From: Larkinella humicola
Lineage (GTDB): Bacteria; Bacteroidota; Bacteroidia; Cytophagales; Spirosomataceae
Assembly: GCF_008727875.1 (NCBI RefSeq)
Contig: NZ_VTWS01000004.1
Location: forward strand, 310,001 to 374,000
Length of the DNA stretch: 64,000 bases
Direction of reading: 5' to 3'
Every line of letters starts with the position of its first letter. Position 1 is the first letter of the stretch. Shown piece after piece: positions 1 to 64,000 of the stretch. Both the position numbers and the translations under genes were made by a program. The notes below the pieces were generated by a model. That model worked only from the letters and a program-made list of their open reading frames with translations. It did not search any database and was not told the origin of the DNA.

Positions 1-1292
1 AGTTTTTGCTGGTTGGTTCCGGTCAGGGTTCCCTGAGTCGCCAGGTAGGTTGTCACATTCGCTGCGGCCACGCCCGCGTCGGTCATGGATGCCCGGATAC
101 CGGCTTCGAAAAACGACTGGGCATTGCCGGGTGCGCCGTACAGCAAAGCCGCTTCGGCCCGGATAAAGTTGTATTCAGCAAAAGTCAGCAACCGGGCCGG
201 ACCCGCCCCGGAGAACGTAATGGCTCCGTCCCGCAGGCTACCATCCGGATTGATCATGGCCGTATTGGGTGCCGAAGGCGTTCCGTAAATATACTGATAG
301 TTCCGGGAATAGGCTGACGACGGATCGGTATCAAGCACACTGGCCCCCTTGAACGTAGCCGGGCTGGAGTTGAACGGAAACGGAATGAAATACGCAGACC
401 GGCGGGGGTCACTCTTGCCGTTCATCAGGTTGACGATGAACCGGTTCGGGAAAAACTGGTTCTTGAACTGGCCGTTTTCCATGCTGTACAGCGGATTCTG
501 CCGTTGCGATTCGGCCAGAAACGCCATCTGAAAATTGTCCGCCGGACTTTCCATGAATTTGGCTCCGCTGTTCACCAGCGCCGTGATTTGCTGGGAAGCA
601 TAAGCCTGGTCTTTGGCCGAATAGTGCAGGAAGATCCGCAGTTTCAGCGTATTGGCAAACTTGATCCATTTGTCTTTGGAAACCGCCCAGGTCGTTCCGC
701 TGTAAATCGTGCTGAACTGGTTGGGCGACAGCGCCGAGGTGGCGGCATTGACATCCGTCAGTCCTTCGTCGATCAGGCGGGTCAGGTCCTTGTAAATCAC
801 CTCGTCGTCGTCAAAAGCCGGGTAGAAATTCTCGCTGTGCTTACCGGCTTGTGTATAGGGAACATCACCCCAGGCATCGACAACAATCTGGTAAACATAC
901 GCTTTCAGGATTTTTCCGACCCCGGCATAATGCGGACTGCCTTCGCGGGTGGCCTGCGCAATCATCAGCTCCAGGTCGCTCACCGTCGTGCCGAAGATCC
1001 GGACCCACTGCCCGTTGACGTCGGAGTCGTTGATGTTGTACCGCTCGTATTCTTTAAACGTCCCGAAACCGGTATTGGGTCCCTGGCCACTGAACTGCTG
1101 CGAGAGCAGGCTGGCGTAGCGGAAAAGGTCACTGGCACCCATGTAGCCGATGTTGACCGTAACGGAAGGGAGCAACTGCGACACCTGAACACGCTGGATG
1201 TTGTTCGGATCGTCGTTGACATCCAGGTAAGAACTGCAGGAGCTGAAAAACAGCCCCGTGGCAAGAAGGGAAGTATAAAGTAATTTCTTCAT
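1..1292 (-). CDS. SusD/RagB-like outer-membrane lipoprotein (3' end outside window)
   Basis: Reading leftwards from an ATG at 1292, about 430 residues are visible and the frame stays open to the window edge, so the C-terminus is missing. The N-terminus is a lipoprotein signal peptide ending in FFSSC, followed by SSYLDVNDDPNN, the usual start of SusD-like proteins. The stretch KAYVYQIVVDAWGDVPYTQA matches the conserved WGDxPY region of the SusD-like_2 type. By family, such proteins sit on the outer surface of the outer membrane and capture an oligosaccharide or peptide for the SusC channel. It lies 34 bases downstream of the susC stop in the same orientation, so the two are almost surely co-transcribed. 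The substrate cannot be read from the sequence. Confidence 0.93.
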   Translation of the reverse strand, partial: MKKLLYTSLLATGLFFSSCSSYLDVNDDPNNIQRVQVSQLLPSVTVNIGYMGASDLFRYASLLSQQFSGQGPNTGFGTFKEYERYNINDSDVNGQWVRIFGTTVSDLELMIAQATREGSPHYAGVGKILKAYVYQIVVDAWGDVPYTQAGKHSENFYPAFDDDEVIYKDLTRLIDEGLTDVNAATSALSPNQFSTIYSGTTWAVSKDKWIKFANTLKLRIFLHYSAKDQAYASQQITALVNSGAKFMESPADNFQMAFLAESQRQNPLYSMENGQFKNQFFPNRFIVNLMNGKSDPRRSAYFIPFPFNSSPATFKGASVLDTDPSSAYSRNYQYIYGTPSAPNTAMINPDGSLRDGAITFSGAGPARLLTFAEYNFIRAEAALLYGAPGNAQSFFEAGIRASMTDAGVAAANVTTYLATQGTLTGTNQQK

Positions 1293-1326
1293 GATCTCAA
1301 TGGTTTGTACGATTCGTAATCACCCG

Positions 1327-4300
1327 TTAAAACGTCGCTCTCAAACTTCCGCCGATGGTTCGGGCGGTGGGCTGAATGCCAAACTCCAGACCGCGCGCGT
1401 TGCTGACACCCAGCAGGTTTTGTTCCGGATCGAGGTGGGGGTAATTCGGGGCATGAATAAAGAGATTCCGACCGTATACCGACAATTGAAGTCCTTTGAT
1501 GAATTTTACATGATCCAGAACGGAGGCCGGGATTTTGTAGGTCAGATTTGCTTCCCGCAGTTTCAGGTACGTAGCGTCCAGCACGTAACCCTCCCAGGCC
1601 ACATATTTGCCCTGCAAACTGTAGTATTGCTGCGCCGTTACGCCAATGGTGTTTGGCGTGCCGTCTTCCCGAACGCCATCGAAAATGTAGGGCCGGTTGG
1701 GCGTGCCGTCGGCGTTAAACCGGGGGAACTCGGCCGTTTCGGCGGCTACGCCATTGATGCGCAAATCGCCGATGGTACGGGAAAGCTGATCGCCTTTGTG
1801 TTTGTAGTCGAGCAGGAACGACAGGCTGAAATTCTTGTAATTGAACGTGTTGGTAAAACCGGCCGTAAACCGTGGATTCGGATTTCCAACCCGCTGCACC
1901 GCCGTCGTTACTTTCGGCAGTCCGTTGGCGCCGATGATCATGCGACCCTGCGCATCCCGCTGATAGGCATTCGACCAGATCTGACCATATTCCTCGCCCG
2001 ACACCAGCCGGATGTTGGGTGACGTAAAGCCACCGATCGAGATGTTGGCGACGCCAGGGGCCAGTTCTTTCACGATGGACCGGAAACTGGTGAAGTTGAG
2101 CGACGATTCCCAGGTGAAGTTCTCTTTCTGGATCGGATTTCCCGAAATCAGCAACTCAATCCCATTGGTCGAAAGCTTACCCGCGTTCGTTACCAGGCTG
2201 GTGAAACCGGAGGTGGAAGGAACTGGAACCGAGAAGATCAGGTTGCGGCTGTCGCGTTTGTAAACCGATCCGTCGATGAAAAGACGACCGTTAAACAGCG
2301 TTACTTCCGCGCCCAACTCGATTTCCCGCGTAAATTCCGGCGTCAACTGCGGATTCCCCGTGCTGTTGTCGTAGGTATAACCCGCCAGTCCGCCAAATGG
2401 AAAGTTGACCGCCGTCGAGCCCAAACCGTCACCCGCACTCGCTTTGCCGTAATAGGTGTTGATGGCGTACGGACTGGCTCCCTTGCCCACTTCGCCCATG
2501 TTGGCCCGGATTTTGGCCGAGGACAGGATTTTCGATTTCAGGGATGGAAACGCTTCCGTCGGTACAAAACTGAGGGCGACGGCCGGGTAGAAGATGGAAC
2601 GGTAGCCCGGAGCCAGCGTAGAAGAGAAGTCATTCCGCGCTTTGGCGTTCACCGAAAGCCAGCTTTTGTAGTCGAAAACGAGGTCGGCAAACACCCCGAC
2701 GCCCCGTTGCTCGGTAACGGAAGAAGTAGGGTTGAACGTCAGGAAGTTTTTGATGTTGTCGAAGCCCGGCACCACGATTCCCAGACCGATGTTCTGCATT
2801 TCGCTGTTGTAGTTGGCAATGATTTCGTTCCCAACCGTTGCAATCAGGTTGATGTCGGGCGTGATTTTCCGGTTTCCGGTCAGCGTGAAATACGAGTTCA
2901 GGTTTCGGATCAGTTGCGAGCGGTCCAGCACCCCACCGGCCCCAGCCGAGTTGGTGTTGGCGTTGCTGCGAACGCCTTTGTCGTCGAACCCTTTGGTGGT
3001 GAAATTGAAAATATCCGTACCAATTTTCAGATCGGCCTGTAACCAGTCCAGAATGTCATACTTCAGGTTCACATTTCCGAAAAACCGGTTCACTTCCTGG
3101 TGGTTCTTGATGTGCTCCAGCGACCAGTAGGGGTGATCTTCGGCGGCAAACCACAGTTGATTTCCGGCGGCATCCTGGAACGGTTTGTTGGTCAGGTCAT
3201 AGCTGCGGGGCGTATAAATCCCGCGCCAGAGCGAATTCGCTCCCTGGTTGCCGGATTGCGTCCGGTCAGAAACGTTGTTGGCGTAGGAGAACGAGGTCGA
3301 GATTCTGAATTTGTCGGTCAGTTGGGTTCCGGCATTCACCGAGAGGTTGTTCCGGTTCAGTTTGTTGTTCGGAACTAGACCGGTTTCGGCCGAAAAACCG
3401 TAGGAAACCCGGTAATCGTACTTATCGGTTCCGCCCGAAAAACTCAGGTCATTCTGCGAAGAAATGGAGCTTTGAAGAATATCCCGGATGTTATTCGGAT
3501 ACGCCTGCAGGGTTTCCGACTCGCCAAACCAGTTCGTTACGGTTTGTCCAGCAATCCGGGGTCCCCAGGAACCAGCCACGTTGTTAATGTAATTTCCGTT
3601 GCTGCCCTGGGCGTATTCGTTCTGAAATTTCGGAAACCGGCTCACCGTTCCGACGGCGACATTGGTCGAGAACGAAATCTGCTTTTTGACGCCTTTCTTG
3701 CCTTTTTTGGTAGTGATCAGGATGGCACCGGAAGCCGCCCGCGAACCGTACAAAACCGTAGCAGCCGCCCCTTTCAGGACGTTGACGCTCTCGATGTCCT
3801 GCGGGTTGATGTCCGAAATCCGGCTGGAGTTCACCACGCCGGTATTAACGGAGTTGCCACCCCCGGAATTGTCCAGTGGAATCCCGTCGACCACGTACAA
3901 CGGCTGGTTGCTGCCCGTAAAGGTGGAGAAACCGCGAATGGTTACGTTGGAACCGGCAAAACCACCGCCCGCACCGGTGACCTGCACTCCGGCTACTTTT
4001 CCGGCCAGTGAGTTGGTTACATCCGTGGTTGGGGCCTGGCTGAGTTGTTCGGCTTTCACTTCACTGACGCCGTAGCCCAGCGTTTTCCGGTCGCGGGCAA
4101 TCCCGAACGAGGTGACGACCACCTCACTCAGTTGCTTTGCATCTGATTCCAGCGCAATGGAAATCGTACTCCGTCCGTTGACCGGAATTTCCACGGGCAG
4201 AAAACCGATGTAGCTCACCACCAGCGTGGCGTTTTCGGGGACGGAAAGCCGGAACTTACCGCTGGCATCCGTGATGGTGCCGGTATTGGTAGTGCCTTTC

Positions 4301-4482
4301 ACTAAAATAGACGCCCCCGGCAGTGGGTTGCCATCCTCTTTAAAAGTCACAACACCATTGACTTCAATGTCCGCCAATTTTGCGGGTTGCCCACCTGCAA
4401 TGGCGCTAGTCCCCGTCAAAAGGCAGAAAAAGGCGATAAGCATGGGCAGGAGGCCACGGGTTGATAGGATAGATTGCTTCAT
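1327..4482 (-). CDS. SusC/RagA-type TonB-linked outer-membrane protein
   Basis: The product is 1051 residues, a normal SusC length. Signal peptide at about 1-29 (ends SAIAGG), carboxypeptidase-like regulatory domain at about 40-125 (GNPLPGASILVKGT, then SYIGF), TonB plug at about 130-260 (YVVDGIPLDN, VLKGAAATVLYGSRA), then a long beta-barrel ending in the aromatic-terminal RATF. By family it is a TonB-dependent channel that imports the ligand held by its SusD partner, which follows 34 bases downstream. No glycosidase or regulator gene adjoins the pair inside the window, so the ligand is unknown. Confidence 0.96.
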   Translation of the reverse strand: MKQSILSTRGLLPMLIAFFCLLTGTSAIAGGQPAKLADIEVNGVVTFKEDGNPLPGASILVKGTTNTGTITDASGKFRLSVPENATLVVSYIGFLPVEIPVNGRSTISIALESDAKQLSEVVVTSFGIARDRKTLGYGVSEVKAEQLSQAPTTDVTNSLAGKVAGVQVTGAGGGFAGSNVTIRGFSTFTGSNQPLYVVDGIPLDNSGGGNSVNTGVVNSSRISDINPQDIESVNVLKGAAATVLYGSRAASGAILITTKKGKKGVKKQISFSTNVAVGTVSRFPKFQNEYAQGSNGNYINNVAGSWGPRIAGQTVTNWFGESETLQAYPNNIRDILQSSISSQNDLSFSGGTDKYDYRVSYGFSAETGLVPNNKLNRNNLSVNAGTQLTDKFRISTSFSYANNVSDRTQSGNQGANSLWRGIYTPRSYDLTNKPFQDAAGNQLWFAAEDHPYWSLEHIKNHQEVNRFFGNVNLKYDILDWLQADLKIGTDIFNFTTKGFDDKGVRSNANTNSAGAGGVLDRSQLIRNLNSYFTLTGNRKITPDINLIATVGNEIIANYNSEMQNIGLGIVVPGFDNIKNFLTFNPTSSVTEQRGVGVFADLVFDYKSWLSVNAKARNDFSSTLAPGYRSIFYPAVALSFVPTEAFPSLKSKILSSAKIRANMGEVGKGASPYAINTYYGKASAGDGLGSTAVNFPFGGLAGYTYDNSTGNPQLTPEFTREIELGAEVTLFNGRLFIDGSVYKRDSRNLIFSVPVPSTSGFTSLVTNAGKLSTNGIELLISGNPIQKENFTWESSLNFTSFRSIVKELAPGVANISIGGFTSPNIRLVSGEEYGQIWSNAYQRDAQGRMIIGANGLPKVTTAVQRVGNPNPRFTAGFTNTFNYKNFSLSFLLDYKHKGDQLSRTIGDLRINGVAAETAEFPRFNADGTPNRPYIFDGVREDGTPNTIGVTAQQYYSLQGKYVAWEGYVLDATYLKLREANLTYKIPASVLDHVKFIKGLQLSVYGRNLFIHAPNYPHLDPEQNLLGVSNARGLEFGIQPTARTIGGSLRATF

Positions 4483-4532
4483 AGTGACTACGGTTTAGTG
4501 GTCTCAAACAAAGAAAAGCAACATTTTCCTTC

Positions 4533-4580
4533 CTAAAATAGGGGCACGGGGATTCGGCTAAAATCTATTTATCAATAGAT
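4533..4580 (-). promoter_or_regulatory. Candidate susC promoter with adjacent 18-bp dyad
   Basis: On the minus strand TATTTTAG (4540-4533) matches the Bacteroidota -7 element TAnnTTTG at 7 of 8 positions, and TTTA (4562-4559) sits 18 bases upstream as a -33 element. Directly upstream of it is the dyad ATCTATT-TATC-AATAGAT (4563-4580), a place where an activator would bind. The predicted leader is about 40 bases. The rest of 4483-4740 is AT-rich with no gene seen. The assignment is by pattern only. Confidence 0.4.
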
Positions 4581-4740
4581 AATTTTTGTTAAGCCTCCAA
4601 AGAATTACTCCCCAACTCCTTTTATCGTAGAATAATATTCGGCCAATCTGGAAAAGAGAAGGGCTTTAAAATTATGAATTTCTGTTTTTTCAAAATGCCT
4701 TCCGAATCGGGAAAAGATAAAAGCAAATCCCTATTTTATC

Positions 4741-4780
4741 TAAAAAAAATACCGGTATGACGGGGTTGTCATACCGGTAC
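4741..4780 (-). terminator. Rho-independent terminator of pruA
   Basis: A perfect 12-bp stem (TACCGGTATGAC at 4750-4761 and GTCATACCGGTA at 4768-4779, loop of 6) is followed on the minus strand by a T run (the A run 4742-4749 on the plus strand). It lies 35 bases after the pruA stop. Confidence 0.85.
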
Positions 4781-4814
4781 ATTCACTGCCGACAGCGAGT
4801 AAGCGGGGGTGCGA

Positions 4815-6446
4815 TCAATCGGGATTTAAAAAAGGATAGCGGTAGTTTTTAGGAGCATCGAAGGTTTCCTTGATGGTTCGGGCCGACACCCACCGTAACA
4901 GGTTCAGCTCCGACCCGGCTTTGTCGTTTGTTCCCGATCCCCGTGCGCCCCCGAACGGTTGTTGACCCACCACCGCGCCGGTCGGCTTGTCGTTGATATA
5001 AAAGTTGCCCGCAGCATTCCGCAAGCGACTGGTTGCCAAGTCAATGGCATACCGGTCGCGGGACAGAATCGATCCGGTGAGTGCGTAGATGGACGTTTTG
5101 TCGATGAGGTCCAGCATGGCTTCATATTCGTCATCTTCGTAGACGTAGACTGTCAAAACCGGGCCAAACAGTTCTTCGCACATCGTCACGTACTGCGGAT
5201 TGTCGACCCGCAAAACCGTCGGTTGAATAAAATAGCCAACGGTTTTGTCATACGATCCGCCAGCCACGATCTCAACGCCCTCGTCGTTTTTAGCCTGATC
5301 GATGTAGCGGGCCAGCTTGTCGAACGAGCGTTCGGAAATCACGGCATTCACAAAATTACCAAAATCTTCGACCGGTCCCATTTTAATGGTACTTAGATCC
5401 TGCACCACTCTGTCCCGAATCGCGGGCCATAACGATGCGGGCAAATACGCCCGGGAAGCTGCCGAGCATTTTTGTCCCTGGTATTCGAACGCACCCCGCA
5501 CCAGAGCGGTGGCAACGGCTTCTACATTGGCGCTAGGGTGCGCCAGAATAAAATCTTTCCCGCCGGTTTCGCCCACAATGCGTGGGTAGCTTTTGTAGGT
5601 AGCGATGGAATTGCCAATGGTTTTCCAGATCGTTTGAAAAACCGCCGTCGAGCCCGTGAAATGAATACCGGCAAAATCCGGATGGCTAAAAATAACGGCT
5701 CCGGCAACGGGACCATCCACGTTGATCAGGTTGATGACACCAGCGGGCAAACCGGCCTCTTTCAGCACGTCCATGATCACCTGAGCCGCATACGCCTGGT
5801 TTTCAGACGGTTTCCAGACCACTACGTTTCCCATCATGGCTGCCGAGGTTGGCAGGTTGCCGGCAATGGCCGTGAAATTAAAGGGCGTTAGCGCAAACAC
5901 GAAGCCTTCCAGGGGACGTTGCTCCAGCCGGTTCCAGACGCCCGGCGAAGAATTGGGCTGGATGTCGTAAATTTTTGCCATGTACGAAACGTTAAACCGC
6001 AGGAAGTCAATTAGCTCACACGCGGAGTCGATTTCGGCCTGGTAGGCATTTTTCGACTGGCCGAGCATGGTGGCTGCATTGATTTTATAGCGATATGGTC
6101 CAGCGACCAGTTCGGCGGCTTTCAGGAAAATAGCCGCGCGTTCTTCCCAGGGCAGGGCTTCCCAGCGGGGTTTGGCCGCAAGGGCGGCTTCGATGGCTTC
6201 CTGAACGTGGCTGGCATCGCCTTCGTGGTAATAGCCCAGAATATGGTGATGGTCGTGGGGGGGGCGAATGGCTCGTTTGGTTTCCGTTCGTACTTCGCGA
6301 TCCCCGATGTAGAGGGGGATGTCCACTTCCTGCGCCCGGGCATTCGCCAGGGCTTCCTGCAAGTTGGCTCGTTCGGGAGTCCCGGGTGCATACGAATAAA
6401 CCGGTTCATTCCGGGGCTCCGGAACACGGAAAAATCCTTTTGACAT
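4815..6446 (-). CDS. pruA: L-glutamate gamma-semialdehyde (P5C) dehydrogenase
   Basis: The 543-residue product is a full-length aldehyde dehydrogenase of the monofunctional P5C dehydrogenase type. It oxidises glutamate semialdehyde to glutamate with NAD+, the second step of proline breakdown in the cytosol. The catalytic cysteine is Cys327 in GQKCSA, and the general base lies in VGETGGKDF. The cofactor segment HFTGSTAVF and the C-terminal QQPFGGARGSGTNDKAG are present. The start MSKGFFRVPEPRNEP agrees with the family. It is divergent from proline dehydrogenase (6592-7830), the enzyme of the first step, across a 145-base shared control region, and it ends in a strong terminator. Confidence 0.97.
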   Translation of the reverse strand: MSKGFFRVPEPRNEPVYSYAPGTPERANLQEALANARAQEVDIPLYIGDREVRTETKRAIRPPHDHHHILGYYHEGDASHVQEAIEAALAAKPRWEALPWEERAAIFLKAAELVAGPYRYKINAATMLGQSKNAYQAEIDSACELIDFLRFNVSYMAKIYDIQPNSSPGVWNRLEQRPLEGFVFALTPFNFTAIAGNLPTSAAMMGNVVVWKPSENQAYAAQVIMDVLKEAGLPAGVINLINVDGPVAGAVIFSHPDFAGIHFTGSTAVFQTIWKTIGNSIATYKSYPRIVGETGGKDFILAHPSANVEAVATALVRGAFEYQGQKCSAASRAYLPASLWPAIRDRVVQDLSTIKMGPVEDFGNFVNAVISERSFDKLARYIDQAKNDEGVEIVAGGSYDKTVGYFIQPTVLRVDNPQYVTMCEELFGPVLTVYVYEDDEYEAMLDLIDKTSIYALTGSILSRDRYAIDLATSRLRNAAGNFYINDKPTGAVVGQQPFGGARGSGTNDKAGSELNLLRWVSARTIKETFDAPKNYRYPFLNPD

Positions 6447-6504
6447 AAACTAGTGGTGATTAAATCAGTCCTTCAAAGGTATGGTACCCCGGTTTTTCCT
6501 TTGC

Positions 6505-6542
6505 ATCCAAAATTGTCCAAATGTCATCCAAAATTGCCAAAA
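6505..6542. promoter_or_regulatory. Two 17-bp direct repeats in the pruA / proline dehydrogenase control region
   Basis: ATCCAAAATTGTCCAAA (6505-6521) and ATCCAAAATTGCCAAAA (6526-6542) are nearly identical and start exactly 21 bases apart, two helical turns. They lie between the divergent starts of the two proline genes, so they are a plausible operator for a regulator bound as a tandem dimer. The regulator is unknown; the AraC gene at 8117 is only one possibility. Confidence 0.45.
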
Positions 6543-6591
6543 CCGCCATACCCGAAATTCCCGCTATACCTTAGGGGACAAAATACAGACG

Positions 6592-7830
6592 ATGAAAAAC
6601 GGAACGAAAATAGACCTGACCAATACCGCCGATGCGTTCGCCTATAAAACCGATCAGCAGTTGCGGAAAGCGCAGGTGATGTTCACCCTGATGAATCAAA
6701 ACTGGCTGGTGCGGCTGGGAGCGGGGCTTACGGCCCTGGCTGTAAAATGGAATCTGCCGGTCAAAGGCCTGATTCGATCCACCATTTTCGAGCAATTTGT
6801 TGGTGGGGAAAGCCTTGATCAAACGACAGATACCATCAAAACGCTGGAGCAATTCAACGTGGAGGCCATTTTGGATTATGGCGCGGAAGGCAAGGAAACC
6901 GAAGCCGACTTCGACCGGACGAAGGAAGAGTTCATTCGGGTCGTTCGGTTTGCCGCTACCCGCCCCAATGTGCCGTTGATGGGCATCAAGATTACGGGCC
7001 TGGCGCGGTTTGCCTTACTGGAAAAGCTGAACACCCTGGTTCGGCTGACCGATCAGACCGTCGAGATCGATACCGGTTCGCTGACGTCTGCCGAAAGGCA
7101 GGAATGGGAGCGGGTGGTCAGCCGAACGGTTGAAATCTGCGAAACGGGCGCTGATCTCAACATTGGAATAGTAATAGATGCTGAAGAATCGTGGATTCAG
7201 GATACGATCGATGCGTTGACGATGCAGGTGATGACGGTTTTCAACCAAAAGGCCGCCGTCGTTTTCAATACCGTCCAGCTATACCGCCACGATCGGCTTG
7301 CGTTTCTGAAACGGAGCTTTGCGCTGGCCCAAAACCGCAAAGCTATTTTGGGTGTCAAAATCGTTCGGGGTGCCTACATGGAGAAAGAGCGAAAACGGGC
7401 GCTGGAGCGCAACGAAACGGTTTTGATCCAGCCTGATAAAGCGGCCAGTGACAGGGACTTCAACGCTGCGATTGATTTCTGTTTGGATCATCTCGACCGG
7501 ATTTCGCTGATTGTAGCCTCGCACAATGAATACAGCGTGCAACACACCGTCGAAAAATTGCTGGACGCTGGCCTGCTGCTCAACCACCCGCACCTCCATT
7601 TCTCCCAGCTTTTCGGCATGAGCGACCACATCACGTTCAACCTCGCCAAAATGGGGTGCAACGTCAGCAAGTATCTACCCTACGGGCCCATTGCCGATGT
7701 CATTCCGTATTTGATGAGACGAGCGCAGGAAAACAGTTCGGTGGCCGGGCAAACCAGCCGGGAATTATTTCTGATCCGGAAAGAAGTAGCCAGAAGGAAA
7801 CGCTACAAGGGTGCTATTCCGAAATTGTAA
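6592..7830 (+). CDS. Proline dehydrogenase (monofunctional)
   Basis: The 412-residue product is an FAD-dependent proline dehydrogenase, oxidising proline to P5C and passing electrons to the quinone pool. Family motifs are clear: DAEESWIQ, QLYRHDRLAFL, KIVRGAYMEKER, QLFGMSDHITF, KYLPYGP and the substrate-binding YLMRRAQENSS near the C-terminus. The frame is open back to 6481, but those extra 37 residues (MVPRFFLCIQNCPNV...) run through the repeat-rich control region and do not resemble the family, so ATG 6592 (MKNGTKIDL) is chosen. It pairs with the divergent pruA to convert proline to glutamate. Confidence 0.95.
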   Translation: MKNGTKIDLTNTADAFAYKTDQQLRKAQVMFTLMNQNWLVRLGAGLTALAVKWNLPVKGLIRSTIFEQFVGGESLDQTTDTIKTLEQFNVEAILDYGAEGKETEADFDRTKEEFIRVVRFAATRPNVPLMGIKITGLARFALLEKLNTLVRLTDQTVEIDTGSLTSAERQEWERVVSRTVEICETGADLNIGIVIDAEESWIQDTIDALTMQVMTVFNQKAAVVFNTVQLYRHDRLAFLKRSFALAQNRKAILGVKIVRGAYMEKERKRALERNETVLIQPDKAASDRDFNAAIDFCLDHLDRISLIVASHNEYSVQHTVEKLLDAGLLLNHPHLHFSQLFGMSDHITFNLAKMGCNVSKYLPYGPIADVIPYLMRRAQENSSVAGQTSRELFLIRKEVARRKRYKGAIPKL

Positions 7831-8116
7831 TCATTCCAAGAGTCGAAACGAAACCGCTACCCGACTGGAAGCCGGTTCTGGTAGAGGGCTTTGATGCCTG
7901 CTTTTTTAACAGGATTAACCATTGTTCAACGAATATTATCCCAAAACTTGCAATACAGATAAAGCAATGATAATATTGGTATATCCTTTACGCAGCAACT
8001 GCCCAATTCACAGAAGGCCCGGTCAATGAATATTGCCGGTCTTCCTGCAATACCTCGCCATCTCTAATTGTATTATTTGTAGATTTAATAGGTATACAAT
8101 TATATGATTTGACTGT

Positions 8117-8992
8117 ATGAAAGTACTACAATTTACTCCGCCTGCCCCCAAAGAGGATTCCGTAATTGTAGACGAGGATTTCCTGACCCATTTTTACAAT
8201 CATTTTCACCGGCATAAACAACTCCAGATCACGCTCATCCTCAAAGGAAAAGGCATCCTGATGGTGGGAAACTACAGCCAGGCTTTCCGGCCCGGCGAAG
8301 TCTACATTCTGGGGCCGAACCAGCCCCACATGTTCAAATCGGAACCGGGGCATTTTACGAATCCCCGGCTTGGAAACGCCCATGCCATCCACATTTTTTT
8401 CGACCTGGAACGGATTCCCAAAGCCTTTCTGGCCCTGCCCGAAATGGAGTCGATCAGCCGGTTTCTCGACCTCATTCAGAATGGCCTGCAACTGCCGGCT
8501 GAACACGCCGAATCCGTTGCCAAAGTCCTGAAATCCCTGGAAGATAAAACCAATCTGGACCGGCTGCTGGCGGTTATTCAGTTGTTCCAATATTTTTCGA
8601 AGGAAGTAAAAGGTTGGAAGTCGCTGCAAACCGGTTTCGCCGACTATTCCTTCTCGGATTCGGACGGCATGCGGATGAATGACGTCTTCCAGTATACGCT
8701 CGATCATTATGCCGAGCCCATCACGCTCGACAAAATTGCCGACATCGCCCACATTACCCCGCACGCGTTCTGTAAATACTTCAAGAAACACACCCGCAAA
8801 ACGTACAACACATTTTTGAACGAAATCCGGATCAACGAAGCCTGCAAGCGAATCATTAACAGCAGCAACGACGGAATTTCCAGCATCGCCTATTCGACCG
8901 GTTTCAACAGTGCCACCAATTTTAACCGGGTTTTCAGAAAAACCACGGGCATGTCTCCCAGCGACTACATTCGGGAATACAAAAGCAAGTAG
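8117..8992 (+). CDS. AraC-family transcriptional regulator
   Basis: The product is 291 residues. The N-terminal half is a cupin-like sensor (HRHKQLQITLILKGKG, then FRPGEVYILGPNQPHMF at about 50-75), and the C-terminal about 100 residues hold two helix-turn-helix motifs (ITLDKIADIAHITPHAFCKYFKK and ISSIAYSTGFNSATNFNRVFRKTTGMSP). This is the usual layout of one-component sugar or metabolite regulators. The 286 bases before it (7831-8116) contain no gene that I can see. It stands alone, between proline dehydrogenase and ricT, so the target is not evident. Confidence 0.92.
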   Translation: MKVLQFTPPAPKEDSVIVDEDFLTHFYNHFHRHKQLQITLILKGKGILMVGNYSQAFRPGEVYILGPNQPHMFKSEPGHFTNPRLGNAHAIHIFFDLERIPKAFLALPEMESISRFLDLIQNGLQLPAEHAESVAKVLKSLEDKTNLDRLLAVIQLFQYFSKEVKGWKSLQTGFADYSFSDSDGMRMNDVFQYTLDHYAEPITLDKIADIAHITPHAFCKYFKKHTRKTYNTFLNEIRINEACKRIINSSNDGISSIAYSTGFNSATNFNRVFRKTTGMSPSDYIREYKSK

Positions 8993-9347
8993 ACGACGGT
9001 TTTGGTCTGATCTCTGACTGTCATGGATGCGATTTTTCCCCGACCTGCCCGGGGTAGTTAGGATCATGCAGCCATTTATGCCTTTTTTTATTAATTTAGG
9101 GTATAATTTTGAGGTGATCGGTTCGTGAACGGCATTAACCGGTTGAGTAGCGTATTCACAGCCGAATTCGGATCTATATAAAATGTGATCCGGATGAAGG
9201 CAAAAAAAGAAGGCGGGGCCGCCCGCACGATCACGAGTTATGAATGAAGAGTTAAGAGTTAAAAATTAAAAGTAAACGGTTCTCTAGTCTACTTTTTACT
9301 TTTCACGCTTAATTTTTCACTATTAGCTCTTAACTATAGATAGAGTT
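8993..9347. other. 355-base intergenic region with AT-rich imperfect palindrome
   Basis: No gene is seen here. The second half (9249-9336) is an imperfect inverted repeat. Its left arm iterates GAGTTAA / AAATTAA at 7-base spacing, and its right arm carries the complementary phrase TTAACTC / TTAATTTT with small insertions, ending 11 bases before the ricT start. It resembles the other long palindromes in this window but is less perfect. Confidence 0.5.
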
Positions 9348-10556
9348 ATGGGATGCAAATCATGTACGACCGGCGGTTGTGGGACCAAAACCGCAACCGG
9401 AGCCGTGGGCGGATGCAAAAATAATGGGGCCTGTGGCACCGGCGGTTGCAATAAAATGAATGTGTTCGACTGGTTGAGCAACATGGAGACGCCCTCCACG
9501 CGCCGGTACGATGCAACCGTAGAAGTAAAATTCAAGGGTGGGCGGAAGGAATATTACCGCAACCCGCACCAGATCAATCTGACAACGGGCGACTATGTCG
9601 TCTGTGAAATGCAGACGGGCTATCACATCGGCTGCGTATCACTCCAGGGGGAACTGGTTCGCTTGCAGATGTTGAAGAAAAACATCCCGTTTTCCGACGA
9701 TCTGAAAGTGATTCACCGCGTGGCGTCGCAGAAAGACCTCGAAAAACACGAGCAGGCCATCGCTCGCGACCTGACGACGATGTACCGCACCCGCGAAGTG
9801 GTGAAGGAACTCAAGCTGAATATGAAACTGTCCGACGTTGAATACCAGTCGGATAACACGAAGGCGACGTTCTATTATTCGTCCGACGAGCGTGTCGATT
9901 TCAGGGAACTGATCAAGATTCTGGCGGCCGAATTCAAAATCCGGGTCGAAATGCGGCAGATCAGCCTGCGGCAGGAAGCCGGGCGGCTAGGCGGGATTGG
10001 CTCCTGCGGCCGCGAACTGTGCTGCTCCACCTGGCTGACCGATTTCAAAAACATCACGACCTCGGCAGCCCGGTATCAGAATTTGTCATTGAATCCCAGT
10101 AAGTTATCGGGCCAGTGCGGCCGTTTGAAGTGCTGCCTGAACTACGAACTCGAAACCTACGTGGATGCGTTGCGCGATATTCCGCAGGTGGAAAAACCGC
10201 TCGAAACCCAGAAAGGCCGGGCGTCGCTCCAGAAAACCGACATTTTCCGGCGGATCATGTGGTTTGGCTACAGCACTGAAAGCACCTGGTATCCGCTGCC
10301 CATCGCGCGTGTCATGGAGATTCAGGAGTTGAACAAAAAGGGCATTATTCCCGAATCGTTCGACCTGCTGGAACCGATGGCCGAGCGGAAAGAAACCGCC
10401 AAAGGGTTGAACTCCCTCAACAGCGATCTGGAAAAGCTGGACAAAAAATTCAGCGACCGCAGCGATCGGAAGAAGAAACGGAAGAAGAAAAAACCGTCAG
10501 CCGGTGGTGGTGAGCCGACGGCTTCGAACGGCCGCCCGGAGAACGGAAAAGCCTAA
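9348..10556 (+). CDS. ricT: RicT/YaaT-like PSP1-domain protein
   Basis: The product is 402 residues. It starts with a Cys/Gly-rich segment (six Cys in the first 34 residues, such as MGCKSCTTGGCG) that is typical of Bacteroidota members. Then comes the PSP1 domain with RELCCSTWL and GQCGRLKCCLNYELETY, whose cysteines are conserved in RicT. In Bacillus, RicT is part of an iron-sulfur complex that acts on RNA processing through RNase Y; whether that role holds here is inference. The C-terminus is a Lys-rich disordered tail (RKKKRKKKKPSA). A terminator begins at its stop codon. Confidence 0.88.
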   Translation: MGCKSCTTGGCGTKTATGAVGGCKNNGACGTGGCNKMNVFDWLSNMETPSTRRYDATVEVKFKGGRKEYYRNPHQINLTTGDYVVCEMQTGYHIGCVSLQGELVRLQMLKKNIPFSDDLKVIHRVASQKDLEKHEQAIARDLTTMYRTREVVKELKLNMKLSDVEYQSDNTKATFYYSSDERVDFRELIKILAAEFKIRVEMRQISLRQEAGRLGGIGSCGRELCCSTWLTDFKNITTSAARYQNLSLNPSKLSGQCGRLKCCLNYELETYVDALRDIPQVEKPLETQKGRASLQKTDIFRRIMWFGYSTESTWYPLPIARVMEIQELNKKGIIPESFDLLEPMAERKETAKGLNSLNSDLEKLDKKFSDRSDRKKKRKKKKPSAGGGEPTASNGRPENGKA

Positions 10557-10594
10557 AAACGAAAAAACCGGTCGCAAGGCCGGTTTTTTCGTTT
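10557..10594. terminator. Bidirectional terminator between ricT and the Dabb gene
   Basis: A perfect 15-bp stem (AAACGAAAAAACCGG at 10557-10571 and CCGGTTTTTTCGTTT at 10580-10594, loop of 8) with A and T tracts in the arms. It begins directly after the ricT TAA and lies 16 bases from the end of the convergent gene, so it can serve both. Confidence 0.85.
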
Positions 10595-10610
10595 TCTCAA
10601 AGATGAGTTT

Positions 10611-10910
10611 TTATTCTACCGCATCATACACCACAACCTTGCTCCAGTACCGCGCGCAGGTTTCCACAAAGTTCAGGTGGATCGGATCTTCCTGATACGC
10701 ATCGTGGGCCGCCTGATCACTGAAAATATAGGTCAGTGACCAGTCGTAGGAATGATCGATCACGGGCCGACGGGTGTCGGCGGGTTTGCCAATGTACAAC
10801 GCTTCAAAATGCGTAATGCCTTTGAGCGTTTCAAGGCCGGCGCGGAGCGCCTGGCGGTCGTCGTCGCTTTCGGGGTTCGTGAGCCAGAAATATACGGTAT
10901 GAACAAACAT
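10611..10910 (-). CDS. Dabb-family (stress-responsive A/B barrel) protein
   Basis: The 99-residue product has the Dabb pattern: MFVHTVYFWL at the N-terminus, a middle GLETLKGITHFEALYIGKPA, and YDWSLTYIFSDQAAHDAYQ followed by HLNFVETC. Members form dimeric ferredoxin-like alpha+beta barrels; bacterial ones mostly lack a known function. It shares its strand with the downstream-numbered pseudouridine synthase gene, 63 bases away, but a link in function is not evident. Confidence 0.9.
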   Translation of the reverse strand: MFVHTVYFWLTNPESDDDRQALRAGLETLKGITHFEALYIGKPADTRRPVIDHSYDWSLTYIFSDQAAHDAYQEDPIHLNFVETCARYWSKVVVYDAVE

Positions 10911-10973
10911 GCTTGTTTTTCGACCGGTTCGCCGGTACGGTTTTAGGAGTTAACGCCAAATTGAGCCTGAAAA

Positions 10974-11693
10974 CTAACTATTTTTCTCTAACTGCTTCAC
11001 CAATACTTCGAAATCTTTCGGATAGGGCGCTTCAAAAATCGTTCGTTCACCATCCAGCAACGTAAACGTCAGCGAGCGGGCGTGCAGGGCCACGCGCTGA
11101 ATGAGCGACTGTTCTTCGGTGTCTTTTTTCAGGTTGAATTTCCGCTTCAGATCCGACAGAAAAACCGGTTTTCCGCCGTACGTCGGGTCGTTGGCAATGG
11201 GGGCTTTCAAACACATGAGGTGAACCCGAATCTGGTGCATCCGGCCCGTAATTGGCAGACACTCCATCAAGGTATGCATCCGGTATACTTTCAGCGTATT
11301 GAAAATAGTTTCAGCCTCTTTCCCTTTTTGCCGGTCTATTTTCACCGCCGTTCCGTCTTTGATGGGCGAAATGGGCAGATACACCGAAATACCTTCGAAA
11401 TCGTGAATGCCATCCACGACGGCGTGGTACCGTTTGGTTACTTCCCGGTGTTCGAACTGCATCGCCAGGTGGCGGTAGGCAGCCGGGTTTTTGGCAATCG
11501 CCAGAATGCCCGACGTGCCTTTGTCCAGGCGGTGGCCGAGCTGGGCGTCGGGGTGGTAAGCTTTGGCTAATCGCAGGATACTCTGCGACTTATCGGCATT
11601 CCGTTCGTCGAGCGAAGCAATATTCGCGGGTTTATTGATTAAAATATAATCGTCGTTCTCGAAAACAATCAGCTCTTCAAAATTCAGTTTCAT
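10974..11693 (-). CDS. RluA-family RNA pseudouridine synthase
   Basis: The 239-residue product contains the catalytic signature GHRLDKGTSGILAIAK (Asp in HRLD is the nucleophile) and the family motif LPITGRMHQIRVHLMCLKAPIANDPTYGG. It converts uridine to pseudouridine in rRNA or tRNA. There is no N-terminal S4 domain: the protein opens directly with the catalytic fold (FENDDYILINKPANIASL), so it is a short RluA/TruC-like form, and the exact target base is unknown. Confidence 0.92.
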   Translation of the reverse strand: MKLNFEELIVFENDDYILINKPANIASLDERNADKSQSILRLAKAYHPDAQLGHRLDKGTSGILAIAKNPAAYRHLAMQFEHREVTKRYHAVVDGIHDFEGISVYLPISPIKDGTAVKIDRQKGKEAETIFNTLKVYRMHTLMECLPITGRMHQIRVHLMCLKAPIANDPTYGGKPVFLSDLKRKFNLKKDTEEQSLIQRVALHARSLTFTLLDGERTIFEAPYPKDFEVLVKQLEKNS

Positions 11694-11910
11694 AGTACAA
11701 AGGTCCTGAACAACAGAATGCTATCCAAGCCAAAAAGATTCCCTGTCGAAAAACCGGGTGATTGATGTCGCGCTTTTGGGTACACTATCTTTCACAATTC
11801 AGGAATTTTGTGCCATTCATTAACGCGTAAAGGCGTGATGTGTGGTTTGAATGATGACCTTGTAAGATAACGGTAACGATCGATTTTATTGGGTAATAAC
11901 CGGATCAGGT

Positions 11911-12067
11911 TTTAATTTAGCCCACGGTTTCAACCGTGGGAAAACCGGGCATAACGCCGGAACGCCCAACCGTTTCAACGGTTTTGAGATCCTGAAACCG
12001 TTGAAACGGTTTTTATCGACGCCGTTTTTGCCTCACCACCCACCGTTTTAACGGTGGGCTTAAAATT
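11911..12067. repeat. Cluster of four nested mini-palindromes
   Basis: The 392-base gap 11694-12085 between two divergent genes holds no gene but carries four short hairpins with 2-base loops: CCCACGGTT-TC-AACCGTGGG (11921-11940), AACCGTT-TC-AACGGTT (11968-11983), AACCGTT-GA-AACGGTT (11996-12011) and CCCACCGTT-TT-AACGGTGGG (12039-12058). The inner two are also inverted copies of each other, and the outer two nearly so (flanked by TTTAATTTAG and the matching CTTAAAATT), so the whole block can fold as one large cruciform. It may be a palindromic intergenic repeat or an operator array. Confidence 0.7.
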
Positions 12068-12085
12068 TGACCAATCCGTTTTCCA

Positions 12086-12637
12086 ATGTCGTACTGCACC
12101 GCCATCGATTTCATGCCCGCCGACCGGAAGGCCCTCCACAAAGCCTATCACGACCACCTCTACGGTTTTCCGATCCACGATGACGACGAGCTGTTTTGCC
12201 GGCTGGTGCTGGAAATCAATCAGGCCGGTTTGAGTTGGGAAACGATCCTGAAAAAGGAAGCCGGTTTTCGGAAAGCATACGATCATTTCTCCATTGCCAA
12301 GGTGGCGGCTTATACCGACGCCGACCGCGAACGACTGCTGGCCGACGCGGGCATCATCCGCAACCGGCTGAAAGTCAATGCCGCCATCGAAAATGCCAAA
12401 ACCATTCTGGAACTGCAAAAAGAACACGGTTCGTTTGAAAGCTGGCTGGAACTTCACCATCCCAAAACCAAAGAAGACTGGGTGAAGCTGTTCAAAAAAA
12501 CGTTTCGCTTTACGGGCGGTGAAATCGTGAACGAGTTCCTGATGAGCATCGGCTATCTGCCCGGCGCCCACGCGGCCGACTGTCCGGTATTTGAAAAAGT
12601 GCTGGAGAAAAAGCCGTTATGGGCCGCGGGGCGTTAA
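12086..12637 (+). CDS. tag: DNA-3-methyladenine glycosylase I
   Basis: The 183-residue product matches Tag: an N-terminal Cys (SYC) and His (AYHDHLYG) as zinc ligands, the base-binding NQAGLSWETIL, DAGIIRNRLK, and the C-terminal GAHAADCPV supplying the other His and Cys ligands. Tag removes 3-methyladenine from alkylated DNA as the first step of base excision repair. Its TAA overlaps the stop of the convergent histidine kinase: the four bases TTAA (12634-12637) serve both stops. Confidence 0.93.
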   Translation: MSYCTAIDFMPADRKALHKAYHDHLYGFPIHDDDELFCRLVLEINQAGLSWETILKKEAGFRKAYDHFSIAKVAAYTDADRERLLADAGIIRNRLKVNAAIENAKTILELQKEHGSFESWLELHHPKTKEDWVKLFKKTFRFTGGEIVNEFLMSIGYLPGAHAADCPVFEKVLEKKPLWAAGR

Positions 12638-13668
12638 TCGGCTTTGTCGAGCTTGAAACTGAAAACCGTTCCTTTGTCCGGTTTGCTCATCACCGTGATT
12701 TTCGATTTGTGGGCGTTCAGAATGTGCTTCACGATGGCGAGTCCCAGACCGGTGCCGCCCCGTTCTTTCGAGCGGCTTTTGTCGACGCGGTAAAACCGCT
12801 CGAAGATGCGGTTGAGGTGTTCGGGCGGAATGCCGGGGCCGTTGTCGCGCACCTGAATGATGTACTGCTTCTTTTCCTCTTCAAAACTGACCACCACCTT
12901 GCCGCCGTTGTTGCCGTATTTAATGGCGTTTTCGATCAGGTTGGTGAGCACCTGCGTGATGCGTTGCGGGTCGGCTTTGACCAGAATACCGCCGGGCTGA
13001 TCGGATTTGATTTTTAAGGAAGCCTGGCGGGCCAGCGCGTTATTTTCCAGTTGCTCAAACACTTCCAGCGTAATCTGGTAAATATCCACCGGTTCAAAAT
13101 GCATCTTCACCTCACCGGTTTCCAGTTGCGACAGCGCGACGAGGTCTTTCACCAGCGCATCCAGCCCGTCTAAACTTTTGGCGGCTTTGGCCAGAAATTT
13201 ATCCCGCACCTTCTCGTCATCGATGGCCCCGTCGATGAGCGTGTGTACGAAGCCCTGCGCGGCAAAAATAGGCGTTTTCAGTTCGTGGGAGACGTCGGCC
13301 AGAAACTCACGCCGGAACTGTTCGAGCCGCCGGAGTTCCTCGATTTCCTTCTGTTTGCGGGCCACATAGACAAAAATCTCGTCGTTCAGTTTCTTGAACG
13401 GATTGCTGTTTTTAACGATGGTGGTCCGGGAAATCGTGAAATCCTTGATGCGCAGTTTGTGGATGGTTTTGTAAAGTTTGTTCACCTCGCGGTACACCAG
13501 AATTTCGATGGCGTACAGAATCAGGAAAAACGAAACGATCAACGACGAAATCGCCACCACGAACAACATGCTGCGCGTGACGCCTTCCACAAACGTCAGA
13601 AACACGACCGTCAGGGCCGAAATCAGACCGGCCAGCAGAAACGCAGCAATACGGGGGCTAAGCGACAT
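12634..13668 (-). CDS. PhoR-like sensor histidine kinase
   Basis: The product is 344 residues. Two transmembrane helices (about 8-27 and 34-58) are separated by only a short loop, so there is no periplasmic sensor domain. The dimerisation domain has the phospho-accepting His128 in DVSHELKTP, and the ATPase domain has NLIENAIKYG (N box), DNGPGIP and GTGLGLAIVKHIL. The response regulator gene lies 17 bases upstream, so the pair is one operon. With so little outside the membrane, it probably senses through the membrane or a partner protein, as PhoR does; a phosphate role is not proven. Confidence 0.93.
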   Translation of the reverse strand: MSLSPRIAAFLLAGLISALTVVFLTFVEGVTRSMLFVVAISSLIVSFFLILYAIEILVYREVNKLYKTIHKLRIKDFTISRTTIVKNSNPFKKLNDEIFVYVARKQKEIEELRRLEQFRREFLADVSHELKTPIFAAQGFVHTLIDGAIDDEKVRDKFLAKAAKSLDGLDALVKDLVALSQLETGEVKMHFEPVDIYQITLEVFEQLENNALARQASLKIKSDQPGGILVKADPQRITQVLTNLIENAIKYGNNGGKVVVSFEEEKKQYIIQVRDNGPGIPPEHLNRIFERFYRVDKSRSKERGGTGLGLAIVKHILNAHKSKITVMSKPDKGTVFSFKLDKAD

Positions 13669-13685
13669 GAAGTAAAGATAACCGC

Positions 13686-14390
13686 TTAACCTTCATCATT
13701 GAACATGTACCCCACGCCTTTCAGGGTTTTGATGTAGGTTTCGCCGATTTTTTCCCGCAATTTCCGGATGTGCACATCGACGGTGCGTTCGAGGACGTAG
13801 ATATCGACTCCCCAGATTTTTTGCAGCAACTCTTCCCGGCCAAATACTTTGTTAGGCGACAGCGCGAGGAAAAACAGCAGTTCGAACTCCTTTTTGGGCA
13901 GCACGACGGTTTTGTCGCTGGTGGTCACGGTGTAGTTCAGGCGGTTGATGACCAGCCCGCCGATTTCGATTTTCTCGCCCGGATCGGCTTTCTGGGCTTC
14001 GCGCCGGAAGAGGGCGTTGATGCGGCTCATCAGCGCGCGCGGTTTGATAGGCTTCGTAATATAGTCGTCGGCCCCGATTTCAAAGGCGGCCACCTCCGAA
14101 TATTCTTCGGAGCGGGCGGTGAGGTAGAGAATAAACGTTTGGCGCAGATCAGGCAAATTGCGGAGTTGACGACCCGTTTCGATCCCGTCGAGTTGCGGCA
14201 TCATGATATCGAGCAACACCAGTTCGGGAACAAACGAGCGGGCGGTATCGAGGGCTTTTCGGCCATCGGGCGCGGTGCGGACGTCGTACCCTTCTTTCTC
14301 CAGATTGTATTGCAACAGTTCGACAATGTCGGGGTCGTCGTCGACCACCAGCACACGGTGGAGTTGTTGGGAAGTCTTCGTGGCACTCAT
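13686..14390 (-). CDS. OmpR/PhoB-family response regulator
   Basis: The product is 234 residues. The receiver domain has the acidic pocket VVDDDPD, the phospho-acceptor Asp61 in LLDIMMPQLDG, and the conserved Lys in DDYITKPIKP. The C-terminal winged helix includes KEFELLFFLALSPNKVFGRE and TVDVHIRKLREKIG, ending LKGVGYMF. It is the first gene of the pair with the kinase at 12634-13668, and is the likely DNA-binding output. Confidence 0.94.
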   Translation of the reverse strand: MSATKTSQQLHRVLVVDDDPDIVELLQYNLEKEGYDVRTAPDGRKALDTARSFVPELVLLDIMMPQLDGIETGRQLRNLPDLRQTFILYLTARSEEYSEVAAFEIGADDYITKPIKPRALMSRINALFRREAQKADPGEKIEIGGLVINRLNYTVTTSDKTVVLPKKEFELLFFLALSPNKVFGREELLQKIWGVDIYVLERTVDVHIRKLREKIGETYIKTLKGVGYMFNDEG

Positions 14391-14572
14391 TCTACGGTTT
14401 GTTGGTGTAATTTGGAATCGAAGGTACGTGCTGTGTCAGCAATTTTACGAAGTTAACTCTATTGTTAACAAAAACTTAACACGCAGTGGCGTTACCCGGC
14501 ACAATACGAAGCATTAAAAAAAAGGGGGAACAAGTACACGGTCAAACTAGAAGGTATTCTTTGGTTCTCCTG

Positions 14573-14602
14573 TTTAAAACGACTAAAATAGTGATACATT
14601 TA
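14573..14602 (+). promoter_or_regulatory. Possible promoter of the GH43 gene
   Basis: TTTA (14573-14576) and TACATTTA (14595-14602), 18 bases apart, fit the Bacteroidota -33/-7 pattern with one mismatch in each. The predicted start is about 50 bases before the ATG. This rests on a pattern match only. Confidence 0.3.
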
Positions 14603-14659
14603 GCGTGATAAATCGCTGAAAAGAACTGAATTGTCCGATCATTAGCAGACCGCAGCCCC

Positions 14660-15652
14660 ATGATTAAAAAAGCCGTATTGATCGTCGTCCTGCTTACCGT
14701 TCATCTGACCCCGGTTTTTTCGCAAAACCGGGAGCCTGTGTTGCGGCAGGATGTGCCGCTGGATTCCATTCGCCTGAGCGACCCGTTTATTTTGGCGGAC
14801 AAGAATACATCGACGTACTACATGACCGGTACGGGGGGCATGCTATGGAAAAGCAAAGACCTGAAAAAATGGACCGGCCCTTTCAAAGTAACCCGCACCG
14901 ATCCTGGCTCCTGGATGGGGCCGAACCCGATGATCTGGGCGGCCGAACTTCATCAGTACAAAGACAAATACTACTATTTTGCGACCTTCACCAACCGGGC
15001 GGTGAAAATCGATACGGTCGGCGAGAATATCATCGAGCGTCGTGCCAGCCATGTTCTGGTCAGCGATCAGCCGGAAGGGCCTTACGTTCCGATGAAAGAC
15101 CCTACCTACCTGCCTGCCGATAAGCCGACGCTGGATGGCACCTTATGGGTGGAGAAGGACGGAAAACCGTATATGGTTTATTGTTACGAATGGCTGCAAA
15201 ACCTGAATGGAACCATTGAGAAGATCGAACTGAAACCGGATTTAAGCGGGTCGGTTGGCGAAGGAAAACTGCTGTTTCGGGCCAGCGAAAGCCCCTGGAG
15301 TCGTGAGAACGGCGGGACCGGCCCCAACAAAGTGACGGACGGACCGTACTTATTCCGTACCGGAACCGGCAGGCTTGCCATGCTTTGGACGAGTTGGATC
15401 GGGGATGTCTACACACAAGGCATTGCCTATTCGAAAAGCGGCACGCTGGATGGCCCCTGGCTCCACGAAAAAGAGCCCATTACCCCGCCCAATTTTGGTC
15501 ATGGCATGTTGTTTCGGACCCTGAACGGCAACTGGTTGATGTCGCTTCACAGCCATAAAAGTACCAACGGTCGTACGCACCGGGTTCCGCATTTGTTCGA
15601 AGTAGACTTTTCGGGCGATAAACTGGTGGTCGGGAAGCCTTATTTGCCTTGA
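14660..15652 (+). CDS. Secreted glycoside hydrolase family 43 protein
   Basis: The 330-residue product has a signal peptide (MIKKAVLIVVLLTVHLTPVFSQ) and a five-bladed propeller pattern of GH43. Asp41 in LSDPFIL is the expected general base, TLDGTLWVEKDGKPYMVY carries a second acidic position, and NFGHGMLFRTLNG matches the late His-containing motif. GH43 enzymes cleave arabinose or xylose units from plant polysaccharides. It stands alone, divergent from the two-component pair, with no SusC/D pair next to it, so the substrate is uncertain. Confidence 0.87.
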   Translation: MIKKAVLIVVLLTVHLTPVFSQNREPVLRQDVPLDSIRLSDPFILADKNTSTYYMTGTGGMLWKSKDLKKWTGPFKVTRTDPGSWMGPNPMIWAAELHQYKDKYYYFATFTNRAVKIDTVGENIIERRASHVLVSDQPEGPYVPMKDPTYLPADKPTLDGTLWVEKDGKPYMVYCYEWLQNLNGTIEKIELKPDLSGSVGEGKLLFRASESPWSRENGGTGPNKVTDGPYLFRTGTGRLAMLWTSWIGDVYTQGIAYSKSGTLDGPWLHEKEPITPPNFGHGMLFRTLNGNWLMSLHSHKSTNGRTHRVPHLFEVDFSGDKLVVGKPYLP

Positions 15653-15769
15653 TGATCCGGTTGGCAGGATCGTACCCTAAAGACGGTTTTAGCAGATTAA
15701 GAAAAACCGGGCGACAAATAGCGAGAGGTAGACCTGTCGATCTAAACCGTGGTAATGAGCCTGGCTAGG

Positions 15770-16378
15770 TTACTGCTTTACGAGATCAACCTGTTCAACC
15801 CCGCGATCAAAGCCACGCCAAACCATTTTCCGCTGTCCGTTGATGACTTCGATTGAAAAATTATCGTTGATCAAACCAAGGTCTTTCAGGAACGCTTCTT
15901 CGGGTTCAACGATACGCGTGCCATTCGGAAAATGGTACTCAAACAGCGAAATGGCCTGGGGACCTTCTCTATTGACCAGCCAGCCAAAATCAGCGCGTAA
16001 ATTTAACTGAACCGGATAGGCTTTTCCGCCGTATTCAATCGTGCCATCGTATTCCCCGCGCCGGATGTCTCTGGGAGTAGACCGGGCAACCGCTGCTGGC
16101 CGGATGGTCAATGTAGCTAGGTTCAGAAAAGTGCTGTCTTTGGTCAACTTGACGTGTTCACGGAAATAGCGTCTTGGATTGTGCTTTACGACTACTTTTT
16201 GAAGCGTCCATGTACCGATGATTTCAGGAGCCAGATTCTGCATGAGTTGAATACTGACCTGGTCATAATCTATTTTAGGAGTTACCGGTTTTGGCGTTGC
16301 CGTATACTGTTGGGTACATTGGCTGCAAAACAAGCCCATTGCTGCCAGAAGGTAGAAGCTGATTCTCATGATTACCAA
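15770..16378 (-). CDS. Putative lipoprotein of unknown function
   Basis: The product has 202 residues (199 if the ATG at 16369 is used). A hydrophobic N-terminus (ISFYLLAAMGLFCSQCTQQ) ends in cysteines that could serve as a lipobox, though the fit is imperfect. The mature part is a lipocalin-like or TIGR03067-like pattern (GTWLQ-type: EIIGTWTLQKVVVKHNPRRYF, LTKDSTFLNLATLTI), suggesting a small beta-barrel, but I do not recognise the family with confidence. It is on the same strand as the beta-propeller gene at 16519-17364, 140 bases away. Confidence 0.65.
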   Translation of the reverse strand: MVIMRISFYLLAAMGLFCSQCTQQYTATPKPVTPKIDYDQVSIQLMQNLAPEIIGTWTLQKVVVKHNPRRYFREHVKLTKDSTFLNLATLTIRPAAVARSTPRDIRRGEYDGTIEYGGKAYPVQLNLRADFGWLVNREGPQAISLFEYHFPNGTRIVEPEEAFLKDLGLINDNFSIEVINGQRKMVWRGFDRGVEQVDLVKQ

Positions 16379-16518
16379 CGTTTTTAGTCAGGACTCAAAA
16401 AGGCTTCAAAAGATAATAAAGGCGGTTTGTCGGGTCGAATATAAACTTTTCAAATTAATAAATGAAGAACTGTGCTTTTGTTAGGGGCAAAATAAAAGTA
16501 ACAACGGACTCAATACGA

Positions 16519-17364
16519 TCACTTCCTCCGAATCAAATACATCCTTCCCCGTTCATTCGTCATCACCAAATCCGTGTTGTTCACAAACGCCAGCCCTTCG
16601 GTTTGTCCCCGTGGAATCCGGAGGCAGCGCGTCGGATGCTGAAAATCGATGCGGTTATTTTTCTGCTCAAACAGGAAAATCTTGCCGTAAGTCAACACCG
16701 CCAGCGTTTGGCCGTCGGGGCTGAGGGCGGCATCGGTCACCATCCGGTTCAGGAAAATGCTGTCGGTAGGAACGAGGGGGTGGTCCCCGCCCTGGGCGGG
16801 CATCCCGTAAAGATTGACTGGCCGCCGGGGTTGCGAGCGGTTTTTTGAGATGAGGTACAGGCTGTCTTTGGCGGCAAAAAGGGCTTCACTGTCGAAATTA
16901 CGCGTATCTTTCGACGCCGGAAACGATTTCTGCCGGGCGTAATGAAACGGAATGGACTGAAAATCGTTAGGTTGTTTGGGATCGACCCGGTAAATGCGGA
17001 GATCCGTTCGGGCGTTGGCGTTATTGCCGATGTCGCCGATGAACACCGCCGTCGTGTCCTGGCTCGTCAGGGCTTCCCAGTCCCGGTTTTTCAGCATTGG
17101 CAGGGGCAGCGAATCGACGAGCGAACCGTCGCGGGACACTTCGTAGAGCGTGGGTCGGCCTCCGCTGTCGTTGTGCGTCCAGAATGTGTTGCGACCGGCG
17201 CGATACGACAGCCCCGAACTTTCGTTGACTACCGGTGCCAGCTGACCAACCCGCGAAACCGCATACTGAGTTCGTCCGCTGCGAAAACCGCTGCGTTTGT
17301 TCTCCGAGTGGCAGGAGCAAAGGGCCACCTTGAGCGAAAATAAAAAAAGAAGAAAAGAGGTCAT
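16519..17364 (-). CDS. Putative lipoprotein with beta-propeller pattern
   Basis: The 281-residue product opens with a signal sequence ending LCSCHSE, a possible lipobox. The mature part has repeated strands with ESSGLSYR, FWTHNDSGG, LYEVSRDG, RDWEALTSQD, VFIGDIGNNANAR and GQTEGLAFVNNTDLVMTNERG. These resemble SdiA-regulated or esterase-like propeller proteins found in Bacteroidota; the catalytic role, if any, is unknown. It is divergent from the AI-2E transporter gene with only 24 bases between the starts, so their promoters must overlap the coding regions. Confidence 0.7.
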   Translation of the reverse strand: MTSFLLFLFSLKVALCSCHSENKRSGFRSGRTQYAVSRVGQLAPVVNESSGLSYRAGRNTFWTHNDSGGRPTLYEVSRDGSLVDSLPLPMLKNRDWEALTSQDTTAVFIGDIGNNANARTDLRIYRVDPKQPNDFQSIPFHYARQKSFPASKDTRNFDSEALFAAKDSLYLISKNRSQPRRPVNLYGMPAQGGDHPLVPTDSIFLNRMVTDAALSPDGQTLAVLTYGKIFLFEQKNNRIDFQHPTRCLRIPRGQTEGLAFVNNTDLVMTNERGRMYLIRRK

Positions 17365-17388
17365 AGTTCGAACACCGCACCTAAAAGT

Positions 17389-18522
17389 ATGGAAAATAAA
17401 GTATCTGAAGTCAATTTGCCGTCGTACGTCCGGTTTGCCTGCATCATGATTGTGCTAACGATTCTGGTCTATTGGCTGTCGGCCATGCAGGAACTGATCG
17501 TTCCGCTGGTTTTTTCGATTCTGTTCGCCATGATCCTGTATCCGATCAATCACCGGCTCGAAGGTTGGCGGGTGCCGCGCGTACCGGCTATTCTGGTGTG
17601 TCTGGTAATCATGATCGGCTTTTTTTACCTGCTCTTTTACCTCATTTCCCTGCAGATTTCCAGTTTCACCAGTGAGGCTCCCAAATTGCTCGAACGGGGC
17701 AATCAGATTCTGGACAAACTGCAGACCTTCGGGGAAGACCGGTTTCACATCGAACGCTCGAAAATGGTGGCCGAAGCCCGGAGTTATGTCAACAACCTGA
17801 TTCGCGAAAGCGGTTCTTTTCTGACCTCTACCTTGCTGGCCACCACCAACACGCTGTCGACCATCTCGATTGTGCCGCTGTATATCTTCTTTCTGATGCT
17901 GTACCGAGACTTCTTCCGGTCGTTTTTCTACAAAGTATTCAGCAGCACGAAGCGGGCCAAGATCGACGTCGTTTTTGGCCGGATCTACACCGTTGTCAAG
18001 GATTATCTGGTTGGGTTGGTGCTTGTCATCATCATTGTGGGCGTGCTGAACACGGTCGGTCTGCTGATTCTGGGCATCGATTACGCCGTCTTTTTCGGGT
18101 TTCTGGGCGCGTTCATGATCCTGATCCCGTACATCGGCATTCTGATTGGGTCACTGCTGCCGGCGTTGTTCACGCTGCTGACCCACGACAATCCGCTGGT
18201 CGCCCTGGGTGTCATCGGCGTGTTTTCGTTCGTCCAGATTCTGGAAGGCAACTTCATTACGCCCTACATCGTAGGATCCAAAGTCAGCATCAACCCGCTG
18301 GCGGCCATTATCGTCCTGTTACTCTGGGGGCAGTTGTGGGGCGTAACCGGCCTGATTCTGGCGCTGCCCATGACGGCCATCCTCAAAGTCGTTTTCGATG
18401 CCGTCGAACCGCTCAAACCGTACGGTTTCCTGCTGGGTGAAGCCGAGCGGCAGAAAAAACCGATGAATGTCAAGGAGTTGACGGATAAGCTGCCGAAAAA
18501 GGTCAAGGATTTGGTGGATTGA
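17389..18522 (+). CDS. AI-2E family membrane transporter
   Basis: The 377-residue product has the family layout: two N-terminal helices (FACIMIVLTILVYWLSAM, VPLVFSILFAMILYPI), a third (ILVCLVIMIGFFYLLFYL), a cytosolic amphipathic stretch, then a C-terminal block with VPLYIFFLMLYRDFFRSFFYKV, GIDYAVFFGFLGAFMILIPYIG and LEGNFITPYIVGSKVSINPL. By family it is an inner-membrane exporter or exchanger; members include TqsA and sodium/proton antiporters, so AI-2 transport is not implied. A terminator follows. Confidence 0.9.
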   Translation: MENKVSEVNLPSYVRFACIMIVLTILVYWLSAMQELIVPLVFSILFAMILYPINHRLEGWRVPRVPAILVCLVIMIGFFYLLFYLISLQISSFTSEAPKLLERGNQILDKLQTFGEDRFHIERSKMVAEARSYVNNLIRESGSFLTSTLLATTNTLSTISIVPLYIFFLMLYRDFFRSFFYKVFSSTKRAKIDVVFGRIYTVVKDYLVGLVLVIIIVGVLNTVGLLILGIDYAVFFGFLGAFMILIPYIGILIGSLLPALFTLLTHDNPLVALGVIGVFSFVQILEGNFITPYIVGSKVSINPLAAIIVLLLWGQLWGVTGLILALPMTAILKVVFDAVEPLKPYGFLLGEAERQKKPMNVKELTDKLPKKVKDLVD

Positions 18523-18555
18523 CGCCCCTAAATCCCGAAACGTCGGCCCGGACTA

Positions 18556-18598
18556 AAGGGGACTTGGCATTCGGTTTAAGCTGTGTCCAAGTCCCCTT
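18556..18598. terminator. Hairpin between convergent genes
   Basis: Perfect 12-bp stem AAGGGGACTTGG (18556-18567) and CCAAGTCCCCTT (18587-18598), loop of 19, between the AI-2E gene and the LON-domain gene. It is likely a shared terminator, although the T tracts are short. Confidence 0.6.
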
Positions 18599-18608
18599 CA
18601 GGGGTTTA

Positions 18609-19238
18609 TTAAAACTTCAACGGGTCCAGGTTCTTGAAATGGCCGTTCATTTTGATGCGGTCTTTGGTGCGCTCCATTTCCGAAACCACCGGCAACACCC
18701 GGTCGAGGTGGCGGATCAGAAACCGCTGGCGTTCGTTTTCGTGGTCGATCGTCAGCAGCTCGTATTCTTCCTCAACCGACAAACCGATTTTGTGCGCCAC
18801 CCGAAACGACAGGAGGGGTGTTTCTTCGTCGATTTCAGATTTGATCTGTAGCAGCCGGTACAGCCGGGTCAGTTTGACAATCAGTTCATCCAGGTGATCG
18901 CCCATTTCGGGTTCGACTTCCACCACCTGCACCGTGCCGCCTGCGTAGAGTTTCCCCGGCGACGGATTTTCGAAGTTAGCAACCCGAAAAATCCGGATTC
19001 CCTTCGATTTGATATCCATCCGTCCGTCGTCATAGCGTTTGTGCAGCGTGGTAACGCTCATTTCGGTGCCATAGCCGGGCAGTTTGTTGTTGATAAACGC
19101 CGGAATGCCAAAGGTTTGGTCTTTTTCCAGACATTCCGCGATCAACTGCCGGTAGCGTTCTTCAAAAATATGCAGGTTGAGATCTTCGTTGGGATACACA
19201 ACCAGATTCAGCGGGAAGAGAGGCAAATAAATTTCCAT
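18609..19238 (-). CDS. Stand-alone LON substrate-binding domain protein
   Basis: The 209-residue product matches the N-terminal domain of Lon (LPLFPLNLVVYPNEDLNLHIFEERYRQLIAECL, then GIRIFRV), but has no ATPase or protease part. Such proteins are common in Bacteroidota; their function is unclear, perhaps binding unfolded proteins. The full Lon protease is separately encoded at 59554-62070. It starts one base after the gldH stop, so it is translated from the same message. Confidence 0.9.
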   Translation of the reverse strand: MEIYLPLFPLNLVVYPNEDLNLHIFEERYRQLIAECLEKDQTFGIPAFINNKLPGYGTEMSVTTLHKRYDDGRMDIKSKGIRIFRVANFENPSPGKLYAGGTVQVVEVEPEMGDHLDELIVKLTRLYRLLQIKSEIDEETPLLSFRVAHKIGLSVEEEYELLTIDHENERQRFLIRHLDRVLPVVSEMERTKDRIKMNGHFKNLDPLKF

Positions 19239-19239
19239 A

Positions 19240-19713
19240 CTACAAGTCTTTTTCCACCGTCACGCCCACGCTGTAAATCTCCGGCAGGGGGTTCTGGCGC
19301 ATGTATTGCCGCAAGCGGATGGTGTATTTTCCACTTCGCGGAAAGCGGTATTTTTTCATCATGCTGATCCGGTGGTCGAACAGATCGCCCAACCCGTCGC
19401 CATACGGTTTTCCGGTTTTCGGGTCGAGCAGCGTTAGCTCGTCCTGCTTCGACTCCAGCATTTTTCCGGTTCCGTCCAGCAAATAACGACGGATGTACAG
19501 GTTGTAGTACGGATACGAAACGCTGTTCCGGATGTTGTAATAAATGGAGTAGGTGACTGTCGTATCGGCAATCTCAAACGTAAACTCCGGCGTATTTTTG
19601 ATGTACCAGGTGCCGTCTTCGATGTCATCGATTCCTTTATAAACCGCCTTTTCGTCGCAACCCGCCAGCAGCAGCCACAAACCGGCCAGTAATCCTATCG
19701 GTAATTTCTTCAT
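19240..19713 (-). CDS. gldH: Gliding-motility lipoprotein GldH
   Basis: The product is 157 residues from ATG 19713 (MKKLPIGLLAGLWLLLAGC), a clear lipoprotein signal with Cys in LAGC. The frame is open to 19764, but the extra residues (MNLRGRVVVLWKDSLRS) would precede the signal and are rejected. The mature domain (TPEFTFEIADTTVTYSIYYNIRNSVSYPYYNLYI, then DELTLLDPKTGKPYGDGLGDLFDHRI) matches GldH. By family it is required for gliding and the type IX secretion system. The LON-domain gene follows one base later. Confidence 0.93.
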   Translation of the reverse strand: MKKLPIGLLAGLWLLLAGCDEKAVYKGIDDIEDGTWYIKNTPEFTFEIADTTVTYSIYYNIRNSVSYPYYNLYIRRYLLDGTGKMLESKQDELTLLDPKTGKPYGDGLGDLFDHRISMMKKYRFPRSGKYTIRLRQYMRQNPLPEIYSVGVTVEKDL

Positions 19714-19794
19714 GGAGCGTAAGCTGTCTTTCCACAAAACTACGACCCTCCCGCGTAGATTCAAATTAAGGCGGTTGCCGGGGGGTAGAATAAA

Positions 19795-19840
19795 AAACTA
19801 CGAAAATAGTTTGCAAGCTACGCAAACCGTTCTATATTCG
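19795..19840 (+). promoter_or_regulatory. blaI operon promoter with overlapping operator dyads
   Basis: TTTG (19810-19813) and TATATTCG (19833-19840), 19 bases apart, are a strong match to the Bacteroidota -33/-7 promoter. Two dyads overlap it: AAACTA-N6-TAGTTT (19795-19812) and GTTTGC-N7-GCAAAC (19809-19827). Both cover the -33 element, the place where a BlaI dimer would block transcription. Autoregulation is inferred. Confidence 0.6.
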
Positions 19841-19918
19841 TCATTATGGAGTCAGGACCTTGTAAAGGGTCACCGGTTTTTTGTCCGGACAGCACTTTGT
19901 TAACCTAAAATAAGCGCG

Positions 19919-20281
19919 ATGGAAAAGTTAACTGCCAAAGAAGAAGAGATCATGCAGGTCTTGTGGAAAGTCGAACAGTCTTTTGTAAAAGACATGCTGG
20001 CCTATTTCACCGATCCGCCCCTGCATTACAACACCGTTTCGACCATTATCCGGAATCTGGAAGAAAAAGGATATGTCGGCCATCAGGCGTATGGCAACAC
20101 CCACGAATACTACCCGATTATCAGCAAGGAAGACTACCAGAACCGCTTTGTGCTGAAGAAAGTCGTGTCGGATTATTTCGATGATTCCTACAAAAACCTG
20201 GTGAGCTACTTTGCCAAAAAGGATAAAATTTCGGTAGACGAATTGAAAGAAATCATCACGATGATCGAGAAGGGGCAGTAG
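19919..20281 (+). CDS. BlaI/MecI/CopY-family repressor
   Basis: The 120-residue product has the family winged helix at about 1-75 (LTAKEEEIMQVLW, HYNTVSTIIRNLEEKGYV, EYYPIISKEDY), then a helical dimerisation tail. In this family the repressor is inactivated when the M56 partner cleaves it in the tail. The stop is followed after two bases by the M56 gene, so the two are an operon. The signal need not be a beta-lactam; in Bacteroidota such pairs occur widely without beta-lactamase genes, and none is present here. Confidence 0.94.
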   Translation: MEKLTAKEEEIMQVLWKVEQSFVKDMLAYFTDPPLHYNTVSTIIRNLEEKGYVGHQAYGNTHEYYPIISKEDYQNRFVLKKVVSDYFDDSYKNLVSYFAKKDKISVDELKEIITMIEKGQ

Positions 20282-20283
20282 CC

Positions 20284-21993
20284 ATGAGCCTGTTGATTTA
20301 CCTCCTGCAAGCGGGTCTGATTCTGGCGGTGTTGACGCTCTGCTACCGGCTGTTGCTCCGCCGGGCCACCTGGTTTGGCCTGAACCGGTATTTGCTCGCG
20401 CTGAACGTGGCGCTGGCGTTGGTGCTGCCGCTGGTCGAGTTGCCCGACTTTCGGCCTGCGCCCGTCCGGAATCTGGTGCAGCAAACCGTTCCGAACCTGC
20501 GGGTTCTGGACTGGTCGCGGCTGAAACCGGCCCAACCCGCTCCCCAATTTCAAAAACCGCCCGCTCAGGTGCCGAATGTCGTCCCGGAAATCCAGCCGGA
20601 AGAATCGACTTTTAGCGGGCAGAAACTGGCGTTGTGGGCGTATCTGGCAGGAGTAATCTTTTTGGGCGGGCGACTGCTGGTGCAACTTTTGTCGCTGGCG
20701 CGGCTGATTGCGCGCTCGGAGCGTTCGTGGGAGGATGATGTCTGGCTGGTGGTCAACGCGGAGGTCGATGCTCCTTTTTCCTTTTTTCGTTGGGTCATTC
20801 TGAATCCGGAACTGTATGAACAGGACGAATTCGACCAGATTCTGCTGCACGAACGGGTGCATTGCCGGCAGTGGCACAGCCTGGATATGCTGCTGGCCGA
20901 GTTGCTGCGGGTCATCTTCTGGTTCAATCCGTTTGCCTGGTGGCACCAGCGGCTGGTGCAGGAAAACCTGGAATACCTGGTCGACCGGGAAGTGCTGGAT
21001 GAAGGCATCGAGAAGAAAAAATACCAGTATTACCTGCTGAAAGCCAGCCTTTCGGGCGAAACGCCGGTTCCCGTCCGACCGGCGACCAATTCGTTCAATC
21101 AGCCGCAGCTCAAAAGCCGGATTTCGATGATGAACCGGCCCCGGTCGAACCGGGGATGGCAAACCTACCTGCTTTTTAGCGTTAGTATTATCCTCTCCTG
21201 TTCGGCCTTTACCACGCCAAAAACCGTTTCCCGGTACGTGGTCGACAACCGGTTTGGTGTGTTCGGATTGATTACGGCGGTTACCTCGGTGCAGGATCTG
21301 GACGTGATGCAGGCGGTTTTTGCGGAACGGGGCATCATGATGCGTTACCAGGCCGACGTCAATCGTTCCGGCCAGATCGATCACATTTCGGTGGAAGTGA
21401 AAAATGGGAAACAGGTCGTTGCCCGGACGCTCAACCAAATACCGCCCTTTGTGATCACGGCCATTCAACCCGACCCGTCGAAGCCGTTTGTGGTGCAAAC
21501 CACCCGGCGGGTGATGCAGTTGCCCGATACCTTGTTTTCGATTTGGGAACACGAAAAACCGGTGGTGGTGCTCAACGGCCGGGTGCTGAACCTGCGGCCG
21601 GGTCAGCCGTTTGGTTTTGGTTCCGTGTCCGACTACAAACGCACCGTGCTGACGGCGCAGGAAGCCATGAAACGGTTCGGCAAAACCGGGCGCTACGGGG
21701 CCACGATGATCGACGGAAAAATTCTGGATGCGGTTTTTTCGGCCAATCCGGAGGTGATGGCGATGGGCCGCCAGCTTTTGTACAGGAAAACACTCTCACC
21801 GGAACAACTCACCCACTTTACCTTTCTGATCGACGGCAAGCGGGGTTCATACCAGGCGTTTCGGGAACTGGCTGCCGACGACAAGATTTCGGTAGCGGTT
21901 TTTGACAAAGGATCGGCGGGAATGGTCAAGCCGATGTTCACGACCAAAGGTCTTGTGGTGGTTACAACCAAGCGCCAGTTGCTGGCGGAATAA
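20284..21993 (+). CDS. BlaR1-like M56 membrane metalloprotease sensor
   Basis: The product is 569 residues. Helices at about 1-20 and 36-54, one at 115-135, then the cytosolic M56 protease with the zinc motif HERVH (189-193) and WFNPFAWWHQRLVQENLEYLVD supplying the third ligand. A loop with LKSRISMMN (276-284) leads to a fourth helix (about 292-310), and then an outer domain of about 260 residues. There is no penicillin-binding domain, so the signal is not a beta-lactam recognised in the BlaR1 way. The protein should cleave the BlaI partner on sensing. Confidence 0.93.
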   Translation: MSLLIYLLQAGLILAVLTLCYRLLLRRATWFGLNRYLLALNVALALVLPLVELPDFRPAPVRNLVQQTVPNLRVLDWSRLKPAQPAPQFQKPPAQVPNVVPEIQPEESTFSGQKLALWAYLAGVIFLGGRLLVQLLSLARLIARSERSWEDDVWLVVNAEVDAPFSFFRWVILNPELYEQDEFDQILLHERVHCRQWHSLDMLLAELLRVIFWFNPFAWWHQRLVQENLEYLVDREVLDEGIEKKKYQYYLLKASLSGETPVPVRPATNSFNQPQLKSRISMMNRPRSNRGWQTYLLFSVSIILSCSAFTTPKTVSRYVVDNRFGVFGLITAVTSVQDLDVMQAVFAERGIMMRYQADVNRSGQIDHISVEVKNGKQVVARTLNQIPPFVITAIQPDPSKPFVVQTTRRVMQLPDTLFSIWEHEKPVVVLNGRVLNLRPGQPFGFGSVSDYKRTVLTAQEAMKRFGKTGRYGATMIDGKILDAVFSANPEVMAMGRQLLYRKTLSPEQLTHFTFLIDGKRGSYQAFRELAADDKISVAVFDKGSAGMVKPMFTTKGLVVVTTKRQLLAE

Positions 21994-22014
21994 TCGGTTT
22001 TTCTGAACCCGCGT

Positions 22015-22752
22015 ATGAAAACGAATGGTATTTTTCGGCAGCACCCGGAGCAGTTCAGCTTCGTCAACCAGTTCGGTCCCCGGTTTTTGAAAAACCGCAT
22101 TCAAATGATGAATCAGGCATCCCAATCCCGGTGGTCGTGGCTGGTCTATCTGGTGTTGTTTACGGTTACCGGACTGGTGACGACGATGGCTGCGGTGGAA
22201 AAGCCGAAAAAACCGTCATCGGCTTTGGTAAAGAAGAAGCCGGTAGTGATCGCGAAGCCAAAACCCGTTTTTTCTGCGGTTGTTGAGCAGGCTGATTCGC
22301 CCATAGAATCCGACTTGAAAATCGTGCCGAAACCGGTGGAAGAACTGGGCGAAAAATCCGTGGCGATTCCCGATTCGGCGCAGGTTGCTAATGAAATACC
22401 GGTAGTGAATACGGAAAAACAAAGCCGGTATGTTGTCCGGGAAGGGAAGTTGCTGTACTGGGTAATTACGCCCAAAATGTCGTTCAAAGACCTTGCGGAA
22501 TTGAAACAAACGATAGAAGAACAATCCCGGTTTACCTTTGATTTTACACACGTCAAATTTGATCCGTTTCAGGTCTATATCAATGCCATTGGCGTAAAAG
22601 TTCATAAACAGAATGGTAGTTCCGGTTCAACGTCGAATGGGGATGAGACTGGCGAACCGATCAAGTCGATTGGCGGCTATCTAGCCGAGAGCGGTTCGCT
22701 GGGCATGGGCATGGCCGGTTCTGGAATGCCGGATGTTTGGCCCAGGTCGTGA
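22015..22752 (+). CDS. M56-like C-terminal membrane module without protease (first copy, part A)
   Basis: The product is 245 residues. After a short start comes FVNQFGPRFLKNRIQMMNQ (residues to 34), close to LKSRISMMN of the neighbouring M56 protein, then one helix (about 41-60) and an outer segment. This contains ITPKMSFKDLAELKQTIEEQ, similar to the DLDVMQAVFAERG region of the M56 outer domain. The four helices and the HERVH protease part are absent. It begins 21 bases after the M56 stop and is probably in the same operon. The frame ends at 22752 while the next gene (TTG start 22737) continues in another frame, so A and B may be one gene split by a frameshift. Confidence 0.7.
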   Translation: MKTNGIFRQHPEQFSFVNQFGPRFLKNRIQMMNQASQSRWSWLVYLVLFTVTGLVTTMAAVEKPKKPSSALVKKKPVVIAKPKPVFSAVVEQADSPIESDLKIVPKPVEELGEKSVAIPDSAQVANEIPVVNTEKQSRYVVREGKLLYWVITPKMSFKDLAELKQTIEEQSRFTFDFTHVKFDPFQVYINAIGVKVHKQNGSSGSTSNGDETGEPIKSIGGYLAESGSLGMGMAGSGMPDVWPRS

Positions 22753-23108
22753 AAGAAGATGAAGCGTCCGTTGCGGGCCTGGTGACCGAAAGCCGAATGG
22801 CTTATTTGATCCAGAAAAATCAGAAATTTATGGCGGGCAGCAAGTCGACAGTAAAAGGGCAGTGGCTGCGCGATAACCCTGGCCGCCGGAATGAGGGGCT
22901 GGGCGTTTTTATCAATGCAAATGGCCAGCTTCAGTTATATCACCCGGAAAATGTTTCGTTGTTCATCGATGGACAGGCGGTGAGTGCCGACCAGGTAGCG
23001 ATGTTTGATCCGAAGCAGCTTCATACGGTCATTATCAACGATGTTCGGGATGAATCCGCCGGACCGGGCCGGAAAAAGCGGTATGTCCAGCTTTTCTTCA
23101 GCCAATAG
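22737..23108 (+). CDS. Continuation of the M56-like module (first copy, part B)
   Basis: The 123-residue frame has only a TTG start at 22737 and is open upstream to 22647, so it overlaps part A by more than 100 bases in another frame. It carries GLGVFINANGQLQLYHPENVSLFIDGQAVSADQV, a version of the hINGxxV module also found twice in the protein at 26386. It lacks its own signal or helix. A single base insertion or loss in 22647-22752 would join it to part A, giving a membrane protein of about 360 residues. Whether this is a true disruption, a sequence error or programmed shifting cannot be told here. Confidence 0.55.
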   Translation: MAQVVKEDEASVAGLVTESRMAYLIQKNQKFMAGSKSTVKGQWLRDNPGRRNEGLGVFINANGQLQLYHPENVSLFIDGQAVSADQVAMFDPKQLHTVIINDVRDESAGPGRKKRYVQLFFSQ

Positions 23109-23115
23109 TGTTTGA

Positions 23116-23200
23116 TGGGAACACGGATTTAACGGATCAAAAAACTGATTTTTATTTTAATCGGTGTAAATCCGTTCCATCCGTTAAATCCGTGTTCCCA
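23116..23200. repeat. Long palindrome after the M56-like gene
   Basis: Arms of 22 bp are perfect (23116-23137 and 23179-23200; left arm begins TGGGAACACGGATTTAACGG), and a further inner match surrounds an A/T loop. The arm iterates CGGATT / AACGGAT at about 9 bases. It begins 8 bases after the stop at 23108 and ends 34 bases before the M16 gene. Confidence 0.85.
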
Positions 23201-23234
23201 TTCTCTATAAAACGTAACTTTACTTCCCCTGAAA

Positions 23235-26180
23235 ATGAGACAATTTCTGTTATCGCTGAGCCTGTTGCTGGTAATCGTGCCGTCAATAATGGGCCAGAAA
23301 ACCGGCGTGGCTACCGAATGGAAAACCGCCATCAGCAACGGCTATACGTATCGCTACGTGACCAACGACCCGATGCAAACCCGGTTTTATACCCTCAAAA
23401 ACCAACTGACGGTTATCCTCAGTGTCAATAAAAAAGAACCGCGCATCTTCTCATTCATGCCGACGCGGGCCGGTTCCAACACCGATCCGCGAAACAATAC
23501 CGGGCTGGCGCATTACCTCGAACACATGCTGTTCAAAGGCACCGACCGCTACGGTAGTCTGGATTGGGCGAAGGAAAAACCGCTGCTCGACCAGATCGAT
23601 GCGCTCTATGAACGCTACAACCAAACGACGGACACGGTTCAACGGAAGGCCATTTACCGGGAAATTGACCAGAAATCGGGTGAGGCTGCGAAGTTTGCCA
23701 TTGCCAACGAGTATGATAAAATGATTGCCAGCATGGGGGGGCAGAATTCCAATGCGTTCACCAGTTATGAAGTCACCTGCTACCTCGAAGACATTCCCGC
23801 CAACGCCATCGATCGTTACCTGACGTTGCAGGCTGAACGGTTTCGTAATCCGGTTCTGCGCATTTTCCACACCGAACTGGAAGCGGTGTACGAAGAAAAA
23901 AACCGGAGTCTCGACAACGATCCCTGGAAAGTGGAAGAAACCCTGATGGCGGCCTTGTTTCCGGTTCATAACTACGGCCAGCAAACCACCATCGGAACCG
24001 TCGAACACCTCAAAAATCCGTCGCTGCTCGAAATCCGGAAGTATTTCAACAACTACTACGTACCCAACAACATGGCGATCATCATGGCGGGGGATCTGAA
24101 CCCGGATGAGGTCATCAAAAAAATTGACGAGAAATTCAGCTACTGGCAACCGAAAGACGTAAAACTCTACAATCCGGCCCCCGAAGCCCCGTTGACCCGG
24201 ATTCAAACCCGGGAAGTGTTTGGCCCCACGCCCGACAACGTCCGGATCGGCTACCGCCTGCCGGGAGTGCTCGACGTGCGATCATCGTTGCTGGCGACGC
24301 TGGCCGATGAGGTGATGTCGAACTCGGCAGCTGGTCTGATTGACCTCAACCTCAACAAACAGCAAAAGATTCTGGGTGGTGGCTCGACCATCGAAAAACT
24401 GAAGGATTATTCCATTTGGACGATGTCGGGCCGACCCAAACAGGGGCAGACGCTCGAAGAAGTGAAAGATCTGCTGATCGGGCAGGTGGAGAAACTGAAG
24501 CGCGGGGAGTTCGATGAGAAAATCCTGCGGGCCATCATTAACAATTACAAACTGAACGCCATTCGTGGCCTGGAAAACAACTACAGCCGGGTCGCTCCGA
24601 TGCTGGATGCGTTCGTCAATGACAAAGGCGAAAGTTGGGTCGACTACACGCGTCGCCTGGACGAGATGAGCAAGATCACGAAGAAAGACGTGGTGGCTTT
24701 TGCCAATCAGTGGTTTAAAGACAATTACGTGGTGGTTTACAAACGGAAAGGCGAGGACAAGAGCATTCAGAAAGTGGAAAAACCGGCCATTACGCCCGTT
24801 GCGACCAATACCGACAAGCAATCGCCGTTTCTGGAAACCGTCAACGACCTGCCGATGGCCCCGATCAAACCGGTGTGGCTCGATTACAAGAAAGACGTGA
24901 AACGCGGCAAAGCCGGAATGGCGGACGTGCTGTATGCGGCCAATGTAGAAAACGAGATTTTCCGACTGGGCTACCGGCTAAAAATAGGGACCTACCACAG
25001 CAAACTTCTGGGCCTGGCAACGCAATACCTGGCTTTCCTGAGTACACCGAATCTGAGTGCCGAGCAGGTGAGTACCGAGTTCTACAGCCTGGCCTGTAGC
25101 TACTCCATTCAGCCCGGCAATGAGTATACGACCATCCGGTTGAGTGGCTTGCAGGAAAATTTCGAACCGGCAGTGAACCTGCTCGAAACGTTGCTGAGGA
25201 CCTGTAAACCGGATGAAAAAGCGTTGGAAGAACTCAAAGGACGGGTGTTAAAACAACGCTCCGACGCCAAATTGAGCAAAGAGACGATCATGCAGGGATT
25301 GATGCAATACGCGCAGTACGGTCCCCAAAATCCGTTCAACAACCAGTTGACCAACGACGAACTGCAAAAGGTGACGGCTGCGGAGTTGGTCGCTTTTCTG
25401 CATAATCTGGTCAATCTGCCGCATCAGATCATTTATTACGGTCCGAAACCGCTGGCGGTTTTTGAAAAGCAGATCGTGAGCCTGCACAAACTGCCTGCGA
25501 CGTTTGCCGCCGTTCCCACGAAGCGGGCTTTCAAGCAGGTTGCGCAGAATGAAAACCAGGTTTTGTTTGCGGATTACGACATGGTGCAGTCCGAAATCTC
25601 GTGGGTGCGCAACACCCGGGCCTATGATCCGGCTCAAACCCCGGTTGTCGAGTTTTTCAACAACTATTTCGGGGGCGGCATGGCTTCGGTGGTGTTCCAG
25701 ACGCTCCGCGAATCGAAAGCACTGGCCTATTCGACCTATGCCTATTACGACACACCTGCCAAAAAAGACGAGCAGTATACTTTGATCGGTTACATCGGCA
25801 GTCAGGCTGACAAACTGCCCGAAGCCGTCGCCGGGATGAATGAGTTGCTGAATGCCCTGCCCGAATCGCCGGTGGCCCTGGATGCGGCCCGGAAAGGGAT
25901 GAAAAAAGGCTACGAAACCGAGCGGGTTTTGCAGGACGCCGTGATTTACAGCTACCTGGCCGCCGAAGAAAAAGGCCTGGACTACGACGAACGCCGGAAA
26001 ATTTACGACGCCCTCGACCAGTTGAGCTATACCGACCTGAAAAAGTTCAGTGACGAGCACCTGGCCAACAAACCGTATACGTATTGCATTGTAGCCTCGG
26101 AAAAACGGGTGAACGCGGATCAGTTGAGCCAATATGGTAACGTAAAAAAGGTGTCGCTGGAGGAGATTTTCGGGTATTAA
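23235..26180 (+). CDS. Exported M16-family (pitrilysin-like) metallopeptidase
   Basis: The 981-residue product has a signal peptide (MRQFLLSLSLLLVIVPSIMGQ) and two M16 halves. The first holds the inverted zinc motif HYLEH at residues 93-97 and the downstream Glu-containing ELEAVYEEKNRS; the second half (from about 540) is degenerate and lacks it, as in the family. It should act in the periplasm on peptides. It lies between the two M56-like module genes on the same strand, set off on both sides by palindromes, and may or may not be in their operon. Confidence 0.93.
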   Translation: MRQFLLSLSLLLVIVPSIMGQKTGVATEWKTAISNGYTYRYVTNDPMQTRFYTLKNQLTVILSVNKKEPRIFSFMPTRAGSNTDPRNNTGLAHYLEHMLFKGTDRYGSLDWAKEKPLLDQIDALYERYNQTTDTVQRKAIYREIDQKSGEAAKFAIANEYDKMIASMGGQNSNAFTSYEVTCYLEDIPANAIDRYLTLQAERFRNPVLRIFHTELEAVYEEKNRSLDNDPWKVEETLMAALFPVHNYGQQTTIGTVEHLKNPSLLEIRKYFNNYYVPNNMAIIMAGDLNPDEVIKKIDEKFSYWQPKDVKLYNPAPEAPLTRIQTREVFGPTPDNVRIGYRLPGVLDVRSSLLATLADEVMSNSAAGLIDLNLNKQQKILGGGSTIEKLKDYSIWTMSGRPKQGQTLEEVKDLLIGQVEKLKRGEFDEKILRAIINNYKLNAIRGLENNYSRVAPMLDAFVNDKGESWVDYTRRLDEMSKITKKDVVAFANQWFKDNYVVVYKRKGEDKSIQKVEKPAITPVATNTDKQSPFLETVNDLPMAPIKPVWLDYKKDVKRGKAGMADVLYAANVENEIFRLGYRLKIGTYHSKLLGLATQYLAFLSTPNLSAEQVSTEFYSLACSYSIQPGNEYTTIRLSGLQENFEPAVNLLETLLRTCKPDEKALEELKGRVLKQRSDAKLSKETIMQGLMQYAQYGPQNPFNNQLTNDELQKVTAAELVAFLHNLVNLPHQIIYYGPKPLAVFEKQIVSLHKLPATFAAVPTKRAFKQVAQNENQVLFADYDMVQSEISWVRNTRAYDPAQTPVVEFFNNYFGGGMASVVFQTLRESKALAYSTYAYYDTPAKKDEQYTLIGYIGSQADKLPEAVAGMNELLNALPESPVALDAARKGMKKGYETERVLQDAVIYSYLAAEEKGLDYDERRKIYDALDQLSYTDLKKFSDEHLANKPYTYCIVASEKRVNADQLSQYGNVKKVSLEEIFGY

Positions 26181-26202
26181 ACCCCGCGTTGTTCATCAAC
26201 CG

Positions 26203-26277
26203 GGGGCTACAAAATGAATCATCCCTCCGGATTGTTGAATTTAATAATCCCGGAGGGATGATTCATTTTGTAGCCCC
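26203..26277. repeat. Long palindrome after the M16 gene
   Basis: Perfect 28-bp arms (26203-26230 and 26250-26277; left arm begins GGGGCTACAAAATGAATCAT) around a 19-base AT-rich loop. It starts 22 bases after the M16 stop. It could terminate transcription, although no T tract follows. Confidence 0.88.
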
Positions 26278-26385
26278 GATTCAAACCAGGGGAAGGTTAA
26301 AGAACGGTTTTTTTTGAAATCGAATTAGGGAATTCAGGGCTATTTTGACTACCTTCATCAAGGTGAGTATCTTCCTGGTAAAGAG

Positions 26386-27366
26386 ATGATCATGAAGCAC
26401 AAACGCCCATGCCGCTACCGGTTCACGAACCAATTTGAATACGCCGGATTGAAAAACCGCATTCAGATGATGAACCAGGCCCGTTCTGATGAAGCCTGGT
26501 GGCGGTATATGCTCCTTTGGGTCGCAACGGTGCTGGTGGTGATGGCGTGCCAGGGCGAACAGACCCCCCGCGAAGTGAACGTGACCCATCGTCCTGATTT
26601 TCCGTTGATCAACCCGACCCGCATTCTGGTGACCAAACTGGAAGACGGTCCGCTCTGGGGACGGTCACTGACGTACTACCAACGGAAAAGTAAGCTCAAA
26701 ACCGGAACCTTTTTTCAATTCAATGCCCCGTTTATTATCAACCTGAAAGACAACGTTCTGACGCTGGCGGAAAACTACAAAACCCAAACGCTGGTGTACA
26801 TCAACGGCAAACCGGTGTCGGCGGCTCTGCTGGCGAAGCTGAAAATCGATTACATCGAGGAGCTTTTCGTTCTGCACCAGTTTGACGGCATCGACAATCC
26901 GGATCCCCATCCGTATCGTATATTGATTCAAATCAGTAAGCAATCCATTCCGATGAGGCCGGAGCGCCAGCAGTTGGTCGCGATGCTGAAGGCTGCGGGG
27001 ATGTCGGATCATCCGCTGGGCGTTACGCACACGTATACGATGAATAAACTGCTGGAAGCCACCTTTTTCGGGTATAAAGACGTATTCGTGAAACGGACGA
27101 AAAACCAGCACCTGAAAATTCAGGAGGAGTTTATCAGCGACATCGACGTCTTCATCAACGGCATTCCGGTTGATCCGAAAGAGGTGGAAACCGTGCATGT
27201 CCGCGAAGTAGACCGGCTTTACACCCACGAACGGCCCTTTACGAACTGGATGCGGACTGAAAAACGCCAAAGCCGGTATGCGCTTCTTATCAAAACCGCG
27301 CCCAAACGGGCCAAACGCGACAGCAGTTATTACGTCTTCAGTCCGTTTTATTCCGGTGACTTTTAA
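26386..27366 (+). CDS. M56-like C-terminal membrane module without protease (second copy)
   Basis: The product is 326 residues. FTNQFEYAGLKNRIQMMNQ (to residue 31) matches the same junction as in the first copy and in M56 (LKSRISMMN), followed by one helix (about 41-56). VVMAC (Cys55) could also act as a lipobox, so it may be a lipoprotein. The outer part has two related segments: YINGKPVSAALLAKLKIDYI (about 138-157) and FINGIPVDPKEVETVHVREV (about 256-275), each followed by a beta-strand end (RILIQIS and YALLIKT). The protease half of M56 is missing. The SGNH gene starts within its last codons. Confidence 0.72.
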   Translation: MIMKHKRPCRYRFTNQFEYAGLKNRIQMMNQARSDEAWWRYMLLWVATVLVVMACQGEQTPREVNVTHRPDFPLINPTRILVTKLEDGPLWGRSLTYYQRKSKLKTGTFFQFNAPFIINLKDNVLTLAENYKTQTLVYINGKPVSAALLAKLKIDYIEELFVLHQFDGIDNPDPHPYRILIQISKQSIPMRPERQQLVAMLKAAGMSDHPLGVTHTYTMNKLLEATFFGYKDVFVKRTKNQHLKIQEEFISDIDVFINGIPVDPKEVETVHVREVDRLYTHERPFTNWMRTEKRQSRYALLIKTAPKRAKRDSSYYVFSPFYSGDF

Positions 27367-28075
27367 CGTTTTACGATGCTGCGTAACGCTGTTGTTTCTT
27401 TTTCTCCTTCTGGCCTGCGCCCAACCCGGTGCCGAAGACAACCTTATGACACCCAAGCCCGGCGCGTCGACTGACGCCAACTTCCTCGCCCTCGGCGATT
27501 CTTACACCATTGGCGAGAGCGTTCCGGAAGCCGACCGCTGGAGTGTTCTGCTGGCCGGTTTGCTGCGAAAAGACGGTTTAACCATCACCGATCCTGACAT
27601 CATTGCCCGGACCGGCTGGACCACCAGCGAATTGAGCGATGCCATCAAACAGAGCGGAAACCAGAAAACGTACCAACTGGTGTCGCTCCTGATTGGGGTC
27701 AACAACCAATACCGGGGGCAGGACGTCGAGCGATACCGCACGGAATTTCGAGCCTTGCTGCAAACCGCCACCCGGTTTGCGGGTGGAAAACCGGGGCGGG
27801 TTTTTGTGTTGTCTATTCCCGATTGGGGGGTAACGCCCTATGCCGCCGGGTCAGGCCGGGATCGGCAGCAGATCGCGAAAGAGATTGACGCCTTTAATGC
27901 CGTGGCGCTGGATGAATGCAAAAAAGCCGGTATTGTGTACGTGGATATTACGCCAACGTCGCGCACGGCGGCCGGTGATCCGTCGCAAATTGCCGAAGAT
28001 GGGTTGCATTTTTCGGGGAAACAATACCGCCAGTGGGCCGAAAAAGCCCTGCCGGTGGTCAAGAAATTGCTGTAG
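27356..28075 (+). CDS. SGNH/GDSL-type hydrolase lipoprotein
   Basis: The product is about 239 residues from GTG 27356, which gives a clean lipoprotein signal (MTFNVLRCCVTLLFLFLLLAC). The frame is open to ATG 27278, but that would add 26 residues before the signal, so GTG is preferred; it overlaps the end of the previous gene by 11 bases. Motifs: block I FLALGDSYTIGE (Ser nucleophile), LLIGVNNQY (block III region with Asn) and the C-terminal EDGLHFSGKQYRQW with the Asp-His pair. By family it is an esterase or deacetylase, here probably tethered in the periplasm or outer membrane. The substrate is unknown. Confidence 0.88.
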   Translation: MTFNVLRCCVTLLFLFLLLACAQPGAEDNLMTPKPGASTDANFLALGDSYTIGESVPEADRWSVLLAGLLRKDGLTITDPDIIARTGWTTSELSDAIKQSGNQKTYQLVSLLIGVNNQYRGQDVERYRTEFRALLQTATRFAGGKPGRVFVLSIPDWGVTPYAAGSGRDRQQIAKEIDAFNAVALDECKKAGIVYVDITPTSRTAAGDPSQIAEDGLHFSGKQYRQWAEKALPVVKKLL

Positions 28076-28077
28076 CT

Positions 28078-29019
28078 TTACTGATCGTCTTCTGTGACCT
28101 CTTTTTCTTTCGGGCGTTCGTAGGTGATCTTGCCTTTGTCGTCCCACTCACTGATGACGTACGGTTCGAATTCTTCGGTCCAGCGGTCGCGGCCGTATTG
28201 GGTGATTTTCTTGCGTTGCCGCCGGAACTGGTAATATTCGATCCAGCGACCGACTTTCACGCCGTTGTCATACTTGCCTTCAGCCGCCAGTTGGCCCCCT
28301 TCGTAGAACGCCATGTACTGCCCGTTGACTTTCCCAAACTCCTTCGGCAGCACTTCCTTGACTTTCGTATGCGCGGAATCGTAATACGTAATCTCGGATT
28401 CGGCAGGAAAACCGCGATCCCATTTTTGCTTATCGAGGAGTTTGTAGTTGGCGTCGTATTTTTCCCAGCGACCGTCTTTGGCGCCCACATAATAGTAGCC
28501 TTCTTCGAGCAGAATCCCGTTCTGATACCGCTTATACGGCCCGTGCATGATCATGACTTTTTCCTTGTCTTTGATCAACGCCGACGAAATCCGCTGGGCT
28601 TTGGGGTCAAACCAGTAGGTTTCGCGGACGTAGGCATTCGGCTGGCGGTATTGCTTCAAAACCGTAAACTTCTCGATGATGGTGCGGTCGCCACTGCCAA
28701 ACTTCGTGTATTGTTCCACGATCGGGATACCTTCGTATTCCGTCCGGGCCAGCCTTTGTTTCTTCTTGCGTTCGGATTTATCCTTCTGGTCTTTCTTGAA
28801 TTGCTTGACTTTCAGCCCCAGATCGGGTAGCGTTTCGCTCACCAGATTCTCCACACCCGTTGGCACCAGCGACAGGCCGGGTTTGTCGCCCTTGGCCGAC
28901 TTCTCCGTAACCGGTGCTTGCGAGGTGGTAAAGGAGTTCTGAACGGGTGAGGTAGTCGTCTGGGCTGTTCCCACCAGCCCGCTACCCAGTAATAACCCAA
29001 GTATCGTAATTCGTTTCAT
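28078..29019 (-). CDS. Exported MORN-like (YwqK-type) repeat protein
   Basis: The 313-residue product has a signal peptide (MKRITILGLLLGSGLVGTAQ) and, after a Lys-rich stretch (KSERKKKQR), repeats such as GPYKRYQNGILLEEGYYYVG, GRWEKYD, NGQYMAFYEGGQLAAEGKY and NGVKVGRWIEYYQF. These are typical of MORN-like repeat proteins of Bacteroidota, whose role is unknown. It is convergent with the SGNH gene; only two bases lie between the stops. Confidence 0.75.
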   Translation of the reverse strand: MKRITILGLLLGSGLVGTAQTTTSPVQNSFTTSQAPVTEKSAKGDKPGLSLVPTGVENLVSETLPDLGLKVKQFKKDQKDKSERKKKQRLARTEYEGIPIVEQYTKFGSGDRTIIEKFTVLKQYRQPNAYVRETYWFDPKAQRISSALIKDKEKVMIMHGPYKRYQNGILLEEGYYYVGAKDGRWEKYDANYKLLDKQKWDRGFPAESEITYYDSAHTKVKEVLPKEFGKVNGQYMAFYEGGQLAAEGKYDNGVKVGRWIEYYQFRRQRKKITQYGRDRWTEEFEPYVISEWDDKGKITYERPKEKEVTEDDQ

Positions 29020-29134
29020 GCAGCGTAAATCAGTCTCAGCGGCTTGACCGGTTTAACCTTATCAATGCAACGTTTTTGATGTGGTTTTATTTTGTCAGAA
29101 ACCGTGCCTAACTTTAGTACTAAAATACTGAATT

Positions 29135-30076
29135 GTGGAAAAAGACGCTAAAATATACGTAGCTGGTCACCGGGGGATGGTTGGATCGGCCATCGTCCGG
29201 AAATTACAGGCGGAAGGATTTGAAAATCTGCTGGTTCGCACCTCGTCGGAACTGGATCTGCGCAACCAGGCCGCCGTCGAAGATTTTTTTCAAACCGAAA
29301 AGCCGGATTACGTGGTGCTGGCTGCGGCAAAAGTGGGCGGTATTGTCGCCAATAACACCTACCGGGCCGAGTTTTTGTATGATAACCTGCTGATTGAAGC
29401 CAACATCATTCATCATGCCTACGTGGCTGGCGTCAAGAAACTGCTGTTTCTGGGCTCCTCCTGCATTTACCCGAAACTGGCTCCCCAGCCGTTGAAAGAG
29501 GAATATTTGCTGAGCGGTTTTCTGGAACCGACCAATGAGCCCTACGCCATCGCCAAAATAACCGGCATAAAACTGTGTGAAGCCTACCGCAGTCAGTACG
29601 GTTGCAACTTCATTTCGGCCATGCCGACCAATCTTTACGGGCCAAACGACAATTACGATTTGCAGGGCTCGCACGTCTTACCCGCTTTGATTCGCAAATT
29701 TCACGAAGCCAAGGTCAACGACCAGCCGTTCGTGGAAGTGTGGGGGACGGGGACACCGCGCCGGGAATTCCTGCACGCCGATGACCTGGCCGACGCCTGT
29801 TTTTTCCTGATGCAGAACTACGACGAGGAGCTGTTTGTCAACATCGGCACCGGCGAAGACGTCACGATCCGGGAGTTGGTGGAGCAGGTGCAGCAGGTGG
29901 TGGGCTACGAAGGCGAAGTCCGCTGGAATACCGACAAACCCGATGGCACCCCCCGCAAACTGATGGACGTCTCACGGCTTCACGACATGGGCTGGAAACA
30001 CACTACAGAATTGAAAGACGGTGTGGAACAGACGTACCAGGATTTCCTGGCGAATGTGGAGTTGTATGTGGAGTGA
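29135..30076 (+). CDS. fcl: GDP-L-fucose synthase
   Basis: The 313-residue product is an NADP-dependent short-chain dehydrogenase/epimerase. Motifs: GHRGMVGS (11-18) for cofactor, [16 protein letters not shown] with Ser108/109, and Tyr137 and Lys141 in EPYAIAKI. The enzyme turns GDP-4-keto-6-deoxymannose into GDP-L-fucose for surface polysaccharide. The start is GTG at 29135, as no ATG stands nearby. GDP-mannose dehydratase, the usual partner, is not in this window. Its TGA is the first base triplet of a long palindrome. Confidence 0.95.
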
Positions 30077-30186
30077 TTTGAGTTGTTTCGCGGAGTTGAG
30101 CGGAGTAAAAAGAGTTAAGCAGAGAAAATAAATAGCTCCGCTTAACTCCTTTTTCTCCGCTCAACTCCGCGAAACAACTCAAATCA
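30074..30186. repeat. Palindrome whose ends are the stop codons of two convergent genes
   Basis: The block begins with TGA (30074-30076), the stop of GDP-fucose synthase, and ends with TCA (30184-30186), the stop of the AraC gene read on the minus strand. Arms of 33 bp are perfect (left arm begins TGATTTGAGTTGTTTCGCGG), with inner matching segments GAGTTAAGC and GCTTAACTC around an AT loop. The left arm is made of roughly 10-base units ending in GGAG or AGAG. It is closely related to the palindrome at 39174-39267. Confidence 0.92.
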
Positions 30187-31032
30187 CACCCGCACCCTTC
30201 GATAGACCATTGGCGTATGCCGGTAATACCGTTTGAAGAGTTTATTGAGGTGGCAGATGTCGGTAAACCCAAACTCGTCGGCGATTTGCGAAACCGTCAG
30301 TGAACTCAACCGCAGCCGTTTTTCAACCAGCTTCAGTTTGTATTGGATGATGTAGTGCTGCAACGATTCGCCGACCTGCTGTTTGAACAGTGCACTCAGA
30401 TGACCGGGTGAATAATGGAAAACATCGGCCAACTGCTCGATGCGCAGGGATTCGGGTTGCATGATGTGCTGACAGATGTAGGCTATAATTTTCGGGATCA
30501 GATCGGCAGAAGGCGTTAACGTGTGGATCGATTTGAGTTGTTGTTGCGTAATCTGACGCTCAATCAGACTCAGCATAACGCCCATCAGGGCATCAACGAT
30601 CGGCGAAGAGAGCTGGCGGGGGCCTTTTTGTTCGCTCAGCAGAATAGACAACAGGGCATTCAGGTGTTGTTGATCCGTTGCGGTTTTAACCAGGCTCCCC
30701 GTAAAACCCTGCGTGGTGTGCAGGCTATAGGTTTTGATTCGCTTCCAGACGGTATTTTTGACGTTGGCCAAACCACTCAGGTACGCATCGGTGAACGTGA
30801 GAAAACAGAACTGGGTTTTTTCAACCACGCTGAAGGAGTGATGGTCTGAAGGGCCGAGAAAATATACGTCGCCCGTCGTATACGGGAAGCGGTTATCATT
30901 GATGATGTGGTACCCACTGCCTTTGCCGATCAGAATGAGTTCATAGAAGTCGTGCGTATGAACCGGCAAAAGCCATTGACTGGTTTCGACTTGCTGAACG
31001 AGCAGCGGTTCTTGTTGGAGGTAGCGTTTCAT
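30184..31032 (-). CDS. AraC-family transcriptional regulator
   Basis: The product is 282 residues: N-terminal cupin-like sensor (LPVHTHDFYELILIGKGSGY, then TTGDVYFLGPSDHHSFSV), then two helix-turn-helix motifs at the C-terminus (LRIEQLADVFHYSPGHLSALFKQ and LTVSQIADEFGFTDICHLNKLFKRYYRHTPMVYR). It stands alone on the minus strand, with its upstream region facing the regulator gene at 31316. The target is unknown. Confidence 0.93.
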   Translation of the reverse strand: MKRYLQQEPLLVQQVETSQWLLPVHTHDFYELILIGKGSGYHIINDNRFPYTTGDVYFLGPSDHHSFSVVEKTQFCFLTFTDAYLSGLANVKNTVWKRIKTYSLHTTQGFTGSLVKTATDQQHLNALLSILLSEQKGPRQLSSPIVDALMGVMLSLIERQITQQQLKSIHTLTPSADLIPKIIAYICQHIMQPESLRIEQLADVFHYSPGHLSALFKQQVGESLQHYIIQYKLKLVEKRLRLSSLTVSQIADEFGFTDICHLNKLFKRYYRHTPMVYRRVRV

Positions 31033-31195
31033 ACCGGGGAGCGTTTCAGGTTGTTAGGGATCAATTCACAGACGCTGTATACCAATGAAATGCCACCCCT
31101 CCTTTACGAATGAAAGTAAACCGTAGGTGATAGTTAATGATCTGGTTTTCAGTATTTTATATATTGCCTTAAGCCTGCCTGTGGCTGGTAATGTC

Positions 31196-31230
31196 CTCCA
31201 ACATAGTGGAGTGCCTCCAGTATAGTGGAG
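31196..31230. promoter_or_regulatory. Two tandem CTCCA-N6-TGGAG dyads
   Basis: CTCCAACATAGTGGAG (31196-31211) and CTCCAGTATAGTGGAG (31215-31230) are two near-identical 16-bp dyads, 19 bases centre to centre, in the shared upstream region of the AraC gene and the regulator at 31316. They probably bind a dimeric regulator; which one is not known. Confidence 0.6.
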
Positions 31231-31267
31231 TTGGATTTTGGAGGTTACACCCGTGTATTCTTGTTCG

Positions 31268-31275
31268 TATCTTTG
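31268..31275 (+). promoter_or_regulatory. Candidate -7 element of the regulator gene
   Basis: TATCTTTG is a perfect match to TAnnTTTG, about 40 bases before the ATG at 31316. No good TTTG is found at the expected -33 spacing, so activation through the upstream dyads is plausible. Its place supports the start at 31316 rather than the in-frame codon at 31238. Confidence 0.5.
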
Positions 31276-31315
31276 GGTTCACCGTACCGGGAACCGAATC
31301 CAAAATCCAGAAAAA

Positions 31316-33802
31316 ATGCTGTCTCCGAACGAATTGGTCCCGTCGCCTACCTTGCTCATTGTCGAGGACGAATTTATGATTGCCAACGACCTTCGGCGCA
31401 TCCTGGAAAAGGCGGGCTACCAGGTTATCGGGTTGGCCGGATCGGTTCCGGAAGCGATCACGATGGTCGAAAAGCAGCGACCGGATATTGTCTTGCTGGA
31501 CATTTTTCTGGATGGCGATCAGACCGGCATCGATTTGGCGCACTGGTTGCGTGAAAAAAATACGCCCTTCGTTTACCTGTCGGCCAACCTGACGAGCCGT
31601 GTGCTGGAATTGGCCAAAGAAACGCACCCGTTCGGGTTTTTGAACAAGCCGTTTCGCGAAAAAGACGTTCTGTCCACACTGGAAATCGCCCGCTACCGGC
31701 ACGCACATAGCGAAGAAGCCCGGTTGAGGCAGCAACAGGCGCTGCAAATGGCCGTGAACAATGCCATTGTAACCATTCAGGATCGCAGTCAGCTTTGTCT
31801 GGCTATTGCCGATCAAATCGATCAAATTGTTCCGTTTTCGTTCTTCAACCTCCGCATCGGTTTGTCCGATGAAACCGCCAGTTACTGGTTGATGCTGCAA
31901 AAGATCGCTCCCGGAGTCTTTGAGCGCATTGCGTTCACGTCGTTGGTGCAAAGTGAGTTGCGGCACGAAAGGATCGACGAACTGGAACGGGAATCAGTAG
32001 GCCAACCGGGTGCGCAGGGCGGCATTTTCACCGAAACCGCCTTTGATCAACTGTGCGAACGGTACCCGACCATTCGCTCCTGCCGGGACCGTTTCGGCGT
32101 TCGTTCGCTGGCGGTTTTTCCGATTCAATTGAAGCGGGAATCGTCTACCACCATTCTTTTGTCCAGTACGCTTGCCGACGGTTTTTCCCGGAAAGAGTAT
32201 GATACGATTAGTCTGATTATTCCCCAGATTGCCCTGGCCCTGAACAACCTGCTGGCCTACGAGGAAATCGAAGCCCACCGGCAGACCAAAGCGACGGAAC
32301 TGGCCATCGTGACGGCTTTTCGGAATGGCAAAGACCGGGGCGAGATCGTTCCGCTGGTAGCAAAAGCGCTCAACAACCTCCTGCCCATCGACGGGTTGGC
32401 GATCTTTCGGATTGAATCCACGGCGGCATCATCTGCCACAACAACCGTGGTACAGAAAGTCGGCGGTTCGTTCACTCTGCTGCCCGCCCAGGACTCCGTG
32501 GCCGCTCTGACTGGAATGACGCCCTGGTTTACGGAACCTGCGGACCAACAATCGCCGGAAACGGAAAAGCAGCGGAGACTGGCCGAGGCCGTGTATGGCA
32601 AAGGAGCCGACTGGAAATCGTTCCTCTACGTCCCGATTATGAGTAAAGGCCAGACGGTGGCATCGCTGTTGCTGGGCAGCAAAGCCCCGTATGCGTTTAC
32701 CCGAAAAGATGTACTGGTTTTGCAGGAAATCAGCAGTCAGATCGCGCTGGCCCTGGAAAATCTGATAGCCTATGAGCGAATCAGGGATCTAAGCGAACAA
32801 CTGGAACAGGAGAAGACGTATTTGACGGAGGAAATAAAAACCGGTCATAATTTCGAGGAGATTATTGGGACCAGTTTGGCCCTGAAAACCGTGTTTGAAA
32901 GTGTGGGGCAGGTCGCTAAAACGGATTCTACCGTACTGATTACGGGCGAAACCGGCACAGGGAAAGAGCTGATTGCCCGGGCAGTCCACAACCAGTCGAA
33001 CCGCAAAAACCGGTCGGTGGTGAAAGTCAACTGTGCGGCACTACCCCCACAACTCATTGAATCCGAACTTTTTGGCCACGAGCGCGGCAGTTATACGGGG
33101 GCTACCGAAAAGCGAATTGGCAAATTTGAACTGGCGAACGGGAGCACTATTTTTCTGGACGAAATTGGGGAGCTTCCCCTTGAACTACAGGCCAAACTGC
33201 TCCGGGTGATTCAGGAAAAAGAGATTGAACGGCTGGGCGGAAAGGGACCGATCCAAGTGGATGTCCGGATCATTGCGGCTACGAATCGAAACTTACAGCA
33301 GGAGGTGACGGCGGGCCGGTTTCGCTCGGATCTCTATTACCGACTGAATGTCTTTCCGATCCGATTGCCGCCCCTGCGCGAGCGATTGGAGGATTTGCTG
33401 CCGCTGACGACGCATTTCCTGCAAAAAATCGGCAAAAAACTGGGAAAACCGCTGACCGGGATTGCCAATTCGTCGCTGCAACAGATGAGGCACTATGCCT
33501 GGCCGGGCAACATTCGGGAACTGGAACACGTGCTGGAGCGGGCGGCCATTCTGTCGCGCACCACCACGCTGGAACTCGCCGAGCCGCTGCTGACGGGTTT
33601 GGCGATTCCGTCGGTTGTTTCACCGTCTGCTGCGGGTGTGGAACCTTTGCAAACCACGATGCGAACGGCGATTCTGGCGGCTCTGGCAAAATCCGGTAAC
33701 CGCATCCGGGGCGAAGGCGGAGCCGCCGAACTCCTGAACATCAAACCGACGACGCTGGAAGCGCGCATGAAAAAGCTGAACATCACCGTTCGGCCCGTTT
33801 AA
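31316..33802 (+). CDS. REC-GAF-AAA+ enhancer-binding response regulator
   Basis: The 828-residue product opens with a receiver domain (LLIVEDEFM, phospho-acceptor Asp62 in [14 protein letters not shown]), then two GAF-like domains (about 130-480), a sigma-54-type AAA+ domain with Walker [22 protein letters not shown] (in place of GAFTGA) and [19 protein letters not shown], and a Fis-type helix-turn-helix ([20 protein letters not shown]). By family it activates promoters of sigma-54 RNA polymerase by ATP hydrolysis. It is convergent with the kinase at 33807-36110 with four bases between, so the two may form a system. The 78-base extension to 31238 is rejected. Confidence 0.92.
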
Positions 33803-33806
33803 TCCA

Positions 33807-36110
33807 TTAGCTCGTCTGCAAAACCGTACGCACCGGTTTTTTAGCCACGCTGAATAACAGGCTGATTTCTACCCCGTTTTCCTGTGTAATCTCCAATTGC
33901 CCCTTGATCTGTTTGCTAAGCCCGCGAATCATCGTCAGGCCCAGTGAGTTGCTGCGGGTAACATCGAACCCGGCAGGCAATCCCACCCCGTCGTCGCTGA
34001 TCATCAGTCGGTAGGTTTGGTCTTCGACGCTGGTAAGGGTGACGATAACGGTGCCGGGACGGTTTTGGGGAAAAGCGTATTTGAGCGAATTCGTAACGGC
34101 CTCATTGATAATCAGGCCCAAAGGCGTGGCCAGGGCTACATCGAACTGGACATCGACACTCATGACCTGGGGATGAATGGTGTTGAACCGATCGAAGGAT
34201 TCGATGAGGTAATCCACAATTTCGTGGATGTATTCCCGCATGTTAATCTGGGCCAGATTGTCGGATTGATAGAGTTTCTGGTGAATCAGCGCCATAACCT
34301 GCACCCGGTTCTGACTCTCGCGGATGGCGGCCAAAGCGGTCGGGTCGTTGAGGAAATCAAACTGGGAATTGAGCATGCTGGAAATGACCTGCAAATTGTT
34401 CTTAACCCGGTGGTGAATCTCCCGCAACATCCATTCCCGTTCTTCCAAAAGTCGTTCTTTGTCACTCAATACCTCCTGGAGTGACTGGTTTTTCTGGTCG
34501 ATCAGCCGCTGTTTCGTTTCGAGTTGCTGGTTGGTGCGTTGTTTCAGCCGGTAACGGTTATAGGTCAATCCCAGGAGCAGGGTGAGCAGAACGGCCCCGC
34601 CAACCATGCTGTTGCGTTCGATTTCATTGCGGGATTTCTGCGCCAGATTCGCACTGGTCAGGAGTTGAATATTTTTTTGGTTGAGATCGAGTTGCTGCTC
34701 TCTTTTTTCGGTTTGAAACTCTACATTTAATCGCGCAATTTCCTTGTTTTTATTCTCACTATACAGCGAATCCTGAAGTGATTTGTAGGTCTTGAAGTGA
34801 TTGATGGCGGTTAGGTAATGGCCCTGCGCGGAATCCAATCGAAACTGCATAAGATGGCTGGTGGCGATAATACTTTTATTTCCCATCTGCTCCGCATTTT
34901 CAACATGTTCCTTTAAAAGGGGTTTCACCTGCTCAAGTTGATGCGTGTTGATCAGGAAATCAATCAGGGGCGGGTAAACTAGGATAATGGATAGATAGCC
35001 TGGATATGTCTTCTTAAATTGCGCAACCTGATCGATCAATTGATTGTAATGATACTGGGCCTGTTTATACTGGTTCTTGCTTTGATAAATCTTGAGGAAT
35101 AAGCTATTTACCCTGATGTTGAAATATAAATCAGGCGCGGTATATTCTTTTTTCAGTTTCGAGAGGAAGGCAATGGCCAGATCGTATTGGCCTGATTTAA
35201 AATAGGATGTGCCCAGATTCGCGCCCACCAGACCGATGGAGGGCAGGTCATTGTACCGCCTGGCGACAGCCAGCGAGCGAAGGAAGTAAAAAATGGCCTG
35301 TTTGTGATCACGCGCATCATCGTAATTTATGCCAATCCGGTTATAAATGGTGCATAGCTGCAGAGTGGTATCATTTTGTAATTCAGCGGTTTTCAAGGCT
35401 AATAACCCATATTTTGTCGCCATTCTAAAATCGCCGGTCGTGTTATATAATACCCCTAATAAATCATACACACCTTGCAAATTTGGATAGTTGATTTGTT
35501 TATAAATCGCCAGTGATTTTTTCACCAGTTCAATTGCTTTGGTGGTATTTAAAAGGATATGGTAAAAGTCGGCAAGCTCCCGTAAGGTAGTGGCCTCACG
35601 CTCTTGATTGCCAACCTGCCGAAATAAAGGCAGCGCCCGTTCGTAATACTTGATTCGGTGCTTTAGATCTTCATCGGAACTGCCATAAGTGTTGCCCAGT
35701 TCCATGTACGCTGCCGCCAGTTCGGCTATATGGTGGTTTTTTGTAAAACGATGGATGGCCGTTTGTGCAAACCGGCGGGCTTGCTGCGTATTTCCGCTTT
35801 CCCGATATGCCTGTGCGCCAATCAAATACGCAGTTCCTTCTCCTTTCTCATACTGCAAATGCCGACTGACCGAATACCCCTGACGCACCAGCACCAAGGC
35901 CGTATCCAGATCGCTTGCCTGTTCGCCCGGTTTGAGGATGTAGCTCCGGGCCATTTCCAGCAACAGATTGGCCCGATTGGTGTCGGGACGGCTTTGCTGG
36001 AGCAGCACTTTTAAGCTATCGATCGAATGAGTCTTTGTTTGCGCTTGAGCAACCTGCTTACAAAGCAGCCATATTCCCCAAAAAAGAAAGAAAAAAATGG
36101 ATCGTCTCAT
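33807..36110 (-). CDS. TPR-containing sensor histidine kinase (HisKA_2 type)
   Basis: The product is 767 residues from ATG 36110 (MRRSIFFFLFWGIWLLCKQVAQA, a signal sequence). The frame extends 13 residues further to 36149, but those would precede the signal. A large TPR-like region (about 60-450, with units such as AAAYMELGNTYGSSDEDLKH) is followed by a helix (about MVGGAVLLTLLLGLTYNR), a coiled coil, the HisKA_2 motif LREIHHRVKNNLQVISSML, and an ATPase domain (INEAVTNSLKYAF, ISDDGVGLPAGF). The TPR part should lie in the periplasm. It faces the AAA+ regulator, its likely partner. Confidence 0.92.
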   Translation of the reverse strand: MRRSIFFFLFWGIWLLCKQVAQAQTKTHSIDSLKVLLQQSRPDTNRANLLLEMARSYILKPGEQASDLDTALVLVRQGYSVSRHLQYEKGEGTAYLIGAQAYRESGNTQQARRFAQTAIHRFTKNHHIAELAAAYMELGNTYGSSDEDLKHRIKYYERALPLFRQVGNQEREATTLRELADFYHILLNTTKAIELVKKSLAIYKQINYPNLQGVYDLLGVLYNTTGDFRMATKYGLLALKTAELQNDTTLQLCTIYNRIGINYDDARDHKQAIFYFLRSLAVARRYNDLPSIGLVGANLGTSYFKSGQYDLAIAFLSKLKKEYTAPDLYFNIRVNSLFLKIYQSKNQYKQAQYHYNQLIDQVAQFKKTYPGYLSIILVYPPLIDFLINTHQLEQVKPLLKEHVENAEQMGNKSIIATSHLMQFRLDSAQGHYLTAINHFKTYKSLQDSLYSENKNKEIARLNVEFQTEKREQQLDLNQKNIQLLTSANLAQKSRNEIERNSMVGGAVLLTLLLGLTYNRYRLKQRTNQQLETKQRLIDQKNQSLQEVLSDKERLLEEREWMLREIHHRVKNNLQVISSMLNSQFDFLNDPTALAAIRESQNRVQVMALIHQKLYQSDNLAQINMREYIHEIVDYLIESFDRFNTIHPQVMSVDVQFDVALATPLGLIINEAVTNSLKYAFPQNRPGTVIVTLTSVEDQTYRLMISDDGVGLPAGFDVTRSNSLGLTMIRGLSKQIKGQLEITQENGVEISLLFSVAKKPVRTVLQTS

Positions 36111-36137
36111 CAGAACGCAGGAAGTTAGAACAACAAA

Positions 36138-36171
36138 TTGAAGCAACACTTTTGGACGAGTGTTGCTTCAA
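36138..36171 (-). terminator. Hairpin between the hydrolase gene and the TPR kinase
   Basis: Perfect 13-bp stem (TTGAAGCAACACT at 36138-36150 and AGTGTTGCTTCAA at 36159-36171, loop of 8). On the minus strand it lies after the hydrolase gene (stop at 36307) and just before the kinase start, so it could end the first transcript or sit in the kinase leader. The T tract after it is poor. Confidence 0.45.
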
Positions 36172-36306
36172 CGAAATAGGTCGACGGTGTGAACTTGGTT
36201 TCTGTTTCTTAAAAATACGCCGGTAAACGACTTTGAATCAACGGTTTTTCTCTTTTTAATTTTACTACAGAACCCATGCGGAGTCGCCGACGGAGCAACA
36301 AGGCGG

Positions 36307-37305
36307 TTATCTGCTCAAAAACTTCTTCAACTCAGCCGCTGCGTGGGTGATGAGCGAGCGCGTTCCCGGAATATAACTCAACGGATTGAGCAACCCCCAG
36401 TCATGAATCATGCCCTGGTAGCGAATTAGCGTAACGGGCACCCCGGCTTCGTCCAGCTTGCGGGCATACGCTTCGCCTTCGTCGCGCAGCACATCGTTTT
36501 CAGCCACCTGGACCAGCGTTGGCGGTAATCCTTTCAACTGGTCGAGCGTGGCTTGCAGCGGGGCCGCATAATACGAACGGCGGTCTTCCGGATTTGGGGC
36601 GTAACTGTCCCAGAACCAGATCATCATGTTGCGGGTCAAAAACCGGTCGGTCGCGTATTGATGGTACGAAACCGTGTCAAAATCGGCGTTGGTAACGGGC
36701 CACAGCAGCACCTGCAACCGGATTTTCGGGCCGTTTTTGTCTTTGGCCATCAGCGCGACGGCGGCTGTCAGGTCGCCCCCGGCACTGTTGCCAACGATGG
36801 CCAGCCGCGAACCGTCGACATTCAGCTCCGCCCCGTTTTCGGCTACCCACCGGAGGGCGGCATACGACTCATGGAGTGCGATGGGAAACCGGGCTTCCGG
36901 CGAGCGGCTGTAATTGACAAAGACCGCTACGGCCCCCGACTCGACCACCAGATCGCGCACCAGCCGCTGGTGGGTCGGAAAGTCGCCCAGCACCCAGCCT
37001 CCGCCGTGGAAAAACAGGAAAACGGGGAGAATCCCGGCGACACCCGCCGGGCGAACAATGTCCAGATCCACACTTAAACCGTCCTGCGAGATGGTCTGTT
37101 GCGAAACATAAACGCCGGACAAATCGACCTCGACCGACGTTTGGGCCGATTCCAGCACCGCCCGGGCCTCTGCCGGACTGAGTTGCTCCATCGGCGTGCC
37201 TCCACCGCTGTTCAGGGCGTTCAGAAAAGCTTTGGTGTGGCTCTCCATGGCGGGGTCCGTTGCCGGATCGAGCGGTTCGATCACGGGCAGTATCTGTATT
37301 TCCAT
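36307..37305 (-). CDS. HSL-type alpha/beta hydrolase (carboxylesterase)
   Basis: The 332-residue product has the hormone-sensitive-lipase pattern: oxyanion motif FFHGGGWVLGD, nucleophile in GNSAGGDLT, and Asp and His in the C-terminal VAENDVLRDEGE and GMIHDWGLL. The family hydrolyses short-chain esters. No signal peptide, so it is cytosolic. It is the first-numbered of three neighbouring alpha/beta hydrolases on this strand, which are not closely related to one another. Confidence 0.92.
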   Translation of the reverse strand: MEIQILPVIEPLDPATDPAMESHTKAFLNALNSGGGTPMEQLSPAEARAVLESAQTSVEVDLSGVYVSQQTISQDGLSVDLDIVRPAGVAGILPVFLFFHGGGWVLGDFPTHQRLVRDLVVESGAVAVFVNYSRSPEARFPIALHESYAALRWVAENGAELNVDGSRLAIVGNSAGGDLTAAVALMAKDKNGPKIRLQVLLWPVTNADFDTVSYHQYATDRFLTRNMMIWFWDSYAPNPEDRRSYYAAPLQATLDQLKGLPPTLVQVAENDVLRDEGEAYARKLDEAGVPVTLIRYQGMIHDWGLLNPLSYIPGTRSLITHAAAELKKFLSR

Positions 37306-37335
37306 GTTTGTTTAAAGAGAAGTGGGTGAAGTGAC

Positions 37336-38139
37336 TTAATTAATCTCCTTCAAAATGGTCACCAGCTCGTCCGGTTTGGCCCAGTAGGGGCTGTGGCTCG
37401 TGTTCATCGTGTAGATTTTCGCGATTTTGCCCGGGTAGCCGTCGATCATGCGTTGCTGTAACGTGGGCGTAACGCCCTCATCTTTCAGCGTTTTGATGTA
37501 GTATTTGGGGATCTTGCCGAAGTTGGCGTCTGTCAGACTGGCCTTGGCCGCAAAAACCGCCAGCGGTTCAGGCCGGGTTTTCGCCACCTCTTTCTGAATG
37601 GCTTCCGGCGCATCGACGGCAAAAACCTGAACCAGCACATTCGGCGGCAGAGAAGCCGTCAGGCCATCCGCTTCCGGGTGCAGACTGCGTCCCAGCAAAC
37701 TCTCGGTATCGGAACTGGCCAGTTCGTACAACGTCTGGCCGTTTTTAGGCAGAAAAGCACACAGATACACCAGCTTCTCGATTTTGGCCGGAATCTGCTC
37801 CGCCACCTGGGTAACGACCATCCCGCCCATGCTGTGACCCAGCAGGACCACTTTCCCCGAAATGGCATTGATTTTCTGGACGACGGTACTGACATACAGC
37901 TCAAAATTGGCTTTGCTCACGGGCGTCGGATCGGTGCCGTGGGCGGGCAAATTGAAAGCAACCACCGAATAACCAGCCTGTTCCAGCTTAGGCTTGATTA
38001 ACTGCCAGGCCGACTCATCGGCGAAGGTACCATGCACAAAGACAAAAGTCGGTTTGGGGGCCGCTTCTGTATTGTCGTCGTCGCAGGACGTTGCCAGAAA
38101 CGGACAGGCCAGGACAATAAGCATCAGTAGAAATTTCAT
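37336..38139 (-). CDS. Lipoprotein alpha/beta hydrolase (methylesterase-like)
   Basis: The 267-residue product starts with a lipoprotein signal (MKFLLMLIVLACPFLATSC). The catalytic domain (TFVFVHGTFADESAW, LLGHSMGGMVV, LVYLCAFLPKNGQTL) resembles the plant methylesterase / hydroxynitrile lyase branch. The last-strand His is in NTSHSPYWAKPDEL. It is likely periplasmic. The 30 bases between it and 36307-37305 suggest co-transcription. Confidence 0.88.
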   Translation of the reverse strand: MKFLLMLIVLACPFLATSCDDDNTEAAPKPTFVFVHGTFADESAWQLIKPKLEQAGYSVVAFNLPAHGTDPTPVSKANFELYVSTVVQKINAISGKVVLLGHSMGGMVVTQVAEQIPAKIEKLVYLCAFLPKNGQTLYELASSDTESLLGRSLHPEADGLTASLPPNVLVQVFAVDAPEAIQKEVAKTRPEPLAVFAAKASLTDANFGKIPKYYIKTLKDEGVTPTLQQRMIDGYPGKIAKIYTMNTSHSPYWAKPDELVTILKEIN

Positions 38140-38238
38140 GATTTCAGACTTGTTTATGAGATAAAAAGTGTGGTTAGAATCAAAAAGAATGGTGTGGAGA
38201 AAAAGAACGGTATTTTGTATACGCAGCGGTTTTGGCGG

Positions 38239-39051
38239 TTACACTGAAGCGGCTTTTTTCACCATAACTTTCGTATCGATCCAGTCCAGAATAAAATCGG
38301 CATCTTCCTGCCAGGTCGGAAGCCCCAGCACGTAGTGATTGCGGCCACTGAATAACTTGTAATCCAGCACGGAACCGTTGAATTCATAGGCTCTGAAATT
38401 GCGGATGTTCAGGTGAGCCGGGGTGATGTGGTCCAGATCGCCCGCCGTAAACAGCAGGGGCGCGTGCGGTTTGGCATAATCCACTTTGGAGACATTTGTC
38501 AGGGCGCCCCGGGCAACGGTTTTTGATTCCGGGATGATGTATTTTTCGTACGAAGCCTGTTGTTCCTCCAGCGGCATGCCGTTGACGAAGGCATATTGCC
38601 AGTCTTCAAACGACATCAGATACGTTTCCTCCAGGTCGGTAAAGATGCCCAGCGATTTCCAGCCAGCTTTGAGAAACGAAAACTCGTAGGGAAACACACC
38701 TAGGGGCGGGATGGAGTGGATGGCGACACCAGCCGCAGCCAGATCCCGGTTTACCATGATCTGCGTCAGCATTCCGCCGTACGAATGCCCGATCACAATG
38801 GGTTTTTCGGGGAGTGCCTGGATGAAGTCTGCGTAATGATCGACCAGTTCACCCAGCGTTAACAGCGCCAGTTGCTTGTCATTGGGCTGGCGGGCACGGA
38901 GTTCGACGGCCGGGGCGTCTTTGTAAGGCCAGGGTGGTGCAAAGGTGGTGTAGCCTTTGCTTTCAAAATAGGTCCGCCATTCGTCCCAGCAGGTGTGGCT
39001 GACAAATGCACCGGTGATGAATACGACGGTTTTTGAGGTGGCGTTTTTCAT
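38239..39051 (-). CDS. Alpha/beta hydrolase
   Basis: The product is 270 residues from ATG 39051 (MKNATSKTVVFITGAFVSH); the frame extends 14 residues to 39093 but the extra part looks unrelated. Nucleophile elbow VIGHSYGGML, acid GDLDHITP, and His in GRNHYVLGLP. The C-terminus ends FILDWIDTKV. No signal peptide, so it is cytosolic. It is 99 bases upstream of the lipoprotein hydrolase on the same strand. Confidence 0.88.
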   Translation of the reverse strand: MKNATSKTVVFITGAFVSHTCWDEWRTYFESKGYTTFAPPWPYKDAPAVELRARQPNDKQLALLTLGELVDHYADFIQALPEKPIVIGHSYGGMLTQIMVNRDLAAAGVAIHSIPPLGVFPYEFSFLKAGWKSLGIFTDLEETYLMSFEDWQYAFVNGMPLEEQQASYEKYIIPESKTVARGALTNVSKVDYAKPHAPLLFTAGDLDHITPAHLNIRNFRAYEFNGSVLDYKLFSGRNHYVLGLPTWQEDADFILDWIDTKVMVKKAASV

Positions 39052-39173
39052 GAGGTATGATTTTAGAATGATTACTCGAAATGACCGGGACAAAGATCCG
39101 GCTGATGGTCGGGAGAGGACCGGTAAAAATCGACGGGAATGCGGTAAGAATTGCGGAAATACAATTCAAATAG

Positions 39174-39267
39174 ATTTCGCGGAGTTGAGCGGAGAAAAAA
39201 AGGGAGTTAAGCAGAGTAAATTAATAACTCCGCTTAACTCCCTTTTCTCCGCTCAACTCCGCGAAAT
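39174..39267. repeat. Long palindrome after the NeuD-like gene
   Basis: Perfect 25-bp arms (39174-39198 and 39243-39267; left arm begins ATTTCGCGGAGTTGAGCGGA) with an inner pair GGGAGTTAAGC / GCTTAACTCCC (39202-39212 and 39232-39242). It lies 15 bases after the stop of the NeuD-like gene on the minus strand. It shares its arm phrases with the palindrome at 30074-30186, so they are copies of one family. Confidence 0.9.
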
Positions 39268-39282
39268 AACTCTTAAACTCTT

Positions 39283-39918
39283 TTACCCGACTTTCTTCGC
39301 CGGATTACCGAACACCGTCGTCCCGGCTTCCACGTTTTCGATCACCACGGAACCGGCCCCGATCCGGGCGTTTTTGCCAATCGTGACGCCCGCAATCACC
39401 GTTACACCCGTACCAATGAAAGTACCTTCCTCAATGGTGACCGCCGAATTAATGGAACTGCCCGTTCCGATGTGAACAAAATCGCCGAGTTTGGTTTGCG
39501 ACTCGATCACCGAACCCGACTGAATGATGCAATGCTGCCCGATTTCAGCAAAGGGGTTGATGACGACCCGGGCCGCAATCAGATTCCCGTGGCCGAGGGT
39601 GGCCGTAGCCGCGATGATGGCGGTATCGTGGATGGCGTTGACGGGTTGAACGTGCCGCCGGTCGTTCAGCATTTTGACCAGTTTTTTCCGGACGCGGGTG
39701 TCGTCCACGGCCACGAAGGCTTCACATTTATGGCCGATGAGCTTCAGAAAACCGTCGTCGTCGGTTTCGCCCAACACCGTCACATCCCCGAATTCTTTGC
39801 CGTGTAATTTTTTATCGTCATCCAGCAAACCGTAGACGACTACACCGTTGCGCTGAAAAATATCCAACGCCGTGACGCCTAAACTGCCTGCTCCCAAGAT
39901 GAGTACCGGATTCTCCAT
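39283..39918 (-). CDS. NeuD/PglD-like acyltransferase
   Basis: The 211-residue product has an N-terminal nucleotide-sugar-binding Rossmann part (VLILGAGSLGVTALDIFQRNG) and a C-terminal left-handed beta-helix of hexapeptide repeats (AIIAATATLGHGNLIAARVV through ENVEAGTTVFGNPAKKVG). By family it acetylates an amino or hydroxyl group of a nucleotide-activated sugar for surface glycans. No other sugar genes are next to it, and the exact substrate is unknown. Confidence 0.88.
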   Translation of the reverse strand: MENPVLILGAGSLGVTALDIFQRNGVVVYGLLDDDKKLHGKEFGDVTVLGETDDDGFLKLIGHKCEAFVAVDDTRVRKKLVKMLNDRRHVQPVNAIHDTAIIAATATLGHGNLIAARVVINPFAEIGQHCIIQSGSVIESQTKLGDFVHIGTGSSINSAVTIEEGTFIGTGVTVIAGVTIGKNARIGAGSVVIENVEAGTTVFGNPAKKVG

Positions 39919-40032
39919 GTTGATTGAATTACATTAAGGTATTGTTAACAAACCACATAACCGTCCGAAAAAGTTTGCAATCCGGTAAAATTGAGGAAAT
40001 ACCGGACTCATACGCAAACCGTATTTTCGGAC

Positions 40033-40818
40033 ATGAAACAAAACACTCATTTCCGAACGATCGTCATTTCGGATGTGCATTTGGGAACGAGCGGTTCGAA
40101 GGCAAAGGAAGTCACTGACTTTTTGAAGTACTACAGTTGTCAGAAATTAATTCTGAATGGCGACATCATCGACGGCTGGCAACTGCGCCGGGGGGGCGAG
40201 TGGAAAAAGAAACACACGGCGTTCTGGCGGGCCATTTTAAAGGCGATGGACCGGCACGACACCCGCGTGATCTACCTGCGCGGCAATCACGACGATTTTC
40301 TGGACCAGATCATGCCGTTGCGGCTCGGTAAATTCTTTTCCATCCGGAAAGATTACGTCCTAAATTCCGGCGAAAAACGGTTTTACATTACCCACGGTGA
40401 CGTTTTCGATACCATCACGACGCAGATGAAATGGCTGGCCTACCTAGGTGATATCGGCTATACGTTTCTGCTTTGGGTCAACAAATTTTACAACAACTAC
40501 CGCGCCTGGCGGGGACTTTCGTATTATTCGCTGTCGCAAAAGATCAAAAGCCGGGTGAAACAGGCGGTGAGCTACATCTCGGATTTTGAAGAAAAACTGA
40601 CCGAACTGGCCAAAGCCCGCAATTGCGACGGCGTCATTTGCGGCCACATTCACCAACCGGCCATCCGCCAGTTCGACGACCTGATTTACATGAATTCCGG
40701 CGACTGGGTGGAATCGCTGAGTGCGCTGGTCGAAGATCACGACGGCAACTGGAACCTCCTGTATTATAGCTCCGAACTCGAAAAAGCCGAGTCACAACCC
40801 GCCCTGTACCAAGCCTGA
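40033..40818 (+). CDS. LpxH-like UDP-2,3-diacylglucosamine hydrolase family phosphoesterase
   Basis: The product is 261 residues from ATG 40033 (MKQNTHFRTIVISDVHLG); the upstream ATG 39991 adds 14 residues without family likeness. Metallophosphoesterase motifs: SDVHLG, NGDIIDGW, LRGNHDDF, YITHGDVFD and CGHIHQP. By family it cleaves UDP-2,3-diacylglucosamine in lipid A synthesis, or a related substrate; several Bacteroidota paralogues exist, so the call is at the family level. Confidence 0.85.
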   Translation: MKQNTHFRTIVISDVHLGTSGSKAKEVTDFLKYYSCQKLILNGDIIDGWQLRRGGEWKKKHTAFWRAILKAMDRHDTRVIYLRGNHDDFLDQIMPLRLGKFFSIRKDYVLNSGEKRFYITHGDVFDTITTQMKWLAYLGDIGYTFLLWVNKFYNNYRAWRGLSYYSLSQKIKSRVKQAVSYISDFEEKLTELAKARNCDGVICGHIHQPAIRQFDDLIYMNSGDWVESLSALVEDHDGNWNLLYYSSELEKAESQPALYQA

Positions 40819-40903
40819 TTCGTCATTTTCCGCATTTGATTTTCGCCAGCATCCGGTATTTTTCGCTAACTTCCGGTATTAGAAGCTCTGGCATGTAACT
40901 AAT

Positions 40904-40929
40904 CCGCCCGCAAAAGCAAGGCGGCTTTT
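40904..40929 (+). terminator. Terminator-like hairpin, or RE hairpin of the TnpB element
   Basis: CCGCC (40904-40908) pairs with GGCGG (40920-40924), with a shorter inner match, and is followed on the plus strand by CTTTTT. It fits a Rho-independent terminator of the phosphoesterase gene ending at 40818. On the minus strand the same stem lies after tnpB, where the guide RNA of such elements would be formed, so both readings are open. Confidence 0.5.
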
Positions 40930-40933
40930 TACC

Positions 40934-42055
40934 CTAACACCGATGCAACGCGCAATACAGAGTCGAGTTTTCAGGCCAAGTTACACTAGCCCCGACCGCA
41001 GCAATGTTCTGTGCGCCATTATGGTCAGCATCCGAGCAATTACCGCAGTTTGTACACGTAAAGGACTTGCCAGAACGGTGTCCGAGGTGATGGCATTCGT
41101 GGCACGTTTTGCTGGTATAAGCCGGTGGAACGATTACCAACCGAACACCGGCCAATTGCGCTTTGTATGCAATAAACTGACGCAATTGAGAGAATGGCCA
41201 CGAACTGTGTTCATTGCGTTGTTTCTTGCGGAGCCGTGGTACGGTTCGATCCCGTATGCCTTTCAAGTTCTCCAACGCAATGCCACGAACAGAAGATTGG
41301 GCTTTCTTAACCAATCTTTTACTGATCGTGTGGTTAATGATGGTAGAGGTCGTTTGCTCTTTTTTACTGATTCGTTTGAGCAAACGGCGGGTATTCTTAA
41401 TGGTAGACTTAGAAGCCTTCGCGTTCTTTTTGGCCTGAACACTGGCACGAATAGAGGCTCGTTTCTTTCGATATTTCCGAATTTCAGAGCCCGTAAACCG
41501 TTGACCGTCCGAGTCAGTTGCCAGATCGACGATGCCAAGATCGACGCCGAGTATAGAATTAATCTCACTGGTTTGTTCATCCGGCACATCGCAGGTGGCC
41601 AACAAAAACCACTTGCCTTTGCGGCACAGCAAGTCCGATTCACCCTGCTGAAACTTCAAAAGGGCTTCATTGTGCTCACCTCCTGCGTAGCGAATCGATT
41701 GGCGACCTTGAATAGTCCAGATCGACACGGTCTTTCTAGGGGGCTTGTACGAAATAATCCGGCTATCGTAGGCAATAGCTCCGGTGGGTCGAAATTCCCG
41801 TTTGGTTTTCTTATCCAGTTTGTAGGCATCGACCACTTTGGCAATGCCCCGGACAATCATTTGCGCCGACAGCCCGAACTGTTCTTTGATGGGGTAGTAG
41901 GCCAATTTGTGAAGTCCAAACTGCTTAAACTGTTTATTCTCCCAGGCAATTTCACTCAAAGCATTACAAGCTTGATTGGCTCGACTGAGTGTATCAATCA
42001 GGTTTTGAGCCTGTTCGGGGGTGGGCAGGAGTTTTATTTTGGCAGTCAGCTTCAC
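40934..42055 (-). CDS. tnpB: TnpB-type RNA-guided nuclease (IS605 OrfB)
   Basis: The product is 373 residues, full-length for TnpB. The three RuvC acidic residues appear intact: Asp172 in GVDLGIVDLAT, Glu262 in ALENLKG, and Asp342/Asp344 in SDADHNGAQNI. The zinc finger is Cys318-x2-Cys321 and Cys334-x2-Cys337. By family TnpB cuts DNA using a guide RNA (omegaRNA) made from the 3' end of its own gene and flank. There is no tnpA in the window, so the element can no longer move by itself, but the nuclease looks functional. Confidence 0.93.
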   Translation of the reverse strand: MKLTAKIKLLPTPEQAQNLIDTLSRANQACNALSEIAWENKQFKQFGLHKLAYYPIKEQFGLSAQMIVRGIAKVVDAYKLDKKTKREFRPTGAIAYDSRIISYKPPRKTVSIWTIQGRQSIRYAGGEHNEALLKFQQGESDLLCRKGKWFLLATCDVPDEQTSEINSILGVDLGIVDLATDSDGQRFTGSEIRKYRKKRASIRASVQAKKNAKASKSTIKNTRRLLKRISKKEQTTSTIINHTISKRLVKKAQSSVRGIALENLKGIRDRTVPRLRKKQRNEHSSWPFSQLRQFIAYKAQLAGVRLVIVPPAYTSKTCHECHHLGHRSGKSFTCTNCGNCSDADHNGAQNIAAVGASVTWPENSTLYCALHRC

Positions 42056-42059
42056 AACC

Positions 42060-42067
42060 CAAAGATA
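42060..42067 (-). promoter_or_regulatory. Perfect -7 element directly before tnpB
   Basis: On the minus strand TATCTTTG (42067-42060) matches TAnnTTTG fully, with TTTC (42091-42088) 20 bases upstream as a weak -33. The element is only 4 bases from the tnpB ATG at 42055. If it is used, transcription starts at or near the ATG, giving a leaderless message. Confidence 0.45.
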
Positions 42068-42174
42068 CGAAAAGTCATTCAGTCATTGAAAAGTTATGTT
42101 TCACCGGAAGGTTCGGCTGACACCGGTCACTTTCCTCCCCGCCCTAAAGGCGCGGGGTTTCTCGCTCCGATTTC

Positions 42175-43437
42175 ATGAAAATTCTGCATACCGCAGACTG
42201 GCATTTAGGGAAACGACTGTATAAGCATGAACTCCGCGACGATCACGTCCGGTTTCTGGACTGGCTGGCGGAAACCGTCGAAAGTCGGGAGATCGATGTG
42301 CTGATCATTTCGGGGGATATTTTCGATACAACAAACCCCAACGACGGGTCGATGCAGTTGTATTACCAGTTTCTGACCCGAATGCTGCCGCTGGAACGCC
42401 GAATCATCATCACCGGCGGCAATCACGATTCGCCCAGTAAACTCAACGCCCCGCGCGAACTGCTCCGGCACCTCAATATTCATGTTGTTGGCTGTACGAC
42501 CGGCGATTGCGCCGAAGAAGTGATCCGGCTGACCACTGGTTCCATCGATTTGCTGGTTGCTGCCGTTCCCTATCTCCGCGACAGCGATTTGCGACAATCC
42601 ATTTCGGGGCAGACCTACGAAGAGCGCATCGACGCCGTGCGGATGGGCATCCGGAATCATTACGAACGCATTGTCGATCATTGCCAGACAGAATACCGCG
42701 ATGTGCCGGTTCTGGCGATGGGTCATTTATACGTGAATGGTGCCACGGTTTCGCCGGAAAGCGAACGGGAAATTCACGCGGTGGGCGGACAGGCGGCTTT
42801 TTCGTCCGAGCATTTTCCACCCGGTTTCGATTACGTGGCGCTGGGACATATTCACGTCCCGCAGCAGATTGGCGGGATTGAAACCGTTCGCTACAGTGGC
42901 GCTCCGCTTCCGCTGAGTTTTGCCGAACGCGATAACCGGCATCAGGTGCTGGAATTAACCGTCGAAAACGGGAAGATCAAAACCATCGAATCCGTTCCGG
43001 TTCCGCATTTTCGCTCGTTGCGTCAGGTGGCCGGAACGCTGGATGCCGTTCGGGAAACGCTGGAAAAACTGGAAGAAACCGACGCGCTGGCCACGATGGT
43101 GGAAATTCTGGTCGAAGAAGAAAACGAAAGTCTGACAGTTCGACAGCATTTTGAGCAGTTGCAACGCGATTATGCCGAAGCGCCGTTTCTGATTGCCAAA
43201 TCCCGGTTGATTTTTCGCAATAAATTAAAAGGGTTAGATTCGCTTTACGTGGCCGACACGCAGTTGCAGGACCTTTCCTACCTCGATGTGTTTGGCCGTC
43301 GGCTGGATGCATCGCTGGTGGAAGGCGACGAGCGGACGGCACTTCTGGAAGCGTATAAAGAATTGTATCGTTTGGTTACGGAACAAGCAGCCCATCCTGT
43401 ACTCCTGCATGAAAATCCGACAAATTCGCTTTCGTAA
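42175..43437 (+). CDS. sbcD: Exonuclease SbcCD, nuclease subunit SbcD
   Basis: The 420-residue product carries the Mre11-type metallophosphoesterase motifs: ILHTADWHLGKR, ISGDIFDTTNP, ITGGNHDSPSK, GHLYVNG, and GHIHVPQ. With SbcC it opens hairpins and trims DNA ends; in E. coli this complex attacks long palindromes. It starts directly at the edge of the TnpB element and overlaps sbcC by 29 bases, so the two are coupled in translation. The C-terminal part (from about 270) is a capping domain. Confidence 0.96.
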   Translation: MKILHTADWHLGKRLYKHELRDDHVRFLDWLAETVESREIDVLIISGDIFDTTNPNDGSMQLYYQFLTRMLPLERRIIITGGNHDSPSKLNAPRELLRHLNIHVVGCTTGDCAEEVIRLTTGSIDLLVAAVPYLRDSDLRQSISGQTYEERIDAVRMGIRNHYERIVDHCQTEYRDVPVLAMGHLYVNGATVSPESEREIHAVGGQAAFSSEHFPPGFDYVALGHIHVPQQIGGIETVRYSGAPLPLSFAERDNRHQVLELTVENGKIKTIESVPVPHFRSLRQVAGTLDAVRETLEKLEETDALATMVEILVEEENESLTVRQHFEQLQRDYAEAPFLIAKSRLIFRNKLKGLDSLYVADTQLQDLSYLDVFGRRLDASLVEGDERTALLEAYKELYRLVTEQAAHPVLLHENPTNSLS

Positions 43438-46400
43438 CATCAATTCCTTTTACGGCGAACACCCGCCGATTCAGTTTAACGAAGGGCTGCTGAACAGTAC
43501 CGGCCTGTTCGTGATTGCCGGGCCCACCGGTGCCGGAAAATCGACTTTGCTGGACGTCATTACGCTGGCGTTGTTCAACCGGGTGCCGCGGATTTCGGGT
43601 GGCATTTCCAATACCAGCATCATCGACGAAGGCATTCTGGTCAATCAGCAGGCGGCCCGGGAACCCGGAACGTCGGCTTATGCGGAGATTGAGTACGAAG
43701 TGGGCGGGAAAGCCTACCGCTCGCGCTGGTCGATCAAGAAAAACCGCAACGGCAACTGGAACAACTACGAAATGGAAATTGCCTTTCTCCCCGAAGGGCA
43801 AACAGAAGGTCAGTTGCTGCCGATCAAAGGTTTAAGTGAATTTCCGAAGAAGAACGAAGAACTCATTGGCCTGACCTACGACCAGTTTATCCGGTCCATC
43901 GTGCTGGCGCAGGGTGCGTTCGACCAGTTTCTAAAGTCGCGGGCGGCTGAACGAAGCAAGATGCTGGAACGGATCACCGGAACCGAAATTTACCGGCAAC
44001 TGGGCCAGCGGGCGCACCAGGTCAATAAAACCTACGACGAACGAATTAAGGACAAACGGCAGGAAGTCGAGTTGATCAAAGTGCTGAACGACGAGCAGGT
44101 CGACGAGTTGAAAAGCCGCCAGAAAGCGATTGGTAGTCGGCTGGATGAACTCGCCAAAGAGATTGTCTTTTATACGAACGAAGAAAAATTCCTGCGCCAG
44201 ATTGCCGATGCCGATCAGCAGCTTGCGGTATTGACCAAGCGGCAGCAGGTGTCGGAAGAGAAAAAACAGGCCTTTGTGCCGGATGCGCTGCGACTGCAAC
44301 GCCACGAGCAGGTTGCCGATTTGGCCGCTCATTTCTCCGACATTACCAACGCCGAACGCAACCGAAAAACCGCCGAACAGGATCAGCAAGCGGCCCGCAC
44401 GAATCTGCACGATCTGGAGAAACAGCAGACGGTTTTGATGGGGAAAGCGCAAACGCTGACGCAGAAAACCGGGCTGTCGGAACAGACCTTTGAAAAAGCG
44501 TTGAATGACTTTCGGGAAACCGTGCTGGATCTGACCAACCGGTACCAAACCGAACGCGATAAAGCCAAACCGGCATTCAGTTCGATCAAAAAAGAACTGG
44601 AAAGTACGAAACTGACGTGGTTTAAGTCGCTCGATCTGCGGGATGTCGACCAGATGACGGCGTTGGTCAACGGGCGATTGCATGAGCTGAACGTTCAGTT
44701 GGTGCAGATTGAACAGGAGTATGCGGCTCTAAGCCCGGCTTCGATTCAGGACGAATTAAACCGGCTGCTGGAGCAGGACGGGAATCTGGCCGAACTGCGG
44801 ACGTTGCTCATTCAGCAACAGGAACGTTTGCTCGACGGAACGACGCTGAACGGCAAAATCAACGACCATACGGCTTTTCTGAACGAACACCAAAAACCGT
44901 TGGGTCAGCTTTTGGCGGAGGTGGAAGTGCTTCAGCAGAAAATTGAGCAGTTGCAGAATACCAAACGACGCCTGGCCGAAGAAGCGGATCTGGAAGAACT
45001 TCGAAAAGCGTTGCAGGATGGCGAACCCTGTCCGTTATGCGGTTCGCTGGATCATCCGTACGCCCAGCATTACATCAACCAGACCGGCAAACTGGAACTG
45101 GAATTGCGGCTGGCTACGAAGGATCTGGAGCATAAGAAAAAGGAATTTGATGCCTTACAGGGCAAATTGCTGAAAATACAGTCGGAACTGGAGCTGTATT
45201 CTGAACAGCGGAACGCACTTCGAAAAGCCTATTCTGAAAAACGGAACTTCATTTCAAACCGGTTGACCACGCTCGCGCTGGACCCCACGCTGTCGCCGGA
45301 ACAGATCAAAGATGCTCAGCAGGAGATTCAGATTCAGCGGAAAGAACTGAACCAGATTCAAACGCTCTGGGAGGAAGAAAGTCTGTTGCGACGGCTTTCG
45401 GGTGACCTGGAAACCGTGCAGCAGAGTAAAAATCAGGCGGAAGTGCTGAAAGCGCAAAAGGAGCAGTTGTTTGTAGGCGATGATGTGCGGTTTCAATGTG
45501 AACAGCTTGTCAATCAGTATACTACCGTTCGGGCGAAAATCAGTACGCAGCGGAGTCTGCTCGAAAAAGCCACCGCCACTTATGCCGATTCGGACAAAAA
45601 CTACCAAACGCTGACCACGGAATTACAGCCGGTTTTGGTCGAACGTGGTTTTAATGACCTGGCCGACGCCCGCGCCTGTTTGCTCGAAACGCCGAAAGTC
45701 CGGCAGTTGCAGGAACTGAAAACCGCCCTGGAAAAAGAAGCCGACGAGATTATCCGGAAGCAGCAGGAAGAAACCTTGAAACGCCGGGAAGCCGCCGAAG
45801 CCTGCCAAACCGCCTTGCCACTGGATGAGGTGACGGCCAAACTGCTGGCGACTAAAAAAGAAGAATCCGGTGAGCGGGAAAATATCGGGTATTACAAACG
45901 ACAACTGGAGGAAGACAAGGAGAAACGCCGGAAATTCAAGCAGTTGACCAAAGACCTCGAAAAGCTCGAAACCGAAGCCCGGCCCTGGCGCGAGCTGGAC
46001 CGGCTCATCGGCAGCGCGAAAGGCGATGACTACAGCAAGTTTGCGCAGGGATTGACGCTGGCGCAACTGATCGGTTTGGCGAATCGGCGGTTGAAAGAGC
46101 TGTCGGATCGGTATTTGTTGTTGAAACCGCGCGACGGGCAGGATGAACTCTACGTCGTGGATATGTACCAGGGCAGCACCGAACGCTCGGTGTCCAGCCT
46201 GTCGGGGGGCGAAACGTTTACGCTCAGTCTGGCGCTGGCATTGGGTTTATCCGATCTGGCTTCCCAAAACGTACAGATTGAAAGCCTGTTCATTGACGAA
46301 GGCTTCGGAACGCTCGACCCGGATTCGCTCGATACGGCGGTTGCTATGCTGGAAAAACTACAGCACGACAGCAAAAAAACCATTGGCATCATTTCCCACC

Positions 46401-46489
46401 GGCACGAGATCAAGGAGCGGATCAGCGTGCAGATTCAGGTGGAGAAAGGAATGGACGGAAATAGTAAGATCAGCGTGATTGAAGTGTGA
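43409..46489 (+). CDS. sbcC: Exonuclease SbcCD, ATPase subunit SbcC
   Basis: The product is 1026 residues from ATG 43409 (MKIRQIRFRNINSFYGE). The frame extends further to 43286 inside sbcD, but that part is not conserved. Walker A GPTGAGKST, two long coiled coils, the zinc hook Cys541-Pro-Leu-Cys544, then signature SSLSGGETFTLSLALALGLSD and Walker B SLFIDEGFGTLD. As a Rad50-like ATPase it bridges DNA ends and regulates SbcD. Its cleavage of long palindromes in other bacteria makes its presence notable in a genome with many palindromes. Confidence 0.96.
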   Translation: MKIRQIRFRNINSFYGEHPPIQFNEGLLNSTGLFVIAGPTGAGKSTLLDVITLALFNRVPRISGGISNTSIIDEGILVNQQAAREPGTSAYAEIEYEVGGKAYRSRWSIKKNRNGNWNNYEMEIAFLPEGQTEGQLLPIKGLSEFPKKNEELIGLTYDQFIRSIVLAQGAFDQFLKSRAAERSKMLERITGTEIYRQLGQRAHQVNKTYDERIKDKRQEVELIKVLNDEQVDELKSRQKAIGSRLDELAKEIVFYTNEEKFLRQIADADQQLAVLTKRQQVSEEKKQAFVPDALRLQRHEQVADLAAHFSDITNAERNRKTAEQDQQAARTNLHDLEKQQTVLMGKAQTLTQKTGLSEQTFEKALNDFRETVLDLTNRYQTERDKAKPAFSSIKKELESTKLTWFKSLDLRDVDQMTALVNGRLHELNVQLVQIEQEYAALSPASIQDELNRLLEQDGNLAELRTLLIQQQERLLDGTTLNGKINDHTAFLNEHQKPLGQLLAEVEVLQQKIEQLQNTKRRLAEEADLEELRKALQDGEPCPLCGSLDHPYAQHYINQTGKLELELRLATKDLEHKKKEFDALQGKLLKIQSELELYSEQRNALRKAYSEKRNFISNRLTTLALDPTLSPEQIKDAQQEIQIQRKELNQIQTLWEEESLLRRLSGDLETVQQSKNQAEVLKAQKEQLFVGDDVRFQCEQLVNQYTTVRAKISTQRSLLEKATATYADSDKNYQTLTTELQPVLVERGFNDLADARACLLETPKVRQLQELKTALEKEADEIIRKQQEETLKRREAAEACQTALPLDEVTAKLLATKKEESGERENIGYYKRQLEEDKEKRRKFKQLTKDLEKLETEARPWRELDRLIGSAKGDDYSKFAQGLTLAQLIGLANRRLKELSDRYLLLKPRDGQDELYVVDMYQGSTERSVSSLSGGETFTLSLALALGLSDLASQNVQIESLFIDEGFGTLDPDSLDTAVAMLEKLQHDSKKTIGIISHRHEIKERISVQIQVEKGMDGNSKISVIEV

Positions 46490-46552
46490 AGGGTATGATT
46501 TTGCAGATTTAGGGGCAGAAACAAAAGCCCAGCCAATCATACCCTTCAAAGT

Positions 46553-47383
46553 CTACTGTTGCTGCTGCTGAATAGCAGTCAGTTTTACAGCCATGTCTTC
46601 CGAAATGCCGACGCTTGAGAAACCGCCGTCGTGCAACAGGTTTTGCATCGTTACCATGCGGGTCAGATCGCTGAAGAGGGTAATGACATAATTGGCACAA
46701 TCTTCGGCGGTTGCGTTCCCCAAAGGAGACATGAGGTTGGCATATTCGTAGAAAACATCGAAACCACCCACGCCGGAACCGGCTGTGGTCATGGTCGGCG
46801 ACTGCGAGACGGTATTGACCCGCACATTTTTCAGTTTGCCATAGCGGTAGCCGTAGCCCCGGGCGATGGATTCGAGTACGGCTTTGGCATCGGCCATGTC
46901 GGTATAGAACGGAAACGTCCGCTGAGCGGCAATGTAACTGAGGGCAACGAAGGAACCCCACTCATTGATGGCGTCCAGTTTTTCGGCGGTCTGCATCATT
47001 TTATGAAACGACAGAGCCGAAACGTCAAGGCTTTTCTGATACCATTCGTAGTTCAGGTCGCCGTACGGTTTGTTCTTGCGGATGTTGGGGCTCATGCCGA
47101 TGGAGTGTAGCACGAAGTCGATTTTGCCGCCCAACACGTCCATTGATTTGGTATACAGGTTCTCAATATCTTCCAGAGATGTTGCGTCGGCGGAAATGAT
47201 TTCGGCGTCGCATTGCTCCGCCAGTTGTTTGATCGCACCCATTCGCATGGCTATCGGTGCGTTGGAAAGCGTGAATGTTGCGCCTTCTTCTTTCGCTTTC
47301 AGTGCTACTTTCCAGGCAATGGACTTTTCATCCAATGCTCCGGTGATGATTCCTCGCTTGCCTTTCAATAATCCGTAAGCCAT
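46553..47383 (-). CDS. fabI: Enoyl-[acyl-carrier-protein] reductase (NADH)
   Basis: The 276-residue product has the FabI cofactor motif LLKGKRGIITGALDEKSIAW and the active-site Tyr-x6-Lys in FYTDMADAKAV, then VRVNTVSQSPTMTTAGSGV. It performs the last reduction of fatty-acid elongation in the cytosol. The C-terminus ends in a short Gln run (AIQQQQQ). No other enoyl reductase is in the window. Confidence 0.96.
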   Translation of the reverse strand: MAYGLLKGKRGIITGALDEKSIAWKVALKAKEEGATFTLSNAPIAMRMGAIKQLAEQCDAEIISADATSLEDIENLYTKSMDVLGGKIDFVLHSIGMSPNIRKNKPYGDLNYEWYQKSLDVSALSFHKMMQTAEKLDAINEWGSFVALSYIAAQRTFPFYTDMADAKAVLESIARGYGYRYGKLKNVRVNTVSQSPTMTTAGSGVGGFDVFYEYANLMSPLGNATAEDCANYVITLFSDLTRMVTMQNLLHDGGFSSVGISEDMAVKLTAIQQQQQ

Positions 47384-47493
47384 GAATTTGAGTTGCTTTG
47401 TTGGGTGATCGTGTCGATTCAGAAGGGGGCAAAGTAACTACTTTTTTTGCTGGAATGCCAACACCGGCGTTTGCACCGGGCCGGGTTTGCGGA

Positions 47494-48867
47494 TCAATAT
47501 TCCTTGATATCCATGCGGATGCGCCATTCTTTCGGCAGGTAATTATTCACCCGATTGCCCACGCCTTTTAGCCAGCCCAGGTTCAGTCCGTTGTAGCGGG
47601 CCAGCAGCCAGCCCTTCACCGGTTCGTTCAACACCAGGTTTTCTTTCTTGAAATACCGCAGGGCATCTTCTCTGGATAAGTCAAATCCCGGCCGGTTTTC
47701 GGCCAGGGCGTTACTGAGCGCGAGCGCGTGCGACGGAATGAAATCGTTGCCTTTGAACGTGCCCATTTCCAGCCCAAATCCTTTGTTGTGGAGGGCTGCA
47801 TCCAGCACGCGGAGGTCGGCCGAGAGGGTTTCCGGGATCGCAAAAACGTCCTCATTCGGTTTCACATAAAACGAAAAGGCGTCGGGATGTTTCAGAAAGG
47901 TTTTTAAGATTTTCTCCTGCCAGTTGCGAACCGGTTTGAGCGACCGAAACGACCGCGGAACGTTCATTTCCGGGCTGGACCGTTGTTTCTTTTTGAACAC
48001 ACTCAGGAAAAATCCCTCGCCGGTCACCCGGTGAGGATAACATTGGTAGCCGACGGTTTGGTCCAGCGTTTTTTCAGCAATTCCCCAGGATTCGGGTAAT
48101 TGGAGCGGCACGTTTTCAAAACCATGTTTGCTGAGCCAGGCGGCATTTTGTCCGTTTTCTTCGTCATTATAGGTACACGTACTATAAAGAAGCAGTCCAT
48201 CGTCGCACAGCAGGGGCGTGGCGGCCGTCAGAATCCGTTGCTGGCGGGCGGCACAGAACACAACGCTGTCCGGCGACCATTCGAGCATGGCTTCCGGATC
48301 TTTCCGAAACAGTCCTTCGCCCGAGCAGGGGGCATCCACCAGCACGACATCGAAAAAACCGTTCAGCGCCTTGAACTCTTCCGGATCGTGGTTGCTGATG
48401 ACAACATTGGGATGCCCCCACTTTTCCATATTTTCTTTCAAAACCGGGATCCGGCTGCGAATGACTTCGTTACAGACCAGCAAACTGTCGGCGTTTAGCA
48501 GGGATGCGAGCAGGGTACTTTTGCCGCCGGGAGCCGCGCACAGATCCAGCACCCGCAGCGGGCGTTTTAACCGGGCCGTTTGGCGCAGCGCTTCTGCTAC
48601 CAGCATCGACGATGCTTCCTGGACATAAAACGCACCGGCCTGAAACAAAGGGTCGAGCGTAAAAACCGGCCGCTCCGGCAAATAAAAGCCTTCGGGACAC
48701 CACAAAACCGATTCCAGATCAGCCGTTGGCAACGCCATCTTTTGGGGATTCACCCGGATGCTAACGGGGGGAGATTGCTGCAAAGCTGCCAGGAAAGCCG
48801 GATAATCAGGCCCCAGTTGCTGCTCCATTTGGTGCCGGAATTGGGCAGGTAAAGGAATGTCACTCAT
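47494..48867 (-). CDS. RsmF-like rRNA (cytosine-C5) methyltransferase
   Basis: The 457-residue product is a RsmB/NOP-family enzyme. SAM-binding motif LDLCAAPGGKST, Cys in VDAPCSGEGLFRKDP, and the catalytic Cys in YSTCTYNDEENGQNA. A C-terminal domain (about 300-457, WQEKILKTFLKHPDAFSFYV, then the closing RMDIKEY) fits RsmF, which methylates C1407 of 16S rRNA in E. coli; the site here is inference. It is on the same strand as fabI, 110 bases away. Confidence 0.9.
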   Translation of the reverse strand: MSDIPLPAQFRHQMEQQLGPDYPAFLAALQQSPPVSIRVNPQKMALPTADLESVLWCPEGFYLPERPVFTLDPLFQAGAFYVQEASSMLVAEALRQTARLKRPLRVLDLCAAPGGKSTLLASLLNADSLLVCNEVIRSRIPVLKENMEKWGHPNVVISNHDPEEFKALNGFFDVVLVDAPCSGEGLFRKDPEAMLEWSPDSVVFCAARQQRILTAATPLLCDDGLLLYSTCTYNDEENGQNAAWLSKHGFENVPLQLPESWGIAEKTLDQTVGYQCYPHRVTGEGFFLSVFKKKQRSSPEMNVPRSFRSLKPVRNWQEKILKTFLKHPDAFSFYVKPNEDVFAIPETLSADLRVLDAALHNKGFGLEMGTFKGNDFIPSHALALSNALAENRPGFDLSREDALRYFKKENLVLNEPVKGWLLARYNGLNLGWLKGVGNRVNNYLPKEWRIRMDIKEY

Positions 48868-48970
48868 CGGACAAATATATAATTTTTCTGAGTTGTTCGC
48901 TTACACCAGAATGGCCATTGAATAGGAATTCAGGTTGATGTAAAAGCAATGTTACTGATATTAATTATTT

Positions 48971-48989
48971 GGTTAACAATTAGTTAACC
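48971..48989. promoter_or_regulatory. GGTTAAC dyad upstream of susC
   Basis: GGTTAAC-AATTA-GTTAACC is a perfect 19-bp dyad about 150 bases upstream of the promoter of the susC gene at 49156. It could be an operator for that pair. Confidence 0.45.
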
Positions 48990-49078
48990 TATAATTAGAG
49001 TGTTTTTCTATGGGTGTTCATTCATTTTGCAAAATATTTTAGCTTGGATTAGTGTCTTATTACTGATTGACAAAACAA

Positions 49079-49126
49079 AATTTTGTAGTAATTTCACTAT
49101 ACAAAATTAGTGTATTGCTATTTTTG
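49079..49126 (+). promoter_or_regulatory. susC promoter with 9-bp dyad
   Basis: TATTTTTG (49119-49126) is a perfect -7 element. A dyad AATTTTGTA (49079-49087) and TACAAAATT (49100-49108), 12 bases apart, covers the -33 region and could be a repressor or activator site. The predicted start gives a leader of about 25 bases to ATG 49156 and excludes the in-frame ATG at 49126. Confidence 0.55.
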
Positions 49127-49155
49127 TGCATTGCTTCATTAACCTAACTAAGAAC

Positions 49156-52100
49156 ATGTTAAAGCGTTTACTCATTGCCTCACTGTGCCTATTGGGCACG
49201 GTTGGTTTCTCTTTTGCTCAAACCCGTACGGTTTCAGGCAAAGTGACCTCCGCCGAAGACACCTCTCCACTTCCCGGCGTAAACATTGTTGTCAAAGGAA
49301 CTTCCCGCGGAGCTACTTCCGATGCCAACGGCGAATACACCCTCAGCGTGCCTGATAATGCCGGAACGTTAACGTTTTCGTTTATTGGATTTAAAACGAC
49401 TGATGTTTCCATCGGTAATCGCTCGACGGTTGATCTGGCGCTACAGCCCGATGCGTCGACACTTCAGGAAATTGTGGTAACGGCCCTCGGTATTTCGCGG
49501 GAGAAGAAGGCCCTCAATTACGCCGTTCAGGAATTGAAACAGGAAAAACTGAACATTGCCCGGGATCAGAATGTGGGAAATGCCTTAGCTGGTAAGATTG
49601 CGGGCGTCCAGGTGTTGGGCCAGTCGGCCGCCAAATTTGGCAGCCCCAGCATTCGGGTTCGGGGGGTCAACTCGCTGACGGGTGGTGATCCGTTGTATGT
49701 GGTAGACGGAACGCCCACCGATGTGAGCCAGGTCAACATGGACGATGTGGAAACGCTGTCGGTGCTGAAAGGCCCTTCGGCAACGGCTTTGTACGGAAAC
49801 CGGGCTTCGGCCGGGGTGATTGTCATCACGACGAAACGGGCCAAAGCGGGCGAAACCCGGCTGGACATCAACCACAGCACCACCATCGATATGGTGGGTC
49901 TGCTGCCCAAATACCAGAACGAATACGGCGGGGGCTACTCGCAGGATTGGGAAACGTTTGAATACGATCCGACGCTGCATCCGGCTGCCTGGTCAGCCTT
50001 TAACGGGCAGAAAATCCTGGATTATTCGGCTGATGAAAGCTGGGGTCCCCGTATCGACAACTCGCCCCACCGCTCGGCGGCATCCTGGCAGCAAGGCCCC
50101 GGTTTCGGACAGTTGACGCCGTATTCGGCGAACCCCAACAACGTGCGCGATTTCTTCGCCAAACCGATCAGCAACAACACCAACATCGCCTTTTCGCGCG
50201 GAACGGAAGCGTTCCAAAGCCGGATTTCGTACACGCACATCATCAATAACGGGATTGTTCCAAACTCGTCGCAAACCCGCGATTTTGTCAGTGCCAAAAA
50301 CACGATCAAATTTGGCACCAAACTGTCGGCCAACCTGAATGTCAATTATACGGCGTTCAAAACGAACAACCTGCCGGCTGACCGCTACGGTTCGACGGGT
50401 GGCACGACACCGTCGAACAGCCCGATCGGTATTTCGAACGCTACTTTGAATGGCTATAACCAGACGATCGGTTCGTTTAACCAGTGGTTTCAGCGTCAGC
50501 TCAGCATCGACGACCTCAAGAACTACAAGAATCCGGATGGTACGTTCCGGAGCTGGAACATTGGCAGCCCTACCGACCCCCGGCCGAAATACTGGGATAG
50601 CCCGTATACGCAGGTGTACGAAAATACGAACACCAACCGCAGTGACCGGCTGTTTGGAGACATTGGGTTGACGTATGAATTTACGCCTTTCCTGAAAGCT
50701 TCGGCCACCGTCCGGCGCGACCAGAATTACTTTACCCAGGAATCGCGCGTGGCACAGGGAACGCTGAATGCCGGCGGTTTGGGTGCTTACTCAACCCTGG
50801 GAGCCAGTGCCCGCGAGAACAACTACGAGTTTCTGGCCAGTTACAACCAGGAGTTTGCCAACCTGTCGGTGGTCGCTAACGCCGGGGGAAACATTCGCTA
50901 CAACCGCATCGACGGCCAGTTCCAGGCCACGGTAGGGGGACTTTCGGCACCCAATTTCTACAACATTGCTGCTTCCATTGACCGGCCGTTGTCGAACAAC
51001 TACTTATACGAACGACAGGTCAACAGTGTGTTCGGGAACGTGAGTGTCGGTTACAAAGATTTTGTTTTCGTAGAAGCGTCGATTCGGAACGACTGGTCGT
51101 CGACTCTGCCGAAAGCCAACAACTCGTATCTCTATCCGTCGGTGTCGGCCGGTTTGGTCTTCTCGGAGTTGATTCCGCAGAACAGCATTCTGTCGTACGG
51201 TAAAATCCGGGCCGGTTATGCCCAGGTTGGTACGGACGTTGGTCCGTATCAGACGGCCTTGGCGTATAATTCCGGGGTGCCGTATTCAAGCAATGCTACG
51301 CTGGCTTTACCGACGCTTTTGCCGAATGCGAATCTACAACCGGGTCTGTCATCATCCTATGAAGGGGGTATCGACCTGCGTTTCCTGAATAACCGACTGG
51401 GTTTTGAATTTACGGCGTATCGCAACGACAACAAAAACCAGATTATTCCGGTGCCGGTTACACCGACCAGCGGCTACACCAACGCCGTTATCAACGCCGG
51501 TCTGATTCAAACCAGCGGTCTGGAATTGCACATTAACGCGACGCCGGTTCGGTCGGCTTCCGGGTTCACCTGGGAATTTGACATCAACCTGGACCGCAAC
51601 CGCTCGAAGGTCGTTGAATTGCGGGAAGGGCTGACCAACTACCAGATCGACGGCCCCCAATGGCGGACGTTGACCCTCAACGCCCGTGAAGGCGAAGACT
51701 GGGGTCTGCTGGTGGGGCAGGGAATCAAGAAAGATGCCAACGGCAACAAACTGGTCTACGGCAGTGGCGCCAATGCCGGTTTATACATCAAGGAAGAGAA
51801 CGTGCCGCTGGGCTCTGTTCTGCCGAAATTCAAGGGTGGATTCCTGAATACCTTCACGTACAAGGGGCTGTCGTTGCGGGTCAATGCCGACTTTATCGCC
51901 GGGGGGAAATTCTTCTCGACCACGAAAATGTTCAACAACTACTCCGGACTGGGTGCTGAAACCGCTGGTTTGAACGAGTTGGGCAAACCCATTCGTGATG
52001 CGGTAGCGGATGGCGGTGGTGTGCTGCTGGATGGTGTAACCGAAGATGGCCAGCCAAACACAACGCGCGTCGATGCCCAGAACCTGTACGAAAACTGGCT

Positions 52101-52362
52101 GTTCGCCCTGAACGAGTACTGGATTTACAATAAATCCTACATCAAACTGCGCGAGGTAGCCGTAGGGTACAATTTCCCGAAAAGCATGCTGGGTAAATTC
52201 ATCAAATCGGCCAATATTTCGCTGATCGCCCGCAACCCACTGCTGATTTACAGTGCGATTGGTGGCGGTATCGATATTTCTGAATCGGAGACCCTGTGGT
52301 ATGAAGGCGGTCAGTTGCCGCCCGTTCGCTCGTTCGGTATCAACCTGCGTCTCGGTCTTTAA
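49156..52362 (+). CDS. SusC/RagA-type TonB-linked outer-membrane protein
   Basis: The product is 1068 residues from ATG 49156 (signal peptide MLKRLLIASLCLLGTVGFSFAQ). The carboxypeptidase-like regulatory domain follows (SGKVTSAEDTSPLPGVNIVV, then FSFIGF), then a plug (SIRVRGVNSLTGGDPLYVVD, LSVLKGPSATALYGNRA) and a long beta-barrel to FGINLRLGL. Its SusD partner follows 23 bases later. Same family as the proteins at 1327 and 54576, but a distinct one; the cargo is unknown. Confidence 0.96.
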   Translation: MLKRLLIASLCLLGTVGFSFAQTRTVSGKVTSAEDTSPLPGVNIVVKGTSRGATSDANGEYTLSVPDNAGTLTFSFIGFKTTDVSIGNRSTVDLALQPDASTLQEIVVTALGISREKKALNYAVQELKQEKLNIARDQNVGNALAGKIAGVQVLGQSAAKFGSPSIRVRGVNSLTGGDPLYVVDGTPTDVSQVNMDDVETLSVLKGPSATALYGNRASAGVIVITTKRAKAGETRLDINHSTTIDMVGLLPKYQNEYGGGYSQDWETFEYDPTLHPAAWSAFNGQKILDYSADESWGPRIDNSPHRSAASWQQGPGFGQLTPYSANPNNVRDFFAKPISNNTNIAFSRGTEAFQSRISYTHIINNGIVPNSSQTRDFVSAKNTIKFGTKLSANLNVNYTAFKTNNLPADRYGSTGGTTPSNSPIGISNATLNGYNQTIGSFNQWFQRQLSIDDLKNYKNPDGTFRSWNIGSPTDPRPKYWDSPYTQVYENTNTNRSDRLFGDIGLTYEFTPFLKASATVRRDQNYFTQESRVAQGTLNAGGLGAYSTLGASARENNYEFLASYNQEFANLSVVANAGGNIRYNRIDGQFQATVGGLSAPNFYNIAASIDRPLSNNYLYERQVNSVFGNVSVGYKDFVFVEASIRNDWSSTLPKANNSYLYPSVSAGLVFSELIPQNSILSYGKIRAGYAQVGTDVGPYQTALAYNSGVPYSSNATLALPTLLPNANLQPGLSSSYEGGIDLRFLNNRLGFEFTAYRNDNKNQIIPVPVTPTSGYTNAVINAGLIQTSGLELHINATPVRSASGFTWEFDINLDRNRSKVVELREGLTNYQIDGPQWRTLTLNAREGEDWGLLVGQGIKKDANGNKLVYGSGANAGLYIKEENVPLGSVLPKFKGGFLNTFTYKGLSLRVNADFIAGGKFFSTTKMFNNYSGLGAETAGLNELGKPIRDAVADGGGVLLDGVTEDGQPNTTRVDAQNLYENWLFALNEYWIYNKSYIKLREVAVGYNFPKSMLGKFIKSANISLIARNPLLIYSAIGGGIDISESETLWYEGGQLPPVRSFGINLRLGL

Positions 52363-52385
52363 TCAACACTTCAAAAACAGACATC

Positions 52386-53837
52386 ATGAAACTTTATAAG
52401 TCCATTCTTTTTGCCGGGTTGATGCTGACGACAGTCGCCTGCAGCGATTTCGAAGAAATGAACGTCAACCCGAACAGTCCGCTGTTGCCCAACACGGCCA
52501 GTTTGTTTACGAATGCCATCCGAACGGTCGGAACGATGAACAGCCAGGTGGGGCCTGCCGGATTCAACATCACCCCGGCACTGTATGTCCAGCAGTTTGG
52601 CGATGTAACCTATATCGAGGACTCGCGGTATAAGACCATCAACTTCAGCTACAACGGCTTGTATGCCGGGCCGCTGGTCAACCTGCAGGCCATCATCGAT
52701 CAGAATACCAACGAGGCAACCCGCGCCAGTGTGGCGACGTACGGATCGAACAACAACCAGATTGCCATTGCCCGGATTCTGAAAGCATATATTTATCAGT
52801 GGATGACCGACCGCTGGGGCGATATTCCGTATTCACAGGCGTTGAAAGGCGATCAGAACTTCTCACCGGCTTTCGACAAACAGCAGGATATTTATACCGA
52901 TCTGTTTAAGGAATACAAGGAAGCTGCGGCCCAGTTTGACGCCGGTGCCACCGTGAAGGGTGATATTTTGCTCAGCGGAAATGCTGCCCGCTGGAAAAAG
53001 TTTGCCGCGACACAACGAATGCTGGCCGCGCTGCAATTGTCGAAAGTGGACCCTACGAAAGGGAAAGCCGAATTTACGGCTGCTGTGGCCGATGGCGTTC
53101 TGGCGTCGAATGCGGATAACGTCCGCTACACGTTTCTGTCGGATGCCAATAACGAGAATCCGTTGTATACCAACTATGTCCGGAGTAATCGGAAAGATTT
53201 CGCGGTGAGCAACACGTTTGTGGATTATCTGAAGAAAGTGAGCGATCCACGTTTGCCTTACCTGGCGGCTCCCAACCAGCGCGGTGAATACGTAGGCGTT
53301 CCGTATGCGGTTTTCCCGGCTACAGGCCCGGCGCAGAACTTCTCGCTGGCGGCAACGACCGTTGCTGCGCAAAACGCTCCGGCCAACATCGTAACCTATG
53401 CCGAGGTTTTGTTCGCGCAGGCCGAAGCGGCCAAGCTGGGCTGGACAACAGGCGTTGCCAAAACGCTGTACGAAGCCGCCATCAAGGCTTCGCTGCAACA
53501 ATGGATGGGCACTGCCTATACGGATGCCGTTTACACGACGTATGTCGCTCAGCCGGATGTGGCGTATACGGAAGCTAAAGGGATCGAGCAAATTGCGACC
53601 CAGCGCTGGATCGCGTTGTTCAACCAGGGAACATCGGCCTGGAACTCCTGGCGTCGGACGGGCTTCCCGACGCTGAAACCGGCGGCTTCACCCCTCAATG
53701 GCGGCACGGCTATCCCCCGTCGTCTGGCTTATCCGGTCTCGACCGAAGGAACGTTGAACACGGCCAACTACAACGCCGTGATCGCCAGCCAGGGAGCCGA
53801 TGATCCGTATACCCGGGTATGGTGGGATAAGCCCTAA
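52386..53837 (+). CDS. SusD-like outer-membrane lipoprotein
   Basis: The product is 483 residues with a lipoprotein signal (MKLYKSILFAGLMLTTVAC). Family motifs: NVNPNSPLLPNTASLFTNAI, KAYIYQWMTDRWGDIPYSQA, ARWKKFAATQRMLAALQLSK and ATQRWIALFNQGTSAWNSWR. This is the SusD-like_2 type, binding ligand at the surface for the SusC channel encoded directly upstream. A terminator follows 28 bases after the stop. Confidence 0.96.
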   Translation: MKLYKSILFAGLMLTTVACSDFEEMNVNPNSPLLPNTASLFTNAIRTVGTMNSQVGPAGFNITPALYVQQFGDVTYIEDSRYKTINFSYNGLYAGPLVNLQAIIDQNTNEATRASVATYGSNNNQIAIARILKAYIYQWMTDRWGDIPYSQALKGDQNFSPAFDKQQDIYTDLFKEYKEAAAQFDAGATVKGDILLSGNAARWKKFAATQRMLAALQLSKVDPTKGKAEFTAAVADGVLASNADNVRYTFLSDANNENPLYTNYVRSNRKDFAVSNTFVDYLKKVSDPRLPYLAAPNQRGEYVGVPYAVFPATGPAQNFSLAATTVAAQNAPANIVTYAEVLFAQAEAAKLGWTTGVAKTLYEAAIKASLQQWMGTAYTDAVYTTYVAQPDVAYTEAKGIEQIATQRWIALFNQGTSAWNSWRRTGFPTLKPAASPLNGGTAIPRRLAYPVSTEGTLNTANYNAVIASQGADDPYTRVWWDKP

Positions 53838-53865
53838 GCAACCTGGTTCAGGCTACTCACTCGTT

Positions 53866-53901
53866 AAGACTTCCTCTCTGCCACCGCGGGGAGGAAGTCT
53901 T
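53866..53901 (+). terminator. Rho-independent terminator after the SusD gene
   Basis: Perfect 11-bp stem (AAGACTTCCTC at 53866-53876 and GAGGAAGTCTT at 53891-53901) followed by TTGTTT. It ends the transcript of the second SusC/D pair. Confidence 0.82.
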
Positions 53902-54575
53902 TTGTTTAGAGAGGGCTGGAGAAACGCATTTACTTCGATGAAACATGAAGAGCCGACGATACTTTTTCAGGCATGAGATTAAAAACGCATTAAATTTTAC
54001 AGTAACGCAGGACAGGAGAACAAAATTTTGCGGTTTGGAATATTTGCGGATAGTATATTTTGTATATTGGCCGTTATTATTCATTAACCTACGCTAAAAA
54101 CATGAAGATAAATGTACTGCTTAACCCACTGTATCTCTCCGATACGGTGGTCGAGTCTCCTCCACGACAGAGATCCCGGCCGGATGAAATGATTTCCGGA
54201 GAAGAGGGCTCACTACGTTCCGATCGCGTCATCGGGTCATTCCACTCATCGTTTGCCAACTGTGCTGGTCAGCAGCGGAGTTAAAAAATTACACCCCCAA
54301 TCTCAGCGTATAGTACAGCATTGGTAGTTGCGTAGATCCTGAAAACCAGGTTGTCAACCGGAGTGATCACTTCTGGATTCGGTACGATTCCGTACCCGAT
54401 TCGATTCGTGGCTGGTCGACCATGACTATACGGTTTTTGGATGTATGAACAAGAGTCCATACTGCCTGCTTTCTGCGGGAAACTTTTCTGAAACAGGATG
54501 ACGGGAACGGACCATCGCGTGTCGTCACCGTGGTTGCCAGTTCGTTGAATTAACCAAACAAACTACAATTGTATT
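53902..54575 (+). other. Gap between SusC/D pairs with a decayed susC-like leader
   Basis: No convincing gene is found. TTCATTAACCTA (54080-54091) followed by a CTAAAAACATG-like start (ATG 54102) repeats the leader of the susC at 49156 (49135-49146 has the same 12 bases, then CTAAGAACATG), and similarity continues weakly for about 50 bases (TACT, CACTGT and ACGGT match). The 74-residue frame to 54284 shows no SusC traits. It is most likely a broken duplicate or a leader left by rearrangement. From 54285 to 54575 I see nothing definite. Confidence 0.45.
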
Positions 54576-57500
54576 ATGAAAAGAAATTTACTCAGTAGCT
54601 TGCTGCTGTCACTGGTGTTCTGCCTGCCTTTGTGGGCGCAGGATCTTACCGTATCGGGTCGGATCACGGCTGTTGAAGATGGTTCGCCACTTCCCGGTGT
54701 GAATGTGATTGTGAAAGGAACCACGAAAGGCACGACGAGTAGTGCCGATGGTACGTACCAGATTACGGTTGGAAAAGGAACGGTATTGCAATTCAGTTTC
54801 ATCGGTTTTCTGAACCAAAGCGTTACGATTGATACAAAAACCAAGGTCGATATTGCCCTGAAATCCGACGTTTCCCAATTGCAGGAGATCGTAGTAACGG
54901 CCCAGGGCATTCGGAAAAACCAGCGGGAAATCGGGTATGCGTATTCGAATGTAACCACCGATGACGTAACCGTAGGCCGTTCGCCCCAGTTGGCTCAGGC
55001 CCTTTCGGGAAAAGTAACGGGCTTGGCCGTTTACAACGTCAACAACAGCGTCGATCCGGCCGTGAAGGTCGTCTTGCGGGGCTATCGCTCCCTGACGGGG
55101 AACAACGAAGCTCTCGTGGTGCTGGACGGAATGCAAACCACCTCCACCGTACTGGCCATCATCAACCCGAACGACATTGAGAGTGTATCGATTCTGAAAG
55201 GGGGCCAGGCGGCTACCCTCTATGGATCGGCCGGGATCAATGGCGCACTGATCATTACCACCAAGCGGGGAGCCAAAGGAAAGCTGAAAGTGTCGTATTC
55301 AAACAGCACGAACTTTGAGCAGATCAGCTTTCTGCCCAAGCTCCAGGACAAATATGGCTCGGGATCTCACTATGCGACCTCCTTCGGGGGAGCCGGTTAT
55401 AAAACCGATTACCTGGAACGGATGAAGGACAACTGGCGCTCCTATGAAAACCAGCAGTACGGCGACGCCTTCGATGGCTCTATGCGGATGCAGGGCCGGA
55501 CAACGGAAAGCGGTGGTCAGTATATGCTGCCGTACTCCGCCATCAAAGACGCCCGCCGGAAGGCCTTCGATACGGGTATATCGATGAACAACCAGGTCAA
55601 TTTCTCGGGGGGCGACGAAACCAGTTCGTTCTATATGTCGATTGAAAACCAGACCGTACACGGGATTGTACCGCACGACAAGAGCGATCGGACGGGTGCG
55701 CGTCTGTCGGCAACGAAAGAATACGGCAAACTAACCACCAGCTTCAATGCTGCTTATACCCAGGCGGCTTATGACCGGACCTCGGCTGACTTTTACAATG
55801 ACGTCCTCAACCAGCCCGCCAACCTGCCTTTGAAAGATCTGCGCGATTGGCAGACGAATCAGTTTGCAAACCCCAACGGTTTTTATAACGATTATTATAA
55901 CAACCCGTATTTCAACGCTGATAACCAGCGGATGCGATACAAGGACTCCAACCTGAACGGGAATGTGAGCCTGGTATTCAAGCCAACTCCCTGGTTGATG
56001 TTTACCGAGCGGTTGGGAGCCATGAACAACTCCCGGACGGGCAAGAACACGGTTGGGAAGTTTTTGTATACGGACTGGGCTAAAACCAAAGCCTTTATTC
56101 CGGCTCCCTTCTTTCGGGATGGCGACGGTACGGGCGTCTACCGGGCCATTACGGACCAACTCGGCTCGGTATTGGATTATTCGGGTACGGAAAATGTCAT
56201 CAACAATGAATTCCTGATTCAATTGTCGAAAGACTTTGGTCCGCTCTCGAACAAACTGATTCTGGGAAACAGCGTTTACCAACGCACGACCAAAGCCATT
56301 GGGGTTGGTTCCAGCTCCATTGTAGTGCCCGATGTGTATAACGTCGCCAACCGCCAGGGCGAATTGCAGGGTGGTGAAATCAGCTCGCAGGAGCGCCGGT
56401 TTGGGTACTATGCTGACTTGACCATGAATTATAAAAACTGGCTGATTCTGAACGGTACCTTCCGGTTCGATGCGACGTCCCGGTTCTACAAACCCGATCG
56501 TCCGGCCAACACCTGGTCGTATCCGTACTACGGTGCTGCCCTTTCATTCATTGCAACTGATGCCTTTCCATCGCTCAAAAGCAATATCCTGAACTACGCC
56601 AAGCTCCGGTTAAACGCCAACAAAAATGCCAACGACAACATCCCGTTGTATGGACTTGATCTGGCCTATACCAATGGCGCGAACTTCCCGTACGGTAACG
56701 TAGTCGGTCTGTCGGTCGGGAACGTATTACCCGATGGCAATCTGAAGCCCGAAATAGTTTACTCGACCGAAATCGGGGGTGAATTTCAGTTGCTGAACAA
56801 CCGCATCAACGTGGATGTATCGGCCTACTCGCAACGTTCTGAAGGACAGGTGATCACGGTTAAGGTTCCGAACTCGACCGGTTTTAATAACCTGTTGATC
56901 AACGTGGGAGAGACCAAAAACTGGGGCTACGAGGCTGAATTGAAATACCTGATTGCGCGGGGCGGTAAGTTCTCCTGGGATGCCAGCGTTCGCTACTCTT
57001 TCAACGACAACATTGTGAATGATCTCTATCCGGGCGTGAATGAATTCCAGCTCAACAGCACCTTTGCCTACGCCAACACCAACGTAATTAAAGGGTCCCG
57101 CTTCCCAATGCTGAAAACCGATGGGTATCAGTACGCTGCGGACGGATCGGGCCGTGTGCTGGTAAATTCCACCACGGGGTATCCCTTGCGCAATGCGGCC
57201 TTGTCAACCCGGGGTGGTGTATTGCCCAAGCACATTGCCGGTCTGGGTTCCAAAATGGAGTATGGCAACTTTGGCTTTACGTTTAACTTCGAATACCGGG
57301 GTGGCAACGTGATGTTTAGCGACCTGGGCCGCCAGATGACCTTCACCGGAACTGGTAAATGGACCGAAAACCGCGCTCCGCACATCTTCCCGAACTCGGC
57401 TTATCTGGATACTGATGGCAAAACCGTGGTCAACAATACAACGGTTAACGTGCGTGAAGCGGAATACGGCCTTTGGGTGGATAACTACCGGCTGATCTCC

Positions 57501-57812
57501 GAAAACTTCGTGGCACCAGCTTGGTTTATCAAACTCCGCGACATCAACCTGTCGTATCGTCTTCCGTCCGATCTGCTTACTAAAACGAAGTTCCTGTCTG
57601 GTGCCAGTATCTCCATCTACGGACGGAATGTGTTCACCATCGTGGACAAGCTTAATTACTACACGGATCCTGAATTCAGCAACGTCGGGAATCAGACACC
57701 GGGAAATACGGCCATTCCAGGCACGACGACCGCCAATAGTGTGGGAATCAACACGACCGGCCAGACTCCGCCGGTGCGTCAGTATGGGGTAAATATCAAC
57801 CTTACATTTTAG
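54576..57812 (+). CDS. SusC/RagA-type TonB-linked outer-membrane protein
   Basis: The 1078-residue product has a signal peptide (MKRNLLSSLLLSLVFCLPLWAQ), regulatory domain (ITAVEDGSPLPGVNVIVKGT, SFIGFLN), plug (VVLRGYRSLTGNNEALVVLD, VSILKGGQAATLYGSAG) and beta-barrel ending in VNINLTF. The second SusC of the tandem, it differs in sequence from the neighbour at 49156, so it probably carries another ligand. Its SusD partner follows 22 bases downstream. Confidence 0.96.
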   Translation: MKRNLLSSLLLSLVFCLPLWAQDLTVSGRITAVEDGSPLPGVNVIVKGTTKGTTSSADGTYQITVGKGTVLQFSFIGFLNQSVTIDTKTKVDIALKSDVSQLQEIVVTAQGIRKNQREIGYAYSNVTTDDVTVGRSPQLAQALSGKVTGLAVYNVNNSVDPAVKVVLRGYRSLTGNNEALVVLDGMQTTSTVLAIINPNDIESVSILKGGQAATLYGSAGINGALIITTKRGAKGKLKVSYSNSTNFEQISFLPKLQDKYGSGSHYATSFGGAGYKTDYLERMKDNWRSYENQQYGDAFDGSMRMQGRTTESGGQYMLPYSAIKDARRKAFDTGISMNNQVNFSGGDETSSFYMSIENQTVHGIVPHDKSDRTGARLSATKEYGKLTTSFNAAYTQAAYDRTSADFYNDVLNQPANLPLKDLRDWQTNQFANPNGFYNDYYNNPYFNADNQRMRYKDSNLNGNVSLVFKPTPWLMFTERLGAMNNSRTGKNTVGKFLYTDWAKTKAFIPAPFFRDGDGTGVYRAITDQLGSVLDYSGTENVINNEFLIQLSKDFGPLSNKLILGNSVYQRTTKAIGVGSSSIVVPDVYNVANRQGELQGGEISSQERRFGYYADLTMNYKNWLILNGTFRFDATSRFYKPDRPANTWSYPYYGAALSFIATDAFPSLKSNILNYAKLRLNANKNANDNIPLYGLDLAYTNGANFPYGNVVGLSVGNVLPDGNLKPEIVYSTEIGGEFQLLNNRINVDVSAYSQRSEGQVITVKVPNSTGFNNLLINVGETKNWGYEAELKYLIARGGKFSWDASVRYSFNDNIVNDLYPGVNEFQLNSTFAYANTNVIKGSRFPMLKTDGYQYAADGSGRVLVNSTTGYPLRNAALSTRGGVLPKHIAGLGSKMEYGNFGFTFNFEYRGGNVMFSDLGRQMTFTGTGKWTENRAPHIFPNSAYLDTDGKTVVNNTTVNVREAEYGLWVDNYRLISENFVAPAWFIKLRDINLSYRLPSDLLTKTKFLSGASISIYGRNVFTIVDKLNYYTDPEFSNVGNQTPGNTAIPGTTTANSVGINTTGQTPPVRQYGVNINLTF

Positions 57813-57834
57813 TATTCACTGAAATTGTCTTGAC

Positions 57835-59382
57835 ATGAAATTAAAATCATTCTTCATAGTTGCCGTTGTGGCCCTGCTTGGTACTTCGTGTAAAGAATCT
57901 TTTCTGGACATCAATACCAACCCGAACGTATTGCCAACGGCGTCGCCGAGCTTTGTTTTCACGAATGCGCTGAACACAACGTCTACGAACCTGATCGGAA
58001 ACAGTGCAACCGGAACCCAGCCTAACGAACTCGGTTATTACTGGGCGGGCCAGTGGTCGCAGGGGAACGGGTACATTATCAACACGACCATTTTTGCTTA
58101 CAACTTTACCAACGGTGATTTCACGTATTGGGATGCCTACTACGACAACCTGCAGGATTACCAGTTTGTGATCAACAACGCCGACGCCAATAATCAAAAA
58201 TACCTGAAAGGGCCGGCGAAGGTGATGAAAGCCATGCTGTTTCAGCAATTGGTCGATATGTATGGAAACGTGCCGTATACGGAAGCTCTGAAAGGGGGCG
58301 AAGTGCTGGCTCCGAAATTCGATGATCAGAAGGCCATTTATGAATCGCTGATTACGCTGCTGGATGAAGCTATTGTCGATTTAAAAGCCAATCCCTTCGC
58401 CAGCGCCTTCACAGGTTCCGATATCGTTTTCAGAGGCAACGTTACCAAGTGGGCGCAGTTTGCCAATTCGCTGAAGATGAAAATCCTGATTCGTCAGTCG
58501 AAAGTGGCCGGAAAAGAGACGTATATCAAAACGGAGATCAATAAAATTGTGACCGAAGGCTCGGGTTTCATCACGGGTGAAGAGGTGGGTGTCGGTGGAC
58601 CGTCTTTCTTTTTGGCAACCGCCGGAAAGTTGAACGGCGTTTACGACCGCTGGGGTTATGACGCCAACGGGGCCAAACGAGCCTTGAACAACTTTCCACG
58701 CCCCACCAAATTTCTCATCGATGGCCTGAAAGCTGCCGGTGATACGCTGCGGATGAAGCGAATTGCGTATGCCAACAGTGGCGAAAACGCGACTGTTCCG
58801 GGCACCAGTATTCTGAAAGAAGTGTCGGCCAACTATTCGGGTACGCCGTTTGGGGTTAGTTCCGGTTATCTGCCAGCCAATACTACTTCGCTGGGACCCA
58901 GCCTGATTGTGAAAGGAGAATACAACCGGCCCGCCATTCTGATGACGGCGTCGGAAGTTCAATTCCTGCTGGCCGAAGCCAAACAACGGTTTACCGATGT
59001 AACGTTGCCGGGGACTGCCAAATCGTATTTTGAAGCGGGCATCACTCAGTCGTTCCGTGTGCTGGGTGCGAATGTCGCCGGTGCAGAAGCTTTCAAGGGA
59101 AGTAAAATTGAGAACTACGATTGGGATGCCTCTACGAACAAGCTGACGGCCATCGCCATTCAGAAATGGATTGCCCTGACAAACTTCAGTGGTCTGGAAG
59201 CCTGGACGGAATACCGCCGTACGAACCTGCCGGTTCTGCCCCAAAGCATTCAGGTTGCGGATGCAAAACGTCCCGTACGCTTTTATTACCCCAATACCGA
59301 GTTGGGTTCAAACGGTACCAACGTAACCGCACAAGGGACAATTGATGCCTTCAGCACCAAACTGTTCTGGGATGTTGACTAA
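57835..59382 (+). CDS. SusD-like outer-membrane lipoprotein
   Basis: The 515-residue product has a lipoprotein signal (MKLKSFFIVAVVALLGTSC) and the SusD-like_2 pattern: INTNPNVLPTASPSFVFTNA, KAMLFQQLVDMYGNVPYTEA, VTKWAQFANSLKMKILIRQS and AIQKWIALTNFSGLEAWTEY. It is the partner of the SusC at 54576. A terminator follows 29 bases after the stop. Confidence 0.96.
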   Translation: MKLKSFFIVAVVALLGTSCKESFLDINTNPNVLPTASPSFVFTNALNTTSTNLIGNSATGTQPNELGYYWAGQWSQGNGYIINTTIFAYNFTNGDFTYWDAYYDNLQDYQFVINNADANNQKYLKGPAKVMKAMLFQQLVDMYGNVPYTEALKGGEVLAPKFDDQKAIYESLITLLDEAIVDLKANPFASAFTGSDIVFRGNVTKWAQFANSLKMKILIRQSKVAGKETYIKTEINKIVTEGSGFITGEEVGVGGPSFFLATAGKLNGVYDRWGYDANGAKRALNNFPRPTKFLIDGLKAAGDTLRMKRIAYANSGENATVPGTSILKEVSANYSGTPFGVSSGYLPANTTSLGPSLIVKGEYNRPAILMTASEVQFLLAEAKQRFTDVTLPGTAKSYFEAGITQSFRVLGANVAGAEAFKGSKIENYDWDASTNKLTAIAIQKWIALTNFSGLEAWTEYRRTNLPVLPQSIQVADAKRPVRFYYPNTELGSNGTNVTAQGTIDAFSTKLFWDVD

Positions 59383-59411
59383 TACTATGTTTTAAGGTAG
59401 GTTATTGGAAG

Positions 59412-59434
59412 GAGGTCATCGTATCGATGACCTC
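59412..59434 (+). terminator. Rho-independent terminator after the SusD gene
   Basis: Perfect 10-bp stem GAGGTCATCG / CGATGACCTC with a 3-base loop, followed by TCTTTTTT. It ends the third SusC/D transcript. Confidence 0.88.
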
Positions 59435-59445
59435 TCTTTTTTAAG

Positions 59446-59542
59446 AATTACAAATGCAAAATGATGAATGCTCAATGTAAAAGTAGAGTGCGCTAGCCTC
59501 TTCACTTTTACATTGAGCATTCATCATTTTGCATTTGTAATT
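59446..59542. repeat. 97-base palindrome with 39-bp perfect arms
   Basis: Arms at 59446-59484 and 59504-59542 are perfect over 39 bp (left arm begins AATTACAAATGCAAAATGAT) around a 19-base loop. The arm iterates xxxAATG at about 7 bases. It sits between two convergent genes, 11 bases from the lon stop, in addition to the terminator at 59412. Confidence 0.93.
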
Positions 59543-59553
59543 AACTTAAAAGA

Positions 59554-62070
59554 TCACAAAACCGTTACGGTGGCCGGAACGGCGGGTTCGCTTTCTTTAT
59601 CCTTCGGGAACACAAATTTCATCGGTTTGGAAACCTGTTGGGGCAAAAGGGCCGTTTCCAGCACCTGATCGACCGTATCGACGTAGTGAATGGTCAGATC
59701 CTTGATGTAGTTCTGGTTGATTTCCTCCACATCCTTCCGGTTTTTCGAGCAAAGCAGAATTTCGCGCACACCCGCCCGGTTGGCCGCCAGAATCTTTTCT
59801 TTGATACCGCCCACCGGCAACACCTTTCCGCGCAGCGTGATTTCTCCCGTCATCGCCAGAAAAGGCCGTACTTTCCGTTGGGTGAAAATGGATGCCATCG
59901 ACGTCAGCATTGTAATCCCTGCCGAAGGGCCGTCCTTTGGCACGGCGCCGGCCGGCACGTGAACGTGCAGGTCGTAGTGGCTGAAAACGTTGTAATCGAG
60001 ACCGATCTGGTCGGAATGGGCTTTCAGGTACGACAAGGCCGTCACCGCCGATTCTTTCATGACATCGCCCAACTGGCCCGAAAGCGTCAGGTTCCCTTTG
60101 CCCCGGCTCAGGCTCGACTCGATGAACAGGATTTCACCGCCCACCTGCGTCCAGGCCAAACCGGTCACAATACCGGCAATGTCGTCGTCGGAATACAGGT
60201 CACGGTCGAAGATTTCGGCGCCCAGCATTTTCAGCACATCTGCCGGTTTGATGGTTTTCGGATAGTCTTCTTCCAGGGCAATCGACTTGGCGATTTTGCG
60301 AACCAGCGCGCCGATTTTCTGCTCCAGATTCCGAACACCCGACTCACGGGTGTAGCTTTCGATAATCCGCTGAATGGCCTTATCGTCTACCATCAGATCT
60401 TTCGGCTTCAAACCGTGTTCTCTCCGCTGCTTCGGAATCAGGTATTTCTTGGCAATCTGAATTTTCTCTTCCACCGTGTACCCCGTCAGTTCAATGATTT
60501 CCATCCGGTCGCGCAGGGCCGGGTGAATGGTGTCGAGGGAGTTGGCGGTGGCAATGAACAATACTTTCGACAGATCGTATTCTACTTCGAGGTAGTTGTC
60601 GATAAACGTCGAGTTCTGCTCCGGGTCGAGCACTTCGAGCAGGGCCGACGACGGATCACCCCGGAAATCGGAGCTTACTTTGTCGATTTCATCCAGAATA
60701 AAAACCGGGTTCGAAGAATCGGATTTCTTGATATTCTGAATGATTTTGCCCGGCATCGCGCCGATATACGTTTTCCGGTGACCCCGAATTTCGGCTTCGT
60801 CGTGAACGCCACCCAACGCCATCCGGATGTATTTCCGGCCCAGGGCTTTGGCAACCGAACGGCCGAGTGAGGTTTTTCCGACACCCGGAGGGCCGTATAA
60901 ACACAGAATCGGGGCTTTCATGCCTTCGGAAGCCCGGTCGTTTTTCAGTTTCAGAACGGCGAGGTATTCAATCATCCGTTCCTTCACTTTCTCCAGCCCG
61001 AAGTGATCGCTGTCCAGCACTTTCTGCGCCCGGCGGAGATCGAAGTTGTCTTTTGAATACTCGTTCCAGGGCAGATCGACCATCAACTCGATGTAATTCA
61101 TCGTCACCGGATACTCGGGTGCCATCGGGTTGATCCGTTGCAGTTTGTTGAGTTCCTTGTCAAAATGGGCCTGAACCGCTGGGGTCCACTTTTTGCGGGC
61201 GGCCCGCATCCGGACTTCTTCCAGGTCGCGGTCGGGGCTGTCCATGCCGAGTTCGTCCTGTAACACCTTGATCTGTTGCCGCAAAAAATAGTCGCGTTGC
61301 TGCTGATCGATGTCTGAACTAGCCTTGGTCTGAATTTCGCGTTTGAGCTCCAGCAACTGAATTTGCCGCAGCATGAATTCGAGCAGAAGCGTCGCCTGTT
61401 GCGCGCCTTCAGTCGTTTCCAGTAATTTTTGTTTATCGGCAACCTCCCCTTCGATGTTCGACGACAGAAAATGCATCAGAAACATCGGGCTTTCGATGTT
61501 GTCGAGGGCAATCCGGGCTTCCTGCGGAATTTCCGGATTCAGACGCAGAATTTTATAGGCTGATTCTTTCAGTGATTGAATCAGGGCTTTCGACTCCTTG
61601 CGGTTCGGGCTCGGAAAATGGTCGTCGATCTGGCGGACGTTGGCCGTCAGATACGGTTCTTCCTGGAGGTAGTTGACAATTTCAAACCGCTTTTTCCCCT
61701 GAATGATGATGGTGATGTTGCCATCGGGCAGCGTAATCATTTTGATGATGTACGCGACCGTTCCCAGACGGTAAAGGTCGTCGGCCGTCGGCTCGTCTTT
61801 TTGCTGGTTCGACTGCGCTACGACGCCAATAATGCGGTTTCCTTTATAAGCCTTCTTGACTAGTTTAATCGATTTCTGCCGCCCCACCGTCACCGGAATA
61901 ACCATGCCCGGAAAGAGAACCGTATTCCGTACGGGCAGGATCGACAGGTCGCTGGGGACAATGTAGTCGTCGTCGGCATCATCGGCTGATCCCAACGGAA
62001 CAATTTCGAGATTGTCCAGATCCGACTCAGCTAACCACAATTGGGTATCGTATTTACTGTTTACACTCAT
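59554..62070 (-). CDS. lon: ATP-dependent Lon protease
   Basis: The 838-residue product has the full Lon layout: N-terminal substrate domain (LPVRNTVLFPGMVIPVTVGR), helical part, AAA+ domain with GPPGVGKTSLGRS and FILDEIDKVSSDF, and the protease domain with catalytic Ser716 (KDGPSAGITML) and Lys757 (GGIKEKILAANRAG). It removes damaged proteins in the cytosol. A 15-bp dyad lies 11 bases upstream of the start (see 62081). Confidence 0.97.
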   Translation of the reverse strand: MSVNSKYDTQLWLAESDLDNLEIVPLGSADDADDDYIVPSDLSILPVRNTVLFPGMVIPVTVGRQKSIKLVKKAYKGNRIIGVVAQSNQQKDEPTADDLYRLGTVAYIIKMITLPDGNITIIIQGKKRFEIVNYLQEEPYLTANVRQIDDHFPSPNRKESKALIQSLKESAYKILRLNPEIPQEARIALDNIESPMFLMHFLSSNIEGEVADKQKLLETTEGAQQATLLLEFMLRQIQLLELKREIQTKASSDIDQQQRDYFLRQQIKVLQDELGMDSPDRDLEEVRMRAARKKWTPAVQAHFDKELNKLQRINPMAPEYPVTMNYIELMVDLPWNEYSKDNFDLRRAQKVLDSDHFGLEKVKERMIEYLAVLKLKNDRASEGMKAPILCLYGPPGVGKTSLGRSVAKALGRKYIRMALGGVHDEAEIRGHRKTYIGAMPGKIIQNIKKSDSSNPVFILDEIDKVSSDFRGDPSSALLEVLDPEQNSTFIDNYLEVEYDLSKVLFIATANSLDTIHPALRDRMEIIELTGYTVEEKIQIAKKYLIPKQRREHGLKPKDLMVDDKAIQRIIESYTRESGVRNLEQKIGALVRKIAKSIALEEDYPKTIKPADVLKMLGAEIFDRDLYSDDDIAGIVTGLAWTQVGGEILFIESSLSRGKGNLTLSGQLGDVMKESAVTALSYLKAHSDQIGLDYNVFSHYDLHVHVPAGAVPKDGPSAGITMLTSMASIFTQRKVRPFLAMTGEITLRGKVLPVGGIKEKILAANRAGVREILLCSKNRKDVEEINQNYIKDLTIHYVDTVDQVLETALLPQQVSKPMKFVFPKDKESEPAVPATVTVL

Positions 62071-62080
62071 AATTAGGTGC

Positions 62081-62095
62081 CTGCCAAACTGACAG
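62081..62095 (-). promoter_or_regulatory. CTGCCA-AAC-TGACAG dyad upstream of lon
   Basis: CTGCCAAACTGACAG (plus strand) has arms matching at 5 of 6 positions, in the leader directly before lon. I recall CTGTCA-type dyads upstream of heat-shock genes in Bacteroidota, but this is from memory and unverified. Confidence 0.4.
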
Positions 62096-62279
62096 TCTTA
62101 ACGTATCATACAGGCTTAATAGGTATTGAGAAACAAAGATTGATAACTAGCGCAAGGGGTATGCCAAAGATTTTGTGTGAAAAAACAGGCAGAATTGTCT
62201 GTATCGATACAAGTAACAAAAAAGCAAATGAAACTCAAAGCGTACGCAGAATCAATGCATTTCCTCCGGGTAAGTACAC

Positions 62280-62864
62280 CTACCAGGTCAGTACCTGCTG
62301 CGTATTGCTTTTTCGAAACAGGACGGTTTTTTTCTCGGCCAGGTAGCTTACGTTCACCAGATTCATCTGGTCATCGAATAAATCCGTCAGCATAGATTGT
62401 TGGAGTAAACTGCCCTGAACCGGTTCATTATACGGGATTTCGATGTAAATCCAGGTGGCATCCACTTCCTGTTCCTTGCCCACATACCGATACGGTTTGC
62501 GCTGACGGCTGGCGCTGGTCAGGCCAAAATGCTTCCGGACGTAGCGTTCCACGAGGGGGCCGTTGGCGTCTTTATCACTGAGCCGCACGCGCTGGTTGTT
62601 GTTCTCTTTCGTCAGGGCTTCTTCCAGATCGTCGGTGAACACCCGCAAACTGACTTCAAACGTTTTCTCAGCCGCATTGTACTGCATTTGCGTAATGCTG
62701 GTATGCACCGGATGCACCGGCCGACTAGCGGTGAGTAATAAAAAAGCTATTACACAGAGTTTATCAGAGAAAATCAGAGTTAAAAAAGATTTTTCTCTGA
62801 TAAACCCTGATTTTCTCTGATAAACTCTGTGTACTAACTTAAAAAACCGCTTTGAATACATCAT
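62280..62864 (-). CDS. DUF6702-like exported protein
   Basis: The product is about 194 residues from ATG 62864. The conserved part begins at HPVHTSITQMQYNAAEKTFE, then VSLRVFTDDLEEAL, matching DUF6702-like proteins of Bacteroidota (function unknown). Before it lies LCVIAFLLLTASRP, a signal-like stretch. The first about 40 residues are odd, because the frame passes through the palindrome at 62751-62833 and the start lies inside the end of rseP. No other ATG is available, and the true start may have been displaced by the palindrome. Confidence 0.65.
   Translation of the reverse strand: MMYSKRFFKLVHRVYQRKSGFIREKSFLTLIFSDKLCVIAFLLLTASRPVHPVHTSITQMQYNAAEKTFEVSLRVFTDDLEEALTKENNNQRVRLSDKDANGPLVERYVRKHFGLTSASRQRKPYRYVGKEQEVDATWIYIEIPYNEPVQGSLLQQSMLTDLFDDQMNLVNVSYLAEKKTVLFRKSNTQQVLTW
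62751..62833. repeat. Palindrome overlapping the DUF6702-like gene start
   Basis: Perfect 27-bp arms (62751-62777 and 62807-62833; left arm begins TACACAGAGTTTATCAGAGA). The arm contains 10-base units TTTATCAGAG and AAAATCAGAG, and a tandem copy of TTTTCTCTGATAAAC in the loop side. It lies 5 bases after the rseP stop on the minus strand. Confidence 0.9.
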
Positions 62865-64000
62865 TGAAGATTGCAAACGCCATCAAACTCAGCAGAATCA
62901 CCATGCCAACCCGTTGGGCTCCTTCCAGAAACCGGTCCGACGGTTTCCGTCCCGACACCATTTCGTAGAGCAACAACGTCGAGTGACCGCCGTCGAGGGC
63001 CGGAATCGGCAGAATGTTGAAGAAAGCGAGTGCCATGGACAGCAGGCCGGTTACGAACCAGAATCGCTCCCACATCCAGACACCGCCAAAAAGATTCTGG
63101 GCGATGCCAATCGGGCCGCTCAACGCCTTGGAAGCGGATACGTCGCCCCGGAAGATTTTGCCGAAACCTTTAATGTTGTCATAAACCACGCCGAAAGCCT
63201 GTTCTGTTCCTTTCACCAGCGCCTGGCCAAACGTGTAGTCAATGTGGGTCTTTTTCAGCAGCGTTTCGGCACCAAAACCGATCTGACCTTTGTCGGTCAC
63301 GGTTGTTTTGAGCGAAACCGGCTGGGGAACGTTCGGGCGTTGTACGGTCAGCGTAATTGGTTTGTTGACGTTCGCCTTGACAATGTCCTGAAACTCGTGG
63401 TAGAACCGTGTGGGCTGCCCATTGACGGCGGTGATGATGTCGCCTTTTTTCAGACCTGACTTTTCGGCGGGCATTCCCGGTACCAGTTCACCGACCCGAA
63501 AGGGCTGAATGGCCTCAACAAACATCCCGGCATTCTTCTTGTCGGATAACTTGTTGATAAAGTCGTTGGGAATGTCGATGGTCACTTCCTCCACTTTCCC
63601 GTCGGCACCCGTGCGTTCAACGATGTAGTAGCTGTCGGAGCCCAGAAAGACCTCCGAACTCCGGATGTCGCTGAAATCGTCGAAAGGTTTGCCATTGATG
63701 CGAACGATCTTATCACCGGTTTTCAGGCCGATTTCTTTGCCCAATTCGTAGGCGACAATACCGTATTTGGCATCGCGGGCCGAAAGATACGTTTCTCCAT
63801 TTTTGTAAGTGAGGGCAACAAAGATGACAATCCCGGTGATGACGTTGATGATGATGCCGCCCAACATAACGATCAGCCGCTGCCAGGCGGGTTTGGAGCG
63901 AAATTCCCAGGGCTGCGGTTCCTGCTGCATCGCTTTGGTATCGAGCGATTCGTCGATCATCCCGGTGATTTTGACAAAACCACCGAGCGGGATGGCACCG
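62839..64000 (-). CDS. rseP: RIP metalloprotease RseP (5' end outside window)
   Basis: The visible 387 residues continue to the edge. From the edge: IPLGGFVKITGMIDES, then LGGIIINVITGIVIFVAL, two PDZ-like parts (VPGMPAEKSGLKKGDIITAV) and the C-terminal FNILPIPALDGGHSTLLLYEM, with the Asp zinc ligand in LDGG. The HExxH motif lies beyond the window. By family it is an inner-membrane site-2 protease that releases sigma factors from anti-sigma factors. The DUF6702-like gene overlaps its end. Confidence 0.93.
   Translation of the reverse strand, partial: GAIPLGGFVKITGMIDESLDTKAMQQEPQPWEFRSKPAWQRLIVMLGGIIINVITGIVIFVALTYKNGETYLSARDAKYGIVAYELGKEIGLKTGDKIVRINGKPFDDFSDIRSSEVFLGSDSYYIVERTGADGKVEEVTIDIPNDFINKLSDKKNAGMFVEAIQPFRVGELVPGMPAEKSGLKKGDIITAVNGQPTRFYHEFQDIVKANVNKPITLTVQRPNVPQPVSLKTTVTDKGQIGFGAETLLKKTHIDYTFGQALVKGTEQAFGVVYDNIKGFGKIFRGDVSASKALSGPIGIAQNLFGGVWMWERFWFVTGLLSMALAFFNILPIPALDGGHSTLLLYEMVSGRKPSDRFLEGAQRVGMVILLSLMAFAIFNDVFKAVF

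Follow-up and report, generated by a model that had tools for sequence, protein, structure and literature searches.

Beside a blaI repressor gene and the gene of a BlaR1-like M56 membrane protease, Larkinella humicola carries two genes, A and B, whose products resemble part of such a receptor and lack its protease. The question raised by this locus is what these detached modules do next to a protease which has an outer domain of its own. All coordinates refer to the window, which is the whole stretch of 64 kb that was analysed, and all features lie on its forward strand (+).

The blaI-M56 locus and its modules

The blaI gene (19919..20281) encodes a repressor of 120 aa (Penicillinase_R, PF03965, E 1.8e-28). 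An operator-like dyad, AAACTA-6-TAGTTT, was found 5' of blaI at 19795..19812 as an exact match and is a predicted BlaI site. The same or a near-identical dyad is also present 5' of blaI in the compared Larkinella, Fibrisoma, Spirosoma and Runella loci. A genome-wide search for a BlaI regulon by the operator pattern returned 6 sites versus 2 for the reversed control.

The M56 gene (20284..21993) encodes a membrane protease of 569 aa including its own outer domain (PF05569, E 1.7e-18). The HEXXH zinc site occupies residues 189-193 (20848..20862), and H189, E190, H193, E230 and D234 were invariant across 32 aligned M56 proteins. The best fold match in the PDB was S. aureus BlaR1 (8exq, E 1.8e-6). 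The SFN of M56 was aligned by phmmer to S283-F284 of this protein, and the resulting predicted self-cleavage site, S270-F271, lies with the LKSRISMM helix at 21085..21132. The Arg of this helix falls two residues off BlaR1 Arg294 in the ungapped phmmer alignment, and the LKxR[IL] motif suggests that it is the Arg294 equivalent. BlaR1 is described as having its Ser283-Phe284 loop in the active site, where it blocks access of BlaI and must move out before BlaI is cut. Helix a9 and helix a10 are domain-swapped, with Arg294 of a9 bridging to Asp246 of the other chain, and autocleavage, as demonstrated, acts in cis (PMC9834060).

Gene A (22015..22752) encodes 245 aa and is frameshifted near its 3' end. 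The remainder, 123 aa in another frame (22737..23108), corresponds to the C-terminal part of A as found in relatives. A is a single frame of 316-406 aa in 7/7 genus relatives which have it, and the copy in the window carries a 1-base deletion relative to genomes G002 and G006. A self-cleavage-like segment, FSFVNQF, and an LKNRIQMMN helix were identified by alignment at 22054..22113. Gene B (26386..27366) encodes 326 aa, and its self-cleavage-like segment, RFTNQF, and LKNRIQMMN helix lie at 26419..26475. One membrane helix is predicted at residues 38-55 (26497..26550) from the AlphaFold2 model, with its membrane placement based on hydrophobicity. The rest of the model was read by us as two tandem repeats of plug-like fold (residues 77-183 and 192-304; 26614..27297). 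The original prediction had placed LKSRISMMN at residues 276-284 of M56 and LKNRIQMMNQ about 20 residues into A and B. These coordinates and motifs were correct, with HEXXH at 189 and LKSRISMM at 276 of M56, and LKNRIQMMNQ at residue 25 of A and 22 of B. It had also described A and B as lacking the protease, and Pfam Peptidase_M56 indeed matched M56 and neither A nor B. Both modules keep the segment with the predicted self-cleavage Phe and the Arg helix, followed by a single membrane helix and by an outer domain.

A perfect hairpin (23115..23201, arms of 23 nt, 100% complementary) lies between A and an M16 protease gene (23235..26180), and another (26203..26277, arms of 28 nt, 100% complementary) lies 3' of M16. 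The M16 gene and both hairpins stand between B and the operon, and the second hairpin may terminate the M16 transcript ahead of B. The modules had been described as flanking the M16 protease. This is true of the window, but the M16 gene is a lineage-specific neighbour outside the module array. It was rejected as a part of the system as it is at the locus in just 4/9 genus genomes (G000, G002, G005 and G006).

Shared segment and outer domains

The segment common to A and B proved to be real. Their profiles were joined by HHalign over 57 aligned columns (probability 98.9%, E 2.4e-17), covering the segment and the membrane helix only. The match to the shared segment starts at module residue 1-52, counted from the first possible start codon. 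The outer domains in the window are at most 27% identical. The M56 outer domain gave no significant HHalign match to A (probability 11.8%) or B (1.6%), and reached 54% over 79 columns with Runella B. The expected similarity between the C-terminal part of M56 and the two modules was therefore borne out by sequence for the shared segment and was weak for the outer domains. The view of A and B as copies of the M56 sensor module, made recently in tandem from the adjacent gene, was rejected because the outer domains are too diverged, because in other genera B is found as the outer domain fused to M56, and because Larkinella A forms a lineage separate from the Larkinella M56 outer domain in the tree.

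Both the P1' Phe and the Arg after it (F17 and R25 in the window) are present in 23/23 detached and 11/11 fused B rows. Mean identity in detached B was 0.58 for the segment, 0.49 for repeat 2, 0.41 for the membrane helix and 0.35 for repeat 1. In fused rows the segment (0.45) is less conserved than repeat 2 (0.58), so sampling may account for a part of the segment conservation seen in detached B. The segment is the best-conserved part of detached B except for the C-terminal tail; this tail was the pattern of the named-genome scan and also defined B in the later trees and comparisons, so its conservation follows in part from the selection of sequences, and any B lacking the tail would count as A-type.

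The AlphaFold2 model of B had a pLDDT of 80.5. Its best Foldseek matches were TonB-dependent receptors (E 0.0096, probability 1.00), all partial and none below 0.001, and in our reading of the model they may correspond to the plug domains of these receptors. Pfam Plug did not match B and matched a module of G033 (E 1.2e-6). A second blaI-M56-module locus in the L. humicola genome (L119) has a detached TonB_C module.

Modules in Spirosomataceae

The prediction that relatives would show the same arrangement held, as it recurs across Spirosomataceae. Among 72 fetched loci, 67 of 71 detached modules lie 3' of blaI-M56 on the same strand, although these loci were gathered by module queries and are a biased sample for asking whether the protease ever stands without a module. 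Eleven of the gaps are 4-base overlaps. Outside the family, in a sample of the phylum, 80/85 among the matches listed were in frames longer than 420 aa. The remaining five comprised G220 and G278, which are M56 proteins themselves, the doubtful G353, and G229 and G276, which were not fetched. A plasmid search gave no match to B.

Within the genus the dN/dS values of A and B were 0.12-0.31, indicating purifying selection, with some dS values above 1. B is present in 8/9 genus genomes and was not found in G003, A was not found in G007, the A of the window is frameshifted, and the B of L. knui is about 16 kb distant with a decayed segment (VTKPFEYTGSRIRIQRMN); the modules are therefore dispensable. 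Such losses, together with a S. endophyticum locus (L102) in which blaI stands with a broken remnant resembling B and with no protease, are what would be expected if A and B were functionless decaying leftovers of gene duplication or fission. This explanation is very improbable given the low dN/dS, the same arrangement in several genera and the intact Phe and Arg of every detached B row. The suggestion that the modules are remnants of tandem duplication likewise finds no support as it stands, since purifying selection maintains both genes in the genus, even though A is frameshifted in the window.

The modules have repeatedly changed between attached and detached states. On the protease tree B changed state at least eight times (seven without two doubtful loci). 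The tree is unrooted and compatible with either direction, simple fission of an ancestral M56:B being one candidate history. A-type sensors changed seven times, at least six of these forced by starred branches (six changes without the doubtful L134). Opposite states of B, fused and separate, occur in three strongly supported sister pairs, and sister species of Spirosoma differ in this respect. The 22 Spirosoma and Fibrisoma rows comprise 10 M56:B fusions, 8 proteases with another outer domain and a detached B, and 4 proteases with no outer domain and B. All 9 Runella rows have another outer domain and 7/9 a detached B.

Fibrisoma montanum (257 aa), F. limi (261 aa) and S. panaciterrae (264 aa) have split proteases that stop short of the self-cleavage loop, with a B gene 3' of them. 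Such a protease can obtain Phe and Arg only from elsewhere. No partner other than the module was seen at these loci, so only this module could provide loop, helix and sensor. Other candidate splits are doubtful. The 224-aa M56 and 194-aa piece of G353 (L137) may be one broken gene, the halves in G061 (L134) are separated by an in-frame TAG and then TTG, and the proteases of S. spitsbergense (284 aa), L. soli (316 aa) and G033 (295 aa) retain part or all of the segment.

The modules could also be inhibitors or decoys acting in trans, in which an uncleavable or slowly cleaved loop fills the protease active site and damps the switch while sensing nothing. What is conserved in detached B is the segment that would bind the active site, and the BlaR1 loop does bar BlaI (PMC9834060). 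A pure inhibitor would need neither a conserved outer domain, as seen in repeat 2 of the detached rows, nor purifying selection on the module genes, and it would not be expected as the only partner of a split protease. This role is considered unlikely. The description of A and B as detached sensors agrees with the conservation, the purifying selection, the operon position and the species in which the module stands alone beside a module-less protease.

Sensor exchange is indicated in Runella, where proteases 94-95% identical carry sensors only 29-31% identical. R. limosa and R. defluvii share 94% identity in the protease and 31% in the outer domain, whereas R. limosa and G111 share 60% and 92%, respectively. 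Some attached Runella sensors are nearest to detached ones. The segment was closest within the genome and the outer domain closest in another genome in 5/28 Runella, 0/19 Larkinella and 0/4 Spirosoma rows, a comparison whose filter dropped one M56 row of Larkinella, six of Spirosoma and one Runella row and which is thin for Spirosoma. General homogenisation of the shared segment was rejected on these counts. The Runella results would suit silent cassettes, genes kept mainly in reserve, whose recombination at the shared segment would give the protease a different fused sensor. The Larkinella and Spirosoma counts speak against this, as do the start codons that the modules have for themselves, their 4-base overlaps and their low dN/dS. 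In some species, too, a detached module is the only one that the locus contains. A storage role is therefore rather improbable.

Proposed receptor and comparison with known systems

A and B are probably exchangeable detached sensor subunits of the BlaI-M56 receptor, docking in trans like the swapped half of a BlaR1 dimer. Each module keeps the part exchanged in that dimer, namely the helix that comes after the self-cleavage loop together with the last transmembrane helix; the end of the loop precedes this part and the sensor follows it. A detached module would dock on M56 in trans, where it would take the place of, or compete with, the C-terminal half of the protease. The loop segment of the module would occupy the zinc active site and its Arg would complete the site. 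A signal on the outer domain would then shift the loop, BlaI would be cut and the operon derepressed. With several modules per protease, one BlaI-M56 switch could hear several signals.

A wider reading, plausible at a little less than even odds, is that M56 is one socket for interchangeable sensors, one covalent and the others separate, and that recombination at the loop-helix-membrane segment reshuffles the fused one. In this reading the receptor would have been split in evolution near the BlaR1 self-cleavage site, the domain swap of the dimer becoming a way to plug in other sensors. If true, the M56 receptors of this family would not be single sensors and would serve as sockets for a range of sensors evolving by exchange, and hypothetical genes beside blaI-M56 would gain a role. 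With the two halves encoded separately, sensing, docking and protease activity become accessible one at a time. No split M56 receptor was found among the matches listed in the CC-licensed PMC literature, as judged from titles and the starts of abstracts (cf. PMC9045261, PMC10470040, PMC3356374).

The locus resembles the BlaR1/MecR1-BlaI/MecI systems of staphylococci and B. licheniformis in having a BlaI-type repressor beside an M56 gluzincin HEXXH membrane protease. This likeness applies to M56 with blaI and not to A or B, which lack the HEXXH protease. The order of self-cleavage Phe, Arg helix, last membrane helix and outer domain in BlaR1/MecR1 is likewise predicted for M56, A and B. The sensor of BlaR1/MecR1 is a penicillin-binding, class D beta-lactamase-like domain, whereas no Pfam match to such a domain was found in M56, A, B or an intact A. 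Their sensor is also on the protease polypeptide, while here extra sensors are separate genes without a protease match, some proteases have no sensor of their own, and sensors swap positions. Bacteroidota M56 proteins with other outer domains have the same protease and juxtamembrane segment, but the sensor is fused.

Receptors in which sensor and enzyme are separate subunits are known, for example histidine kinases with accessory periplasmic sensors. The likeness is that the sensor is on another polypeptide than the enzyme. The difference is that here the detached part corresponds to a portion of the enzyme itself, its C-terminal half, separated near the predicted self-cleavage site.

Modules A and B in the window locus

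The gene order in the window (G000:C15:310001-374000) is blaI, a BlaR1-like M56 protease gene (20284-21993), A (22015-22752), an M16 protease gene, B (26386-27366) and a GDSL hydrolase gene. A dyad is located upstream of blaI and was found again in relatives. A and B had been predicted to begin near the motif LKNRIQMMNQ, to keep one helix and an outer part, and to lack the protease. All three features were confirmed. The genes start 24 (A) and 21 (B) residues before the motif, each encodes a single hydrophobic helix followed by an outer part, and neither has a Pfam M56 match. The A and B profiles aligned over 57 columns (probability 98.9%, E 2.4e-17), and this match was confined to the membrane helix and the shared juxtamembrane segment, which carries the predicted self-cleavage Phe and an Arg helix.

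Several features of the locus count against a working sensor system. HHalign gave no link between the outer domain of M56 and that of A or B. M16 and two hairpins separate B from the operon. Window A is frameshifted relative to genus mates G002 and G006, being one base shorter at 22730-22760, and its 3' end runs on in another frame as far as 23108. Constraint on the genes is indicated by dN/dS, which ranged over 0.17-0.31 in A, 0.12-0.31 in B and 0.07-0.21 in M56; dS exceeded 1 in some pairs. A second blaI-M56-detached module locus is present in the same genome (L119, G000:C14:466000-482000, at 5114-8374), where CarboxypepD_reg and TonB_C domains make up part of the module.

Two tandem repeats were seen in the model of B (pLDDT 80.5). 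Its closest structures were TonB-dependent receptors (best E 0.0096, none below 0.001), and on our reading the matched parts are probably their plug domains. No beta-lactam-binding domain was found in a domain search of M56, A, B and an intact A, and nothing in these data marks the system as drug resistance. In many B modules a Cys stands at the end of the membrane helix in a lipobox-like context (MACQ, FACRH; window 26548-26550), for which lipoprotein processing is possible. The end of B (27316-27366, RDSSYYVFSPFYSGDF) is near-invariant in fused and detached forms, with Phe as the final residue.

Distribution of detached modules

A search with B gave matches in 13 of 59 genomes, including that of the window. 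The match in genus genome G003 was to the shared segment of A only, leaving B itself in 12 genomes. In three (G010, G012, G036) B sits within fused M56 genes of 568-595 aa. A was present in 8 of 9 genus genomes. Among the genus genomes searched, B was not found in G003 and A was not found in G007, which also counts against the system. The named-genome scan gave 37 loci with B; its pattern was the B tail, so that the near-invariance of the tail is unbiased in only 10 rows, those found with the whole protein. Detached modules recur in several genera of the family. Runella has M56 with one to four modules. Spirosoma has three forms: an M56:B fusion, an M56 that has a different outer domain and is accompanied by detached B, and a protease without an outer domain plus B. 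The last form is also that of Fibrisoma.

The 72 fetched loci, with duplicates removed, gave 71 detached modules. Of these, 67 follow M56 in the same orientation, all in blaI loci. Collection of the loci with module queries, like the use of the B tail in the named-genome scan, counts against the reading as sensors. Four-base overlaps made up 11 of the gaps. The other four modules were three on short contigs without M56 and the B of L. knui (G005; L058, 5815-6795). The latter is about 16 kb off the operon with a decayed shared segment, a result against, and looks as if its partner was lost. One of the 37 B loci (L102, S. endophyticum) has blaI next to what is left of a broken M56:B gene that has lost its protease; at 8940-9990 an M56-like start leads into a remnant resembling B, interrupted by stops and changes of frame.

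Within the family the profile of the shared segment, with fused and detached forms pooled, matched at least 109 of 121 genomes; in the phylum sample it matched 54 of 247. Outside the family 80 of 85 among the matches listed were in frames above 420 aa. No convincing detached module was found there, three of the other five matches having been fetched. In two other genera a single blaI is followed by several M56 genes in tandem, five in one (L145 in G023) and three in the other (L146 in G031). In a Flavobacterium sp. record (SUN052, L097) M56 and B are fused, and the protease of this fusion groups with those of G010 (Rudanella) and a Cytophagales MAG; transfer or a mislabelled record is possible.

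Exchange between attached and detached sensors

The state of B was scored for 41 rows on a protease-domain tree (53 domains, unrooted). At least eight attached/detached changes were required, or seven without the doubtful loci L101 and L134. Sister pairs differed in state: B is detached in S. arboris and fused in S. telluris (100/100), fused in S. luteum and detached in S. spitsbergense (100/100), and detached in S. utsteinense and fused in G114 (100/97). In a further pair (100/99) both members have detached B, with S. panaciterrae having the protease only and Spirosoma sp. 48-14 having its own outer domain.

The A-type outer-domain tree (31 attached and 23 detached, 54 in total) had long branches in several rows and required at least seven changes, six of them forced by starred branches, and six without L134. 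Shuffled labels gave 17.7 changes, and the position of the A-type sensor is thus partly inherited and not fixed. Proteases were 94% identical and outer domains 31% between R. limosa and R. defluvii, 95 and 29% between G090 and R. aurantiaca, and 60 and 92% between R. limosa and G111. The fused outer domain of Runella C8_MAG shares 60-61% identity with detached modules from R. limosa and G101, against 34 and 24% with the fused domains of these two. These identities point plainly to sensor exchange in Runella. No exchange was seen within Larkinella in the segment and outer-domain comparison or the A-type tree.

Split proteases and the relationship to BlaR1

M56 ends before the loop in F. montanum (257 aa), F. 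limi (261 aa) and S. panaciterrae (264 aa), and B starts 23-61 bases 3' of it in all three. The HEXXH and E..D pair were invariant in 32 aligned M56 proteins, these three included. Because the loop-less proteases lack their own Phe, Arg helix and last membrane helix, the missing half would have to be supplied in trans if they work.

The original prediction was borne out and proved larger than first described. Judged from sequence, detached M56 sensor modules form a set in several genera with a common putative docking segment, and swap with the fused sensor. The best reading, which we regard as fairly probable, is that they act in trans.

The M56 model was weak (pLDDT 67.8), with BlaR1 as its best fold match (E 1.8e-6). 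By phmmer the window M56 matched S. aureus BlaR1 (8exp, E 0.003), with SFN falling on Ser283-Phe284. According to PMC9834060 this is the self-cleavage bond, a9 and a10 are exchanged between the chains of the dimer, and BlaR1 cleaves itself in cis, the last being counted against action in trans. For B. licheniformis BlaR1 PMC3356374 assigns the cut to a K(E/R)-R motif, a position that would likewise fall within the shared segment. In fused B rows repeat 2 was better conserved than this segment, a result against. F17, L22, R25, M28 and Y41 were invariant in 18 chosen detached modules. Phe at the P1' place and the helix Arg were kept in 23/23 detached and 11/11 fused B rows, and the detached module therefore appears to correspond to the BlaR1 half C-terminal to the loop, comprising the loop end, a9, the last membrane helix and the sensor.
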